A stretch of DNA of 64,000 nt from an uncultured Sulfitobacter sp. (lineage in GTDB: Bacteria; Pseudomonadota; Alphaproteobacteria; Rhodobacterales; Rhodobacteraceae): NCBI GenBank assembly GCA_913060815.1, contig CAJXSZ010000004.1:62001-126000 (forward strand), given 5' to 3'. The notes beneath the pieces are model-generated. The model was not told the DNA's origin. It ran no database searches and saw only the letters and a list, made by a program, of their open reading frames with translations. The position numbers and the translations under genes were made by a program. Shown here piece by piece: positions 1 through 64,000 of this stretch (its first letter is position 1; each line of letters starts with the position of its first letter).

Positions 1-62
1 ACAGATGAAATCAGGGGTGCCGTAGCGGCAGTAGATTACTGGCCCCGCACGATGTCGGGATT

Positions 63-1439
63 TTAAGTAGGGGCTGGAGAAGACGGCAAAACACGGATTA
101 ACTGGACGTAGAATTCGATACCGCCCCTTTTACGATAGTCCATGCCGAGGAGCCCGCCATGCGCCTCGATGATCTGTTTATAGACGGCTAGCCTTGAACT
201 TTTTCCCTCCTTGGGGCGGGGCGCCACGCTTTGCAGCTGCCTTGAAATAGTGAATTCGGGGGTGCGGTATGCGGTGTCCATCTCTTCCCCTTGGTCCGAG
301 ATATTAATGCGTACATGCTCGGGCGTTGCAGCCACACACATGCTCACCTCACTCCCTCGAGTAGACAAGCTGACGGCATGGTACAGAAGCTCCGTAATCA
401 TCTGCTCGAGCTGCCTGGGATCAGCGCGCACGATGATATCGGTATCAACAGGCAGCATCTTTAGCGTACTGCCGTGCGCGCGTGCGGAGGATCGGGCGTT
501 CGTCACAGCAGCGGCAACTAGACGCGCTAATTGTACGTCGCGAAAGTCGAATGTCATCTCGTCGATCTTGAATGCGTGAGAGTCCAGCAGCTCGTCAACT
601 TGCGTCGCGAGACGCGCCGTATTGCGCTGCGCCGTTGTGAGCGCCTGCATCGCAACTTTGGGCAGCGGACCAGACGCGCTTGCCATACCAAGGGAGGTAC
701 GAATGGACGTAAGCGGTGCGCGGACTTCATTTCTGACAATCGAGAGAGCGTGGGCTGTGTCATCCAGTGCTCTGACGGCGCGCGCTTTCTCGGAGCGCAG
801 CTGTGCCAGTTGGCATCGATTATCACGATCATACCGTCGATACATATTGGAGGCGTCGACAACAAAATAGAATGCAAACAAGCTTGTAAAAAAGACGAGC
901 CACGCATTCTGGTCAGACAGACCTTCTGAAGAGAGGACATCCGCAAAAGGGATCGCCAGAGCCGTCATGCCATAGAAGAACAATTGGATCACCAGCGCCG
1001 ACAATAGCTGATGTGCATTCGTGGCCGTAAACACAGCAGCCGCCAATATATAGAGCGTCGCGATAAAGCTGTTTCCACCAGATGCAGCAAATGCAATGGA
1101 CAGCGCGAAAAAGCTGATCATCAAAGAACTGTAGAGCACCCCCATATGAATGCGGCGCAAAACAATCCTGATCGAAGGGCGGTTATCGTCGCGCAAATTG
1201 CGGGCTTGCCGAGATGTGCGCCCGTCAAAAGCCTCGGAGATGATGATTAGGATGGTTGAGACGGCGACGTATTCCGACCCGACGTAAAAAGCCAGAAGCA
1301 CCAATGCTACGGCGAAAAACAACAGCCGTCTCGCCCCCAGCGAAGTTTGTCGCTCGGCATAGGCGTGCAGGCGGGCTGCCGCTGCATCGTGCTCGGCGCA
1401 GGCCCGTGCCAGAATGCGGGGTCTGAAAAGGATGCTCAT
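63..1439 (-). CDS. Membrane sensor histidine-kinase-like protein with degenerate catalytic motifs
   Basis: 458 aa ORF; several N-terminal hydrophobic segments; DHp/HATPase-like C-terminus (RNEVRAPLTSI, LEQMITELLYHAV, EAHGGLLGM). Confidence 0.75.
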   Translation of the reverse strand: MSILFRPRILARACAEHDAAAARLHAYAERQTSLGARRLLFFAVALVLLAFYVGSEYVAVSTILIIISEAFDGRTSRQARNLRDDNRPSIRIVLRRIHMGVLYSSLMISFFALSIAFAASGGNSFIATLYILAAAVFTATNAHQLLSALVIQLFFYGMTALAIPFADVLSSEGLSDQNAWLVFFTSLFAFYFVVDASNMYRRYDRDNRCQLAQLRSEKARAVRALDDTAHALSIVRNEVRAPLTSIRTSLGMASASGPLPKVAMQALTTAQRNTARLATQVDELLDSHAFKIDEMTFDFRDVQLARLVAAAVTNARSSARAHGSTLKMLPVDTDIIVRADPRQLEQMITELLYHAVSLSTRGSEVSMCVAATPEHVRINISDQGEEMDTAYRTPEFTISRQLQSVAPRPKEGKSSRLAVYKQIIEAHGGLLGMDYRKRGGIEFYVQLIRVLPSSPAPT

Positions 1440-1503
1440 GCCGTAAGTCCATACACTTTGCGCGCAGGCCTAGTGTCGGAATGGTTCGGAAATGTGGCAG
1501 AAT

Positions 1504-1526
1504 GCGCGGCTTTCGCCGCGCCTTTT
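1504..1526 (+). terminator. Candidate rho-independent terminator on + strand
   Basis: GCGCGGC-TTTC-GCCGCGC perfect 7 bp stem followed by CTTTT; lies between two minus-strand genes. Confidence 0.5.
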
Positions 1527-1555
1527 AGACAAACTTGAACTAATTAATCTGGCGT

Positions 1556-1867
1556 TCAGGCGATGCGCTGGATCGCCGTAAAGCTCTCGAAAACAGGTGT
1601 CCCTTCATAAAGCTTTGCCGTCTCTTTCGCGCCTTTATGCGAGCTGCGGAACGCGTCGCTTTTGGTCCAGCCGCGGAATGCGTCCTCGGATGCCCAGACT
1701 GTGTGCGAGGCATAGATGATCTTGCCGTCGATTACGGGACCCTTGAGCATGTGAAACTCGACAAACCCCTCCATCTGTTTGAGGTTGCTGTCGCGGTTCA
1801 GCCAGAGCGCCTCAAAGGCTTCGGCATTATCGGTTGTAACGGTAAAGCGGTTCATGGCGAGGTACAT
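1556..1867 (-). CDS. Antibiotic biosynthesis monooxygenase / heme-degrading monooxygenase-like protein
   Basis: MYLAMNRFTVTTDNAEAFEALWLNRDSNLKQMEGFVEFHMLKG matches small ABM-fold family; start chosen at internal Met rather than ORF start 1969. Confidence 0.75.
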   Translation of the reverse strand: MYLAMNRFTVTTDNAEAFEALWLNRDSNLKQMEGFVEFHMLKGPVIDGKIIYASHTVWASEDAFRGWTKSDAFRSSHKGAKETAKLYEGTPVFESFTAIQRIA

Positions 1868-1940
1868 TGCGGTCTCCTGTTTGGTCTCTGCCTTCTTTAG
1901 CATGAGGGTGCTCGGAGTGCAGTCAGTATCCCGACCTCCA

Positions 1941-3458
1941 TCATGCCCAATCAAGCAGCCCTCCTGCACGATCTTCTATAAGCAGGCGCGGGACTTTGGC
2001 GGGTTCACATCGGCTGCGCTGTGCCGCATCCAAGGCCAGCTCTGAAAGCTGTGCGAACGTGGAAACATCTATGCCAGCGCGACGCAGGTCGCTCGCGATG
2101 TCAGGGCGGCGCGGATTCACAGCGATGCCCTGATCGGTTACGATGACATCCACGCTTTTGCCGTGCGTAGTAACGCCGCGCGCGTGATCGACCAGCTTGG
2201 CAAAGCCCCCCGCCGTCAGTCCTGTAGTCACAATCGTCAGGGCCGCGCCCTGTGCTGCATCAGGATGCCCGCCCGGCCCGCCGATCAGCCGCCCATCCCC
2301 GCCGATGGTGACGTTAACGTTGAACTGGCTGTCGACCTCGACTGCGCCCAAGATCATCACGCCAAGCCCGTTCACCACCGCATCAGGCATCAACGGACTA
2401 GCGTATTGCGCCGCACTCATTGCCAAGTGATCGGGATTGGTGATCGAAGATTGCACCGCCCCACCGTCGAAACACTGCACGTCGTGGATGCGCTCGAACA
2501 GGCCGGCCTGTTGCAACGCTACATGGCTGCCTGTGATTCCACCCGAGAGGAAGCTGCCCCGCACGCCCGCGTGTGCCATAGCGTGCCCGATCACAGTGAC
2601 CGCACTTAGCGAATACCCACCCGCGCCCGTTTGCAAGGAAAGCCCGTCGCGCATCAGGCCCGTTGCAGCGATGACCTGTGCGACCAGATCGCCAATCTGG
2701 CGTGCTTGTGGCGTCTGCGAAGCGAGGGTTGTGTCCGAGGCAATGCCACTCACCTCTCCTGGATTGGGGAATGGGATCACCGCATCGACCTGCTGTGCGG
2801 GGATGTCTGTGTGCGGTATTGTGCCTACCGTGATCTCGTGGCTGCATACAACCGTGCGGCGTGCAAAAGCGGTATCAACCATCGCATAGCCAAGTGGCCC
2901 GCAGGGCAATGCCCCCCCGCGTCCCGTGCAGGCTCCATCAGCCTGCGCCAGAGATGCGCCGACAAAGGCGACGTCGATTTTGAGCTCACCCGTGCTGATC
3001 GCCCGCGCACGGCCACCGTGGCTTTGCAAAAGCGCTGGTCCGCGCAGCGCGCTTGATAACATTGCGTCGGTGACAGCTCCCTTTGCGTAATCCGTGATCA
3101 CATCGCCAATGACGCCGCTGTTGATGTGCGCGGCCAAAGGAGCATGCACGGGAAACAGGGAGCTGGGCGCGATGGTAAGCCCGCGCAACCCGCGCCGCGC
3201 GGCCTCCTCCAGCACAGCGTTCATCAGCTGGTCACCGTTGCGGTAATGGTGGTGGAACGAAAGCACCGCACCATCGCCAATATCGAAGCGGTCGAAGGCC
3301 GCCGACAGATTGGCCAACTGTTTGTCCGACTGATCGGCGCTTGCACGTGGCTGGATAAGGGCGCGCGAGGATACGGGGGCAGGATGCGCCACACCCAATG
3401 GCGTCCGCTGGGGCCAAGCCAAACCCGCGATCCGCGATTGTCTGTTGTCAGTCTGCAT
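1941..3458 (-). CDS. citF: Citrate lyase alpha subunit (citrate CoA-transferase-like)
   Basis: LSFHHHYRNGD motif and full-length CitF-like sequence; start at MQTDNRQ. Confidence 0.8.
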   Translation of the reverse strand: MQTDNRQSRIAGLAWPQRTPLGVAHPAPVSSRALIQPRASADQSDKQLANLSAAFDRFDIGDGAVLSFHHHYRNGDQLMNAVLEEAARRGLRGLTIAPSSLFPVHAPLAAHINSGVIGDVITDYAKGAVTDAMLSSALRGPALLQSHGGRARAISTGELKIDVAFVGASLAQADGACTGRGGALPCGPLGYAMVDTAFARRTVVCSHEITVGTIPHTDIPAQQVDAVIPFPNPGEVSGIASDTTLASQTPQARQIGDLVAQVIAATGLMRDGLSLQTGAGGYSLSAVTVIGHAMAHAGVRGSFLSGGITGSHVALQQAGLFERIHDVQCFDGGAVQSSITNPDHLAMSAAQYASPLMPDAVVNGLGVMILGAVEVDSQFNVNVTIGGDGRLIGGPGGHPDAAQGAALTIVTTGLTAGGFAKLVDHARGVTTHGKSVDVIVTDQGIAVNPRRPDIASDLRRAGIDVSTFAQLSELALDAAQRSRCEPAKVPRLLIEDRAGGLLDWA

Positions 3459-3523
3459 TGCTCCTGCCCGCCCTTGCATCCGCTTGTCGCCCCGCTACCC
3501 TTTGCACAAAGGAGCGCACGCCT

Positions 3524-4630
3524 ATGTCTGTCAACACCACACCTATCTCGGCAGGGGCCGCTTTGCGCGCATTGCGTGCAGGGTTTGCCGCCCAACAAGC
3601 GGGGCAGATGACAGCGTCATGGATGCTGCACGGACGTCCCGGCATTGGCAAGACAGAGATCGTGCAACAGCTGGCGGATGAGACGGAAAGCCGCCTGTTC
3701 GATCTGCGCCTCACCACGATAGAGCCGCAGGATTTGCGCGGTTTGCCCTTCTATGACCACGCCGAGAAACGCACCGTCTGGTATCCGCCCAAGGACTTGC
3801 CAAGGGATGAGGGCCACCCGACCATACTGTTTCTTGATGAGCTGACGGCTGCAGCTCCTTCGCTACAGCCAACGGTTTACGGCCTGCTGCAAGAGCGCCG
3901 CGTAGGCCAGCACAGCCTGCCCGAAAACACCTTTATCATTGCGGCGGGGAATATGGTCGAAGACGGAGCTGTGGCCTATGAGATGGGTACTGCCCTGTCG
4001 GATCGTCTGATCCATCTGAGCCTACGGGCCGAGGCGGGTGACTGGCTTTCCTCTTATGCCGTGCCGCAAAACCTGCACCCTGCAGTGACGGCGTTCATTC
4101 GTACACGCCCCGACCTGCTCGACACGACCGAAGAGACGCTGAGGCGCGGCCAGATGATCGCCTGCACGCCGCGATCCTGGGCGCGGGTAAGCGCCATTTT
4201 GCACGCAGTGGAGGACAAGCATCTGCGCGATACGCTGATCGCGGGTACTCTAGGCGACGCTGCAGCGGCGGAGTTCATCCTGATCGTGAACGACATCGCC
4301 GCCACCGTGCAGGCGCAAGCCATGATTGAGGAAGAAGGCCGTGGGCGATTGGCGCTGTATCCAAGCAGTCTGCATGGGTTGACCGCGCTGATCTATGCGC
4401 TGGTGACCTTGGCCGAGGAAGATACGCTGTCCGCAACAATCGACGTCATGGCGGGCATCGCCAGTTTGGCAGAGGACAGGATCGAGCCAGAATTTGCGCG
4501 CTTGCCGTTGGGTGAATTGGTCACCTATGGCTTCGAGCTGTTGATCGACAAAGCGCTTGCCAACGGGTGGCAGGAGGCCTTCCGCAACTCACACTCCTAC
4601 GCCGACTACCTTGCGTCCCGTGACGGCTGA
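3524..4630 (+). CDS. MoxR-type AAA+ ATPase
   Basis: Walker A HGRPGIGKTE, Walker B TILFLDEL; start MSVNTTPIS inside longer ORF 3398..4630. Confidence 0.85.
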   Translation: MSVNTTPISAGAALRALRAGFAAQQAGQMTASWMLHGRPGIGKTEIVQQLADETESRLFDLRLTTIEPQDLRGLPFYDHAEKRTVWYPPKDLPRDEGHPTILFLDELTAAAPSLQPTVYGLLQERRVGQHSLPENTFIIAAGNMVEDGAVAYEMGTALSDRLIHLSLRAEAGDWLSSYAVPQNLHPAVTAFIRTRPDLLDTTEETLRRGQMIACTPRSWARVSAILHAVEDKHLRDTLIAGTLGDAAAAEFILIVNDIAATVQAQAMIEEEGRGRLALYPSSLHGLTALIYALVTLAEEDTLSATIDVMAGIASLAEDRIEPEFARLPLGELVTYGFELLIDKALANGWQEAFRNSHSYADYLASRDG

Positions 4631-5861
4631 ACGCCACAGCACGCGGGCTAGTCCTGCTCTGCGCGCTTTGGCAGAAGCTGACCCTGCTATTGCGGCGCTC
4701 TCGCTGTGGTGTGCGCATCGCGACGGGCCGCAGACGGCCACCATGGGCGAGACGATCACCTATGGCCCTGCCTTCGAGGCGCTGCCCCTGCACGAGCAAA
4801 TGGGACTGGCCGCACATCACGTCCTGCATGTGGCGCTACGCCATTCCTCCCGTGCCGCCGCACTTGAGGCGCGATTGGGGGAGGGGTTTGATGCAGCACT
4901 CTTTAACCTCGCCGCAGATGCGCTGATCAATGAGGCTGTGCTGGCGGGGGATCATGCTTTGCCGCGCCCTGCGGTTCTGGCGACTTCGCTGATCCACCAA
5001 GCTTTGGGTCCAAATCTGACAAGTGCGGATGTGTTGGGCGACTGGGACGCCGAGCGGCTTTACTTCGCGTTGCGCGGGCAAGGGGGGGACGGGACGGGCC
5101 GCGAGGGAGAGACGCAGGCCTATGCGCAAGCGAAGGAGTTCGAGGCGGATCTGGAACAGGAAACAGGGACGGGAGAGGAAGGCGACGCCGTGCAAGATGC
5201 TGCACGCTGGCGCCAGCATCTGACCCGCGCCATGGACGCAGGGCGCAGCGCGGGGCGCGGCATCGGGCGCATCGGTCACCGCCTTGCCGATGTGGCCCAG
5301 CCGCGTGTCCCATGGGAGCAGATGCTGCGCCGCCTGCTGAGCCAAGCGGTCATGCAAGCACCTCAACACAGCCCCGGCCGTCCATCGCGTCGCTGGATCG
5401 CGAGCACGGCGCAGGCGATGCGCGCAAGCACGCCAGAACCGGGGTTCGAGGCGGGATACAAACCGCGCACCGATGTGCCGCGCATCGCCATCGCAATGGA
5501 TGCATCCAGCAGTATTGACGATGCGCGCCTGTCGATGTTTTGGGCCGAGGTCACGGGGATTGCGCGGCGTATGCGCGCCGAATTGCACTTGATGGTGTTT
5601 GATGATGCGATCCGCCACCGCGCGCGGATTGACCCAACGGCGACACAAGTGGCTTTGCCCGAATTGCCGCGTGGGGGCGGCACCGCCTTCATTCCTGTCA
5701 TCCGTGAGGCACAGGAGCTTGGTGTCTCGGCGCTGGTGATCTTTACCGATCTGGAAGGGGATGCAGGTCCGCCGCCGCGTGGCTTGCCCGTGATCTGGGC
5801 CTTGCCCGAGGCAGGTGCGACAGAGCCGCCATTCGGGCGTTTGATTGACCTCTCACGCTAG
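4620..5861 (+). CDS. DUF2201-like metallopeptidase-derived/VWA-domain protein, partner of MoxR ATPase
   Basis: DASSS MIDAS motif, VIFTDLEGD; N-terminal AAHHVLHVALRH; GTG start at 4620 overlaps moxR stop by 11 bp (the ORF track start is 4557). Confidence 0.75.
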   Translation: MTAERHSTRASPALRALAEADPAIAALSLWCAHRDGPQTATMGETITYGPAFEALPLHEQMGLAAHHVLHVALRHSSRAAALEARLGEGFDAALFNLAADALINEAVLAGDHALPRPAVLATSLIHQALGPNLTSADVLGDWDAERLYFALRGQGGDGTGREGETQAYAQAKEFEADLEQETGTGEEGDAVQDAARWRQHLTRAMDAGRSAGRGIGRIGHRLADVAQPRVPWEQMLRRLLSQAVMQAPQHSPGRPSRRWIASTAQAMRASTPEPGFEAGYKPRTDVPRIAIAMDASSSIDDARLSMFWAEVTGIARRMRAELHLMVFDDAIRHRARIDPTATQVALPELPRGGGTAFIPVIREAQELGVSALVIFTDLEGDAGPPPRGLPVIWALPEAGATEPPFGRLIDLSR

Positions 5862-6524
5862 GGCGGCAGCGAGGCGCGCATGGGCGGACACGCCGCGTGC
5901 GTCAAAGGTGATGTCGCGCAGAAATGTGCCCTGCGACTGGTTCACGCGCTGCAATAGCGCCTCTGTCAACGGCGGCTGAAACAGCATCTCTTGCAATATC
6001 TCGATCTCGAGCTCATCAAGGCGCACCACCTCTGGCCCGTCCTCTGATTGCACTGTGACATAGGTGAGCGGGGCGATGCGCCACAACTCCGACTGCTCGA
6101 CCACCAGATGCAGCTCTCCGCGCTTCATCTCGCGCTTTGCGGCAATTTTGGTCAGCGCAGCGCGGGCTTGGACGCGCAACAGATCAAGTGCCCGCTCGGC
6201 CTCGGCGCCTTCTATCAGACGCGGGCGGCGTGCTTTGGAGACCCGTAAAATCCGCATCTCGACAACCCAGATCATGAAAATCATAAGAATGGGCGCTTGG
6301 GCCATAGGCAGGGCCAGCGCGTTCCAGCTTAGCCCGATGAAGATAAAGGGGCTGAGCGTGAGGATATAGCGGATGGCCTGAAACTCGATGATCAGCCGCA
6401 TGAAGCGCCAAAACCCCAGCGGACCACGGGGCCAAACCGCCACACGGCCAAAGAACTTGCGCGGAAGCTGGCGCACCTTAAGGATGGCAGGGTTACGCAG
6501 GGTGCTATGGGTCAGGATCAGCAT
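5853..6524 (-). CDS. Hypothetical membrane protein
   Basis: 223 aa ORF with two hydrophobic segments and a charged C-terminal domain; converges on VWA gene with 9 bp overlap. Confidence 0.65.
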   Translation of the reverse strand: MLILTHSTLRNPAILKVRQLPRKFFGRVAVWPRGPLGFWRFMRLIIEFQAIRYILTLSPFIFIGLSWNALALPMAQAPILMIFMIWVVEMRILRVSKARRPRLIEGAEAERALDLLRVQARAALTKIAAKREMKRGELHLVVEQSELWRIAPLTYVTVQSEDGPEVVRLDELEIEILQEMLFQPPLTEALLQRVNQSQGTFLRDITFDARGVSAHARLAAALA

Positions 6525-6568
6525 GACTTAGAGATAGCCCGTGGAGCTTCTCGGCAAACCCACAAAAC

Positions 6569-7420
6569 TCAAAACGTTGCTTTGGCCTGCATCGCCAGTC
6601 GGCCCTGTGGGTTGGCAGCGGCGAGGGTGATTGTGCTCCCCTCCTGCCGTGCGTGCAGGCTGAACGCCGCACCATCGAACAGGGGGCTTGCGGCGCGGAA
6701 GTCAAAACTGCGCGGGGAGGTATTTTGCGCGATGCGCTGGGCGAAATCCAATAACAGCGTCGCAATAAGCGGCCCGTGCACAACGAGGCCTGCATGTCCT
6801 TCCACATCACGGGCATAGTCGCGATCATAGTGGATGCGGTGACCGTTGAATGTGAGCGCTGAATACCGAAAGAGCATAACTTCAGAGGGGGTTACCGTCT
6901 CGCTGTGCTGCCAATCGATGCCAACATGCGGGGTTTCGCGCCGTGGCGCATCGGGCGTGGGGTCCTCGCGGTAGACGATATCGTGCTCTTCCCAAAAAGC
7001 GATGCTGTCGGCGGTGCCGACTTCATGCCGCACGGTGACAAAACACAGCGCACCTGTGCTGCCGGTCTTGAGCGCGACATCCGTGATGCGCGACTGCTTC
7101 TGCGCCTGCGCGCCGATTTCAAGCGCATGATCAAAGCCGAACCTGCCCCCCGCCCACATCCGTCGCGGCAGGGCAACAGGGGGCAGGAACCCTCCGCGTT
7201 CTGGATGCCCGTCACGCCCCAATGCGCTGAGCGGGGCGGACTGGAGGAAATAGAGCCAGTGCCACAGGGGCGGCAGCGCATCGCCCACTTCAAGCACAGG
7301 TGCGCGGTCCAGAGTCATCTCCATCAGATTGGCGGGGCCTTGATGCAGCGTGTCGGTGATGGTCTCTGTTTTGTCGATCCATTGGCGCAAAACATCGGGA
7401 TCTAGGGTTGGCTGCATCAT
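6569..7420 (-). CDS. MaoC/FAS1-type dehydratase-like protein (mesaconyl-C4-CoA hydratase-like)
   Basis: DVLRQWIDKTETITDTLHQGPANLMEMTLDR N-terminus and ALTFNGHRIHYDRDYARDVEGHAGLVVHGPL hotdog-fold hydratase motif. Confidence 0.75.
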   Translation of the reverse strand: MMQPTLDPDVLRQWIDKTETITDTLHQGPANLMEMTLDRAPVLEVGDALPPLWHWLYFLQSAPLSALGRDGHPERGGFLPPVALPRRMWAGGRFGFDHALEIGAQAQKQSRITDVALKTGSTGALCFVTVRHEVGTADSIAFWEEHDIVYREDPTPDAPRRETPHVGIDWQHSETVTPSEVMLFRYSALTFNGHRIHYDRDYARDVEGHAGLVVHGPLIATLLLDFAQRIAQNTSPRSFDFRAASPLFDGAAFSLHARQEGSTITLAAANPQGRLAMQAKATF

Positions 7421-7541
7421 GGCTCTCTCATTGGGATGCGCACAATGTCTGGCCGCAGGCTGCATGCGTCAAGTCGCAGCAGCGTTTTGGCTGCCATATC
7501 TTCTGCGGCAAGCTATGTCCTGCGGAGTGGAACAGTGAAAA

Positions 7542-8525
7542 GTGTGCGACATGATCAGCGATTTGAACGACGACCCGATCGACGCGGTCATTACTTGGGT
7601 CGACGGAAAAGACCCCGCACACCGTGCCAAACGCGACCGCTACATGGGGCGATGCGTGGAGAAGCTACACGAGAATGCCAGCAACCCACACCGCTGGGAG
7701 CAGAGCGACGAGATATACTATTGTCTGCACTCCATTCATCACCATGCCCCTTGGATACGCACGATCTGGATCGTGGTGGACGAGGACGCACCCGATCTGG
7801 CGCAACTTTCCCAGACGCTGCGCGACAAAATCCGCATCGCGTTTCACCATGATATTTTTGACGGCCACAACGATGTGCTGCCCACCTTTAATTCCCTCGC
7901 CATCGAGAGCGTGATGTGGCGCATTGACGGTCTGGCCGAGCGGTTCTTGTATTTCAACGATGATGTATTTCTAACAGCACCACTGTTGCCAAGCGATGTT
8001 TTTGACGGTGCGCACCCAGTGTTGCGCGGCGCGTGGGTTGATTATTCAGCGCTGGATGCGGATTGTGAAACGCGTGAAAATCCCGCCTACTTCAACCACT
8101 ACATGCTGATGAATGCCGCGCACCTGTGCGGGGTGGGGGCGAAGCGGCTGTTTGCCTGCGCGCATGTGGTGCATCCTTTGCGGCGCAGTGTGATGGCGGA
8201 TTTGTTCGACAGGCACTCTGATGAATTCCTGCACAACGTAAGGCACCGTTTTCGCCATCTCAGCCAGTTCTCACCGCAGGGCTTGCATACGCAGGCTTGC
8301 ATTGATGCAAAGACCTATCGGTTTTGCGCACGGGGCGATTACCTTCATATTACGAGCGGACAGGGCGCTGGCCTGCCGTCAAGGGACACCCGCGCCCTGC
8401 TGACGGCCGAGGGGTTGGCGAACATAAAAGTTCTCTGTGTGAATGACCTTCCGAAGCTCGAAGCGCTGGTGCCTGATGCGCGTCAGCTGATCCGCGACGC
8501 TGTCGGGATGACATCAACCTTCTAG
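7542..8525 (+). CDS. Stealth family protein (putative sugar-phosphate phosphotransferase)
   Basis: IDAVITWVDGKDP (CR1), DEIYYCLHSIHHHAPWIRTIWIVVDEDAPD (CR2), HVVHPLRRSV; GTG 7542 or ATG 7551 start. Confidence 0.85.
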   Translation: MCDMISDLNDDPIDAVITWVDGKDPAHRAKRDRYMGRCVEKLHENASNPHRWEQSDEIYYCLHSIHHHAPWIRTIWIVVDEDAPDLAQLSQTLRDKIRIAFHHDIFDGHNDVLPTFNSLAIESVMWRIDGLAERFLYFNDDVFLTAPLLPSDVFDGAHPVLRGAWVDYSALDADCETRENPAYFNHYMLMNAAHLCGVGAKRLFACAHVVHPLRRSVMADLFDRHSDEFLHNVRHRFRHLSQFSPQGLHTQACIDAKTYRFCARGDYLHITSGQGAGLPSRDTRALLTAEGLANIKVLCVNDLPKLEALVPDARQLIRDAVGMTSTF

Positions 8526-9196
8526 GTCTTCCCCCCAAGCGGCAAGCGTGCAATGCGGTGGAACATGCCGTCCTCCTCTTCCCCTGCGATGCTCAGGTGG
8601 TCGATGATAAAGGGCTTTGACAGCACGTTCGCAAAATGCGCGACCACCGCAGGGCTTATACGGGCAGCATCCTTGAGCGGCCCCGTCAGCGTGATGTGAA
8701 ACCTGAAGTCTTCCATCACATGCGGATACCCCCAACGCACGAGGTTCGCCTCTTGTGAGGGCGTAAGAGGGCGTTTGCGCCGCTGCGCTAGCTCTTCGCA
8801 GCTTGGAGGCGCACGGAAATGGTCAAGCTGCGCCACGATGGTGCTTGCCAGCGTGTTAAGCGCTGCTGTGTCTCCTTGTGGTGTCAGGGCGAGAAAACTA
8901 CCAATCCAGCTGACCTCCAGACCGCTTAGTTCCACAGGCGCGAAATTTTCGGTAATCTGACCAGCCGCTAGTTCCAGCGCTTCAATCGTGGCGCCATCCC
9001 GCAAAACCATTGGCGGTTTTACCGTTGCGTGCAGTCCGTATTTGCGCGGGCGTTTGGTGATGCGGGACAGGTCGATACCGTCAAGCAGTGGATGCGCTAC
9101 AGCTTGCCCCGCCAGAACATCCCATCCCAACCAAGCTGACCCGACCCGGCCAAGCTCCCCCTCGGGCGTCACGTAGATCGCATAGCGTCGATACAT
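8522..9196 (-). CDS. DUF1045 family 2H-phosphoesterase-like protein (usually phosphonate-associated)
   Basis: YGLHATVKPP and FRFHITLTGPL, the two HxT/S motifs of the 2H superfamily; MYRRYAIYVTPEG N-terminus. Confidence 0.75.
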   Translation of the reverse strand: MYRRYAIYVTPEGELGRVGSAWLGWDVLAGQAVAHPLLDGIDLSRITKRPRKYGLHATVKPPMVLRDGATIEALELAAGQITENFAPVELSGLEVSWIGSFLALTPQGDTAALNTLASTIVAQLDHFRAPPSCEELAQRRKRPLTPSQEANLVRWGYPHVMEDFRFHITLTGPLKDAARISPAVVAHFANVLSKPFIIDHLSIAGEEEDGMFHRIARLPLGGKT

Positions 9197-9534
9197 CAGG
9201 CGGCAGAAAACTCATCATAGGCCTCGAGCGCTTTGGCGCTGTAGGCAATCGAAGGGCCGCCCCCCATATAGGCGACCATTTCCAGCGCCTCGCACAGCTC
9301 TTCGCGTGTGGTGCCAAGGCGGACCAATGATTTGACGTGAAAGCCGATGCAGCTGTCGCAGCGGGTCGAGATGCCGATGCCAAGAGCGATAAATTCTTTC
9401 GTCTTCTCGTCGAGCGCGCCGTTTTTCTTGGCCGCTTTGCCCATTGTGTTGAAACCCTCGAACGTGGCAGGGGCCTCTTTTTGGAAGGTGCCGATACGGC
9501 CCATCGTCTCGTTCAGAAAATTGGTCCAGCTCAT
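9196..9534 (-). CDS. Carboxymuconolactone decarboxylase (AhpD-like) family protein
   Basis: TRCDSCIGFHVKSLVRLGTTREELCEAL, the CxxC...H AhpD motif. Confidence 0.85.
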   Translation of the reverse strand: MSWTNFLNETMGRIGTFQKEAPATFEGFNTMGKAAKKNGALDEKTKEFIALGIGISTRCDSCIGFHVKSLVRLGTTREELCEALEMVAYMGGGPSIAYSAKALEAYDEFSAA

Positions 9535-9546
9535 GTGCAGCTCCTT

Positions 9547-10305
9547 TTAGCGGCTCTCGTCGGCGCCCATCTTACGTTCCAACCAGCGTACGAAGAAACT
9601 GATGATCAGCACCAGCACGAGGTATTCGAGGATGAGCAGGGTGTAGATTTCGAGCGGGCGGTATTCGGTCACGACCAGCTCGTTTGCGCGGCGTGTCAGT
9701 TCCTGCATCCCGATGACAGAGGCAAAGGCGCTCATCTTTACGATATAGATAAACTGGTTGGCCAAAGGCGGCAGAATGCGGCGGATCGCTTGGGGCAGGA
9801 TCACATAGCGCATGGTTTGGCCGTAGGTGAGCCCGATGGTCTTGGCCGCCTCTGTCTGGCCCCGCGCAATGCTTTGTATGCCTGAGCGGTAGATTTCTGC
9901 GGTAAAGGCGGAGTCGGAGATTGCGAGCGTGATCACCGCGCCCCAGAACGCATCAATACGCACGGTGATGCCCATGGACTGCAAAACCACGGGGAGGCCG
10001 TAGAAGACCCAGAACAGCATCGGCAAAAGCGGGATTGCACGGATAAATTCGATATAGATGCGACTGGGCAGGCTGATCCAGCGGTTCGTAGACATTCCGG
10101 GCAAGGCGACCAGCATCCCGATCACCATCGACAGTGCGGCGGCAATCACCGACAGCAGGATCGTCGCCCCGAACCCGTCGAGCAGGAAAGTAATGTTGTT
10201 CCAGCCCTGAGTGGTCGTGGGGTCGATCACATACCAACCCCAGTTTCCGCCGCTGCCGCAACCAGCGAGGAGCGTCAGCGCAGCCAAAGCGAAAAGGTTT
10301 TTCAT
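9547..10305 (-). CDS. Polar amino-acid ABC transporter permease
   Basis: SIARGQTEAAKTIGLTYGQTMRYVILPQAIRRILPPLANQ (EAA loop); start MKNLF. Confidence 0.85.
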   Translation of the reverse strand: MKNLFALAALTLLAGCGSGGNWGWYVIDPTTTQGWNNITFLLDGFGATILLSVIAAALSMVIGMLVALPGMSTNRWISLPSRIYIEFIRAIPLLPMLFWVFYGLPVVLQSMGITVRIDAFWGAVITLAISDSAFTAEIYRSGIQSIARGQTEAAKTIGLTYGQTMRYVILPQAIRRILPPLANQFIYIVKMSAFASVIGMQELTRRANELVVTEYRPLEIYTLLILEYLVLVLIISFFVRWLERKMGADESR

Positions 10306-10313
10306 CAGCGCGC

Positions 10314-11072
10314 TCAATGTTTCAGGATCTGGTTTAGGAAGGTGCGGCAACGCTCGGTTTTGGGCGCCTCGAAGAATTCGGTAGGTGTTCCTGTCTCGAC
10401 GATGGCGCCGTGGTCCATGAATACCATGCGGTCTGCGGCGCGGCGGGCAAATCCCATCTCATGGGTGACCACGATCATGGTCATGCCGCTGTCGGCCAGA
10501 TCGACAATGACGTCCAACACTTCGGAGATCATTTCAGGATCAAGCGCCGATGTCGGCTCGTCAAAGAGCATGATTTTTGGCTCCATACACAAAGACCGCG
10601 CAATCGCCACGCGCTGCTGTTGGCCACCTGATAAAGCGCCGGGTTTCTTATCGGCCTGCTCGGGGATCTGTACGCGCTCGAGATATTTCATCGCCCGCGC
10701 CTCTGCATCGGCACGGCTCAATCCACGTGCCTTCATCGGGCCGAGGGTCAGATTTTGCATGATCGTCAGATGCGGGAAGAGGTTAAATTGCTGAAACACC
10801 ATACCCACTTCCGCGCGGATCGCCTCCACCGAAGCGGCATCGCCCATCAGAGTGCCGTCAACAATGATCTGCCCCTCGTCATGTTCCTCAAGGCTGTTTA
10901 CGCAACGGATCAACGTGGATTTGCCTGATCCGGAGGGGCCGCAAACCACTATCCGCTCGCCATGCTGTACGGTCAAATCGACATCTTTGAGCGCATGATA
11001 TTCATCATACCATTTGTTCAGGCCTTTGATCTCGATCGCGTTTGCGTGATCGGGCGCAGCATCATCTGGCAT
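10314..11072 (-). CDS. Amino-acid ABC transporter ATP-binding protein
   Basis: [37 protein letters not shown]; start MPDDAAPD. Confidence 0.93.
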
Positions 11073-11200
11073 GGACGTCTCCTTGTCGAGATGTATACTT
11101 AGGTTGACAGTTGCCATTGGCGCAACCCGCATTAAGTCGCCGAACAAGTTAATGTTACCACGAGCGGCTAGCATTTAATCCATCCACTAAAGGAAGACAC

Positions 11201-11977
11201 ATGAATTTTCTCAAAAGCATCGGCCTCGCATTCGGTTTTGCGGCCAGCGTAGCCGCAGCGCCAGTGACGGCACAATCGGCTCTTAACGAGATTCTGAGCG
11301 AGGGCGTGCTCAAAGTTGGCACAACGGGTGACTGGAACCCGATGTCGGTACGTGACCCCGCGACAAATGCTTATAAGGGCTATGACATCGATATCATGAC
11401 CCAGCTGGCGGCCGATATGGGCGTTGAACTCGAAATGGTGCCGACTGATTGGAAAACACTGGTGAACGGCGTTGTGGCGGGGAACTACCACATGACAGGC
11501 TCCGCTTCGATCAGCCCCGCACGCCTCAAAGCGGCAGGCTATTCCGACAGCTATATCGCAGTCGAGATGTTTCCCTTCACCACCGAGGACAAGGTCGGCA
11601 ATTTTGACGGTTGGGACAGCATCAACAAAGAGGGCGTGAAAGTTGCCACGACGCTGGGCACATCATTCGAGAAGATGGTGAAGGAATGGTTCCCTGCTGC
11701 TGAGATCGTTGTCGTCGAAGCGCCAGCCCGTGGTTTCCAAGAGGTGCTGTCGGGCCGTGCGGACGTCTTTGTGACCTCCAACATCGAAGGCTCGACCCTG
11801 TTGCAAAAGTTCCCGAATGTGCGTCAGGTCGAGGTGTCCACACCGCGCGCGCCTACGCCCATCGCGATGCTACTGCCGCAGACAGATCAAGTCTGGATCA
11901 ATTACATCAACAGCTGGATCGAGCTGAAAAAGACGCAAGGCTTCTTTGAAGAGACAGCTTTGAAATGGGGCCTCTAG
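11201..11977 (+). CDS. Amino-acid ABC transporter substrate-binding protein
   Basis: Signal peptide, SBP_bac_3-type fold sequence LKVGTTGDWNPMSVRDP; adjacent to divergent permease/ATPase. Confidence 0.85.
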   Translation: MNFLKSIGLAFGFAASVAAAPVTAQSALNEILSEGVLKVGTTGDWNPMSVRDPATNAYKGYDIDIMTQLAADMGVELEMVPTDWKTLVNGVVAGNYHMTGSASISPARLKAAGYSDSYIAVEMFPFTTEDKVGNFDGWDSINKEGVKVATTLGTSFEKMVKEWFPAAEIVVVEAPARGFQEVLSGRADVFVTSNIEGSTLLQKFPNVRQVEVSTPRAPTPIAMLLPQTDQVWINYINSWIELKKTQGFFEETALKWGL

Positions 11978-12000
11978 AGCGTTCCAGATAATCATACAAC

Positions 12001-12026
12001 GGGGCGTCCTTTCGGGCGCCCTTTTC
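12001..12026 (+). terminator. Rho-independent terminator after SBP gene
   Basis: GGGCGTCC-TTTC-GGGCGCCC stem followed by TTTT. Confidence 0.75.
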
Positions 12027-12049
12027 CATTTCCGCGCAAGGCTTGAGCA

Positions 12050-13429
12050 ATGATTGACACAGACCTGACCCAAGGCCCGCTGGCCGGCCATTTCCGTCGC
12101 CTCGCCATTCCTGCTGCTATCGGGATGCTGTTCAGCACGCTCTATAACGTCGTCGACACGTTCTATGCGGGGTTCTTCGGGACGCAGGCGCAGGCGGGGC
12201 TGTCTGTCGGGTTTCAGGCGTTCTTTATTCTTGTAGCAATCGGCTTTGGCCTGAGCTCGGCAATGAGCGCGCTGGTGGGCAATGCCAAAGGCCGCAAGGA
12301 CGAGGCGGAATCGAGGCATCTGGCAGTGCAGGGGATTGGCCTTGGCGTTATGGCCACTCTTGTGATGATGTTGATTGCCGCTTTTGCGGGGCCTTCCCTT
12401 ATTGCCATCGTCTCGGAGCCGGGCGCGTACCGCGATGCAGGGCTGGGGTATTTCTACTGGCTCATCTTCGCGCTGCCCGGATTCATTATCGGGCCTGCAG
12501 CCAATGGCATTTTGCAAGCCCGCGGAGATACCCGCACCATGCAGCGTGCGTTGGTCGTGGCGTTTTTTGTCAATGTGGGCCTCAACCCTCTGCTGATGTT
12601 CGGCATTCCGGGTGTGGTGTCGGGCCTTGGCTTCAACGGCATCGCACTTGCCACGGTCCTGAGCCAGTCAGGGGTTGCCGCGTTCATCCTTTGGCGGGTA
12701 TTTGGCCGCACGATGATGCAAAACCTGCGCTGGTCCGAGTTTATACCCGTCCCTGCGAAATACTACGAGATCATCGCCCAAGCCTTCCCCGCAGGATTTG
12801 CCCTGATCGTGACCTTCTCCAGCGGTTTCATTGTGCAATATGCGCTCAAGGATTATGGCGAGGCGGCACTGGCATCCTACGGTATTACGATGCGGATCGA
12901 GCAGCTGTTCCTGTTGCCAGCACTTGGTATCACCATATCGCTGGTGCCAATCGCGGCGCAGAATTTCGGGGCGGGCAACGATGCGCGCGTGCGCGAGGCT
13001 TTCCACCGCTGTTGGCTGATGGGCATCGTGATGACGACTTTGGCGTTCCCCTTCTTGTGGTTTGGCGGAGGTCTGGCGGCCAGCGTGTTCTCGGACGACC
13101 CGGAAGTCATTCGTATCTCGGCACTGTTCCTGAAGGTCGAGGCAGTGATCCTACCGATTTATGTGGTGCTCTTCTCGATTAACTCCCTGCTGCAAGCACT
13201 CAAGAAAGCAGCGTGGACCATGTGGATTGGTATCTACCGCCAGTGGATCGGCATCGCATTCTTCATCTGGCTGTTCGTTTATGTGATCGACGGCGGTCTG
13301 ACGGGCGTACGGCTCGGGATTGCCGCAGGCGTGGGTACGGGTCTGTTGCTGTCCCTGTGGATCGGCACCCGCGTTGCGCGGGAGCGGATCGGAGGTCTGG
13401 GCTGGCCTGCGTTCGCCGCCGAAAGCTGA
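12050..13429 (+). CDS. MATE family efflux transporter
   Basis: 459 aa polytopic protein; RRLAIPAAIGMLFSTLYNVVDTFYAG. Confidence 0.9.
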   Translation: MIDTDLTQGPLAGHFRRLAIPAAIGMLFSTLYNVVDTFYAGFFGTQAQAGLSVGFQAFFILVAIGFGLSSAMSALVGNAKGRKDEAESRHLAVQGIGLGVMATLVMMLIAAFAGPSLIAIVSEPGAYRDAGLGYFYWLIFALPGFIIGPAANGILQARGDTRTMQRALVVAFFVNVGLNPLLMFGIPGVVSGLGFNGIALATVLSQSGVAAFILWRVFGRTMMQNLRWSEFIPVPAKYYEIIAQAFPAGFALIVTFSSGFIVQYALKDYGEAALASYGITMRIEQLFLLPALGITISLVPIAAQNFGAGNDARVREAFHRCWLMGIVMTTLAFPFLWFGGGLAASVFSDDPEVIRISALFLKVEAVILPIYVVLFSINSLLQALKKAAWTMWIGIYRQWIGIAFFIWLFVYVIDGGLTGVRLGIAAGVGTGLLLSLWIGTRVARERIGGLGWPAFAAES

Positions 13430-13432
13430 GAG

Positions 13433-13460
13433 CAGCCCCAAGCGTTTCCACTCGGGGCTG
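13433..13460. terminator. Possible hairpin between convergent genes
   Basis: CAGCCCC...GGGGCTG 7 bp inverted repeat; weak T tract. Confidence 0.35.
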
Positions 13461-13466
13461 TCAGGC

Positions 13467-14483
13467 TTAGAGGCCCAGTTGGTCCGTCATGGCTGCAATG
13501 ATCTCGCTGTGAAGCGCAGCACGGTCTGTGCCTGCGGGATCGGTGCAGACTGGATCATCATTCTCTTCTTCCAGAATGATCGCACCCATCGGCTTGCAGA
13601 CGGGAAGCACAGAGAAATGCGCGCCAGATGTGATCCGCACAATCTGCGCGTCGGGGAGGGCAGCGGGCAATTCCGCAAGGTCAAAGTCAGTGGCAAGCAA
13701 CCGGTGTTCCCCTTCGCCCAGCGAGACGAGCGTCACATCGTCAACCAGAGCCTCGGCGTTTTCAGGACGCATGCCCCATGTCAACGCAGGGTCGATAGCG
13801 AATACGGCACTGACCCGTGGATCGCTGTAATCTGCGTTCCATTCTGCGGCGACCATATCGGACCACCTGACACCCCCGCGTTGCAAATCTCCACAATGGC
13901 TGGAGGCGTCGCCATAGGTCTCGCAATGCGCAGCCGCACTTTCCAGATTGCCGCGCAACCCGCCCAGCGACAGCGCCGTCCAGCCGCCATAGGAAAAACC
14001 AGCCGCGGTGATCCGCGTGCGGTCAATGCGGTCCCCGATTTCGGGATCAGCCAACAGGCTGTCAAGCGCAGCCTTGAGGTCTTGGGACCGTGTCCAGTGG
14101 TCCATCCCTGCGCGCAGATTAAAGTCTCCCCATGTCGAGTTGGGGTGGTTGACTGCGACAACTATCGCACCGCGCTCTGCCAGCGCTGTGGAGAGCCACC
14201 CGAGCGAGCGGACATGCCCGCCCAGCCCGTGGCTCATCAAAACCAGCGGATAGGACCCATCGGCGATAGGTGCATCCTTGAGGGCAGGCACGCCCTGGAA
14301 AACAGGGTTGTCTGCATAGAGGATTTCACTACCGCCGCCCTTGGTCGGATAGAAAAGCGTGCCTGTCAGGGGGCGTCCGTGATGCGGTGCTTCAATGCTA
14401 AGGTCGCTCACGCCTGCAGGCTCTGCCTGTGCAAAGGGCGTTGTGAGGAAGAGGGCGAGGGCAGCGGATTGAAAGATGTTCAT
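13467..14483 (-). CDS. Alpha/beta hydrolase (dienelactone hydrolase/PAF-acetylhydrolase-like), secreted
   Basis: Signal peptide MNIFQSAALALFLTTPFAQA, GFSYGGW nucleophile elbow. Confidence 0.8.
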   Translation of the reverse strand: MNIFQSAALALFLTTPFAQAEPAGVSDLSIEAPHHGRPLTGTLFYPTKGGGSEILYADNPVFQGVPALKDAPIADGSYPLVLMSHGLGGHVRSLGWLSTALAERGAIVVAVNHPNSTWGDFNLRAGMDHWTRSQDLKAALDSLLADPEIGDRIDRTRITAAGFSYGGWTALSLGGLRGNLESAAAHCETYGDASSHCGDLQRGGVRWSDMVAAEWNADYSDPRVSAVFAIDPALTWGMRPENAEALVDDVTLVSLGEGEHRLLATDFDLAELPAALPDAQIVRITSGAHFSVLPVCKPMGAIILEEENDDPVCTDPAGTDRAALHSEIIAAMTDQLGL

Positions 14484-14543
14484 TCTAGTCTCCATTTGGT
14501 TGGTGTGATGACCAATGGATGGGATTAAAGGGGTATGCCGCGC

Positions 14544-14586
14544 GTCCTAAATCCGGTTTGAGGTCGCCAAGATCGCGTTTTAGGAC
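14544..14586. promoter_or_regulatory. Long-spaced inverted repeat in divergent hydrolase/AraC intergenic region
   Basis: GTCCTAAA (14544-14551) and TTTAGGAC (14579-14586), perfect 8 bp arms, 27 bp spacer. Confidence 0.45.
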
Positions 14587-14620
14587 CATCGTGGCCTCAC
14601 GTAATTATGAGAATTCCCTG

Positions 14621-15622
14621 ATGCCCAGCCTCCCGATCCCGATGATATCCGCCCTTGTGCTGTCGTTCTTCCTTATCCGCTTATGGGTGGTGGACCGTCG
14701 CCATGGTCCGCTTGTGGTGCTGTTGGCGATGTGTGCAGCGCAGGGGCTGATTATCTCGCTTGCCCAACACTATGGCCTCTCGTTGGCGCGCATGGCGCAG
14801 CCTGTGACGGCCAGTTTCATTCCGCCCATGGCGTGGGTCGCTTTCCAGAGCACGGCCGTGCGCCGAATGTCCTGGCATGAGGTGCCGCACTTGGCAGGAC
14901 CGCTTGTCGTGGTGGTGGCGATGGTGGTGAACCCCCAGACGCTTGATGCGATTATCCCGTTCCTTTTCTTGTCCTACGGGTTTGCGATTATTTGGCAGTG
15001 CCGCAAAGGCGCGGATGCCCTCCCGCGGATGCGGATGGAGGCGGGCGATATGCCGGGCCTGATCTGGCAGGTCATCGGTTGGGCGCTGGTGTGCTCCGCG
15101 CTGAGCGACGGGTTGATTGTGCTGGCCCAGATATTTGGTGCAGCGCATTTGCAACCGTGGATCATTAGTATTTCGGCCAGCACGACACTGATCATCATTG
15201 GCGCGCTTACACTTTCGGGGGCACTGGAAAACAGCGGAGACGAGCGTGATGAAGCGGCCCCCGCAGCTCCGCGCGCAGTAGATGCGCTTGATGCCCAGAT
15301 CATGGCGCAGCTCGAGGCGATGATGGTGCAGAGCCGGCCCTATCTGAATCCCGATCTGACCATGTCCCAATTGTCGCGGCGATTGCGGATACCCGTCAAA
15401 CAGCTGTCAGGTGCGATCAACCGAGTGACGGGTGAAAATGCGTCGCGCTACATCAATGCGGCACGCATTGCAGCGGCACAAAGCGCGCTCCTCGAAGGTG
15501 AAAGCGTAACAAGCGCAATGCTGGGTGCGGGGTTCAACACCAAATCCAATTTCAACCGCGAATTTCTACGCGTCTCGGGCGACAGCCCCAGCGATTGGAT
15601 CGCAAAGCACAAAGGCGCTTAG
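14621..15622 (+). CDS. AraC-family transcriptional regulator with N-terminal multi-pass membrane domain
   Basis: Several hydrophobic helices then HTH: LTMSQLSRRLRIPVKQLSGAINRVTGENASRYINAARI...GFNTKSNFNREFLRVSGDSPSDW. Confidence 0.85.
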   Translation: MPSLPIPMISALVLSFFLIRLWVVDRRHGPLVVLLAMCAAQGLIISLAQHYGLSLARMAQPVTASFIPPMAWVAFQSTAVRRMSWHEVPHLAGPLVVVVAMVVNPQTLDAIIPFLFLSYGFAIIWQCRKGADALPRMRMEAGDMPGLIWQVIGWALVCSALSDGLIVLAQIFGAAHLQPWIISISASTTLIIIGALTLSGALENSGDERDEAAPAAPRAVDALDAQIMAQLEAMMVQSRPYLNPDLTMSQLSRRLRIPVKQLSGAINRVTGENASRYINAARIAAAQSALLEGESVTSAMLGAGFNTKSNFNREFLRVSGDSPSDWIAKHKGA

Positions 15623-16926
15623 TTCACCAGATTTGGCAGGAACAGGACCAGATTGGGAAAGGCGATCATCACAGCAACGATCACAAGATCAATTACCACA
15701 AACCAGAAGACCCCGCGAAACACCTGACTGAGCGTGGCGATCTTTCCCACAACGCCTTTAATGACGAACACGTTCATGCCCATTGGCGGCGTGATCATTC
15801 CGATCTCGAGGAGCTTGACCAGCAATACGCCAAACCACAGCATGCTGTAGCCCGTCTCTTCCACAATTGGCAGCACGATAGGCAGGGTCAAAAGCATGGC
15901 GCCCACAGGCTCCAGCATCATGCCGAGCGCAAGATAGATACAGACGATCCCGATCATGATCAGCAACGGCGAGACGCCAAAGCCGAGGATCGTGTCCGAG
16001 AGCGCATCACCGATACCTGACAGCGCAAGAAAGCGGGTCAACAGGCTTGCACCCACAGCGATGATCAAGAGGGCGGCCGTGGTCGTAAGCGTTTCCGTAA
16101 TCGCCATGCGCAACGCCTTGAACGTGAGCGAGCCATAGAGGAGGGCAACCACCATCGACAGCATTGCACCGATGGCGCCTGCTTCGGTCGGGGTAAACGC
16201 ACCACCAAAGAGGCCCGCAAACACACCGACTACGATGAGCAATACAGGCCATGTCTGGCCAAGTGCCTTGAATTTCTCGGCGCGGGTGGCCTCGATCGTT
16301 ACAGGGGGTGCCAATTCAGGGTTTAGCTTCACGCGGATGATGATCACGGCGATATAAGCGAATAGGGTCATGATGCCGATGACCAACCCCCCCAAGAACA
16401 GCGAGCTGACGGACTGTCGCGAGATAATGCCGTAAAGAATCATCAGGATAGACGGCGGGATCAGCGCGCCAATGGTACCTGCTGCGGCAACTGTGCCAGT
16501 GGCAAGCTCGGCGCTGTAGCGGTTACGAACCATTTCGGGCACAGCAATCTTGCCCATCGCAGCGGAACAGGCAACCGATGAGCCGGTGACCGCAGCAAAA
16601 CCTGCACAGCCAAAGACGGACGCAATGGCGAGGCCGCCGGGCAGATTTGAGAGCCAAATCTGTGCAGCGTTAAACAGCCCTTGGGTCAGGCGCGTATGGT
16701 AACAAATGAATCCCATAAACAGGAATGCAGGGATCGAGCTGAGCACCCAAGAATTGGCAAAGTTGTAAGGCACAATTCCAAGGCTGCCCCATGCGATGTT
16801 CCAGTTGAACATCTGCCACAGGCCCACGAACGAGACTGCAATCAGTGAGATGCCGATCGGGATGCGCATCAGGATAAGGCACAACAGCGCAGCGATAAAA
16901 AGACCTGCGATCTGGAGTTCGGTCAT
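15619..16926 (-). CDS. dctM: TRAP transporter large permease
   Basis: 435 aa polytopic DctM family protein; LRIPIGISLIAVSFVG, PPSILMILYG. Confidence 0.9.
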   Translation of the reverse strand: MTELQIAGLFIAALLCLILMRIPIGISLIAVSFVGLWQMFNWNIAWGSLGIVPYNFANSWVLSSIPAFLFMGFICYHTRLTQGLFNAAQIWLSNLPGGLAIASVFGCAGFAAVTGSSVACSAAMGKIAVPEMVRNRYSAELATGTVAAAGTIGALIPPSILMILYGIISRQSVSSLFLGGLVIGIMTLFAYIAVIIIRVKLNPELAPPVTIEATRAEKFKALGQTWPVLLIVVGVFAGLFGGAFTPTEAGAIGAMLSMVVALLYGSLTFKALRMAITETLTTTAALLIIAVGASLLTRFLALSGIGDALSDTILGFGVSPLLIMIGIVCIYLALGMMLEPVGAMLLTLPIVLPIVEETGYSMLWFGVLLVKLLEIGMITPPMGMNVFVIKGVVGKIATLSQVFRGVFWFVVIDLVIVAVMIAFPNLVLFLPNLVN

Positions 16927-17483
16927 TGTGCATCTCCGTCTGACAGGTAGGGATCTTCGATACGCAAGGCATCAAGGCCGTGTGGCTTGCCCATGAGCAG
17001 GCAAATGAATTTCCAGCTTGCTACGATGCACATCAGGCCAAAGCCGACAGGAAGCGCAAGATAGGTGGGCCATGTGATGATCTTGCCCCCAGCCTCAATG
17101 GAGAAAGAGCCCCCCATGTACTTGGCCAGCGCCTCGTCGCCCGTGCGAATGGCGACGGCGGCTGTGACAACTATAGTGAGCAAGAGGGCAAAGCCCGCGA
17201 TAAATGTTTGTATTTTGGTCGGGAACTTCTCGACAAGAAGCTCAACCGCGATATGGCCGTCACGCTGCTCGACCGCAGCAAGCGGGAGGAAGGCAATGGC
17301 GACCATGTAGAAGGCGGAGACATATAGAATTGTGGCGTTAAGCGGCGTCGAGAAGAAGAAGCGCATCACAACGTCGAGGCTCACATGCGTTATCAGCATG
17401 AGGACAATGACGCCCGCGACAGTAGAGGTTCCGGATATGAGCCATGAGATCGCAAGGGCAATATGTTTCATGGGGATGTCCAT
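16923..17483 (-). CDS. dctQ: TRAP transporter small permease
   Basis: Four hydrophobic segments; overlaps dctM start by 4 bp. Confidence 0.85.
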   Translation of the reverse strand: MDIPMKHIALAISWLISGTSTVAGVIVLMLITHVSLDVVMRFFFSTPLNATILYVSAFYMVAIAFLPLAAVEQRDGHIAVELLVEKFPTKIQTFIAGFALLLTIVVTAAVAIRTGDEALAKYMGGSFSIEAGGKIITWPTYLALPVGFGLMCIVASWKFICLLMGKPHGLDALRIEDPYLSDGDAQ

Positions 17484-17499
17484 TCTGGAGAGGGGGGCA

Positions 17500-17526
17500 A
17501 GGGCGCAACCGCGAGTGCTGCGCCCT
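17500..17526 (-). promoter_or_regulatory. Intercistronic hairpin between dctP and dctQ
   Basis: Minus-strand AGGGCGCA-gcactcgcggt-TGCGCCCT perfect 8 bp arms (17500-17507 / 17519-17526). Confidence 0.6.
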
Positions 17527-17558
17527 GTTGTTCATATCAAGCTACAGTGCCTTGCGGC

Positions 17559-18710
17559 TCACTGCATTCCATATGTTGCTGGATCGATCTTTGAAGAGAC
17601 CTCGTTCCAGTAGAGCTGCTGGAGCGCGTCGGAGCTGTCGATATCGACAACCAGACCCTGCCAGCGCTCGAAGATCGGTGCGAACTCGGCTGCGATTTCA
17701 TTGGCGCGCTCGACACCGTAAGTGTCCTTGAACAGAGCTGCTACGGTTTCAAGATCCGCAGTGGAGAACTCCTTCACAGCAGCAACCAGCTCTGCATCCG
17801 GCTCATTGAACGTGATGCCTTTGTCACGTGCGTTCTTCAGCGCGGTTGCGTCATCAGAGAAGAAGTTCCAGGTAACGTCTGCCGTCATGTGGCTACCGCC
17901 CCACAAAAGCGCTTCGCGGCTCGCGTCATCCATAGCCTTCCAGCGATCCGCGTTCACGTTTGCCGAGGAGACACCCGCAAAGGCACCACCCGGGACGGCG
18001 AGCGTGATGTCCGTAACGACTTCGTGCAGGTTGTAGTTCGTCAACTCGGGCGCGGAAAGCATGGCGCAGTCGATGATGCCCTGATCAAGGCCCTCATAGG
18101 CTTCGGAGACGGGCAGGCGCACGCCTTGGGCACCGAACGCTTCGGCAAAGCGGACGAAACCTGCACCACCCGCACGCAGACGCAGACCATTCAGGTCTTC
18201 AGCCGAAGTGACGGCGACGTCCTTGCACAGAAGATTGTACAGCGGCGTCACACCACCACCCAAGTAGACTTGGTTCTGCGCTTTGTTCTCGTCCATACAT
18301 TCGGGACAATTGTTGAATGTGTACTCCATCATGGCACCCGCAAACGCCAGCGGCTCTTTGCCTGTGGGCTCTTCAACCAGATTGATCAGCAGGTTAAGCT
18401 CGTGCAGGAAAAGGTTGGTGGAGAATTCGGCGGGATAATAGGGCGGCAGTACAAACGCTACGTCCGCCAGACCGTCCCGCAGGCCAGGTGCCGCTTCGGG
18501 CAGGCTCAGCAAGGACATGGCAAAACCCGTGACGTCGATGTTGCCTTCAGAGCGCTCTGAGACTGCGCCGGCAAAATCCTCAACGGCCAATCCGATCGCG
18601 GATGTGCTGGGGTAGCCGTAGGCGAAATTGAGGCTTTCGGCGGATGCCTGTCCCGCGATGCCTGCAGCCACAACAGTGGCGGCCAAAGTAACTTGATTTC
18701 GATAAGTCAT
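17559..18710 (-). CDS. dctP: TRAP transporter substrate-binding protein
   Basis: Signal peptide, DctP-family sequence; start MTYRNQVTLAATVVAAGIAGQASA. Confidence 0.85.
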   Translation of the reverse strand: MTYRNQVTLAATVVAAGIAGQASAESLNFAYGYPSTSAIGLAVEDFAGAVSERSEGNIDVTGFAMSLLSLPEAAPGLRDGLADVAFVLPPYYPAEFSTNLFLHELNLLINLVEEPTGKEPLAFAGAMMEYTFNNCPECMDENKAQNQVYLGGGVTPLYNLLCKDVAVTSAEDLNGLRLRAGGAGFVRFAEAFGAQGVRLPVSEAYEGLDQGIIDCAMLSAPELTNYNLHEVVTDITLAVPGGAFAGVSSANVNADRWKAMDDASREALLWGGSHMTADVTWNFFSDDATALKNARDKGITFNEPDAELVAAVKEFSTADLETVAALFKDTYGVERANEIAAEFAPIFERWQGLVVDIDSSDALQQLYWNEVSSKIDPATYGMQ

Positions 18711-18829
18711 AGTGCGTCCTCCCAAACAGATTTGATCTCGAACGCGGCAGTTGTTACCCGTTCAAAGTAATTTTTTTCACGCCGCCGCACGCTCCCTGCG
18801 ACCAGCGAGTGTACATCGCCCGTTTTGTT

Positions 18830-18859
18830 TTGACGGCGCAACATTCTCGGTAGTATGTT
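18830..18859 (+). promoter_or_regulatory. Candidate promoter/operator dyad between dctP and tetR
   Basis: TTGACG at 18830, 18 bp, TATGTT at 18854; overlapping imperfect dyad AACATTCTCGGTAGTATGTT (18840-18859). Confidence 0.35.
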
Positions 18860-19065
18860 TATCGGGGATGGTGAGGCTGACTGTCAAGAGCTCCGCCACC
18901 CTTTTGGAAATGTGACGAGGCGACATAGGCGACGTAGGCCTGCGCTTTGCACAATTTTCCATCATGGATTAAAGGTTGTGCAGGGCGTCCAGAAAGCCAG
19001 TGGTTAGAGCACGGGAAGGGGCAATAACCGCGCACGGTGACGGTTGAGAGAGGATGGTCGGGAAG

Positions 19066-19710
19066 ATGCAATCGCAAACGGTAGAATCGCCCACAGATGC
19101 AACTGCGCGCAAGATCGACAGCCACCAACAGATAGTTGATGCCGCGGCGCAGTGTTTCATGCTTAAGGGGCTGGAGAAGGCGACAATCGACGACATCGCC
19201 GATGTTCTGGATGCAACGAAAGGGCGGGTCTATCATCACTTCCGTTCCAAAAATGCGATCTACTTTGCCGTGCACCGTCAGGCGATGCAGTACTGCTTTG
19301 AAGCGGTCAAGCCGGTGATCGAACAGTCTATGCCTTGCACTGAAAAAATTGAAGCGATGGCCGCCGCTCATGCGCGGGTGATGATGGACACGCTCCCCTA
19401 CCAGCGCAGCATCCGCCTTGGCGTTGAGATGTATCTGCGCGGCTCCACGACCGAGTCCGAGCGCGAGGTGCTTGCGGAGTTGATTGCACAGCGTAACGAA
19501 TACGAGGACCTCTACCGCGATGTTTTGCGTAAAGGTGTTAGCGAGGGATCGCTCAGTGTCCCCAATGTCGAAATTGCAGGCCGCATGATGATGGGCGCAT
19601 TGAACGGGTTGGTGGATTGGTATCGCGTCCGTCCCGAACAAACAGACGCGGATCGCGAGGATATCGCTCGTACCCTCGCGCGTACGATCGTGCGCGGACT
19701 GAAGGCCTAA
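19066..19710 (+). CDS. TetR-family transcriptional regulator
   Basis: N-terminal HTH: QQIVDAAAQCFMLKGLEKATIDDIADVLDATKGRVYHHFRSKNAIYFAV. Confidence 0.9.
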   Translation: MQSQTVESPTDATARKIDSHQQIVDAAAQCFMLKGLEKATIDDIADVLDATKGRVYHHFRSKNAIYFAVHRQAMQYCFEAVKPVIEQSMPCTEKIEAMAAAHARVMMDTLPYQRSIRLGVEMYLRGSTTESEREVLAELIAQRNEYEDLYRDVLRKGVSEGSLSVPNVEIAGRMMMGALNGLVDWYRVRPEQTDADREDIARTLARTIVRGLKA

Positions 19711-21293
19711 TTCTCCTCTATCTGACTGCGCAATACGGTTTTAATGATTTTCCCGTTGGCATTTCGCGGCAACGGCGCATCGCATAACGTTACGAAATCG
19801 GGTGTTTTGTAATCTGCCAAATGGCCCTTGATGAAATTTTTTACCATGCCCTCGTCCAGCGCAGGATCAGTGCTGTGGACAAAAACATGCAGCTTCTCGC
19901 CCAGCACAGGATCGGGCCGACCGATGGCGGCGCATTCGACAACAGATGGATGGGCAGTCAGCGTATTCTCGATCTCGGCGGAATAGATGTTATAGCCGCC
20001 CCTAATGACCATATCCTTACGGCGGTCATGCAGCCTGACGAAACCGTCAGCATCGCGGGAGCCGACATCGCCGCTTTTCCAGTATCCGTCTGTGAACTCG
20101 GAGGCTGTCTTTTCGGGGTTCTCCCAGTAACCCGGAACAACCATCGGCCCCTTGATCCAAAGCTCGCCGTGCGCGCCCTCGGGAACGTCCTGACCTGTCT
20201 CGTCTACAATACGGATTTCCCCGCAGGGCACCGCAATCCCGATACTGTCCGAGCGCGTGGTTCCGAACCCGCGCGGCATGATTGTCGCAGGCGACGTCAG
20301 CTCGGTGCTGCCGTAAGCGTTCATCAAAGACATCGCGGGCAGTTTCTCGCTCAGCTGTGCAATGGTCGATTGCGGCATCGGCGCGCCGCCATAGCCGCCG
20401 ATCCGCCATGCGCTCAGGTCATAGTCCGACACCTCGCAGCGTAACAGAAACAGGTTGTACATCGCAGGCACCATCAGCGTTTGTGTAACCTTCTCGGCCG
20501 CTGCGAGGGCGAGGAAATCATCCGCTTTGAACGTCTCCATCATCACCGTGCAGCCTGCGGTTTGAAGCATCGTAAAAATGGTCGCCACAAGGCCTGTCAC
20601 ATGGCTGGCTGGCACTGATAGAAGGGAGCGCTCGTCCGCACCCAACTCCATGCACTTCTCGAAATGCATTGCCGAATGGATGATGTTGAGATGGGTCAGC
20701 ATCGCGCCCTTTGGCCGCCCCGTGGTGCCCGAGGTATAGAGGATCACGGCGGTGTCTTCTTCATCAACCGGTGCCGCATCCACATGTCCCGCATCCGACA
20801 ATGCTGCAAAATTGGCTGTATCGACTGCGATGCTGTGCGCAAGTGCTGGCAGGGCGGACGCTGGGGGGAGTCTGTCCGCGACCTCTGGGCCGTGGATAAG
20901 CACCTTCGCGCCGCAATGGTTGAGGATGTATTCAAGCTCGGGCGTGCCTTCACGGATGTTGATCGGCACCGCAATCGCACCAAGCCGTATGCTGGCCAGC
21001 AATACGGTCAAGAATTCGGTACGGTTGCTCAGCAGCATCGCGACACGGTCACCCTGCGTGATGCCATGAGCCCGCAATCCGGCGCCAAGCTGTGCAACAC
21101 GCTGTGACAACTGGGTATAGGTGAGGCGGGTTGCCCCGCTCACAAGGGCTTCGCCTTCGGGCGCGCGTGCGATGGCAGCGTCAAACATCGCGTTCAGATC
21201 GCGTGGCCGCCCGTCAAAGCAGCGTATGAACCGCCCGTCAAAATGGGTCTCCTGCACAATTTGATTGGTAATCTCGTCAGGCCAGTGGGTCAT
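19707..21293 (-). CDS. AMP-dependent acyl-CoA synthetase/ligase
   Basis: ILYTSGTTGRPKGAMLTH, GYWKSGDVGSRDADGFVRLHDRRKDMVIRGGYNIYSAEIE. Confidence 0.9.
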   Translation of the reverse strand: MTHWPDEITNQIVQETHFDGRFIRCFDGRPRDLNAMFDAAIARAPEGEALVSGATRLTYTQLSQRVAQLGAGLRAHGITQGDRVAMLLSNRTEFLTVLLASIRLGAIAVPINIREGTPELEYILNHCGAKVLIHGPEVADRLPPASALPALAHSIAVDTANFAALSDAGHVDAAPVDEEDTAVILYTSGTTGRPKGAMLTHLNIIHSAMHFEKCMELGADERSLLSVPASHVTGLVATIFTMLQTAGCTVMMETFKADDFLALAAAEKVTQTLMVPAMYNLFLLRCEVSDYDLSAWRIGGYGGAPMPQSTIAQLSEKLPAMSLMNAYGSTELTSPATIMPRGFGTTRSDSIGIAVPCGEIRIVDETGQDVPEGAHGELWIKGPMVVPGYWENPEKTASEFTDGYWKSGDVGSRDADGFVRLHDRRKDMVIRGGYNIYSAEIENTLTAHPSVVECAAIGRPDPVLGEKLHVFVHSTDPALDEGMVKNFIKGHLADYKTPDFVTLCDAPLPRNANGKIIKTVLRSQIEEN

Positions 21294-21416
21294 AAATCGC
21301 TCCTCAGTCAGGACCGTGACCATATTTGGAAATCCTTCGCTGACAAGGTGATTGCACTAGTAATCAGAAAAGCACACGGTTTACGCAGCGAAACCATGCC
21401 AGATAGGATCTCCTTG

Positions 21417-23834
21417 ATGAAAACCCAGACCCGCGCGGTTGTGATAGGCGGCGGCATTGCCGGCTGCTCTACTCTTTATCATCTGACGCAGGAGGGCTGG
21501 ACCGATGTTGTTCTGGTAGAACGGGATGAGCTGACGTCTGGCACCACGTGGCACTCGGCGGCACAGGTCACGAATTTTGGCGGCAACCAGACGATGGTGG
21601 GTCTCAAGAACCACTCCATCAAGCTTTATCAAGAGCTGCGCGATGATCCGGATTATCCCGTGGGATACAACCACGGCGACGGCGGCATCCGCCTTGCCAA
21701 TACCGAGGCGCAGATGGATGGCTACCGTCATTTTGCCTCTATGGCGCGGGGGATGGGTGTCGAATTTGAAGTGCTGGATGCAGCCGAATGCGCGCGACGG
21801 CATCCGCTGATTTCGACGGAAAACCTGATTGGTGGTCTCTGGGACGGCAATGACGGTGACATTGATCCAGCCTCCTTATGTCAGGCCTTGGCACGTCGTG
21901 CGCGGCTCGCGGGGGCGGAGGTTTACCGCAATTGCGGCGTGACAGGTCTGACCCAGCATAAAGACGACACATGGACCGTGCATACCGAGAAGGGCGACAT
22001 CGACTGTGAAGTCGTCGTCAATGCCTGCGGCTACCGCGTCAACGAGGTAGGCGCGATGATGGGCGTGCACCATCCCGTCGTGTCGATGGAGCATCAGTAT
22101 TTTGTCACCGAAGACATTCCTGCCATCGCGCAAGCGGACCACCGCATGCCGCTGCTGCGCTGCCCTATCAGTGACTATTATTGCCGTCAGGAGAAGAACG
22201 GCCTGCTGATCGGCTTCTACGAGCAGGATTGTAAAACATGGGGCATGGACGGGATTGACCCGCATTTCTCCAACGACCTATGCCCAGACGATCTGGACCG
22301 TATCACCGATGTGCTTGAGGGCGCGTTCGAGCGGATGCCCGCACTGATGGAGGTGGGCATCAAGAATGTCGTCAACGGCCCCATCACCTATACCATCGAC
22401 GGCGCGCCGCTGGTCGGGCCAATCCCGAACAAGCGCAACGCGTTCTGCATCATCGGCCTGCGTGCGGGGCTGGGCGAGGGGGGCGGCCACGGCTGGCTGC
22501 TGGCGCAGCAAATCGTACATGGCGAGGCGTGTTATGACACATGGGTCATCGACCCGCGCCGCTTTGCGGGACATACAAATGTCGAGCTGACGGCCCTCAA
22601 GGCAATCGAGGATTACCAAAACGAATTCCGCTTCCACTTCCCCAATGAGCACCGTCCCGCAGGGCGCATGGCCAAGACGACACCGCTGACGCCCGTGCTG
22701 GCCGCCGAAGGGGCCGAGTTCACAGTGGTGAACGGTTGGGAGCGTGCGGAATTCTTCAAACCAACGTCCGATTTCCACGTCACCCATTCCTTCCGCTTTG
22801 ACGAAAGCTTTGACGTTGTCGCCGCCGAAGTTGATGCTGTGCAGAACGGTGTCGGACTGACGGAGGTCAACGGTTTCAACCGTTTCGAGATCACGGGCGA
22901 TGATGCAGAGAGCTTCCTTGATCATATGATCTGTGGCCGCCTTCCGCGCAAAGAAGGGCGCGTCGGGCTGGCGTATCTGCTGAACCACCACGGCATGATG
23001 AAAGGCGAAGCCACAATTGCGCGCCTCCCTGCGTCCGACCGTGGTCCTGCGCGCATCTGGTATGGCTCTGCCGCCGCGTCCGAGTTGCACGACATGGATT
23101 GGCTGCAATCGCATATCGGGGACCGTGATGTACAAATCCGCTCCCTCACGAATGACCAGACGATTCTCGTGATTGCAGGCCCGAAAGCCCGCGATGTGCT
23201 GTCTTCTGTGGCGCGGGGCGACTGGTCCAAGGAGGCTTTCCCATGGCTGTCGGTGCGGGAATGCTTTGTGGGGATCGCTCCCGCCACCGTCATGGCAGTC
23301 AGCTTTTCGGGCGAGCTGGCCTATGAGATTCACGTGCCGAATGCCTCCCTATATGCGGCTTATCTGGCGCTGCGGGATGCGGGCAAGGCGTCTGGCATGA
23401 CCCTTTTCGGAGCATTGGCAGTGGATTCCATGCGGCTTGAGAAAGGATATCTTCACTGGAAGGCAGACATCCTGACCGAATTTGACCCGTTCGAGACCGG
23501 CCTCGAGCGGTTTGTTGATATGGATAAGGCCGAATTCATCGGGAAGGCTGCTCTGGCCAATCGTACTGGCAGCGCTGAGCTGGTCACGCTGGAAGTGATT
23601 GGTAGCGATGCCGCCGCGCATGCAGGTGCTTCAGTGATGTGCGGCACGCAGGTGGTGGGCACTGTTTCGTCCGGTGGATACGGGCACCGCGTCGACAAAA
23701 ACCTCGCCTATGCGTTTCTCAAATCGGCTGCAGATCAAACCGCGCTAGAGATCGATATCTTGGGAAAACGTGTCACGGCACAGGTGATCGGGCGGTCCCA
23801 ATATGATCCGAAAATGGCACTCGTGCGCGCCTGA
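21417..23834 (+). CDS. FAD-dependent oxidoreductase with GcvT/aminomethyltransferase domain (dimethylglycine/sarcosine dehydrogenase-like)
   Basis: N-terminal VVIGGGIAGCSTLYHL; C-terminal GcvT-like region GALAVDSMRLEKGYLHWKADILTEFDPFETGLERFV. Confidence 0.85.
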   Translation: MKTQTRAVVIGGGIAGCSTLYHLTQEGWTDVVLVERDELTSGTTWHSAAQVTNFGGNQTMVGLKNHSIKLYQELRDDPDYPVGYNHGDGGIRLANTEAQMDGYRHFASMARGMGVEFEVLDAAECARRHPLISTENLIGGLWDGNDGDIDPASLCQALARRARLAGAEVYRNCGVTGLTQHKDDTWTVHTEKGDIDCEVVVNACGYRVNEVGAMMGVHHPVVSMEHQYFVTEDIPAIAQADHRMPLLRCPISDYYCRQEKNGLLIGFYEQDCKTWGMDGIDPHFSNDLCPDDLDRITDVLEGAFERMPALMEVGIKNVVNGPITYTIDGAPLVGPIPNKRNAFCIIGLRAGLGEGGGHGWLLAQQIVHGEACYDTWVIDPRRFAGHTNVELTALKAIEDYQNEFRFHFPNEHRPAGRMAKTTPLTPVLAAEGAEFTVVNGWERAEFFKPTSDFHVTHSFRFDESFDVVAAEVDAVQNGVGLTEVNGFNRFEITGDDAESFLDHMICGRLPRKEGRVGLAYLLNHHGMMKGEATIARLPASDRGPARIWYGSAAASELHDMDWLQSHIGDRDVQIRSLTNDQTILVIAGPKARDVLSSVARGDWSKEAFPWLSVRECFVGIAPATVMAVSFSGELAYEIHVPNASLYAAYLALRDAGKASGMTLFGALAVDSMRLEKGYLHWKADILTEFDPFETGLERFVDMDKAEFIGKAALANRTGSAELVTLEVIGSDAAAHAGASVMCGTQVVGTVSSGGYGHRVDKNLAYAFLKSAADQTALEIDILGKRVTAQVIGRSQYDPKMALVRA

Positions 23835-23957
23835 AACCAGTCAGGGCTGCCTTAGCGATGCAATAGGCAGGTTTAGATTCAGATAATGCCGAATTAACTG
23901 AGGGTTCATCGTAAGTAATTAGATATTCAGCGAGTGATTCCACTTGCAGGATATTAG

Positions 23958-25994
23958 ATGGTTCTCGTTTTTCGCAGCTTTCTGGCGACGCTGCTGCTGT
24001 TCGCAGCCTCTTTCACAGGATGTGTTTTATCCGCCGAACCAGAAACGGAGCTTACGGTTGTTCGTGCCGTATATGGTGAGTTCTACCCTTACAACTTCAC
24101 AAACGATCAAGGCGATGCTGCAGGATACTCAATTGATCTTCTGCGCCATCTTGCACAGGATGCAGGATATGAAGTCGAGTTTACCAAGGCGGACAACCCT
24201 AAACAGTTTTTCGCTATGATCGAGCGAGGTGAGGTTGATGTCACTCCCTTGCTTGCTCTGACCCCCGAACGGCGTGCCATGGGCCTTGCGACTTCCGAAC
24301 TGGGGCAGTACCAATTGTCACTTTTTGTGCGACATGACCATGACCCAATCAAGATTGAAGGGCTTGCAGGGAGGCGGGTCGGTGTTGTGAGTGGCTCGAG
24401 CGCACAGGCTGCTGCGGCGTTGCTGACGGGTGTCGAGATCGTGCAGTACCAGACAGTCGAAGCCCTTGTTCTCCCGCTTCTCTCTGGAGAGATTGAAGCG
24501 ATAATCGATGTAGCAGAAACATTCGAAGCCCGCCTGAGATCCTATGATATCACGGATCGGGTTCGCAAGTTGCAGCCTCCGCTTGCAGTCATCCCCTATG
24601 GCTACATCGTGCGAAAGGACATGCCGGAGCTACACAGCACGCTGGAAAAAGCGATCGGTTCGGCGGCGACGCCTGCCTCTTTAGCTCGTTTGCGGGATGA
24701 CTGGTTCGGTATGGACCGTCGCATATTCGAACATCCGTGGTTTGACCGTGTTGCAATGATTGTGGGTGGCATCGCTTTGTCGACGGTATCCTTGGGCATC
24801 TACAGTGTTCGTCTGCGCCGTAGGTCCACTCGATTGACGCTTGAGAATAGCTCGAACCAGCTTTTGATTGATGCGCTTGACCAGATGCGCGCGGCAATTG
24901 TGATTTTTGACCGCGATATGAGGGCGGTGCATTGGAACAGCGGCTTCGAAGCACAGTTCGCCGATCTGGTAGAGGAAGTTCAGCGTTCGGCCACGCTTGA
25001 ATGGGTCTGCGCCCAATTCGGGAGTATCTCGGACGATGCGGCGCAACTGGACAGACAATCCGAGTTCTTTGCCGGGCGTAGCAGCCAACGCTTGCGCGCT
25101 GGGCAGAGTGAGCAGCGCATCGTTCACACAGCTGCTGGTGATCACTTTGACATGAGCCTGTTCCCGCTGGGGACCCGCTATTTCGCAGCCATTTGGGTGG
25201 ACATTACCGAGCTGCATGCACAGCAGGAACACATCGCCAGTCAGGGTCGTGAATTGGTCCGCAAGAACAATCAGCTTCTCGCATTCTCGGCGATGGCTGC
25301 GCATGATCTCAAGGCACCGCTCATACAGCAGCGCGCACTGGTCGAGTTTATTGCGGAAGATATCGAAGATGCCAAACTCACGCTGCCTGATGATGTGAAG
25401 TCGCATTTTGCGGTTCTATCCGACTTATCAAGCCGGATGAGTTTGCTTGTCTCGGATTTGCTGGATTTTGCAAAAGCAGACAAAAACGAAAAACATCCGC
25501 AATCATTCGTACCCAACACAAGATTGGATAGTGTTTTGAAACTGGCCATGTCCAAGGCGAGAATGAAGTTGGATATCATGGCTGATATGCCTGCAGTTCT
25601 TGTAGAGCCGACCGCATTCGACATGGTAATGCGCAATCTCATTTCAAACGCGGTCAAACACCACCATTGCGATACGGGGCGGATAACGATCCGGGCATAT
25701 CCCGAAGAGAGTAATGTCATTGTCGAGGTTGAGGATGATGGTCCCGGTATTCCGCAAGAGCATAGAGAAAGGGTTTTTGATCCATTCTCGCGGTTGACCA
25801 ATGTCGAAGGCACGGGTCTTGGCCTTGCCCTTGTTCATAAGACGGTCACGGCATGGGGGGGCGAAGTCAGGCTGCGTGCGGCCGCCAATCATGGATGCGT
25901 CTTTTCGGTCAGCGTACCGGCCTGCGCGGGCAATGTGGTGCAGCATAGACCTGCGGATACGCCTTCTGGAGCAATGTGGTCAAAGGCGGGGTAG
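23958..25994 (+). CDS. Sensor histidine kinase with periplasmic SBP_bac_3-like domain and PAS-like domain
   Basis: N-terminal SBP-like region, TM at about 24750-24810, H-box AMAAHDLKAPL, N-box MRNLISNAVKHHH, VEVEDDGPGIPQEHRERVFDPF. Confidence 0.85.
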   Translation: MVLVFRSFLATLLLFAASFTGCVLSAEPETELTVVRAVYGEFYPYNFTNDQGDAAGYSIDLLRHLAQDAGYEVEFTKADNPKQFFAMIERGEVDVTPLLALTPERRAMGLATSELGQYQLSLFVRHDHDPIKIEGLAGRRVGVVSGSSAQAAAALLTGVEIVQYQTVEALVLPLLSGEIEAIIDVAETFEARLRSYDITDRVRKLQPPLAVIPYGYIVRKDMPELHSTLEKAIGSAATPASLARLRDDWFGMDRRIFEHPWFDRVAMIVGGIALSTVSLGIYSVRLRRRSTRLTLENSSNQLLIDALDQMRAAIVIFDRDMRAVHWNSGFEAQFADLVEEVQRSATLEWVCAQFGSISDDAAQLDRQSEFFAGRSSQRLRAGQSEQRIVHTAAGDHFDMSLFPLGTRYFAAIWVDITELHAQQEHIASQGRELVRKNNQLLAFSAMAAHDLKAPLIQQRALVEFIAEDIEDAKLTLPDDVKSHFAVLSDLSSRMSLLVSDLLDFAKADKNEKHPQSFVPNTRLDSVLKLAMSKARMKLDIMADMPAVLVEPTAFDMVMRNLISNAVKHHHCDTGRITIRAYPEESNVIVEVEDDGPGIPQEHRERVFDPFSRLTNVEGTGLGLALVHKTVTAWGGEVRLRAAANHGCVFSVSVPACAGNVVQHRPADTPSGAMWSKAG

Positions 25995-26046
25995 CCGCGT
26001 CACCCGCTTCAGTTTCGTTTGAACACTGTCGATATTCGGAGGCCGT

Positions 26047-27222
26047 TCAAGCAGAAAAAAGCTCTGAAATCCCGAGCATGACGGACTCATGCTCGGTGAG
26101 GCGGCTTATCCACGCCTCAGGGATTCCGGCCTCGCCTCCGATCCCGTAAACGGCACCCATGACGGCGCCCACGATGATCGCACGGCCGCAGTTGTCGCCG
26201 CCCGCATATATGTTGCGCCTGACTGCTTCTGTGTAGGATGAGGAGGTGGCGATGTTCTGCACTGCTGAGGGCACGCCAAAAGGCAGGTCACAGGCCATAC
26301 CGAAGTGCTGGGTCGCGCTGTTCGCGTCTTGCCCGCGCATCTCTAGCGCTTGTTCCAAAAGCGTGTCAGCTTCAGCAGGTGCAACCGCCCGCGCGGCTGC
26401 GATGGCTTCATCCACATTGCCGTGTAGCAGTGCGGCAGCTATCATATGGGCGCATATCCTGCTATAGGTGTCCGCTGTTGCATGGTCGCTCGTAACGCGA
26501 ACGGCGGATGCTACCGTTGCGTCAAATTGCGAGCCTGATGTGATCCCTTTTTGGGCCAAGACGGCGATCAAAGCAGGAAGTTTTGCGGTCGCTGGCATTT
26601 GTAGGTCATGCGCACCAGTCGGCTTTGGGATAGCCTTGAGCGCAGCCTGTAACGCGTCGGTTTGAGTGAGAACCTCAGGCTCTTTCGTTGCTTGGCGAAT
26701 GGCGTCACCAAGGGCGTCAGTCAGCGCTTCACCACCGCTGCGAACCAGCACGGGGACCGCTTTATTGGCGATCGCCTTGATCAACTTTGTATCGCTCTGT
26801 GAAAGCACCTCGTCGCACGCAGCATGCACCGCATCCTCAAAGCGGCGGAAATTGTCCAGAGTATCGCGGGTCGCGTGGTCGATGTAGCCGACATATGCGC
26901 CGCCATAGCCGAAATGGCTTCGGAAGTGCTCTGCAAATGTAATCGGATCGAAAACGCCCTCCGATCCCGCCAACGTGCTGAGCATGAGCGCGGCCTGCTC
27001 CCCATATTGGGAAAAATCCCCAGCGGTGCGCGCCTCATGGGCGAAGTAAGCTGGAACACCGCTGTAGTGCGCGGCGTCGGGCTTTGTGAATTCGGGGGAC
27101 TCTGGGGCTACCTCGCGGATGCGCTCCTGATCGTATATCCAATGCAGACCCATCGTAGCCGCATCGGCCACCAATGCACCAAGGATCATATTGCGGCATC
27201 GTTCGTTCAGGGTCACAGACAT
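26047..27222 (-). CDS. ADP-ribosylglycohydrolase-fold protein (crystallin-J1-like clade)
   Basis: NMILGALVADAATMGLHWIYD and YAGGDNCGRAIIVGAVMGAVYG. Confidence 0.75.
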   Translation of the reverse strand: MSVTLNERCRNMILGALVADAATMGLHWIYDQERIREVAPESPEFTKPDAAHYSGVPAYFAHEARTAGDFSQYGEQAALMLSTLAGSEGVFDPITFAEHFRSHFGYGGAYVGYIDHATRDTLDNFRRFEDAVHAACDEVLSQSDTKLIKAIANKAVPVLVRSGGEALTDALGDAIRQATKEPEVLTQTDALQAALKAIPKPTGAHDLQMPATAKLPALIAVLAQKGITSGSQFDATVASAVRVTSDHATADTYSRICAHMIAAALLHGNVDEAIAAARAVAPAEADTLLEQALEMRGQDANSATQHFGMACDLPFGVPSAVQNIATSSSYTEAVRRNIYAGGDNCGRAIIVGAVMGAVYGIGGEAGIPEAWISRLTEHESVMLGISELFSA

Positions 27223-27310
27223 GGCCAGCCTCTCAAATTAACGCGTACCTTCCAAGGATAGAGCGTCTGATACAATTTGGCAGGTCAATCTGCACCGCAG
27301 CGAATGAATT

Positions 27311-27351
27311 GGCCAAAATATTGGCGGCCTAGGTGGTTTTGGCCTTATAAT
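27311..27351 (+). promoter_or_regulatory. Candidate fadD promoter with operator-like inverted repeat
   Basis: GGCCAAAA (27311-27318) / TTTTGGCC (27337-27344) perfect 8 bp arms, 18 bp spacer; TATAAT at 27346-27351. Confidence 0.5.
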
Positions 27352-27373
27352 CACATGCGCCGATCCTGTAGTG

Positions 27374-27407
27374 TCCCGAAAATACAGAAATAGGTTTTCT
27401 TTCGGGA
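27374..27407 (+). promoter_or_regulatory. 5'-leader hairpin overlapping the Shine-Dalgarno of the acyl-CoA ligase gene
   Basis: TCCCGAAA (27374-27381) pairs with TTTCGGGA (27400-27407), which includes part of SD GGGAGGA (27404-27410); inner AGAAA/TTTCT also possible. Confidence 0.5.
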
Positions 27408-27413
27408 GGAATG

Positions 27414-29132
27414 ATGACCGACACCACGCGTCCATGGACGGCCTTTTATGGCCCCAACGTCCGTTCCGAGATTAAGGCAGCACAATACCGCACCATAGGT
27501 GATATGGTTAGTGCGATTGCCAATCTATACGGTAAGAACCCTGCTTTCACCGCCTGTTTGCCCAACGGAATGAACGGCTCTCTCAGCTTTGCCCAAGTGG
27601 ATGAGATGTCTGATGCGTTGGCAGTCTATTTACGCGAGACGGCGGGATTGAACAAAGGCGACCGCGTTGCCCTACAGGTGCCCAACGGCCTTTCGTTTCC
27701 AGTGGCGGCCTTTGCCGTGCTCAAGGCGGGCTGCGTGCTGGTCAATGTCAACCCGCTCTATACCGCCGAAGAAATGGCCCGCCAGTTTGCGGATGCCGAG
27801 CCACAAGCGCTCATCGTGGTCGATGTCTTTGCCGATAAACTGGAAGAGGCGCTCAAGGGGCATCCCATTCCGAATATCATCATTACCCAAGTGGCCGAGT
27901 TCTTTCCTGCATTGCCGCGGGGCATTGTCCGACTGGTACAAAAACACTGGGATCGCACGCTGGCGCCTGTCACCTTGCCTCACATCCGCTTTCCCGCAGC
28001 AATTGCGGCGGGGCGCGAAAAGCAGGCGAGCGACCGGATCACCGCAGATCAATACAGCGCCGAGATTGCTCCCGATGACATTGCCTGTCTGCAATACACA
28101 GGCGGCACCACAGGCGTGTCCAAAGGCGCGATGTTGACCCATGCGAATCTGCTGATGAACATGGAGCAGAGCATGGAGATGATTTCAGGTGTGGAGAAGG
28201 GCCGAGAGGTCGCTTTGACCGCGTTGCCGCTTTATCACATCTTTGCCTTCACGGTGAACCTGCTGGGGTTCTACTACCTCGGTGCCCGCAATATCCTGAT
28301 CCCCAATCCGCGCCCGCTCAGCAATCTCAAACGTGCGTTCGAGAATTATCCGATCACATGGATGAGCGGCGTAAACACGCTGTTTAACGGGTTGAGCAAT
28401 GAGATTTGGTTTCTCGATTCTCCACCCAAATACCTCAAATTCGCCTCCGCAGGCGGCATGGCATTGCAAAGCTCCGTCGCGGCGCGATGGGAGGAGGTCA
28501 CGGGAAAGCCCGTGCTTGAAGGCTACGGTCTGACAGAATCCTCTCCTGTCCTCACCTTCAACCCGCTGGGCAAGACGCGTGCAGGGTCAATCGGCATTCC
28601 GGTTCCCTCGACCGAGTTGCGCTGTGTTGATGAGGAGGGCGTTGAGGTGGCTCAAGGCGAGGCGGGGGAATTGGCCGCGCGCGGTCCGCAGATTATGAAG
28701 GGCTATTGGCAAAAGCCTGATGAGACGGCCAAGACGATGAGCGGCGACTGGCTCCTGACAGGTGACATCGGCGTCATGGACGCGGACGGCTATTTCAGCA
28801 TCGTGGACCGCAAAAAGGATATGGTCCTTGTCTCGGGTTTCAACGTCTACCCCAACGAGATCGAGGATTGTCTGGCCGCCCATCCTGGAATTCTGGAGGC
28901 TGCCGTGATTGGCGTGCCGGATGGCGCCTCGGGTGAGGCGATCAAGGCGTTTGTGGTTCTGGGCGATACGACACTGACCACTGATGCGATCCGCGCTTAC
29001 TGCAAGGAGCATCTGACGGGCTATAAAGTGCCCAAGCAGGTCGAATTCCGCGATGATTTGCCCAAATCCAACGTGGGGAAGATCCTGCGCAAAGATCTAC
29101 GCAATGAAGAAACCGCTGCCTCCAGCACATAA
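27414..29132 (+). CDS. fadD: Long-chain fatty-acid--CoA ligase family protein
   Basis: LQYTGGTTGVSKGAMLTHANL, GWLLTGDIGVMDADGYFSIVDRKKDMVLVSGFNVYPNEIE-like region; ATG 27411 or 27414. Confidence 0.88.
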   Translation: MTDTTRPWTAFYGPNVRSEIKAAQYRTIGDMVSAIANLYGKNPAFTACLPNGMNGSLSFAQVDEMSDALAVYLRETAGLNKGDRVALQVPNGLSFPVAAFAVLKAGCVLVNVNPLYTAEEMARQFADAEPQALIVVDVFADKLEEALKGHPIPNIIITQVAEFFPALPRGIVRLVQKHWDRTLAPVTLPHIRFPAAIAAGREKQASDRITADQYSAEIAPDDIACLQYTGGTTGVSKGAMLTHANLLMNMEQSMEMISGVEKGREVALTALPLYHIFAFTVNLLGFYYLGARNILIPNPRPLSNLKRAFENYPITWMSGVNTLFNGLSNEIWFLDSPPKYLKFASAGGMALQSSVAARWEEVTGKPVLEGYGLTESSPVLTFNPLGKTRAGSIGIPVPSTELRCVDEEGVEVAQGEAGELAARGPQIMKGYWQKPDETAKTMSGDWLLTGDIGVMDADGYFSIVDRKKDMVLVSGFNVYPNEIEDCLAAHPGILEAAVIGVPDGASGEAIKAFVVLGDTTLTTDAIRAYCKEHLTGYKVPKQVEFRDDLPKSNVGKILRKDLRNEETAASST

Positions 29133-29144
29133 GAGAGACGCACT

Positions 29145-30026
29145 ATGGTCGGACAATTTGAACAGGCACTTCTCGCGCTCATGATCTTTGTAATCATGCT
29201 GGGGATGGGTGCGTCGCTCACACCGCGTGACTTTATTCTGGCGCTCAAGCGGCCGTACGGGCTGATGATCGGGGTCGTCTCGCAATACGGGTTTATGCCC
29301 TTCATCGGCTTTCTGCTGGCACTGGTGCTGCCCGTGTCCGACCCGATCAAGATCGGCATTCTGATCATGTCCTGCATGCCGGGTGGGACCACCTCGAACA
29401 TCTTCACATACTTCTCCAAAGGCAATCTCGCTTTGTCGGTGTTGATGACGGTGACGTCCACAGTGTTTGGTGTGTTGCTCATCCCGTTGGTGCTGGTGCT
29501 CTATGCAGGCGCGCTGGATGTGGACATCCCGCGCGAGAATATCATCATCACGCTGGTGCTTCTGCTGGTACCTGTGGGCATCGGGATGCTGCTGCGCAAG
29601 GTGAGTGCCAATATGGGTGCGGTGACCGAGTTTTTAGGCTCCGTATTGGCAGTGTTCTTTATCCTCTTCCTGATTGTCTCATGGATTCCGCGCAACTTTG
29701 CGTTTCTGATGGAGACGGGCTGGGCCACCTACGTGGCTTCCATTGCCATTGGCCTCATTGGTATCACGACGGGGTATCTGTTCGCCAAGGCGCTCAAGCT
29801 GCACCCGCGCAATGCGCGCACCGTGGGGCTTGAGACAGGTATCCAAAACGGCCCACTCGCGATTGCGATTATTGCCTTCACCTTCTCGGGCGTGGAACAG
29901 CAAGCGATCAACGCGGTGCCGGTGCTTTATTCACTTTTCATCGTGATCGTCTCGGCGCTTGTCACGCTCTATTTCCGCCGCGCCAACACGGCAGCAGAAC
30001 AGAAGATGCCCGACGGTCTGCTCTGA
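29145..30026 (+). CDS. Bile acid:sodium symporter (BASS) family transporter
   Basis: Polytopic; LVLPVSDPIKIGILIMSCMPGGTTSNIFTYFSKGNLALSV; GLETGIQNGPLAIAI. Confidence 0.88.
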   Translation: MVGQFEQALLALMIFVIMLGMGASLTPRDFILALKRPYGLMIGVVSQYGFMPFIGFLLALVLPVSDPIKIGILIMSCMPGGTTSNIFTYFSKGNLALSVLMTVTSTVFGVLLIPLVLVLYAGALDVDIPRENIIITLVLLLVPVGIGMLLRKVSANMGAVTEFLGSVLAVFFILFLIVSWIPRNFAFLMETGWATYVASIAIGLIGITTGYLFAKALKLHPRNARTVGLETGIQNGPLAIAIIAFTFSGVEQQAINAVPVLYSLFIVIVSALVTLYFRRANTAAEQKMPDGLL

Positions 30027-30149
30027 TCTGGCCGTGGCGACACGCGTGGCAATCATGCCGCATCACACGATTGCTATGACATTGCCTTCGCAGTGCCCCG
30101 AATGCTCTGATAGACACAGGGCCGAGCAGAACAAAAGAAAAGTAGTACT

Positions 30150-31316
30150 ATGAAAATTGCTGTTTTCGGTTTGGGCTATGTGGGGATCTCCAATGCGGCC
30201 CTGTTGGCCCAGAACCATAGCGTCACAGGGGTGGACCTTGACGCTGACCGCGTGGCGCAGGTTAACGATCGCATCAGCCCTGTAATTGATGATGAGCTAA
30301 GCACTTTCCTGACCGAACAGGCGCTCGACTTGCGTGCAACTACGCAGGCAGAAGAGGCGCTGGACGGTGCCGAACTGGTCATCGTGGCCACGCCAACCAA
30401 CTATGACCCCGATACCAACTCCTTCAACACCTCGAGCGTTGACATGGTGCTGTCCCAAGCCGTGCGCCATTGCGCGGACAGCACAATCATCATCAAATCG
30501 ACAATCCCCGTAGGCTATATCGAACGCATGCGCGCGGAGCTGGGAACAGATCGCATCATTTTCAGCCCCGAGTTTTTGCGCGAGGGACAGGCGTTGCGTG
30601 ACAACCTGTATCCCAACCGTATCGTCGTGGGCGACCAGACCGAGCGCGGTCAGGCCTTTGCCGATGTGATGGTGCAGGGTGCAGCGATAGACGATATTCC
30701 TGTCCTTCTGACCAACCCCTCCGAGGCTGAAGCGATCAAGCTTTTTTCCAACACATATCTCGCCATGCGCGTTGCCTATTTTAACGAGCTGGACAGCTAT
30801 GCCATGGCAGGCGGGATGGACAGCCGCCAGATTATCGACGGTATCAGTCTCGATCCGCGTATTGGCGGGCATTATAACAATCCATCGTTTGGCTACGGCG
30901 GCTATTGCCTGCCCAAAGATACCAAACAGTTGCTCGCGAATTACAACGATGTGCCACAAAACCTGATCCGCGCGATTGTGGATGCCAACCGCACCCGCAA
31001 GGATTTTCTTGCCGACCAGATCATCGCAAAGGCTCCGAAGGTCGTGGGCGTCTATCGTTTGGCGATGAAGAGCGGATCGGACAATTACCGTCAAAGCTCG
31101 ATCCAGGGAATTATGAAACGCATCAAGGCCAAGGGCATCGAGGTCATTGTGTTTGAACCATTGCTGGATGATGAGCCCTTTTTCGGTTCCCGTGTTTACC
31201 GCGACCTTGAAGCTTTCAAAGCGGACTCTGACCTGATCGTGACAAACCGTCAGGCTGAAGTTCTGGATGATGTGCAGGAAAAAGTTTTCACCCGCGATTT
31301 GTTCGGTCTAGACTGA
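30150..31316 (+). CDS. ugd: UDP-glucose 6-dehydrogenase/nucleotide sugar dehydrogenase
   Basis: 388 aa; [67 protein letters not shown]. Confidence 0.9.
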
Positions 31317-31320
31317 CCAG

Positions 31321-32184
31321 ATGAACATCCTTGTTTTCGGATACAACGGTCAAGTCGCCACTGAATTGCGCGCTTTGTCTAATGAGCAGACGCAGATTAC
31401 GGCATTGGGTCGAAGCGATGCGGACCTGACCGATCCTGCGGCCTGCGCTGCGGCGATTGCCGCGTATGAACCCGATGCAGTCATCAATGCTGCGGCTTAC
31501 ACAGCCGTTGACCGTGCGGAGGAGGAGGAGGAGCTCGCGTTGCGCATCAACGCAGACGCTCCCGCTGCGATGGCGTTAGCCTGTGCTGCACAGGCAATCC
31601 CGCTTGTGACCATTTCGACCGATTACGTGTTTTCAGGCACAGGACAGGCGCCGTGGCAGCCTCAGGATGTGACGGGGCCAATCGGGGCGTATGGGCGGAC
31701 GAAATTGGCGGGCGAACGGGCGGTGGTATCGGCAGGGGGCGCGTGGGCAGTTCTGCGCACCTCTTGGGTCGTTTCTGCGCATGGCAACAACTTTGTCAAA
31801 ACGATGCTGCGTCTTGGGGTGGAGCGTGACGAGTTGAACGTTGTTGACGATCAGATTGGTGGACCCACTGGCGCCGCCGAGATTGCACAGGCATGTATTA
31901 CGATTGCGCAAGCATTAAAGGCAGACCCGTCACGTTCTGGCATCTACCATTTTGCCGGGGCCCCCGACACAAGCTGGGCTGAATTTGCGCGTACCATTTT
32001 TGACAAAGCTGGCATTGAATGCACAGTGAACGGCATACCCTCATCCGAGTATCCTACCCCTGCCGCGAGGCCGTTGAATTCGCGCATGGACTGCACCAAA
32101 ACCACCGAGGTGTTCGGGATCAAGCGCCCTGACTGGGGCGAGAGCCTTGATGATATTCTCGCAGAGCTTGGCCGCAAGCCGTAA
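31321..32184 (+). CDS. rfbD: dTDP-4-dehydrorhamnose reductase
   Basis: VFGYNGQVATEL, NAAAYTAVDRAEEEEELALRINADAP, STDYVFSGTG, RTSWVVSAHGNNFVKTMLRL. Confidence 0.93.
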   Translation: MNILVFGYNGQVATELRALSNEQTQITALGRSDADLTDPAACAAAIAAYEPDAVINAAAYTAVDRAEEEEELALRINADAPAAMALACAAQAIPLVTISTDYVFSGTGQAPWQPQDVTGPIGAYGRTKLAGERAVVSAGGAWAVLRTSWVVSAHGNNFVKTMLRLGVERDELNVVDDQIGGPTGAAEIAQACITIAQALKADPSRSGIYHFAGAPDTSWAEFARTIFDKAGIECTVNGIPSSEYPTPAARPLNSRMDCTKTTEVFGIKRPDWGESLDDILAELGRKP

Positions 32185-32185
32185 G

Positions 32186-33172
32186 CTATAGATGTGCCTC
32201 GGCATAGCGCCATGCGTCGCGTATAATCGTATCGAGGTCACTATGCTGCGCGGACCAGCCCAGAATGTCATGCGCACGCTGAGCGTCGGCCACCAGCGTC
32301 GCTGGATCACCCTCACGGCGCGGTGCTTCCTCGACCACGAATGACTTGCCCGAAATGCGTCGCACGGCATCAATAACCTCACGAACGCTGGCGCCTGTTC
32401 CCGTGCCGAGGTTGATTGCCTGCTTGCCAGCACAATCATGTTTTTGCAGCCACGTCACAGCAGCCACATGGCCAGAGGCCAGATCGGACACATGGATATA
32501 GTCGCGCACGCAGGTGCCATCGGGCGTGGCATAATCTGTGCCGTTTACCTTGATCAAATCGCGCTGCCCGCGTGCCGCTTGAATAACCAACGGGATCAGG
32601 TGTGTCTCGGGATCATGACGCTCACCGGTGCGTCCCTGTGCATCCGCGCCCGAGGCGTTAAAATAACGCAATGCGATGGTTTGCAGTCCGTAGGCTTCGG
32701 CGCAGCGCTCCAGAATGGTCTCGACCATTGCTTTGCTGTCGCCATAAGGATTGATCGGTGCGCGCGGCAAGTCTTCGGACAACAGAGCCGCCCCATCCAC
32801 ATTGCCGTAGACCGCAGCCGTGGAGGAAAAGACCAGCCGCTTTACTCCTGCGGTGTTCATTGCCTCAAGCAGCGAGAGCGTGCCCGCAACGTTGTTCTGA
32901 AAGTACGGCACAGGAGCATGGACCGAAGCGCCTGCTTCGATCAGCGCAGCGAAGTGGATCACGCTGTCAATGCTATGCTCTTGCAAAGTTTGGACCAGTT
33001 TGGCGGTATCGGCCAGATCACCCTCAACAAGCACGTCACCAAAACAGGCATCACGATGGCCCGTTGAGAAGTTGTCGTAGATCACAGGACGATAGCCCGC
33101 TTGCGCCAAAGCCAATGTCGTGTGCGAGCCGATATAGCCCGCGCCACCTACGACAAGGATGTTCTTGCTCAT
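32186..33172 (-). CDS. galE: UDP-glucose 4-epimerase
   Basis: VVGGAGYIGSHTTLALAQAGY, NPYGDSKAMVE, YFNASGADAQGRTGERHDPETHLIP. Confidence 0.93.
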   Translation of the reverse strand: MSKNILVVGGAGYIGSHTTLALAQAGYRPVIYDNFSTGHRDACFGDVLVEGDLADTAKLVQTLQEHSIDSVIHFAALIEAGASVHAPVPYFQNNVAGTLSLLEAMNTAGVKRLVFSSTAAVYGNVDGAALLSEDLPRAPINPYGDSKAMVETILERCAEAYGLQTIALRYFNASGADAQGRTGERHDPETHLIPLVIQAARGQRDLIKVNGTDYATPDGTCVRDYIHVSDLASGHVAAVTWLQKHDCAGKQAINLGTGTGASVREVIDAVRRISGKSFVVEEAPRREGDPATLVADAQRAHDILGWSAQHSDLDTIIRDAWRYAEAHL

Positions 33173-33203
33173 CTGTTTCCCTTGGTCTTATCCGCTTTCA
33201 CGG

Positions 33204-34697
33204 TCAAAATGTCTGGTCGTACTCACCGACACCCGGTTCGGTCCGAATGATCGCGTCGATCTCGTTGAAAATGCGGCGCAACTCGTATTCGCTGTCCGCA
33301 CTCTCGCAGACAACCACCAAATTGGGTGTATTAGACGAGGCGCGCACCAAACCCCAACTGCCGTTATCCATGATGACACGTGCGCCGTTCACCGTGACAA
33401 CTTGCGCCACCTTGCGGCCAGCTAATTCGGTCAGCGGTTCCAGCTTTTTCACAATGCGGGCGAGGATGTCATATTTCTCCTCGTCTGCCGCATAGGGCGA
33501 CATGGTGGGCGTTGCATAGGTCACGGGCAGCGCGCGGCGCAGGTCCGACATGGACATATCGGGGTTGCGGTCCATCAGCTTGCAAATCTCGACAGCGACG
33601 CGCATGCCGCAGTCATATCCTCGCCCGATAGGTTCTGACAAAAAGTAGTGGCCTGATTTCTCGAAACCCGCCAGCGCGCCCAGCTCTTTGACACGGCGCT
33701 TCATGTGGCTGTGGCCTGTTTTCCAATAGTCCGCCGTGACGCCATTGGCGCGCAATTCGGGGTCCGAGGCATAGAGCCCCGTAGATTTCACATCCGCGAC
33801 AAAGGTGCTGTTGGGGTAAATCTTGGACAGATCACGCGCCATGATAACGCCGACCTTATCCGCAAAAATCTCTTCCCCCTCGTCATCGACCACACCGCAG
33901 CGGTCGCCATCGCCGTCAAAGCCCAGCGCAAAATCAGCGCCCGATGCTTTGACGCTGTCGCTCATGTCATGGAGCATCTCCATGGCTTCGGGGTTCGGGT
34001 TGTAATGGGGAAAGGTGTAGTCCAGCTCGTTATGGCTCTCTACAACTTCAACGCCAAGACGGCGGAACAGCTCGGGCGCAAAAGCGGCCGCAGTACCGTT
34101 GCCGGTGGCACAGACCACCTTGAGCTTGCGCGTCATTTTGAAGTCGCCAACCAGATCGTCGAGGTAGGCTTCGCGCACGCCCTCAACGAATTCATACTTG
34201 CCGCCTTCGCGCATCTCGCCGCGTCCTTCGAGTACGATATCGCGCAGCTCGTTCATCTCGTCAGGGCCGTGGGTGAGCGGACGCTCGAACCCCATTTTTA
34301 CACCTGTCCAGCCATTCGGATTGTGGCTGGCTGTGACCATCGCAACCGCAGGTGCATCCAGATGAAACTGCGCGAAATAAGCCATCGGCGACAGGGCAGG
34401 GCCGATGTCTTTCACATGAATACCTGCCTGCATCAGACCCAGCATGAGCGCGTTCTTGATGCTCAGCGAGTAGTCGCGGTAGTCATTGCCCACGGCAATC
34501 ACAGGCTCGATCCCGCGCTGGTGCATCTGAGTGCCAAGCCCCATACCAAGAGCGGTGATGCCCGGCAGGTTGATTGCTTCGGGATACTGCCAGCGGGCAT
34601 CGTATTCGCGAAAACCTGTGGGCGCGATCATCGGGTCGCGCAGAAATTCCCAAGTGTTTGGTGTGACTTTGGGGAGAGGTTTTGTCATTGTATTCAC
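33204..34697 (-). CDS. manB: Phosphomannomutase/phosphoglucomutase
   Basis: VTASHNPNGWTGVKMG catalytic loop, GFDGDGDRCGVVDDEG metal loop. Confidence 0.9.
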   Translation of the reverse strand: MNTMTKPLPKVTPNTWEFLRDPMIAPTGFREYDARWQYPEAINLPGITALGMGLGTQMHQRGIEPVIAVGNDYRDYSLSIKNALMLGLMQAGIHVKDIGPALSPMAYFAQFHLDAPAVAMVTASHNPNGWTGVKMGFERPLTHGPDEMNELRDIVLEGRGEMREGGKYEFVEGVREAYLDDLVGDFKMTRKLKVVCATGNGTAAAFAPELFRRLGVEVVESHNELDYTFPHYNPNPEAMEMLHDMSDSVKASGADFALGFDGDGDRCGVVDDEGEEIFADKVGVIMARDLSKIYPNSTFVADVKSTGLYASDPELRANGVTADYWKTGHSHMKRRVKELGALAGFEKSGHYFLSEPIGRGYDCGMRVAVEICKLMDRNPDMSMSDLRRALPVTYATPTMSPYAADEEKYDILARIVKKLEPLTELAGRKVAQVVTVNGARVIMDNGSWGLVRASSNTPNLVVVCESADSEYELRRIFNEIDAIIRTEPGVGEYDQTF

Positions 34698-34766
34698 TCT
34701 ATCTGATCTGGCGTGCCATGATGGAATATCACTGCATGGCGGAAGTGTCAGTATGTTATCGGGTGA

Positions 34767-35807
34767 TCAGCCTTTTGTGCCGAGGCGGGTGCCGACGCCA
34801 TCGCGGTTTTGCAGGGCGCGCCACCAGTCTTCGTTATCGAGATACCATTTCACGGTTTTCTCGATCCCTTCCTCAAGGGTGACTGACGGCCGCCAGCCCA
34901 GTTCAGTGCGGATGCGCGCGGGATCAATCGCATAGCGCAGATCATGGCCGGGGCGGTCGGTGACATAGGAGATCAGGTCGGCATAGGGCTGATCCGCAGG
35001 GCGCAAACGATCCAGCGTCGCACAGATCGTGGCGACCAGATCAATGTTGCGCGCCTCGTTCTCGCCTCCGATGTTATAGCTGCGCCCGACCTCGCCTTTT
35101 TGCAGCGCCAGCAGCAACGCATCGGCGTGGTCCTCTACATAAAGCCAGTCGCGCACGTTCAGCCCCTCGCCGTAGACAGGGATAGACTTGCCCGCCAGCG
35201 CGTTCAGGATCACAACGGGCACCAGCTTTTCGGGGAAGTGGTAGGGGCCGTAATTGTTCGAGCAATTGGTCAGCACCACGGGCAGGCCGTATGTCTCGGC
35301 CCATGCGCGCACTAGATGGTCCGAGGATGCCTTGGACGCGGAATAGGGGCTGCGGGGATCGTAGGGCGTCTCTTCGGTGAACATACCTGTGTCGCCCAGT
35401 GAGCCAAAGACCTCATCGGTCGATATGTGGTGGAAGCGGAACGTATCAGGCTTGCCGCGCCCCTCCCAATAGCTGCGCGCTGCCTGCAGCAGGGTGTAGG
35501 TGCCCATCACGTTCGTCTCGATAAACGCTCCCGGCCCGTCAATAGAGCGGTCCACATGGCTCTCCGCGGCCAGATGCATGACCGCATCAGGCTGATGGTC
35601 CTTAAAAACAGTCTCTAACGCGGCAGCGTCACAGATATCGGCCTGCACAAACGCATAGCCGGGCATGTCCGCCACAGACGCTACGTTATCAAGGCAGGCG
35701 GCATAGGTCAGCGCATCGAGGTTCACCACCTCATGCCCGCGCTCCATTGCCAGCCGCACCACCGCAGAGCCAATAAAGCCTGCGCCGCCTGTTACCAGAA
35801 TCTTCAT
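34767..35807 (-). CDS. rfbB: dTDP-glucose 4,6-dehydratase
   Basis: [62 protein letters not shown]. Confidence 0.95.
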
Positions 35808-36376
35808 GCCCGGGAGTCCTCGAATGTGAATGGTGATTTGAAGTCCCTGAGTAAGGGGGCTTCTCGGTCCTTGTCCGACAGGATCGGCAAGATTGCACCC
35901 AGCGGCCAATCAATGCCGATCTCGGGATCGTCAAACCGCACGCCGCCATCTGTGCCGGGTGCGTAGTGATCCGAGCATTTGTAATTGATTTCGGTGTTGG
36001 GGGTGAGGGTCATAAATCCGTGCAAGCAACCATGCGGCACTAACAGCTGTCGCCCGTTCTCAAAGCTAAGCTCGATCCCGAACCAATCGCCGTAGGTGGG
36101 CGAACCCCTGCGTATATCCACGGCAACATCAAAGAGCGCCCCCTGACCACATCGCACCAGTTTGATTTGGGAATGCGGGGGCGCTTGGAAATGCAGGCCA
36201 CGCACCACACCCGCCTCTGTATTGAAGGAATGATTGTCTTGGACAAAATCAATCTCAATCCCCTGCGCGGCGAGTGTTTTGGCGTTCCAGCTTTCGCTGA
36301 AAAAACCGCGGTTGTCGGGATGACGTTTTGGCGTGAGTATCAGACAACCCGGTATTTTTGTGTGCTCGATGTCCAT
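35804..36376 (-). CDS. rfbC: dTDP-4-dehydrorhamnose 3,5-epimerase
   Basis: [45 protein letters not shown]. Confidence 0.95.
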
Positions 36377-36408
36377 ATTAGGCTCGATCTTTCAGAAGGT
36401 GTGTCACG

Positions 36409-37278
36409 CTAAATCAGGCCTAGCAAATACTGGCCATACGCGGTCTTGGTCAAATCACCAGCCTGTTCCCGGAGGGCGGCCTCGTCGATCCAGCCATGAT
36501 CGAACGCAATCTCTTCGGGGCAGCCCACTTGCATGCCTTGCCGCTCAATCAGCGTGCGCACGAAGTTGCCAGCGTCCAGAAGGCTGGCATGGGTGCCTGT
36601 ATCAAGCCACGCATACCCGCGCCCCATTTGTTTCACGTCGAGCAGGCCATCCGCCAGATAGCTCTCAAGCAGGTCAACGATTTCGAGTTCGCCACGTTGG
36701 GACGGCGTGATGCTCCGTGCCCGCGCAGGGGCGGAGCCATCAAGGAAATAAAGACCTGTGATCGCATAGGGAGATGCAGGCGTTTCGGGCTTCTCCACAA
36801 TGGAGCGCACCGTGCCGTCCTCGGCAAAATCGACAACTCCGTAACGCTCGGGGTCTGTGACATGGTAGCCAAAGACCGAGCCGCCCTCGGCGCGATCACT
36901 CGCCGTTTGCAACTGCTTGGGCAGACCATGGCCAAAAAAGATATTGTCGCCCAGCACCATCGCAGAAGGCGCTCCAGCAAGGAAGTCTTCTGCCAGAAGG
37001 TAGGCCTGTGCCAACCCGTCGGGCGAGGGTTGTTCGATGAACTCTAGTGATATGCCCCATTGGCTGCCATCGCCAAGGGCGCGCTCGAATTGGGCGCGGT
37101 CGTGCGGTGTCGTGATCACTGCAATCTCCCGGATCCCCGACAGCATCAGAACACTCAGCGGATAATAGATCATGGGTTTGTCATAGATCGGCAAAAGCTG
37201 CTTCGACACGCCTTTGGTGATGGGATACAAGCGTGTGCCCGATCCGCCTGCCAACACGATCCCTTTGCGGTCCGTCAT
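36409..37278 (-). CDS. rfbA: Glucose-1-phosphate thymidylyltransferase
   Basis: KGIVLAGGSGTRLYPITKGVSKQLLPIYDKPMIYYPLSVLMLSGI; start MTDRKG. Confidence 0.95.
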   Translation of the reverse strand: MTDRKGIVLAGGSGTRLYPITKGVSKQLLPIYDKPMIYYPLSVLMLSGIREIAVITTPHDRAQFERALGDGSQWGISLEFIEQPSPDGLAQAYLLAEDFLAGAPSAMVLGDNIFFGHGLPKQLQTASDRAEGGSVFGYHVTDPERYGVVDFAEDGTVRSIVEKPETPASPYAITGLYFLDGSAPARARSITPSQRGELEIVDLLESYLADGLLDVKQMGRGYAWLDTGTHASLLDAGNFVRTLIERQGMQVGCPEEIAFDHGWIDEAALREQAGDLTKTAYGQYLLGLI

Positions 37279-37369
37279 GCTGTTCTTGCTCCCTTGCTCT
37301 GGTTCGTCTTCGCTGCAATTGCAGGTCAGCCTATGCATAAACGATAAATTTGACTGAAGTGAGGCATAA

Positions 37370-37387
37370 GGGGCTTTGTCCCGCCCC
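37370..37387 (-). terminator. Possible weak hairpin downstream of kpsM
   Basis: GGGGC-TTTGTCCC-GCCCC 5 bp stem, poor T tract. Confidence 0.25.
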
Positions 37388-37405
37388 CTGTCGCTGCTGG
37401 CAGCT

Positions 37406-38221
37406 CTATTTAAAGTCCATGTTAACGATGTCTCTGTGATAGCGGCCCAAAAGCACAATGCCAAAGAATGTGAGTACAAGCGACAGACCAAATACATAAA
37501 GCGGCGATGCCCATAGCGGATCGTATCCTGGATAGAACCCCTCGCGCATGATGCCCACAATATGAACGATGGGATTATACCACAGAATATTCTGACCCAT
37601 CGTCGGCAAGTCTTCGTAGGTGTAGAAGATGGACGAAATGAAAAACAATGGTGCTGTCACAATCCCCCAGATAGATTGCCAAAGCGGATAACAGGGCATC
37701 AGGTATGCATTGAGTGTCCCGACACCCAAAGCAAGTGTTCCCGCCATCGCCAGCGCGATGAGAATGGGGATGAGGTCCAGAACCGCTCGCGTCTCGAGGG
37801 CGACTAAAATGCCTGTCATTACAACGCAGAATACAGCCAGTTGCGTAATATAATTTAGCAAGAACCGTGCAATGATCGTATCGACATAGGTGACGCAGGG
37901 ATAAAACAGGAGAGGCCGCGAAAATGTGATCGCCTTGGTCACTTTGACCTGTACCCGCTGGTAGGTCAAAAACGCGACCATGCCCGTTGCGTAAAAGAGT
38001 GCAAAACTAATCCCGAGCGATGGCGCACGGATGCGTAGGCCGATGCTGAAAATCACTGTAATCATGGCGATAGCGCCAATCGGCTCAAGTAGCCCCCACA
38101 GGTATCCGCCCGGTGTGCGCCCATACGTTGTCGTCATCTCGCGCAGCATCAATGCAATGATTGAGCGGATCGATTTGAACCCGCGCTGGTGCGGTTGTTG
38201 GGCGTTGGGAATATCGGTCAT
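37406..38221 (-). CDS. kpsM: ABC-2 type polysaccharide export permease (KpsM-like)
   Basis: LMLREMTTTYGRTPGGYLWGLLEPIGAIAMITVIFS; adjacent to kpsE/kpsT-like genes. Confidence 0.88.
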   Translation of the reverse strand: MTDIPNAQQPHQRGFKSIRSIIALMLREMTTTYGRTPGGYLWGLLEPIGAIAMITVIFSIGLRIRAPSLGISFALFYATGMVAFLTYQRVQVKVTKAITFSRPLLFYPCVTYVDTIIARFLLNYITQLAVFCVVMTGILVALETRAVLDLIPILIALAMAGTLALGVGTLNAYLMPCYPLWQSIWGIVTAPLFFISSIFYTYEDLPTMGQNILWYNPIVHIVGIMREGFYPGYDPLWASPLYVFGLSLVLTFFGIVLLGRYHRDIVNMDFK

Positions 38222-38394
38222 TTGGCACCACAAGGTGGATTATCGACCGCGTTTATGTAAGAGTGGCCGTTGAAAAGCAACCGTGCCGAGCAGACGGACC
38301 ACTTGACCACGATTTTAACGGGGCATAGTGAGTAAAAACAGGAATTTGGATTGCCATATATGATCGCAATATCCCAAGTGCAGGGTGCTCCATC

Positions 38395-39750
38395 GTGGAT
38401 GAAATAGACCAGCCACAGCCTCTTAGCCCCGAGCAAGAAGCACGCAGAAAAGCGCGCCGTGCAAGAGCGCGTCGCGCCAAGGCTTTGAAGGCAGCACCAC
38501 CTTCTGAGGGCAAAGCGCCTGCAGTGGAGCCTGCGAAAAAGCGGGTACCAGCGCCCAAGAAAAAGGTGAACCGGCCCAAGAAGCCTCTCACGACGCGGCA
38601 GGCCAAAGATATCCCTGTTATGCCGCCAGCCCCCGCAGCACGGCTGCGCAATCGGCACAGGTCAATCTTTGTAAGCCTGTTCTTGTTCGTAGTTATCCCG
38701 ATGCTGGTGACGGTGTGGTATCTGTCGACGCGCGCGATTGACCAGTATGAATCCAAGCTGAGCTTTTCTGTACGCAAAGAGCAAAGTGAATCGGCGCTTG
38801 ATGTGATGGGCGGTCTCGCGCAACTCTCGGGTGCTGGCGGTTCGAGCGATGCGGATGTTCTGTACCAGTTTATTCAAAGTCAGGCACTGATTTCCAAAAT
38901 TGACGAGCAGTTTGATCTGCGCGAGATCTATTCAGCAGGTCATAGCCGCGATCCGGTTTTCTCCCTCAAACGCGATGCGACCATCGAAGAGCTGGTCGCC
39001 TATTGGGGCAACATCGTGCGCATCCACTATGATCGGGGCACTGGTATCATCGACTTGAGGGTGTTGGCGTTTGATCCAGCACAGGCTCAGACAATCGCTC
39101 AAGAGATCCTTCGGGAATCTGCCGACCAGATCAATAAGCTGTCAAAGGTCGCGCGCGAAGATTCGATGCAATACGCCCGTGAAGAACTGGACACTGCTGT
39201 TGAACGCCTCACTTCCGCACGCCAAGCCTTGACGCAATTCCGTTTGCGCACTCAAATCGTTGATCCATTTGCGGATTTGCAGGGACAAATGGGCCTGATG
39301 AACACCCTTCAGGCAGAGCTCGCGACCTCGCTTATCAACTTGGGCCTGTTGCGCAATTCGGTTACAGAAGACGATCCGCGTCTCGCACAAGGGCAGCGGC
39401 GCATTCAGGTGATTGAGGCGCAGATCGCTGAAGAACGTGCAAAGTTCGGCGTTGGCGGTGAAGGGCCAGGTGGCGAAGACTATGCTACGCTGGTGGCCGA
39501 GTTCGAGCGCCTGAGCGTGGACCGGGAATTTGCCGAGGAATCCTACAAGCTTGCCTTATCGGCCCATGACGCCGCACAGGCGGAAGCCGCGCGTCAAAGC
39601 CGGTATCTCGTTGCCCACATTGAGCCGACACTGGCGGAAAGCTCCGAATACCCGCAGATACCGCTGATCCTTGGCATTGTGTTCGCCTTCTTGCTCTTGT
39701 TCTGGGCCATTAGCATTTTGGTCTACTACAGCATCAGAGACAGGCGCTGA
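38395..39750 (+). CDS. kpsE: Capsule polysaccharide export inner-membrane protein (KpsE-like)
   Basis: GTG start; TM near residue 90, coiled periplasmic region, C-terminal TM LILGIVFAFLLLFWAISILVYY. Confidence 0.85.
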   Translation: MDEIDQPQPLSPEQEARRKARRARARRAKALKAAPPSEGKAPAVEPAKKRVPAPKKKVNRPKKPLTTRQAKDIPVMPPAPAARLRNRHRSIFVSLFLFVVIPMLVTVWYLSTRAIDQYESKLSFSVRKEQSESALDVMGGLAQLSGAGGSSDADVLYQFIQSQALISKIDEQFDLREIYSAGHSRDPVFSLKRDATIEELVAYWGNIVRIHYDRGTGIIDLRVLAFDPAQAQTIAQEILRESADQINKLSKVAREDSMQYAREELDTAVERLTSARQALTQFRLRTQIVDPFADLQGQMGLMNTLQAELATSLINLGLLRNSVTEDDPRLAQGQRRIQVIEAQIAEERAKFGVGGEGPGGEDYATLVAEFERLSVDREFAEESYKLALSAHDAAQAEAARQSRYLVAHIEPTLAESSEYPQIPLILGIVFAFLLLFWAISILVYYSIRDRR

Positions 39751-39753
39751 GCG

Positions 39754-40422
39754 ATGATCCAGCTCGTCAATCTGAGCAAAAAGTTCTGGCTGGACGGGGT
39801 GCCGACCCTTGTGGCGGACAATCTGACCTTCACCTTCCCGCCGCGCGAGAGTATCGCGCTGCTTGGGCGCAACGGGGCCGGGAAATCGACGCTGCTGTCG
39901 ATGATTGCGGGCACCATGCTCCCCGATTACGGGGAGATCGTAACAAATGGCACTGTGTCCTGGCCCGTAGGCTTCAAAGGTAGTTTCCACCGTGAGCTGA
40001 CGGGCCTGCAGAACACCCGCTTTATTGCGCGTATTTACGGCGTTGATACTGACGGGCTGAGTCAATTTGTCGAGGATTTTGCAGAGCTCGGACCGCATTA
40101 TCACATGCCCATCCGGACCTACTCTTCGGGCATGAAATCGCGCCTCTCTTTCGCGGTCTCCATGGGTATCCATTTCGACACTTATCTGGTGGACGAAGTG
40201 ACAAGCGTGGGCGACGCCGCGTTCAAGGTGAAAAGCAGCAATGTTTTTTTGCACCGCATCGGAAATTCCGGCGCGATCGTTGTCTCGCATTCCATGGCGA
40301 CGATCCGGCGGTTGTGCACGTCCGGGGTGGTCCTTGAGGGTGGCAAACTGACCTATTTTGACGACATAAATGACGCCATCCGGCAACATGAAAACAACGT
40401 CGGCGCTTCGGTGAACGACTAA
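39754..40422 (+). CDS. kpsT: Capsule polysaccharide export ATP-binding protein (KpsT-like)
   Basis: LLGRNGAGKSTLLSMIAGT, RTYSSGMKSRLSFAVSM, TYLVDEVTSVGD. Confidence 0.92.
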   Translation: MIQLVNLSKKFWLDGVPTLVADNLTFTFPPRESIALLGRNGAGKSTLLSMIAGTMLPDYGEIVTNGTVSWPVGFKGSFHRELTGLQNTRFIARIYGVDTDGLSQFVEDFAELGPHYHMPIRTYSSGMKSRLSFAVSMGIHFDTYLVDEVTSVGDAAFKVKSSNVFLHRIGNSGAIVVSHSMATIRRLCTSGVVLEGGKLTYFDDINDAIRQHENNVGASVND

Positions 40423-40451
40423 TGTCGCGTTGACGCCGGTACCAAGGGAAA

Positions 40452-41276
40452 GTGACACGAATGGCCGTTCAGGATCAAAAAGTATCGATTCTGATGCCCG
40501 TCTATAATGCCGCCACCACGATGGAGCAGAGCGTGGCATCGGTGCTTGCGCAGACCCATGGCAATTGGGAATTGTTGATCGTTGATGATGCTTCACAAGA
40601 CGGCTCGAACGCGGTGGCGCAATCACTGGCCGAGGCGGACAGCAGGATTAAGGTCCATGCTTTGCCGCATAACCAAGGTGCAGCAGCGGCGCGCAATCAC
40701 GGGCTCGCGCAGGCCAGCGGTCGCTACATCGCATTTCTGGATGCAGATGATTTGTGGCACCCTGAAAAACTGTCTCGGCAGCTCGCGTTTATGGACACGC
40801 GCAAGGCCGCGATCAGCTTTACGCGCTATCTGCGAATGGCAGAGAATGGTGCACAGACCGAAGACGTGCGTGCAGAGTCACGTTTGCCCTACGCCCAGCT
40901 TCTCAAACGCAATGTCATGGGCTGTCTGACGGTCATCTATGATGCACAGCTGCTTGGCAAAACGCCCATGCCCGACTTAACACGGCAGCAGGATTACGCC
41001 CTGTGGCTCAAACTGGTGAAAGCAGCAGGCGGTGCTGACGGTCTGGATGAGACGCTCGCGATCTACAGAATCGGACGCGGCACGTTGTCATCGAACAAAG
41101 CTGGCGCAGCCCGCGATATCTGGCGCATATATCGTGAGGAGGAAGGCATGGGGCTTATTTCTTCCGCATGGTATTTTGCGCATTACGCTTTTTACGGCAT
41201 CCGCTACCGCTTGTTCCAACGGCCCGCCGCAGATGCCGTAGTGGTCGACACAAGCTTTGGTGCCGCAGGGAAATAG
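40452..41276 (+). CDS. Family 2 glycosyltransferase
   Basis: VSILMPVYNAATTMEQSVASVLAQTHGNWELLIVDDASQDGS, AFLDADDLWHPEKL. Confidence 0.92.
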   Translation: MTRMAVQDQKVSILMPVYNAATTMEQSVASVLAQTHGNWELLIVDDASQDGSNAVAQSLAEADSRIKVHALPHNQGAAAARNHGLAQASGRYIAFLDADDLWHPEKLSRQLAFMDTRKAAISFTRYLRMAENGAQTEDVRAESRLPYAQLLKRNVMGCLTVIYDAQLLGKTPMPDLTRQQDYALWLKLVKAAGGADGLDETLAIYRIGRGTLSSNKAGAARDIWRIYREEEGMGLISSAWYFAHYAFYGIRYRLFQRPAADAVVVDTSFGAAGK

Positions 41277-41285
41277 CGCGCTGCC

Positions 41286-42461
41286 TTAACCGATTTTGAA
41301 GTTGGCCAGCGTCTCAATCGCTTCATCGACGGGGTAGTGGTGATTGCCCACAAACAGACCGCGTTTGTCCAGATAGTCGGCATGGGGCAGATCGCCGTGT
41401 ATCTCGTAGTTGAAGTGTTTCATGATCTCTTTGCGCGCAAAATTGCCCGCTACGATAGGCCTACATTCAAACCCTGCCGCCTCAAGCGCTCGCACCACAT
41501 CAGCGCGGCTATGGGTCACCTCGGGCCGCAGGATCAGGCTAAACCCGAACCAGCTGCTTTGGCCGACCTCGCGCTGGATGCGGAACGTCTCGTGATCCTG
41601 CATAGCCTCGACAAAGGCCGCACCATTGCGCCGCCGCCCCGCGATTAGCCCATCCAGCTTGGCGACCTGCTGGATACCCAACGCGCCAGACATCTCAAGC
41701 GGTCGCAGATTATAGCCAGGGAGCACAAAGCGGAAACTTTCGTCAAAGGGGTCCGCGCTCTTGGTGCCAGTAACGTGGTTCTCGTCGGGCAGGTTACGCG
41801 TCCAGCCGTGTGCGCGCAGCGACAGCATCACGTGGTAGAGCTCCTCGTCGTCAGTGACGACAACACCGCCTTCCATCGTTGAAATATGGTGCGAGAAGAA
41901 GGTCGAAAACGATCCCATCACCCCGAAGGTGCCACAATGCTTGCCGCCCAAGGTGGCTCCCATGGATTCGCAATTGTCCTCGATCATGACAATGGCGCGA
42001 CCCTCGGTGATCTTGGCTATGGCGTCAAAATCATTGGGGTTGCCCAAAAGGTTCACCACCATGAGCGCGCGCGTCCGCTCGGTCACGGCTTCCGCCAGCG
42101 CGTCCAGATCATAGTTGAGCGTGTCGGGGTCGATATCCACAAACACCATCTTCAGCCCGTATTGGTGCAACGGATAATACGTCGTGCTCCAGCTGACGGC
42201 GGGCACGATCACTTCGTCACCGGGGTTCAGCTTCAAGTCAGGATTGGTGGTGTAGGTCAGCGCCGCGGCCATAATCAGATTGGCGGATGAGCCGGAGTTT
42301 ACCATCACAGCAAATTTTGTGCCGAAATAATCTGCAAAGCGGCGCTCGAACTCCGCCACTTCGGGGCCCATCGTGTAGCGATCAGAGGCGATGACCCTCT
42401 GCATCGCGTCATGTTCCGCCTGATCCCAAGTCGAGGTGGCGAGGGGGAATCTAACACTCAT
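41286..42461 (-). CDS. colD: GDP-4-keto-6-deoxy-D-mannose 3-dehydratase (ColD-like, PLP-dependent)
   Basis: DegT/AHBA fold with FFSHHISTMEGG, where the usual PLP Lys is replaced by His; LRAHGWTRNLP, FVLPGYNLRPLEMSGALGIQQ, SSWFGFS, RPIVAGNF. Confidence 0.82.
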   Translation of the reverse strand: MSVRFPLATSTWDQAEHDAMQRVIASDRYTMGPEVAEFERRFADYFGTKFAVMVNSGSSANLIMAAALTYTTNPDLKLNPGDEVIVPAVSWSTTYYPLHQYGLKMVFVDIDPDTLNYDLDALAEAVTERTRALMVVNLLGNPNDFDAIAKITEGRAIVMIEDNCESMGATLGGKHCGTFGVMGSFSTFFSHHISTMEGGVVVTDDEELYHVMLSLRAHGWTRNLPDENHVTGTKSADPFDESFRFVLPGYNLRPLEMSGALGIQQVAKLDGLIAGRRRNGAAFVEAMQDHETFRIQREVGQSSWFGFSLILRPEVTHSRADVVRALEAAGFECRPIVAGNFARKEIMKHFNYEIHGDLPHADYLDKRGLFVGNHHYPVDEAIETLANFKIG

Positions 42462-43393
42462 GTGGAAGCCCTTTCGAGGAAGAATTCATATGTCAGGGCC
42501 ATGCCAGCGGCCAGATCGGTCTGTGGCACCCAACCCCAATCCTGCTGGCGGCTTGTGTCGCACAGTTTTTGCTGCATGCCTGTGGGTTTGCTCAGATCAT
42601 GGGTGAACGTGCCATCCCATCCGACAACCGCGGCGGCGGTTTTATAATAGTCGGTGATGGAATGATCGCGGCCCACGCCCACATTCATCAGGTCGGGCAA
42701 GGCTTCGACGTCGGCGGCGGCGCGCAGCACCGCACCTGCCAGATCACCTGCGTACATAAACTCGCGTCGCGCTGTGCCATCGCCCCAAATGTCCATGGTC
42801 TGCTGCCCTGCCTCACCCGCTGCATGCAGCTTGGCGATCACCGCAGGCACCATATGCGAAGTGGCGGCATCAAAGCTATCGTAGCGGCCATAGAGGTTGC
42901 AGGGGATGAGTGTTTTATACTGCATCGCTGGCGTCTCGTGGCGGATATACTGGCAGAGGCGTAGGGCCATGATTTTGGCCAGTGCATAGCCCTCATTCGT
43001 AGGCTCCAGCGGGGCAGTGAGGACGGCCTCCTCGACCAGCGGATTGGGCGCTGCACGCGGATAAATACAGGTAGACGCCAAATTGATGAGCCGCGACACG
43101 CCCGCTGCATGTGCGCCCATGATCACATTGCGCCCCATGCTTGTGTTCTGATCCAGAAAGGCGACGGGGTTCGCCATGTTGGCTTGAATCCCTCCCACAC
43201 GGCCCGCCGCATGGACGATGATGTCGGGCTTCTCGGCCTTGATAAAGCTGGCGGTCGCGGCGGCATCGGTGAGGTCCAGATCGCGGCTGGAAGGCGCAAT
43301 GATCTCCCATTGCGCTGCGCCGGCATGCTCGCGGATATTGCTGCCCACCATGCCACGCCCGCCTGTCAGCAGCATTTTGCCACGGGCGCTCAT
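42458..43393 (-). CDS. colC: NAD-dependent epimerase/reductase, ColC/Fcl family (GDP-L-colitose or GDP-L-fucose synthase)
   Basis: [64 protein letters not shown]; 4 bp overlap with colD. Confidence 0.78.
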
Positions 43394-44505
43394 TCGCTGT
43401 GGCCCGTTGGCGCGTCATAGCCGTGCTCGGTCAGCAGTGCCTGACGGCGTGCGGCGCGCAGGTCCTCCTGCACCATCTCTGCGCACATCTCGCGGGCGGT
43501 AATTTCGGGAACCCAGCCCAACTTGGCTTTGGCCTTGCTTGGGTCACCCAAAAGCGTCTCGACCTCTGCAGGTCGGAAGTAGCGCGGATCAATGCGCATA
43601 ACGACCTGACCAACTGTCAACGCGGGCGCATGCTCGCCTTCGATCTTCTCAACACGTGCCACCTCATCCACACCGCTGCCCTCAAAGGCCAGCGTGACGC
43701 CCAGATCAGCGGCGGCCCATGTGATGAACTCGCGTACGGAATACTGCACGCCCGTGGCGATCACAAAATCCTCTGGCGTGTCCTGTTGCAGCATCATCCA
43801 CTGCATGCGCACGTAATCCTTGGCATGGCCCCAATCGCGCAGGCTGTCGATGTTGCCCATATAGAGCGTGTCCTGAAGCCCTTGCGCGATATTGGCGAGG
43901 CCGCGTGTGATCTTTCGGGTCACGAACGTCTCGCCGCGCCGCGGGCTCTCGTGGTTAAATAGGATACCGTTGCAGGCATACATTCCGTAAGCTTCGCGGT
44001 AATTCACGGCGATCCAATAGGCATAGAGCTTGGCCACCGCATAGGGCGAGCGGGGGTGGAAGGGCGTTGTCTCGCTTTGCGGGGTTTCTTGCACAAGGCC
44101 ATACAGCTCGGAGGTTGAGGCCTGATAAAAGCGGCAGGTCTTTTCCATCCCCAGAAACCGCATCGCTTCCAGCAGCCGTAGCGTGCCAATCGCGTCCACA
44201 TCGGCGGTGTATTCGGGGGCCTCGAAACTCACGGCGACATGGCTTTGTGCGCCAAGGTTATAGATCTCGTCGGGCTGGATATCCGACAAAAGCCGCGTCA
44301 GGTTGGACGAGTCCGTGAGGTCACCGTAATGTAGGCGAAAACGGGGTTGGTCTTGTACATCCTCGAACAGATGGTCAAGCCGCTGGGTGTTGAACGAGGA
44401 AGCACGCCGCTTGAGACCGTGTACCTCATAGCCCTTTTCCAGCAGCAACTCGACAAGGTAGGAGCCGTCCTGACCTGTCGTCCCTGTGATAAACGCCTTC
44501 TTCAA
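43390..44505 (-). CDS. gmd: GDP-mannose 4,6-dehydratase
   Basis: [48 protein letters not shown] start at 44505 preceded by AAGGAAGAG. Confidence 0.95.
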
Positions 44506-44551
44506 ACTGCTCTTCCTTATGTCTGTCTGATTTGTGCCAAGAGCGTAGGGC

Positions 44552-45973
44552 TCATTCGCGCGCGTAGACGTCCTCATAGCGGATAATATCATCTTCGCCC
44601 AGATAGCTGCCTGTTTGCACTTCGATCAGCACCATGGGCAAGCGGCCAGGGTTCTCCATGCGGTGCACAGCACCGAGCGGAATGTAGACGGACTCGTTCT
44701 CACTCACCAGTTTGACCTCATCGCCTACGGTGACGCGTGCCGTGCCTTCCACAACCACCCAATGCTCCGAGCGGTGGTGATGGCTCTGCAGACTCAGCGC
44801 CGCCCCGGGGTTAACCACGATCCGCTTGACCTGAAAGCGGCCGCCAATGGCGAGGCTTTCGTACCAGCCCCACGGGCGGTAATCGCGGGGCAGTTGCACG
44901 GCCTGCGGCGCACCGCGCTCTTTGAGCGCGCTCACGGCATCTTTGACCCGCTGCGCCTCTGATTTATGGGCAACCAGCACCGCATCGCTCATGGCAATAA
45001 CGACGAGGTCTTCGAGGCCGATCCCCACCACCTCAAGGTCAGGCGTCTCCGAGCGTAGAAGCGTGTTGTTGCAACTCAATGCCGTCGCATTGTCGGAGCA
45101 CACATTTCCCTCGCTATCAGGCTGCGACTCGAGCCACACCGCGTCCCATCCGCCAAGGTCGGACCACCCTGCGGTGTAGGGCATAACGGCCAGATTGCTG
45201 GCTTTCTCCATGATCGCATAGTCGATCGAGATTTCTTCTGCTTGCTCCCACGCCGCGACATCTAACCGTGTAAATCCAAGGTCGCTAGTCCCCTCGGCCA
45301 AAGCAGCGCCAACGCTTTCCAGAAGGGCAGGCGCATGTGCGCGGTAGGCGTCGATGACCGTGCTGGCTGTGAAGAGGAAGATACCCGCGTTCCAGAGATA
45401 GTTACCCGCCGCCAGCATCTCCTCGGCGCGTGTGGCATCGGGCTTTTCGACAAAGCGCGTCAGGCTTTGGGGTACATCTGCGGTTGCATCCGCATCCTGA
45501 GTTAGTTCGAGATAACCGAACCCCGTCTCGGGCCGTGTGGGTGCGATGCCGAACATCACCAGATCACCCGCCTGCGCGCGCGGCACCGCAGCCTCGACTG
45601 CCCCGCGGAATGCATCCGCATCGGGGATCACGTGATCAGACGGGGCGACCAGCATCAGGGCATCTGCGTCACGCTCGGCCAGCCAGAGGGCAGCGGCCAG
45701 AACGGCCGGGGCCGTATTGCGCCCCTCGGGTTCGATCAGGATGCCTTGGGGTGATTTCTCGGTTTGGGCCAATTGCTCTGTCACGATGAAGCGGAAAGGA
45801 TCGCCCGTCACGATGAGGGGCGCGGCAAACCCTTCCCCCGATAATCGCTGTGCCGAGGCTTGAAACAGGCTTTGATCCCCCAGAATGCGGGCGAATTGTT
45901 TGGGATACGAGCGGCGCGACAAAGGCCAAAGGCGGGTGCCCGACCCGCCGCACAAAAGAACAGGATTGATCAT
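44552..45973 (-). CDS. manC: Mannose-1-phosphate guanylyltransferase/mannose-6-phosphate isomerase
   Basis: [74 protein letters not shown]. Confidence 0.95.
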
Positions 45974-46113
45974 TGAAACGCTCCGCCGTTAAACTCTTGA
46001 ACTTGCGTTTTATACTTGGACCACCATGTATCCGCCGCTCACTGGATTATGCGCGATTCTAAAGAAACACTGCTGATTTACAAGCATCGCTTTGGCCCTG
46101 TCAGGGCATTCTA

Positions 46114-46878
46114 TCAACGGGCCCTGCGGACAAAACGGTGCCAATGCAGATTGCACAGATAGCGAATGCGAAACCGCAGCGAACGCCACCCGTGACGCAG
46201 TGCCGCCCCTATGGGTTGCTTTGATTTATGGTGGCGTGCAGCGGTGATAGTGCCTGTCTCTGCACTCTGCTCACCAAAAGCCAACGGCGGCGGGCTAACC
46301 AAGGCGATGCGCAGACCCATCTCCCAAAAATGCTTGTGATCCTCGTCGATAGGACGAGAGACAGGCAGCACATCGCGTGCGAGCCGCGCCGCACTATCGC
46401 GGCGGATCGCATAGCCAAGGGTGGTGTTAGGGACTTTGTAAGGCACTGCAACCTCGCGACCCGAGGAGAAAGGGCGCGCATCCAACAGCTTTTGCCCTTT
46501 TCGGGCCGAGAACAGCTTGAGAATGTCCCAATCGCCGTGATCCCGCGCGACTGCGTCCAGCACTTCGGCTAGATCATCGTCACAGGTGAAATCGTCCTCC
46601 AGTATGATCGCCCCTTCGGCATCTCCCGCAGCGATCTTCTCCCAGATGGCCAGATGACTAAGGTAGCAGCCGATTTCTGGCCCGACCATCGGATGGCGCG
46701 CGCGGGTCAGATTGGCGATTGGATCATACACACGCGCCACTTCTTCCGGGGACAACGCACGCCCGTCCACGGCTTCAAATCGAGTAAAGGGAATTCCCAA
46801 TTGACCCAGCTCTTCCGAAGCATGCTCCATCCGTGTGGTGTTTTTGGCCATATTAATGACGAAAACAGGCCAACTCAT
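46114..46878 (-). CDS. Family 25 (LPS-type) glycosyltransferase
   Basis: VFVINMAKNTTRMEHASEELGQLGIPFTRFEAVDGR, GCYLSHLAIWEKIAAGDAEGAIILEDDF. Confidence 0.88.
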   Translation of the reverse strand: MSWPVFVINMAKNTTRMEHASEELGQLGIPFTRFEAVDGRALSPEEVARVYDPIANLTRARHPMVGPEIGCYLSHLAIWEKIAAGDAEGAIILEDDFTCDDDLAEVLDAVARDHGDWDILKLFSARKGQKLLDARPFSSGREVAVPYKVPNTTLGYAIRRDSAARLARDVLPVSRPIDEDHKHFWEMGLRIALVSPPPLAFGEQSAETGTITAARHHKSKQPIGAALRHGWRSLRFRIRYLCNLHWHRFVRRAR

Positions 46879-47831
46879 TGTGGGGTGTCCAACCATTTGC
46901 GCCAGTCAGGCGTAGTAGCATCGAGCGCTTCTGTGAGCGTGGCCTGCGGAAAGCTGTGCGTGATGCTTGTATCGCGGGCAATGACCAGCCGCTCTTTCTT
47001 ATCTACGAGGGCGCGCAGATGCCGCAAAGGTCCCGGGCGCAGGGCGCGCTTGGTCTGCGCCAAATCCCAAAGGGCGGCCTCCTGCATGCGGGCATGCCGG
47101 CGGGCATAGCGGCTGTCCGGATTGGCCGCCAAATCATAATTGGCAAAGCCGCCTCCTGATTTGAGGTATTTGAGATGCCAATAGAACCAGCCTGCGAACT
47201 TCCGCTCGATATCGCCACGCACAAACCGCTCGAACCGCGGATCATGGGTGAAATACGTTCCTTCCGTCACGCGGAAATACCCGATGTCGCCTTTGCCCGA
47301 TACGGGCGCTTCTGAGGGGACGAACCATCCGCCTTGCGCATCGCGCATCAGGTTGAGGCCGGAAAAACAATGCATGATCTTTGCATCGGCAGGGTCGTCA
47401 CGGCGCAAACGCGTTGTGATTGCGGCGACAGCATCCGGAATAGCGAGGTGATCGTCATCCAGCTTTACCACCCACTGATGCCGCGTCTGACACAGCGCAA
47501 AGTTGGAGTATGTCACCAGCGAATTAGGTGCATCCCCAGACGTTTTGGCGTGCCCCTCACTGCCCGCGGGATGCGCGTTGGGCACGTAATGAAATACCCG
47601 CAGCTTCGGGCCCAACTCTTGCGACAGACGCGCCAGAATATCCGCCGTTGCATCCGTGCACTGGTTATAGACGGCGACAATCTCGTCGTACATATCCGCA
47701 TGGGTGCGGATCGTTGCCTCCAGAAAATCAGCGCCATTTTTTATGCGCATGAATGAGGAGATGCCGGGCTTGCGTGCAGCGGGGGCCAGCATTTCCGGAC
47801 TAAAGCGGAACGTCTCAACGGTTTGGGTCAC
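46875..47831 (-). CDS. GT-A-type glycosyltransferase (GT2-like)
   Basis: GISSFMRIKNGADFLEATIRTHADMYDEIVAVYNQCTDATADIL, WVVKLDDDHL DxD-like motif. Confidence 0.7.
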   Translation of the reverse strand: MTQTVETFRFSPEMLAPAARKPGISSFMRIKNGADFLEATIRTHADMYDEIVAVYNQCTDATADILARLSQELGPKLRVFHYVPNAHPAGSEGHAKTSGDAPNSLVTYSNFALCQTRHQWVVKLDDDHLAIPDAVAAITTRLRRDDPADAKIMHCFSGLNLMRDAQGGWFVPSEAPVSGKGDIGYFRVTEGTYFTHDPRFERFVRGDIERKFAGWFYWHLKYLKSGGGFANYDLAANPDSRYARRHARMQEAALWDLAQTKRALRPGPLRHLRALVDKKERLVIARDTSITHSFPQATLTEALDATTPDWRKWLDTPQ

Positions 47832-47964
47832 GCTGCGGCCTCTCTTGCAAGTTGGCTCTGTCGTATCGCTGCACGGTCAAGCGGTCAACGGGCGCGCGCC
47901 TTGCCCCTGCGCCCATATGCCGCCTATACATCGTAGAGGCAGCAGTAACGGCGAAAGAACAATC

Positions 47965-48621
47965 ATGCGCTTTTCTCTCAAGAACTGGCTTCGGCAGCGC
48001 CGCGCACCTTGGACCAAAGTGTTCTACACCTCGTTTCGGCGCTGGCGTGCGGATAAGATGGAGCCGACCCGCATGACGTTTACACATCTCGGCGCGGGCT
48101 CTGTCGTGTTTGACATGGGCGGGTTCGAGGGCAATTGGGCCGCCGCAATTCACGAGCGCTACGGCGCTGATGTGCATGTGTTCGAACCGCATCCCGCCTT
48201 TGCCGCGCAGATCAGGGCGCGGTTTAAGGGGAACACTGCGATCACGCCCTACGATTTTGGACTGGGAAGCGCTGCTGCCACGCTGACTCTGTCAGATGAT
48301 GGCGATGCCTCCTCCAGCTTCAAGGAAGCCAAGAACGCTGTTTTGGGCCGCATAGAGCCTGTTTCGGAGTTTTTCCAAAGCCACGACATCCCTCGCATCG
48401 CTTTGATGAAGATCAATATCGAAGGTGGTGAGTATGATCTTTTACCTGCACTGATAAACGCAGGCATCATGCCGCGGATCGAGGTGCTCCAGATTCAATT
48501 CCATCTTTATGCTGAGGAAGACATCGCGCGGCGCAACGCGATCCGCGCTCAGTTGGAGCAGACTCATACCTGCGACTGGAATTATGATTTCGTCTGGGAG
48601 CAGTGGTCCCTGAAGGTCTGA
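47965..48621 (+). CDS. FkbM family methyltransferase
   Basis: VFDMGGFEGNWAAAIHERYGADVHVFEPHPAFA, MKINIEGGEYDLLPALI. Confidence 0.85.
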   Translation: MRFSLKNWLRQRRAPWTKVFYTSFRRWRADKMEPTRMTFTHLGAGSVVFDMGGFEGNWAAAIHERYGADVHVFEPHPAFAAQIRARFKGNTAITPYDFGLGSAAATLTLSDDGDASSSFKEAKNAVLGRIEPVSEFFQSHDIPRIALMKINIEGGEYDLLPALINAGIMPRIEVLQIQFHLYAEEDIARRNAIRAQLEQTHTCDWNYDFVWEQWSLKV

Positions 48622-48671
48622 GGCGAGATGCAAGAAAGCGGCAAGGCACCCACAAAAGGAAATGTGAGCCA

Positions 48672-49541
48672 ATGATCATTCTGCGGATGAAGGGCGGTCT
48701 GGGAAACCAGATGTTTCAATATGCGATGGGTCGGTCCCTGTCGCTCAGGACGGGCCAGCCCTTGGGCCTTGATCTACGCCACTATGATCGTGCGCGCGAG
48801 CACGGCTACGCGATGGGACAGTATGATCTGGCGGCGACTGTGCTCGAGGGGGCTGATCTGCCCGCCCTCCCGCGCAAGAACCCCGTTGCTTATGCCTTTT
48901 CCAAAGTAACGGGCCGCTTTCCGCCGCTTTTACGGGAGAAAAGCCTTGGGTTTGACCCTGACATTGCAGGCCATACGGGGCCAGCATGGCTCGAGGGGTA
49001 CTTCCAGTCGGAGCGGTACTTCAGCGATCATGCCGACACCATCCGTGCCGAGCTGACGCCTGCGTCTCCCCCTGACCCCGAGAACGCCCGCTGGCTGGCC
49101 GAGATCAAACAAGAGCGCAATGCCGTCTCGTTGCATGTGAGACGCGGCGACTATGTGCGCAATCTCAAATTCGCAGCCCATCACGGCAGTTGTACCCCTG
49201 AATACTACGCCCGCGCGCTCGAGCACGTGACGGAACGGATGGGGGCCACACCTGTCCTCTACGTGTTCTCGGACGAGCCTGAGTGGGTAGTGGCGAACAT
49301 GCCTTTGCCAGGAGAGGTGAAAGTCGTCCGTCATAACGATGCTATGCGCAACTATGAGGACATCCGCCTGATGAGTGCGTGCCGCCACCACATCATTGCC
49401 AATTCGTCCTTCTCGTGGTGGGGCGCATGGATGAACCCGCGCGCGAATAAGGTCGTTGCCGCGCCCGACACATGGTTTGCGGATCCCGCCAACGTCAATC
49501 CTGACATTTGGGCGCAGGGCTGGGCCCGTATCAAGGGCTAA
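48672..49541 (+). CDS. GT11 family alpha-1,2-fucosyltransferase-like enzyme
   Basis: MKGGLGNQMFQYAMGRSLSLRTGQPLGLDL, SLHVRRGDYV, IANSSFSWWGAWM. Confidence 0.9.
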   Translation: MIILRMKGGLGNQMFQYAMGRSLSLRTGQPLGLDLRHYDRAREHGYAMGQYDLAATVLEGADLPALPRKNPVAYAFSKVTGRFPPLLREKSLGFDPDIAGHTGPAWLEGYFQSERYFSDHADTIRAELTPASPPDPENARWLAEIKQERNAVSLHVRRGDYVRNLKFAAHHGSCTPEYYARALEHVTERMGATPVLYVFSDEPEWVVANMPLPGEVKVVRHNDAMRNYEDIRLMSACRHHIIANSSFSWWGAWMNPRANKVVAAPDTWFADPANVNPDIWAQGWARIKG

Positions 49542-50269
49542 CTGGGTGTGGCTTCGTAGCCTGCGGTGAATGCCGCCCAATCGTCCGTTGCCCAATGAAG
49601 CGCGGGCACCTTTGTGCGCTCCTTGTCCAACGACCGTTGCAGCCGCGCCAGATTGCCGAACTGCCACGCGCCCTGAGGGCGCCGCCAGCATTTATCGAAA
49701 TCAATGAGCCAAACCTTGTCCTGCGCATCCAGCAATATGTTGCGGCAGTTGAGGTCGGAATGGTGGACGCCCAGATCATGCATCTGCCGCACAACGCGGC
49801 CGATGCCCGACCATACGTCATAGGGCAGGGCAGTCTGCGCCAGCCGATCGGCAAGTGTGCTGGCCCCTGCAATCTGTTGGGTTACCAGATCAGCGCGGTA
49901 GAGCAGCCCGCGCGGCACATAGCGGGCAGCGACAGGCGTAGGCACAGGCAATCCCTGTGCGTGCATCCATTCGAGGAGCGCATATTCCAGATACCCGCGG
50001 CTGCGCGCCGCGCCAGTACGCAGAAACGCATCGGTGTTTATTTTCCCGACCAAGCCGCCTCTGCGGAAAGGCCGCAGGACGAGGTCATAACCGTTTGCGT
50101 GCACAAAATGGGCGTTTCCCCTGCCTTTGGCCATCCCGCGCAGCTGCCCTTGGGACTCGTGCCAGTCGGGCTCGAAGAAGCGCGGATCAATCGCAGGCAG
50201 GACCGCACCGTTGTACCAGATGACCTGCCCGCCTGTCTCCACCCTCTGTGTGTTCTGCATTTTGTTCAT
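49538..50269 (-). CDS. Kdo kinase (KdkA)-like lipopolysaccharide kinase
   Basis: LVLRPFRRGGLVGKI, LGVHHSDLNCRNILLDAQDKVWLIDFDKC. Confidence 0.82.
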   Translation of the reverse strand: MNKMQNTQRVETGGQVIWYNGAVLPAIDPRFFEPDWHESQGQLRGMAKGRGNAHFVHANGYDLVLRPFRRGGLVGKINTDAFLRTGAARSRGYLEYALLEWMHAQGLPVPTPVAARYVPRGLLYRADLVTQQIAGASTLADRLAQTALPYDVWSGIGRVVRQMHDLGVHHSDLNCRNILLDAQDKVWLIDFDKCWRRPQGAWQFGNLARLQRSLDKERTKVPALHWATDDWAAFTAGYEATPS

Positions 50270-50290
50270 TCCGCGCTGCCCTCGCGGCCT

Positions 50291-51061
50291 TCAGGCCTCG
50301 GGTGCGGTCATGGTGCTGGCAACACTGCCGATGCCCTCGATCACCACTTCGATACGCATGCCCGCTTTGATCGGGCGCGCCCCGATGGAAGTGCCGCAGG
50401 CAATGAGATCACCGGCATTGAGCGTCATATCCTGAGACAGAAGGCGCACGATTTCAGGCGGGGTCAGGATCATGTCAGCGGCTGGATAGGACTGCCGCTC
50501 GCGATCATTCACCAGAACCTTGATCGTCAGGTCTTCCCAGGCTGCTTCGGTCTCGATCACGGGGCCAACAACACCAAAGCCGTCAAAGCTTTTTGCACGG
50601 GTCCATTGGGGGAAAGACGGATCGGCGTTCAGCACATCCAGTGAGGTGATGTCATTGATACAGGTGTAGCCAAAGATCGCATCTGTGGCCTCCTCAGCTG
50701 TTGCGTTCTTGCAGGTTTGGCCGATGACAATGCCAAGCTCCCCTTCAAACACAACGCGCCCTGCGCTGGTTGGAAGCTCGACCTCGTCATCGGGGCCTGA
50801 CAGCGCTGTGTCGGATTTGAAGAAGTAAAGTGGATTCCCGGGGTGCTCCATCCCGCCCTTTTCAGCAGCGGCTTTGAAGTTGTTCCAAAGGCCGATAAAT
50901 TTGTTCGGCACGAGCGGGGCCAGCAACGTGATGTCGGACAGCGGCACGGCAGACCCTGTTGAGGTATCAGAGCCGAGGCTTTCGCGCGGATGGAACATGT
51001 CGTCTGCGATCACACCTGTGATAACTTCTTCGTCTTTTGTTTTGCCTCTGGCCCATTTCAT
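50291..51061 (-). CDS. Fumarylacetoacetate hydrolase (FAH) family protein
   Basis: DTSTGSAVPLSDITLLAPLVPNKFIGLWNNF, FEGELGIVIG, GDLIACGTSIG. Confidence 0.9.
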   Translation of the reverse strand: MKWARGKTKDEEVITGVIADDMFHPRESLGSDTSTGSAVPLSDITLLAPLVPNKFIGLWNNFKAAAEKGGMEHPGNPLYFFKSDTALSGPDDEVELPTSAGRVVFEGELGIVIGQTCKNATAEEATDAIFGYTCINDITSLDVLNADPSFPQWTRAKSFDGFGVVGPVIETEAAWEDLTIKVLVNDRERQSYPAADMILTPPEIVRLLSQDMTLNAGDLIACGTSIGARPIKAGMRIEVVIEGIGSVASTMTAPEA

Positions 51062-51139
51062 CGTGTTGTCCTCCCTTTATGTAGCGTTGACGACACAAAT
51101 GACCGTATGCAGCGGCGTTTCAAGAGAAAACAGACTGGA

Positions 51140-52546
51140 TCAACTCTGATAACGGGTCGAGCCGCGCCTGTTTGCATCTAAAGGCAGGCTCACGTGCAGT
51201 GGCTCGTATGCGCGCTGAGCGCAATCACGGCGCGGGCAGATGTGACAGTTGATCCCGATGGGCGCGATTGCGGAGGTCTCGTCAAGGTTGAAGGGGGCTG
51301 CGTACCCGACACGGTGCACATGGGCGCGCTCACAGCCCAAGGTCACCACAAGACGGCGCCCTTGGGTGTGCCTGTTGTTGACGGGCCGGTTGGTGGTGCG
51401 GCTGATGGTGAAGAACTGGCCTGCATCGGGAAGCTCGACGAATTGCGGTACGATCACATCGGGCAATGCAAAGGCGCTGTGGATATTCCAGACGGGGCAA
51501 GAGCCGCCTTGCTCCGCCAGTGTGAAGGGTGTCGCATTGAAGCGCTTTGTGACATTGCCCGCAGTATCGATCCGCAAAAAGAAGAAAGGCACGCCCTGTG
51601 CCCCTTTGCGCTGGAGCGTGGTAAGGCGGTGGCTCACCTGCTCGAACGAGACGGCGAAATGTGTGGCGATGCGATCAATGTCGTATTTGGTCTGTTCCGC
51701 CAGATCGAAGATAGCGTCATAGGGCATCAGCAAAGCCGCTGCGAAATAGTTGGCCAATTCCACACGACACCGCGCGCGGCCTGTCTCGCTCGAGATCTCT
51801 GCATCGCTGACCAGTGTGTCCAGAAGACTGCTGCAGCTGACCAGTGCCAACACATGCGCCAACTGGAAGTTTCGGTTAATCGGGTCCAACGCCTCTGACA
51901 GTGTGACCGTGCTGCGCTCTTGATCGAAAACACGCAGGCTGTTGTTCATTGCTCCAGCCTCCGCAACGCTAACCTCTATGCCGAACGCATTTTTGAGGTG
52001 GCGTTTCAGGTTTGCAAACAGGTCCTCCACAGGGCCACCTACTGCGGCACGGGCGGCCTCTGCGGCGGCTTCCAGCTGTGGAAAGTGGTTCGCGTGATCG
52101 CGGAAAAAGTTGTGGATCGCCGTTTCAGGACGGATGGTCTGCATCTCGGCTGAAACATCGCCGCTGCTCATGCTGCGCATCGTTTCGAGAAGGGCGTGGT
52201 GATTCTTGTGGATCTGTAAAAAATACTCGACCAGCTTCGGCGTATGGTCGAGGGCTGCGCGCAATTCTGTCAGGTCGGGCTGTTGGCCTGAGAAAATCGG
52301 ATCGCGTACGCTGGCGCGCAGATCAGCCAGTTGCATCGCGGAATTGTCTTTAACCAGATTGCGCGCCTCTACGCCGTACGCATCGCTCAGCGCCAGCAGC
52401 ACCTTGACCGACAGGCTGCGCTGATTGTTTTCAAGCAGGTTCACATAGGCCGAACTCACACCCAGACGGCGGGCCATCTCGGATTGCGTATGTTTGTGAG
52501 AGTGTCTGATTTGGCGCAGCTGCGGCCCGATAAGTGTCTTTTCCAT
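51140..52546 (-). CDS. XRE-family regulator with IrrE/ImmA-like and DUF2083 regions (short-chain fatty acyl regulator type)
   Basis: N-terminal HTH LRQIRHSHKHTQSEMARRLGVSSAYVNLLENNQRSLS; C-terminal CHICPRRDCAQRA. Confidence 0.85.
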   Translation of the reverse strand: MEKTLIGPQLRQIRHSHKHTQSEMARRLGVSSAYVNLLENNQRSLSVKVLLALSDAYGVEARNLVKDNSAMQLADLRASVRDPIFSGQQPDLTELRAALDHTPKLVEYFLQIHKNHHALLETMRSMSSGDVSAEMQTIRPETAIHNFFRDHANHFPQLEAAAEAARAAVGGPVEDLFANLKRHLKNAFGIEVSVAEAGAMNNSLRVFDQERSTVTLSEALDPINRNFQLAHVLALVSCSSLLDTLVSDAEISSETGRARCRVELANYFAAALLMPYDAIFDLAEQTKYDIDRIATHFAVSFEQVSHRLTTLQRKGAQGVPFFFLRIDTAGNVTKRFNATPFTLAEQGGSCPVWNIHSAFALPDVIVPQFVELPDAGQFFTISRTTNRPVNNRHTQGRRLVVTLGCERAHVHRVGYAAPFNLDETSAIAPIGINCHICPRRDCAQRAYEPLHVSLPLDANRRGSTRYQS

Positions 52547-52573
52547 ATTAACAACATTACAAAATATTTATTT

Positions 52574-52635
52574 GTTAGCGCAAGATATAACACCAAAACG
52601 CGATTAAGCGTGAAATATTATTTCGCGCTGCTAAC
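52574..52635. promoter_or_regulatory. AT-rich divergent control region with nested inverted repeats
   Basis: GTTAGCGC (52574-52581) vs GCGCtgCTAAC (52625-52635); ACGC-gattaa-GCGT (52598-52611). Confidence 0.35.
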
Positions 52636-52712
52636 TGATGTGGCAATAAGATGACAAAAAACGCGACAAAAAGATACTTAAGCACATGATATGTTCTCGG
52701 GAGGAACTTCTA

Positions 52713-53687
52713 ATGATTAACAACTTCACACGTCGAATCGCATTGGCGACTGCCGCGTCAGCGGCCCTAATGGCTGCGTTGCCAGCAGCAGCCGCCGACT
52801 GGAAACCGCAAAAGCCTGTTGAAATGGTAATCATGGCGGGACAGGGCGGCGGCGCTGACCGTCTGGCACGTCTGTTCCAGTCGATCATCCAGAAAGAAAA
52901 GCTGTCTGCCATGCCTGTTCTGCCTGTGAACAAGGGTGGCGGTTCGGGTGCAGAAGCGCTGCGCTACCTCAAGGACAAAGAGGGTGACAACCATACGATT
53001 ATGGCTACCCTGAACAGCTATTACACAACGCCACTGCGGACTGACATCGGTGTGAATATCGAAGATTTCACGCCCATCGCGCGCATGGCAATCGATACCT
53101 TTGTGCTGTGGGTCAACGCTGATAGCGATATCCAGAACCTTGATGACTACGTTGCGGCGGTAAAAGCGGCGGGTGGCGCATGGAAGATGGGCGGCACGGG
53201 CACGGGTCAGGAAGACAGCCTTGTGACCTCCATGCTCGAGACAGAGTTCGGCCTCGACATCACATATGTGCCCTTCAAAGGGGGCGGGGACGTTGCCAAA
53301 AACCTCGTCGGCGGTCACATTGAATCTTCTGTGAATAACCCGTCCGAGGCGCTGGGCTTTTATCAGGCGGGTAAGTTGCGCCCCATCGCGGCCTTTACCC
53401 CTGACCGCATCAACGTCTTCCCCGACACGCCAACGATGACAGAGCTGGGCCACGAGCTGGTCTACTCCATGCAGCGTTCGTTTGTAGCACCCAAGGGCAT
53501 GGACCCCGAAGCGGTCGCTTACTACGTCGGGATGTTCGAGGGTCTGAACGCCAATGACGAGTGGCAGACATACACCTCCGAGAAGGCGCTCAATGCCGAC
53601 TTCCTGACAGGTGATGATCTGCAAGCCTACTTCCTCCAGGAGCGTGACAAGCACAGCGAATTGCTGAGCGCGAGCGAAGGCTCCTAA
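52713..53687 (+). CDS. tctC: Tripartite tricarboxylate transporter substrate-binding protein
   Basis: Signal peptide, Bug/TctC sequence WKPQKPVEMVIMAGQGGGADRLARLFQSII; followed by tctB, tctA. Confidence 0.88.
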   Translation: MINNFTRRIALATAASAALMAALPAAAADWKPQKPVEMVIMAGQGGGADRLARLFQSIIQKEKLSAMPVLPVNKGGGSGAEALRYLKDKEGDNHTIMATLNSYYTTPLRTDIGVNIEDFTPIARMAIDTFVLWVNADSDIQNLDDYVAAVKAAGGAWKMGGTGTGQEDSLVTSMLETEFGLDITYVPFKGGGDVAKNLVGGHIESSVNNPSEALGFYQAGKLRPIAAFTPDRINVFPDTPTMTELGHELVYSMQRSFVAPKGMDPEAVAYYVGMFEGLNANDEWQTYTSEKALNADFLTGDDLQAYFLQERDKHSELLSASEGS

Positions 53688-53712
53688 GCCACCGCTTTCA
53701 TGTCAATCTTAG

Positions 53713-53740
53713 GGGCGCAGGGGGTATACTCTGCGCCCTT
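53713..53740 (+). promoter_or_regulatory. Intercistronic hairpin between tctC and tctB
   Basis: GGGCGCAG (53713-53720) - ggggtatact - CTGCGCCC (53731-53738) then TTAAT. Confidence 0.65.
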
Positions 53741-53764
53741 AATCATCAGAAAGAAGACTGTTTT

Positions 53765-54256
53765 ATGTTGCTGGCGGATCGTCTCATTGCTTTGGGCCTG
53801 ATGGCTCTTTCGGCTTATTTCATGTGGCACGCGACTGTCCTGCCCATCGGGTGGAACGGTATGACCGGCGGTCCGGGCGGCGGGGCATTCCCGTTCTGGC
53901 TGTCGGCGATTATGTTTGTTGTCGCGGGTGCGATCCTTGTGCGCTCTTACCGTGGGCAGATCGAATACGATCCAACCTTCTTTGATCCCGAGACTTTGCG
54001 CTCGGTTGTTCTGGTTGTCGTGGTCTTGGTCATTACCGTGGCGCTCATTCCGATTGTGGGTGCCTACATTGCCCTGCCGCTGTTCCTGCTTTGGTACCTC
54101 AAGGTGTTCGGCAAACACGGGTGGACGCTCACGCTGATCCTGACGGTTTGCACGCCTGTGTTCTTGTTCTTCTTCTTCGAGGTCACGCTGAAAATTCTGT
54201 TGCCCAAGGGCATGACAGAGCCCTTCTTCATCCCGCTTTACGCGCGCTTTTTCTAA
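53765..54256 (+). CDS. tctB: Tripartite tricarboxylate transporter TctB family protein
   Basis: Four hydrophobic segments; GGPGGGAFPFWLSAIM. Confidence 0.85.
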   Translation: MLLADRLIALGLMALSAYFMWHATVLPIGWNGMTGGPGGGAFPFWLSAIMFVVAGAILVRSYRGQIEYDPTFFDPETLRSVVLVVVVLVITVALIPIVGAYIALPLFLLWYLKVFGKHGWTLTLILTVCTPVFLFFFFEVTLKILLPKGMTEPFFIPLYARFF

Positions 54257-54268
54257 GGGGCCCGACAC

Positions 54269-55789
54269 ATGGAATTGCTCGGTTATCTCGCGGACGGTTT
54301 TGCCACGTCTTTGTCGCCGCTGAACCTGTTCATCGTTCTGATGGGCGTAACTGCGGGTCTGTTTATTGGTGCGATGCCGGGGCTGGGATCGGTCAACGGT
54401 GTGGCGATTGTACTGCCGTTGACGTTTATCGTGCCGCCCTCATCGGCGATCATTCTGCTGGCGGCGATATATTACGGCGCCATGTACGGCGGCGCGATCA
54501 GCTCGATCCTGCTGGGCATACCGGGGGCCTCGACGGCGGTGGCCACGACCTTTGACGGCAGGCCGATGGCCCAACAGGGCAAAGCAGGGCTGGCCCTTAT
54601 TGCGGCGGCTTGTGCGTCCTTCATTGGTGGCACCGTGTCAGTTGTACTTTTTACGCTATTCGCCGCACCGCTTGCGGATGTGGCGCTGGCCTTTGGCCCT
54701 GCGGAAGAGTTCGCGCTTGTACTTTTGGCCTTCACCACGTTTGTCGGTTTGGGCGGCGATGATATCCTTAAGACTATTATGATGATCTGCCTTGGTCTTG
54801 CGCTCTCCACTGTCGGGCTTGACCTCATCTCGGGCCAGCCGCGTCTGGTGTTCTTTGACCAGCCCGGCTTCTATTCCGGCATCAGCTTTCTGGTGCTGGC
54901 GATTGGCGTCTACGGGATTGGTGAAATCCTTTATACCATCGAGACGCAGAAGGCCGCGCCGCAGGTCACGCCTGCGAAATTGACATTCAAAGAGCTTTGG
55001 TACGGCATCAAAGAAATCAACAAGATGTGGAAAACCCTCAGCTTCGGCTCGATCATGGGGTTCTTTGTCGGCATGTTGCCTGCCGCAGGCGCAACCCCTG
55101 CGGCGCTGATGTCCTATGGCATCGCCAAGTTGATGTCGAAGCAGCCCGAGAAATTCGGCAAGGGCGCGATTGAAGGTGTGGTAGCGCCTGAAACAGCCAA
55201 TAACGCCGCCTCCACGGGCTCACTGCTGCCGATGCTGACGCTTGGTATTCCCGGCTCGCCTACAACGGCGCTGCTGCTGGGCGGTATGGTGATGTGGGGG
55301 CTGGTACCTGGCCCGATGTTGTTCATTGAACAGCCCGACTTTGTCTGGGGCCTGATCTCGTCGCTCTACACCGCGAACCTTGCCGCCGTTCTGGTGAACC
55401 TCGCGCTGATCCCTGTGTTTGTCTGGGCGCTGCGGATGCCGTTCACTGTGCTGTGCTCCATGGTTTTTGTGCTGTGTCTTGTGGGCGGCTACGCGCCGAG
55501 CCAGAAGATGCACGACGTCTGGCTCATCGTGGGCTTCGGCGTTGGCGGCTATTTATTGCGCAAAGCCGATTATCCTATGGCACCACTGGTGCTGGCGCTG
55601 GTGCTCGGGCCCCTGATGGAAAAGAGCTTTCGCCAGACGCTGATCGCTGAGCAGGGCAACGTCATGGCATTCGTTGAGCGGCCGCTTTCGGGCACATTCA
55701 TTGCAATCTCTGTGGTGTTCTTCCTGCTGCCGCTGGTAAAACACGTCAAAGCATGGCTTGGCCGCGCGCCATCGCCTACCAATAATTAA
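54269..55789 (+). CDS. tctA: Tripartite tricarboxylate transporter large permease
   Basis: GAMPGLGSVNGVAIVLPLTF, MYGGAISSILLGIPGASTAVATTFDG. Confidence 0.95.
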   Translation: MELLGYLADGFATSLSPLNLFIVLMGVTAGLFIGAMPGLGSVNGVAIVLPLTFIVPPSSAIILLAAIYYGAMYGGAISSILLGIPGASTAVATTFDGRPMAQQGKAGLALIAAACASFIGGTVSVVLFTLFAAPLADVALAFGPAEEFALVLLAFTTFVGLGGDDILKTIMMICLGLALSTVGLDLISGQPRLVFFDQPGFYSGISFLVLAIGVYGIGEILYTIETQKAAPQVTPAKLTFKELWYGIKEINKMWKTLSFGSIMGFFVGMLPAAGATPAALMSYGIAKLMSKQPEKFGKGAIEGVVAPETANNAASTGSLLPMLTLGIPGSPTTALLLGGMVMWGLVPGPMLFIEQPDFVWGLISSLYTANLAAVLVNLALIPVFVWALRMPFTVLCSMVFVLCLVGGYAPSQKMHDVWLIVGFGVGGYLLRKADYPMAPLVLALVLGPLMEKSFRQTLIAEQGNVMAFVERPLSGTFIAISVVFFLLPLVKHVKAWLGRAPSPTNN

Positions 55790-55810
55790 GACTGAATAAG
55801 GACTACTGTC

Positions 55811-57337
55811 ATGGAAACGACACTCAAAGCGCTCATTGCCACCCATGCAGGGGACGCGCCTGCGATTGGCGCACCGGGGCGCGACTGGCTCACGTATGAC
55901 GGTCTGCGCAGCCTTGCGGCAGAAGTCGCGAAAAGCCTCAATGGCATGGGCATTGATGCGGCCGACCGCGTTGCGATCGTACTTCCCAACGGTCCTGAAA
56001 TGGCTGCGGCCTTTGCCACAGTGGCACAGGCGGCGACCACCGCACCGCTTAACCCCGCCTACCGCGAGGAGGAGTACGCCTTCTACCTCGAAGACCTGAA
56101 ATCCAAGGCGCTTCTGGTGGCCGAAGGATATGACGGCCCTGCCTATGCTGCGGCGAAAGGGTTGGGAATGAACGTCATTCGCCTGCATGTGCCCGAGGGC
56201 GCGCCAGCGGGATATTTCACGCTGTCCTCTGATATGACGGGCTCTGCAGACCGCGCGCCCACAGCCGATGATGTTGCCTTGATCCTGCACACATCGGGCA
56301 CCACATCTCGCCCAAAAATCGTACCGCTGTTGCAATCCAATGTTGCGGCGTCGGCCCAGCATATTCAGGCCTCCCTCAAACTGACGGAGGCGGATCGCTG
56401 CATGAATGTCATGCCGCTTTTCCACATCCACGGTCTGATCGCCGCCGTCGCGGCATCGCTGTCCTCTGGTGCCGCAATCTGGTGCGCGCCGGGCTTTGAC
56501 GCGCTCAAGTTCTTTAGCTGGATGAAAGAGGCACAGCCCACGTGGTACACGGCCGTGCCCACCATGCATCAAGCGATCCTGTCACGCGCAGGCCGCAACG
56601 CTGATGTCATCAAAGACACGCCGCTGCGCTTCTTGCGCTCCTCTTCGGCGAGCCTTCCAGCCCAAGTCATGGTGGCCCTGAACGAGACGTTCAATGCGCC
56701 TGTGGTAGAGGCCTATGGCATGACCGAGGCAGCGCATCAGATGGCCTGTAACCCGCTGGAATCCGGCACCCAGAAACCCGGTGCTGTCGGCATCCCCGCT
56801 GGTCCCGCCATGCGCATCGCCCATGAGACGGAGAACCGCCTGATCGACGGCACGGGGGAGGTCTGCATCTCTGGTCCCAACGTGACCCCGGGCTATGAGA
56901 GCAACCCTGACGCCAATGCCAAGAACTTCTTTGAGGCCGAGGGCGCGCGCTGGTTCCGCACGGGCGATCAAGGTGCGTTTGATGAGGAGGGCTACCTGCA
57001 CCTGACGGGCCGCCTCAAGGAGATCATCAACCGTGGGGGCGAGAAGATCAGCCCGCTGGAGGTCGATGGTGTGCTGCTGGACCACGCGGAGATCGCACAG
57101 GTCGTCACCTTCGCGCTGCCGCATCCGAAACTGGGCGAGGAAGTCGCGGCTGCCGTGGTGCTGACCGAGGGATCGACGGCGACAGAGAAGGACATCCGCG
57201 CCTTCGCCGCCGAGCGCATGGCCGATTTCAAGGTCCCGCGCAAAGTCATCATTATGGACGAGATCCCCAAAGGGGCCACAGGCAAGATGCAGCGCATCGG
57301 GCTGGCCGAAAAGCTCGGTCTGGTCGAGGGAGCATAG
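55811..57337 (+). CDS. AMP-dependent acyl-CoA synthetase
   Basis: LILHTSGTTSRPKIVPLLQSN, GYLHLTGRLKEIINRGGEKISPLEVD. Confidence 0.9.
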   Translation: METTLKALIATHAGDAPAIGAPGRDWLTYDGLRSLAAEVAKSLNGMGIDAADRVAIVLPNGPEMAAAFATVAQAATTAPLNPAYREEEYAFYLEDLKSKALLVAEGYDGPAYAAAKGLGMNVIRLHVPEGAPAGYFTLSSDMTGSADRAPTADDVALILHTSGTTSRPKIVPLLQSNVAASAQHIQASLKLTEADRCMNVMPLFHIHGLIAAVAASLSSGAAIWCAPGFDALKFFSWMKEAQPTWYTAVPTMHQAILSRAGRNADVIKDTPLRFLRSSSASLPAQVMVALNETFNAPVVEAYGMTEAAHQMACNPLESGTQKPGAVGIPAGPAMRIAHETENRLIDGTGEVCISGPNVTPGYESNPDANAKNFFEAEGARWFRTGDQGAFDEEGYLHLTGRLKEIINRGGEKISPLEVDGVLLDHAEIAQVVTFALPHPKLGEEVAAAVVLTEGSTATEKDIRAFAAERMADFKVPRKVIIMDEIPKGATGKMQRIGLAEKLGLVEGA

Positions 57338-57340
57338 ACC

Positions 57341-58324
57341 ATGAAGATTTGTGTATTCGGTGCGGGCGCCATTGGCGGCTACATGGGCGTCAAACTGGCG
57401 CAAGCTGGTGCAGACGTGAGCCTTGTGGCGCGCGGACCGCATCTGGCGGCAATGCAGGAAAACGGCCTGACGCTAATCGAGGAAGACGGCGCGCCACAGA
57501 CGGTAAAGGTGCGCGCAAGCGACAATGCCGCTGATCTGGGGCCGCAGGACTATGTGATTGTCACGCTCAAAGCGCATTCGGTCCCGCCCGTTGTGCCGCA
57601 GATGCAGCCGCTGATTGGTGAGAACACGACGATTGTAAGCGGTGTGAATGGCGTGCCGTGGTGGTACTTCCACAAGATCGGCACCGAACTAGAGGGCACG
57701 CGCCTCGAGACGGTCGATCCGGGCAATGCGCAATGGGACGGCTTTGGCCCCGACCGTGTTTTGGGCTGTGTCGTCTATCCGGCGGCTGAGGTCCCCGAAC
57801 CCGGCGTGATCAAACATATCGAGGGCAACCGCTTTAGTCTTGGTGAGCCTGACGGGAGCAAATCCGAGCGGGCACTGGCGCTGTCCAAAGCGCTGTCGGC
57901 GGCAGGTCTCAAAGCCCCGGTGCGCCCGCGCTTGCGCGACGAGATCTGGGTCAAGCTCTGGGGTAATCTCTCTTTCAATCCGATCTCCGCGCTGACCCAT
58001 GCCACGCTTGATGTGTTGTGTACGGATGAAGGTACACGCCCCGTTGCGCGCAACATGATGCTTGAGGCGCAGGCGATTGCCGAAAAGCTCGGCGTGAAGT
58101 TCCCTATCGACGTGGAGCGGCGTATCGACGGGGGTGCCGCCGTGGGCGCGCATCGCACATCGATGCTCCAAGACCTTGATCAGGGCCGTCCCATGGAGAT
58201 CGACGCGCTCGTAGGCTCGGTTCAGGAACTTGGGCGCGTCACAGATACCCCAACGCCAACGATTGATACGGTGCTGGCGCTGATCAAATTGCGGGGCCGC
58301 TCCGCTGGTCTCTATAGCGGCTAA
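57341..58324 (+). CDS. 2-dehydropantoate 2-reductase family protein (ApbA/PanE-like)
   Basis: MKICVFGAGAIGGYMGVKLAQAGADVSLVARG; WVKLWGNLSFNPISALT. Confidence 0.88.
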   Translation: MKICVFGAGAIGGYMGVKLAQAGADVSLVARGPHLAAMQENGLTLIEEDGAPQTVKVRASDNAADLGPQDYVIVTLKAHSVPPVVPQMQPLIGENTTIVSGVNGVPWWYFHKIGTELEGTRLETVDPGNAQWDGFGPDRVLGCVVYPAAEVPEPGVIKHIEGNRFSLGEPDGSKSERALALSKALSAAGLKAPVRPRLRDEIWVKLWGNLSFNPISALTHATLDVLCTDEGTRPVARNMMLEAQAIAEKLGVKFPIDVERRIDGGAAVGAHRTSMLQDLDQGRPMEIDALVGSVQELGRVTDTPTPTIDTVLALIKLRGRSAGLYSG

Positions 58325-58339
58325 AGAAAGGCCCACGCC

Positions 58340-59176
58340 ATGAGCATCAAGAACATCCTCGTCGCCTATAACGGCCTGCCCGGATCGGAATCTGCCCTGT
58401 CGGGGGCGGTGCTGATGCAGCAGTTTTTCGATGCCCATGTGACGGGCCTGTTTGCACATGGCAATCCGTTCCTGTCGCGCCAGATCAGCCGCGCGTGGAT
58501 GCCGCGCAAGGTGCAGGACGCGATCATCGAGGCCGCCGACAGCCCCACCGCGGAAATCCAGCAGAAATTCCATGAGGCCTGTAAGGACGTCCCGCAGGAC
58601 AAGCTGCATTGGATCGACAGTGGCGGCTCGGTCCAGCGGACGGTTGCGCGCTATGCGCGGTTGTTTGATCTGACGGTGCTCGGCATGCATGAGGCCAACG
58701 TAGATGCCAACATGAGCCATATTGAAATCCACCCTGACCGCGTGGCCTTTGACAGCGGGCGGCCAGTGATGACCTTCCCTGCCAATTATGAGGGCAAAGT
58801 CTTCAACGGCCGCGCTGTCGTGGCGTGGGACGGAGGGCGCGCGGCGGCGCGTGCGTTGGCCGATGCGATGCAAATTCTCGAGAACGAAGCCGAGGTCGAA
58901 ATCGTCTCTGTCGGGCGCTCCCCGCTGGCGGATTCGATGCCGGGAATTGATGTGGGGATGGTGCTTGATCGTCACGATGTGAATGTGACCCTGACCGAGC
59001 TTCCGCGCACACGGCAGCCCATCGCGGACACGCTGGTGGATCATTGTGAAAAGACAGGGGCCAGCCTGCTGGTCATGGGGGCGTATGAGCATTCGCCGCT
59101 GCGCGAAGGGCTGATCGGCGGCGTGACCCACGACATCGCTCTGCGCGCCAAGCTGCCCGTGTTGATGAGCCACTGA
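58340..59176 (+). CDS. Universal stress protein family (tandem domain length)
   Basis: KNILVAYNGLPGSESALSGAV, GASLLVMGAYEHSPLREGLIGGVTHDIAL. Confidence 0.85.
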   Translation: MSIKNILVAYNGLPGSESALSGAVLMQQFFDAHVTGLFAHGNPFLSRQISRAWMPRKVQDAIIEAADSPTAEIQQKFHEACKDVPQDKLHWIDSGGSVQRTVARYARLFDLTVLGMHEANVDANMSHIEIHPDRVAFDSGRPVMTFPANYEGKVFNGRAVVAWDGGRAAARALADAMQILENEAEVEIVSVGRSPLADSMPGIDVGMVLDRHDVNVTLTELPRTRQPIADTLVDHCEKTGASLLVMGAYEHSPLREGLIGGVTHDIALRAKLPVLMSH

Positions 59177-59283
59177 CGGGGCAGAGCCTCCCCAGAAATA
59201 GTGTCGTATAACATCGGCTTGGCTGTTGCTTGTGATGGCCGATGCCCTACCCTTAGGTCACCTGCTTGGGGGTGGAAGAGAAT

Positions 59284-60027
59284 ATGACACAAACACCTGT
59301 GATCGTGGCGGATGCCATCGGCAAGTCTTTTGGCGATTTCGCCGCGCTCACCGATGTGAGCCTGAGCGTGCATCAGAGCGAGCGTGTTGTGGTCTGTGGC
59401 CCGTCAGGGTCGGGCAAATCCACGCTGATCCGCTGTTTCAACGGGCTCGAAAACCACGACGCAGGGACGCTGACCGTTGACGGCGTGGCACTGTCGCAAG
59501 ACGCGCCCGAGATCCGCCAGCTTCGTCAGGACGTGGGTATGGTGTTCCAGCAGTTCAACCTGTTTCCGCACCTAACAGTCCTTGAAAACCTGATGATCGG
59601 CCCTTTGAAAGTCCGCAAGCTCGACCGCGCCGCCGCCGAGGCTACCGCGCGGAAATACCTCGAACGGGTGCGCATCCCTGAACAGGCGGACAAACGTCCA
59701 GCGCAGCTGTCGGGTGGACAGCAACAGCGCGTAGCCATTGCTCGTGCGCTGTGTATGGAGCCGCGGGTGATGCTGTTTGACGAGCCGACCTCGGCGCTTG
59801 ATCCCGAAATGATCGGCGAAGTGCTGGATGTCATGGTAGAGCTGGCGCAGACGGGGATGACCATGGTCGTCGTCACCCACGAGATGGGGTTCGCCCGCAA
59901 AGTCGCCGACCGCATGGTATTTATGGAGGCGGGTCGCATCGTCGAAATCTCGCCCCCCGACACCTTCTTTACCGCGCCACAAACCGACCGCGCCCGCGTC
60001 TTTCTTGACCAGATTCTGGAGCACTGA
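59284..60027 (+). CDS. Amino-acid ABC transporter ATP-binding protein
   Basis: [33 protein letters not shown]; start [10 protein letters not shown]. Confidence 0.93.
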
Positions 60028-60030
60028 GAC

Positions 60031-60822
60031 GTGACGCTCAAACGTATGCTCAACACGCCTCCTGTGGCGGTCACGCTGTACTTCGTGATCGTGGGTAGCA
60101 TCGCGTGGGTGGCCTACACGGGCGCGCAGCAGATGGGCTATAACTGGCAGTGGTATCAGGTCCCGCAGTATATCTATACCTTCACCGATGACGGCTTTCA
60201 GGCGGGTGAGATCCTCACTGGGTTATGGGCCACGATTGTGTTGTCGGTCACGTGTTTTGCGCTGGCTACGCTCATGGGACTTTGCGTTGCGCTGCTGCGG
60301 CTGTCGAGTCTTGTGGTGGGCAAGGGCGTGGCCATTGGCTATCTCGAATTTGTGCGCAATATCCCGCTGCTGGTGCTGCTGTATCTCTTCTACTACGTGC
60401 TGGGGCCGATTTTTGGTCTGGATCGTTGGACCGCTGCTGTGCTGACGCTGAGCGTGTTCCACTCGGCGTTGATATCGGAGATTTTTCGCGCGGGCATCAA
60501 CTCGGTAGCGGTTGGGCAGTGGGAGGCGGCGGCCTCCATCGGGATGAGCCGCGCACAGGCCTACCGCTATATCATCCTGCCGCAGTCCATACGTTTCATG
60601 CTGCCGCCACTGACGGGGGAGATTGTGCATCTGATCAAATCCTCCGCCATCGTCAGTGTGATCGCCGTAGCGGAGCTGACCACTGTGGGCCGCAACATCA
60701 TTTCCGACACCTACATGAGCTTCGAGATCTGGTTCACCATTGCGCTGGCCTATCTCGTCCTCACCCTCATTCTGTCCTTCGGCGTCTCGATGCTGGAGCG
60801 GCGGTTTACCACCGAAACCTGA
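60031..60822 (+). CDS. Amino-acid ABC transporter permease
   Basis: GTG start; SVAVGQWEAAASIGMSRAQAYRYIILPQSIRFMLPPLTGE. Confidence 0.9.
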   Translation: MTLKRMLNTPPVAVTLYFVIVGSIAWVAYTGAQQMGYNWQWYQVPQYIYTFTDDGFQAGEILTGLWATIVLSVTCFALATLMGLCVALLRLSSLVVGKGVAIGYLEFVRNIPLLVLLYLFYYVLGPIFGLDRWTAAVLTLSVFHSALISEIFRAGINSVAVGQWEAAASIGMSRAQAYRYIILPQSIRFMLPPLTGEIVHLIKSSAIVSVIAVAELTTVGRNIISDTYMSFEIWFTIALAYLVLTLILSFGVSMLERRFTTET

Positions 60823-60846
60823 ACCCGAACCCCAAGGAGACATTCC

Positions 60847-61695
60847 ATGTCAAATACCCGTAGAACCATCATGTCAGGCGCGCTTAGCCTCGCTTTTGCA
60901 GCAGTGACAAGCACAGTTCTTGCGACCTCGGCAATGGCGCAATCCGCGACGCAAACGCTGAGTTCCGAATCCGTGATCGAGACGATCAAGAAAGACGGCG
61001 TGATCCGCATCGGCCTCTCGATCTTTACCCCGTGGTCCATGCGCGACGTGAACGGTGAGCTGATCGGCTTCGAGCTGGACGTGGGCCGCGAGCTGGCCAA
61101 GGATATGGGTGTCGATGTCGAGTTTGTTCCCACAGCATGGGACGGTATCATTCCCCAGTTGGTTGCTGGTAATTTCGATGTGATCATCTCTGGCATGTCC
61201 ATCACGCCAGCACGCAATCTGACGGTGAACTTCACCCAACCTTACGCCTATTCCGGCCTGACCATTCTGGCCAACAAAGAAATGACCGAAGGCTTCACGC
61301 TGGAGGATTACAACTCCCCTGAGGTCACTTTCTCCGCGCGCCGTGGTGGCACGCCTGCGACCGTGATCGCACAACTCTTCCCCGAGGCCGAGCTTTTGCT
61401 CTTTGACGAAGACGGTGCCGCGACCCAAGAAGTGCTCAACGGCAATGCGCATGCAAATATGCAGGCTGAGCCTACGCCCTCCATCGAGGTGCGCCGCTAT
61501 CCCGACCAGTTGGTCGTGCCGTTTGACCAGACGTTTCTTGCCACGGGCGAAGGCTTTGCGCTACGCAAGGGTGACGGCGACGCGCTCAACTTCTTCAACA
61601 ATTGGATTGCTGTGAAACAGGCCAGCGGTTGGCTCAAGGAGCGCAATGATTACTGGTTCAAAGGCAATGACTGGGAAGATCAGGTCAACCAGTAA
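60847..61695 (+). CDS. Amino-acid ABC transporter substrate-binding protein
   Basis: Signal peptide; GVIRIGLSIFTPWSMRDVNGELIGFELDVGRELAKDMG. Confidence 0.92.
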   Translation: MSNTRRTIMSGALSLAFAAVTSTVLATSAMAQSATQTLSSESVIETIKKDGVIRIGLSIFTPWSMRDVNGELIGFELDVGRELAKDMGVDVEFVPTAWDGIIPQLVAGNFDVIISGMSITPARNLTVNFTQPYAYSGLTILANKEMTEGFTLEDYNSPEVTFSARRGGTPATVIAQLFPEAELLLFDEDGAATQEVLNGNAHANMQAEPTPSIEVRRYPDQLVVPFDQTFLATGEGFALRKGDGDALNFFNNWIAVKQASGWLKERNDYWFKGNDWEDQVNQ

Positions 61696-61707
61696 AGGAC
61701 GCTGCGC

Positions 61708-62580
61708 GTGCCCTCTTTCCTGAAACATCTACGATGGGCTGACTGGCTGATCCTCACCGTTCTGGTGGGGGCAGCTGCTTACGTCGGCATGCGGCTGGAG
61801 GGCACGCTAAATTACGAATGGCGGTGGCATCTCATCCCCGACTACATCCTGCGCTACCGCGAGGACCGTCAGGAATGGTTCGCTAATCTGCTGCTGCAAG
61901 GGCTGTTTGCGACTCTGCGCATTTGCATCTATGCGGGCATTCTCGCTGCGATATTCGGGACTATTCTGGGCGTGGCGCGCTGTGCCCGGAACCTGACCGT
62001 GCGGATGTTGGCGCGCACCTATCTTGAGTTGCTGCGCAACATCCCGCCCGTTGTCATCATCTTTATCTTCTTCTTTTTCCTCTCCCAACAGCTCATCGAC
62101 GCGCTGAACATGAACGCATGGGCGCGCGGCATTGCGCGCAGTGACAGTGCGGGCGTCTGGGAGTTCTTCTTTGGTGACATGCGGCGGTTCCCCTCTCTGA
62201 TCTCTGGCGTGCTGGTGCTGGGGCTGTTTCAGGCGGCCTTTGTGGGTGAGATTGTGCGCGCAGGCATCCAGTCGATCCCGCGCGGCCAGCGCGAGGCAGC
62301 ACGCGCCATCGGGATGAGCGGATTTCAGGAAATGCGCTATATCATCATGCCGCAGGCCTTGAGCAAAGTGGTGCCGCCTATGGCAAACCAGTTCATCAGC
62401 CTGATCAAAGACAGCTCGATCATCTCGCTTATTTCGGTGCAAGAGCTCACGTATAAAACGGTTGAGCTGGTCGCCTCCACCCGCATGATATTCGAAGCGT
62501 GGATCACCACGGCGGCGTTCTATTTTGTATTGTGTTTCGGGCTGTCGCTACTGTTTCGCAGGTTGGAAAACCGCGACTGA
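61708..62580 (+). CDS. Amino-acid ABC transporter permease
   Basis: GTG start; SIPRGQREAARAIGMSGFQEMRYIIMPQALSKVVPPMANQFI. Confidence 0.9.
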   Translation: MPSFLKHLRWADWLILTVLVGAAAYVGMRLEGTLNYEWRWHLIPDYILRYREDRQEWFANLLLQGLFATLRICIYAGILAAIFGTILGVARCARNLTVRMLARTYLELLRNIPPVVIIFIFFFFLSQQLIDALNMNAWARGIARSDSAGVWEFFFGDMRRFPSLISGVLVLGLFQAAFVGEIVRAGIQSIPRGQREAARAIGMSGFQEMRYIIMPQALSKVVPPMANQFISLIKDSSIISLISVQELTYKTVELVASTRMIFEAWITTAAFYFVLCFGLSLLFRRLENRD

Positions 62581-62622
62581 GGCAGGGTGCAGGGCCAGCG
62601 TGAAGCCAGCCCTGTCTGTGTG

Positions 62623-64000
62623 TTAGTTAGCGTCTTTGTAGGAAATCTCGCGCTTGTCGGTGCCGCCTTTTTCGCGGCGTACCAGCAGGCGGTTGAGCGC
62701 GTGGATATAGGCGCGCGCAGAGGCCACGACCGTATCGGTATCGGCGGATTGGCCCGTCACGATGCGGCCGTCTTCTTCCATGCGCACAGAGACAGTCGCC
62801 TGCGCATCGGTACCCTCGGTCACGGCGGCCACCTGATAGAGCTGGAGGCGCGCGGAATGCTCGACCAACGCCTTGATGCACTTGAAAGACGCATCCACAG
62901 GGCCGTCGCCATCCTGTTCGGTACTATGCTCGGCGCCGTCGATGATCAGCGTCATCTTGGCCTGATTTGGACCGTCAGTACCACATATGACGTGCATTGA
63001 TTTCAGCTTGATCCGGTCTGCCTCAGGGTCAGAGGCGACACGCATCAGGGCGATCAGATCCTCGTCGTAGATTTCTTTCTTGCGGTCGGCGAGTTCTTTG
63101 AAACGCACAAATACGTCCTTGAGCTGGTTGTCACCCAGCTCGTAGCCGAGGTTCTCCAACTTGGAGCGCAGGGCCGCGCGGCCCGAGTGCTTGCCCATGA
63201 CGATGTTCGTCTCGGTCAGGCCCACGTCCTCAGGGCGCATGATCTCGAATGTCTCGGCGTTCTTGAGCATGCCGTCTTGGTGGATACCACTTTCATGGGC
63301 AAAAGCATTTTTACCCACGATGGCCTTGTTGAACTGCACAGCAAAGCCGGACACTGTGGCCACACGGCGCGAGATGTTCATCAGTTTGGTGCTGTCCACA
63401 CCGGTCTGGTAGGGCATGATGTCGTTGCGGACTTTGAGGGCCATGACCACTTCTTCGAGGGCTGTGTTGCCTGCCCGCTCGCCGAGGCCGTTGATCGTGC
63501 ATTCGATCTGGCGGGCACCTGCTTCGACAGCTGCCAAAGAGTTGGCGGTCGCCATGCCCAGATCGTTGTGGCAATGGGTGGCAAAGATGATCTCATCCGC
63601 ACCGGGCACACGCTCGAGCAGCATGCGGATCAGGTCGGCACTCTCTCGTGGGGCGGTATATCCTACGGTGTCAGGAATGTTGATCGTGGTGGCGCCTGCC
63701 TTGATCGCGATCTCGACGGTGCGGCAGAGGTAGTCGGCCTCGGTCCGTGTGGCGTCCATGGGAGACCACTGCACATTTTCGCACAGGTTGCGCGCGTGGC
63801 TGACCGTCTCGTGGATGCGCACGGCCATCTCGTCCATAGTCAGGTTCGGGATGGCGCGGTGCAGCGGTGAGGTGCCGATGAACGTGTGGATGCGAGGGTT
63901 CTTGGCGTATTTGATCGCTTCCCAGCAGCGGTCGATATCAGCGTATTGCGCGCGGGACAGGCCGCAAATCTGGGCGCTCTTGGCCTGTTTGGCGATCTCG
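62623..64000 (-). CDS. leuA: 2-isopropylmalate synthase (5' end truncated by window edge)
   Basis: IPDTVGYTAPRE, HCHNDLGMATANSLAAVEAGARQIECTINGLGERAGNTALEEVVMAL; reading frame continues to 64000 without a start. Confidence 0.95.
   Translation of the reverse strand, partial: EIAKQAKSAQICGLSRAQYADIDRCWEAIKYAKNPRIHTFIGTSPLHRAIPNLTMDEMAVRIHETVSHARNLCENVQWSPMDATRTEADYLCRTVEIAIKAGATTINIPDTVGYTAPRESADLIRMLLERVPGADEIIFATHCHNDLGMATANSLAAVEAGARQIECTINGLGERAGNTALEEVVMALKVRNDIMPYQTGVDSTKLMNISRRVATVSGFAVQFNKAIVGKNAFAHESGIHQDGMLKNAETFEIMRPEDVGLTETNIVMGKHSGRAALRSKLENLGYELGDNQLKDVFVRFKELADRKKEIYDEDLIALMRVASDPEADRIKLKSMHVICGTDGPNQAKMTLIIDGAEHSTEQDGDGPVDASFKCIKALVEHSARLQLYQVAAVTEGTDAQATVSVRMEEDGRIVTGQSADTDTVVASARAYIHALNRLLVRREKGGTDKREISYKDAN

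Follow-up and report, generated by a model that had tools for sequence, protein, structure and literature searches.

A putative pseudo-histidine kinase beside an Hpt protein lacking its phospho-histidine at a reduced phosphorelay locus of an uncultured Sulfitobacter

The kinase gene and its catalytic motifs

The window analyzed here is a stretch of 64,000 nucleotides from an uncultured Sulfitobacter sp. (bases 62001-126000 of contig C4). Close to its left end, an open reading frame of 458 aa on the minus strand (63..1439) encodes a pseudo-histidine kinase composed of a predicted helical membrane sensor (residues 23-205; 825..1373, minus strand), a linker and DHp region (residues 206-298; 546..824, minus strand), and a CA domain (residues 299-448; 96..545, minus strand). 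Domain searches against Pfam placed HATPase_c above its cut-off (34.9 vs. 26.4 bits) and HisKA just under its own (25.7 vs. 26.9 bits). The syntenic ortholog in a related genome, G016, scores 101 for HATPase_c and 65.8 for HisKA. The window protein is homologous from end to end with an intact kinase (47%). A search for full-length intact paralogs of the kinase in its own genome returned none, the remaining matches being confined to the kinase core, and no RNA structure or terminator was found downstream of the gene.

The degenerate motifs singled out in the first-pass annotation are all present. The acceptor region reads RNEVRAPL, with Asn237 (AAT; 729..731, minus strand) at the position of the phospho-acceptor His. 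The N box reads ITELLYHAV (372..398, minus strand), where relatives have TNLLSNAAK, and the G2 box reads GKSSRL (189..206, minus strand; longer stretch GKSSRLAVYKQ), where relatives have GTGLGL. The D or G1 box, ISDQGEEMD (276..302, minus strand), corresponds to DQGxG or DEGxG in relatives; it is degenerate as claimed, but the first Asp and the first Gly (D-Q-G) are still there and the second Gly is lost.

Alignment with 29 homologues drawn from its own genus and family indicates that these changes are exceptional. All 29 carry His in the acceptor column (SHELRTPL or NHELRTPL), together with an NLLSNA-like N box, a DxGxG-like G1 box, and a G[TS]GLG[LM] G2 box, and the window kinase is broken at all four sites. 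Homologues from Litoreibacter albidus and Pseudosulfitobacter pseudonitzschiae are also intact, so that His is found in 31 of 31 full-length homologues. The loss is therefore confined to one lineage and is no trait of the family; a family-wide loss of His is ruled out. Among the homologues examined the pseudokinase state occurs in one species only: no other species has Asn at the acceptor site, and His is present in every one of the nearer full-length homologues within the genus. A survey of 397 genomes of the family recovered no nearer kinase homologue at E <= 1e-70, and a scan of the genome collection with the kinase protein alone gave no matches. Over its full length, the profile of the intact orthologs matches the annotated frame (frame 0) alone, so no hidden frameshift lies behind the motif loss and a compensated frameshift in the kinase core is ruled out.

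Catalytic kinases of the HisKA/HATPase_c type require an acceptor His and the N, G1, and G2 boxes, and the window protein has neither in working form. Several independent catalytic motifs kept in every homologue examined are gone, while the histidine kinase fold appears to be kept and the reading frame is open, as in a pseudokinase. An AlphaFold model built from a shallow 15-row alignment (mean pLDDT 76, pTM 0.42) has a helical membrane part and a core that matches many histidine kinase cores in the PDB, with DivL (4q20) one of the best matches. Residues 393-414, in the ATP-lid region, fall below a pLDDT of 50. The model makes a kinase fold plausible and says nothing on function.

A reduced relay and an Hpt protein without its histidine

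The gene upstream of the kinase, which the first-pass annotation suggested inspecting for a partner kinase or regulator, encodes an HmuQ-type heme-degrading monooxygenase (1556..1867, minus strand; Pfam ABM; NCBIfam HmuQ, 141.6 bits at a cut-off of 130). This gene and the CitF-like (citrate lyase alpha) gene beyond it (1941..3479, minus strand) serve as synteny markers, and a Stealth-type gene (CR1-CR3; 7542-8525, plus strand) is syntenic in G016 and G056. In the window genome and in G016, G042, G055, and G041, hmuQ lies directly upstream of, and co-directional with, either the kinase or an Hpt gene.

The window genome and G016 have a common gene order: aminotransferase, DUF1007, NicO, an interval of variable content, kinase, hmuQ, citF, dehydratase, and Stealth. 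Between NicO and the kinase, G016 has genes for a CHASE/PAS histidine kinase of 986 aa, a second kinase of 424 aa, a CheY-like receiver of 121 aa, an Hpt protein of 116 aa, a response regulator of 336 aa, and a GntR regulator, which together with the kinase constitute a phosphorelay. This interval is shrunken in the window genome, where the PAS-containing kinase, the second kinase, the CheY-like receiver, and the GntR regulator are absent from the locus. The survivors are the kinase, an Hpt gene outside the window, and a response-regulator stub of 35 codons, MRFLATDDIPVVAEVLSRSLVPACVSSCTSAGRDA, located just left of the window (C4:61802-61909; L031:11802-11909; minus strand). The stub opens with MRFLATDDIPVVAEVLSRSL..., as the response regulator does, and its end overlaps the beginning of the Hpt gene (ATGA, within a GCATGA junction that relatives share); because both the regulator start and the Hpt junction are preserved, the response regulator was shortened by an internal deletion. 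Within the interval, a search for remnants of the GntR regulator or of the other kinases found nothing significant, the response-regulator start alone being left.

Related genomes contain other stages of reduction. The syntenic response regulator of G056 has an internal TAG (L038, around 8960-9940), while the CheY, the Hpt with its His, and the sensor kinase are kept, and this locus is an intermediate stage of decay. In G018 the whole module is gone, and an unrelated ORF of 217 aa, HAD-like by eye, is found there. The surroundings of the window kinase thus explain its loss of motifs, the relay around it having been dismantled. They also make the proposed scaffolding role unlikely as far as kinases or regulators of this locus are concerned, since the local partners are gone. 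Elsewhere in the genome, contig C3 carries a paralogous module that is complete, comprising a response regulator, an Hpt, a CheY, and two kinases, with its phospho-sites present.

The surviving Hpt-family gene (C4:61419-61805; L031:11419-11805; minus strand) lies ~200-580 bases to the left of window base 1 and has Asn in place of the phospho-His. Its sequence there is LNQTSRTAISIG, where five orthologs have LH[QL]IAGTAGTxG; the acceptor stretch is LNQTSRTAIS, compared with LHQIAGTAGT-like sequences in the five relatives. The Pfam Hpt profile does not match this protein, which is homologous to the Hpt of G016 (62%) and conserves the C-terminal motif YADLA[IV]CPGxI[IV]W. In the aligned Hpt set, His is present in all members except those of the window genome (L063) and G042 (L069).

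The same gene stands alone between NicO and hmuQ in three further genomes, in each case without His: G042 (Asn), G055 (Ala), and G041 (Ala). The relay's kinase and response regulator are both missing at this locus in all three. G042 and G055 carry a second Hpt, bearing His, next to a response regulator; G041 has one Hpt only and no match to the relay's response-regulator family. Twenty of 20 further Hpts bear His, nearly all of them adjoining a response regulator of the same family, and His is likewise retained in G321, a member of another genus in which the module is present. A strict rule that a solitary Hpt lacks His does not hold, as the solitary-looking Hpts of G034 (contig C8) and G002 have it. 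Separately, a solitary-looking Hpt of G027 (contig C11; L174, 7634-7981) has Cys at the phospho-His position.

In a tree of the flanking genes, G055 groups beside G016, which bears His, and the window genome branches outside both (supports 0.88 and 0.93); at least the losses of His in the window genome (G000) and in G055 are therefore separate. A total of three or four losses is an estimate, as deeper nodes are weakly supported (0.42-0.52). The loss of the active site of this phosphate shuttle in several related species suggests a second, phosphate-free job.

Rates of change and explanations for retention

Sequence change in the window kinase is unevenly distributed. Counting positions otherwise invariant among the five closest relatives, it has changed 12 of 42 columns in the sensor (relatives: 2-11), 23 of 52 in the linker and DHp region (relatives: 1-4), and 28 of 59 in the CA domain (relatives: 0-5). 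The core has thus eroded faster than the membrane sensor, with a core-to-sensor ratio of relative branch length of 2.3 (bootstrap 1.6-3.4), although the sensor branch is itself 1.8x the median of the relatives. There are no stops or frameshifts, and the indels are in frame. When branch lengths were anchored on neighboring genes, a two-phase codon model gave a neutral-equivalent excess per site of 0.27 for the core and 0.09 for the sensor (2dlnL of 9.3 for the difference), and with free branch lengths for six taxa the excess was alike in the two parts (sensor 0.26, core 0.31); these estimates, like the omega values below, are rough because synonymous sites are saturated.

For the Hpt, omega was 0.18 on the four His-less branches and 0.09 on the others, and a value of 1 was rejected (2dlnL of 38.9), although this by itself is no proof of present selection because the branches also span time before the loss. 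The C-terminal 29 residues (GxYADLA[IV]CPGxI[IV]W...) share 61% identity across the four His-less proteins, compared with 32-38% elsewhere, and the window Hpt has changed one of 18 otherwise invariant columns in the C-terminal part, against seven of 18 around the His. The reading frames of the His-less Hpts are open.

A real pseudokinase beside a pseudo-Hpt is the best reading of these data. The case for a retained role without catalysis is fairly good for the Hpt and only moderate for the kinase, for which the evidence favors retention, short of proof. The proposal of such a role in the first-pass annotation is plausible for the kinase from its sequence: the gene has acquired no stop or frameshift despite its divergence, and its sensor has changed less than its core. 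Weighing on the other side, the state is seen in one species only, the partner genes are deleted, and the kinase is evolving fast.

The main rival is recent decay, in which the kinase would be a young pseudogene that has drifted without constraint since its partners were lost and has by chance not yet acquired a stop, with selection acting on the Hpt alone or on neither gene. We give this explanation an appreciable weight, though clearly less than an even chance. It accounts for the deletion of the partners, the stub left of the response regulator, erosion across the whole kinase core, structural positions included, and the somewhat accelerated sensor; the TAG in the syntenic response regulator of G056 and the missing module of G018 indicate that the locus does decay in relatives. 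It fits less well with the difference in rate between sensor and core, with indels that are in frame, and with the open frame itself, as the chance that a gene this long remains free of stops under neutrality, 0.06 for a neutral length of 0.1, falls to 0.0035 at 0.2, ~0.001 at 0.25, and 0.0002 at 0.3.

An unlikely alternative is that both proteins inhibit or tune the intact module on contig C3 as dominant-negative or modulating partners, the pseudo-Hpt competing with the true Hpt, as AHP6 does in plants, and the pseudokinase sequestering components. That module has its phospho-sites, G042 and G055 each carry a second, His-bearing Hpt beside a response regulator, and Arabidopsis AHP6, in which Asn also stands for His, is considered a competitor of functional HPts (PMC7402358). 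Against this, G041 retains a His-less Hpt and has neither a match to the response-regulator family nor a second Hpt, so competition is not the general reason for keeping the protein. Finally, an unconventional active kinase phosphorylated on another residue is very improbable: the first-pass annotation had pointed to the His of TAHALS, a few residues upstream of the Asn, but Asn237 occupies the invariant His column, relatives have Glu or Ala where TAHALS has its His (KTEFLS, KTAFLS), and the N, G1, and G2 boxes needed to bind ATP are broken too.

Proposed roles and known systems

Returning to the reading of a pseudokinase beside a pseudo-Hpt, the sequence shows that the relay partners are missing from the locus, that the response regulator is reduced to a stub, and that the kinase and Hpt persist as open genes, each with Asn at the phospho-His position; we propose that both are out of phosphotransfer and retained for binding. 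Judged from sequence, the balance tips slightly toward the kinase being the remnant of a relay dismantled in one lineage, with both phospho-His-less proteins kept for binding. The Hpt probably acts through its conserved C-terminal motif, because three more species keep His-less copies. Its family may, at somewhat better than even odds, have a second function in this alphaproteobacterial genus, one that depends on this motif and not on phosphate; the Hpt would then have been kept after relay loss while its His was lost repeatedly (Asn, Asn, Ala, Ala), with the pseudokinase kept alongside it here. The kinase would probably be a membrane sensor or scaffold without catalysis, like RocA, DivL, or the ChrS pseudokinase, and its candidate partners are the neighboring Hpt and the paralogous module of contig C3.

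Pseudokinases occurring singly are already known, as is a pseudo-HPt from a plant. Among open-licence papers we found no report of a bacterial pseudo-Hpt, and precedent elsewhere is possible. A relay whose kinase and Hpt are both without phospho-His, with other parts conserved and the Hpt loss recurrent in relatives, is a natural experiment that sets Hpt phosphotransfer apart from the protein's other functions. The short motif and the set of orthologs with and without His provide the means to look for a second Hpt function.

The system resembles several known ones in part. RocA of group A Streptococcus has a non-catalytic core, does not need its own phosphorylation, and acts through the CovS kinase (PMC7028121); like the window protein it joins a membrane sensor (six predicted helices in RocA) to a non-catalytic kinase core, but it has a dispensable His, a known partner, and no dead Hpt (PMC7028121). 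DivL of Caulobacter is likewise an alphaproteobacterial pseudo-histidine kinase with its His replaced, by Tyr (PMC4211667). DivL, however, is conserved throughout the alphaproteobacteria, has a PAS-rich N-terminus, and retains its N, G1, F, and G2 boxes, whereas the window kinase has a membrane sensor, Asn at the H site, and broken boxes, and is found in one species. The ChrS pseudokinase of Corynebacterium glutamicum is a non-catalytic kinase with a role via a paralogous system and heterodimers (PMC9491836); it differs in having arisen from a frameshift in the CA domain during laboratory evolution (PMC9491836), and a heterodimer model is weakened here by the strongly eroded linker and DHp region, which holds the dimer helix. 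The Hpt of the window genome, finally, shares with the pseudo-HPt AHP6 of Arabidopsis the replacement of the phospho-His by Asn (PMC7402358), but AHP6 is a plant inhibitor of a running relay, whereas the protein described here is bacterial, its relay is gone, and it has a conserved C-terminal motif.
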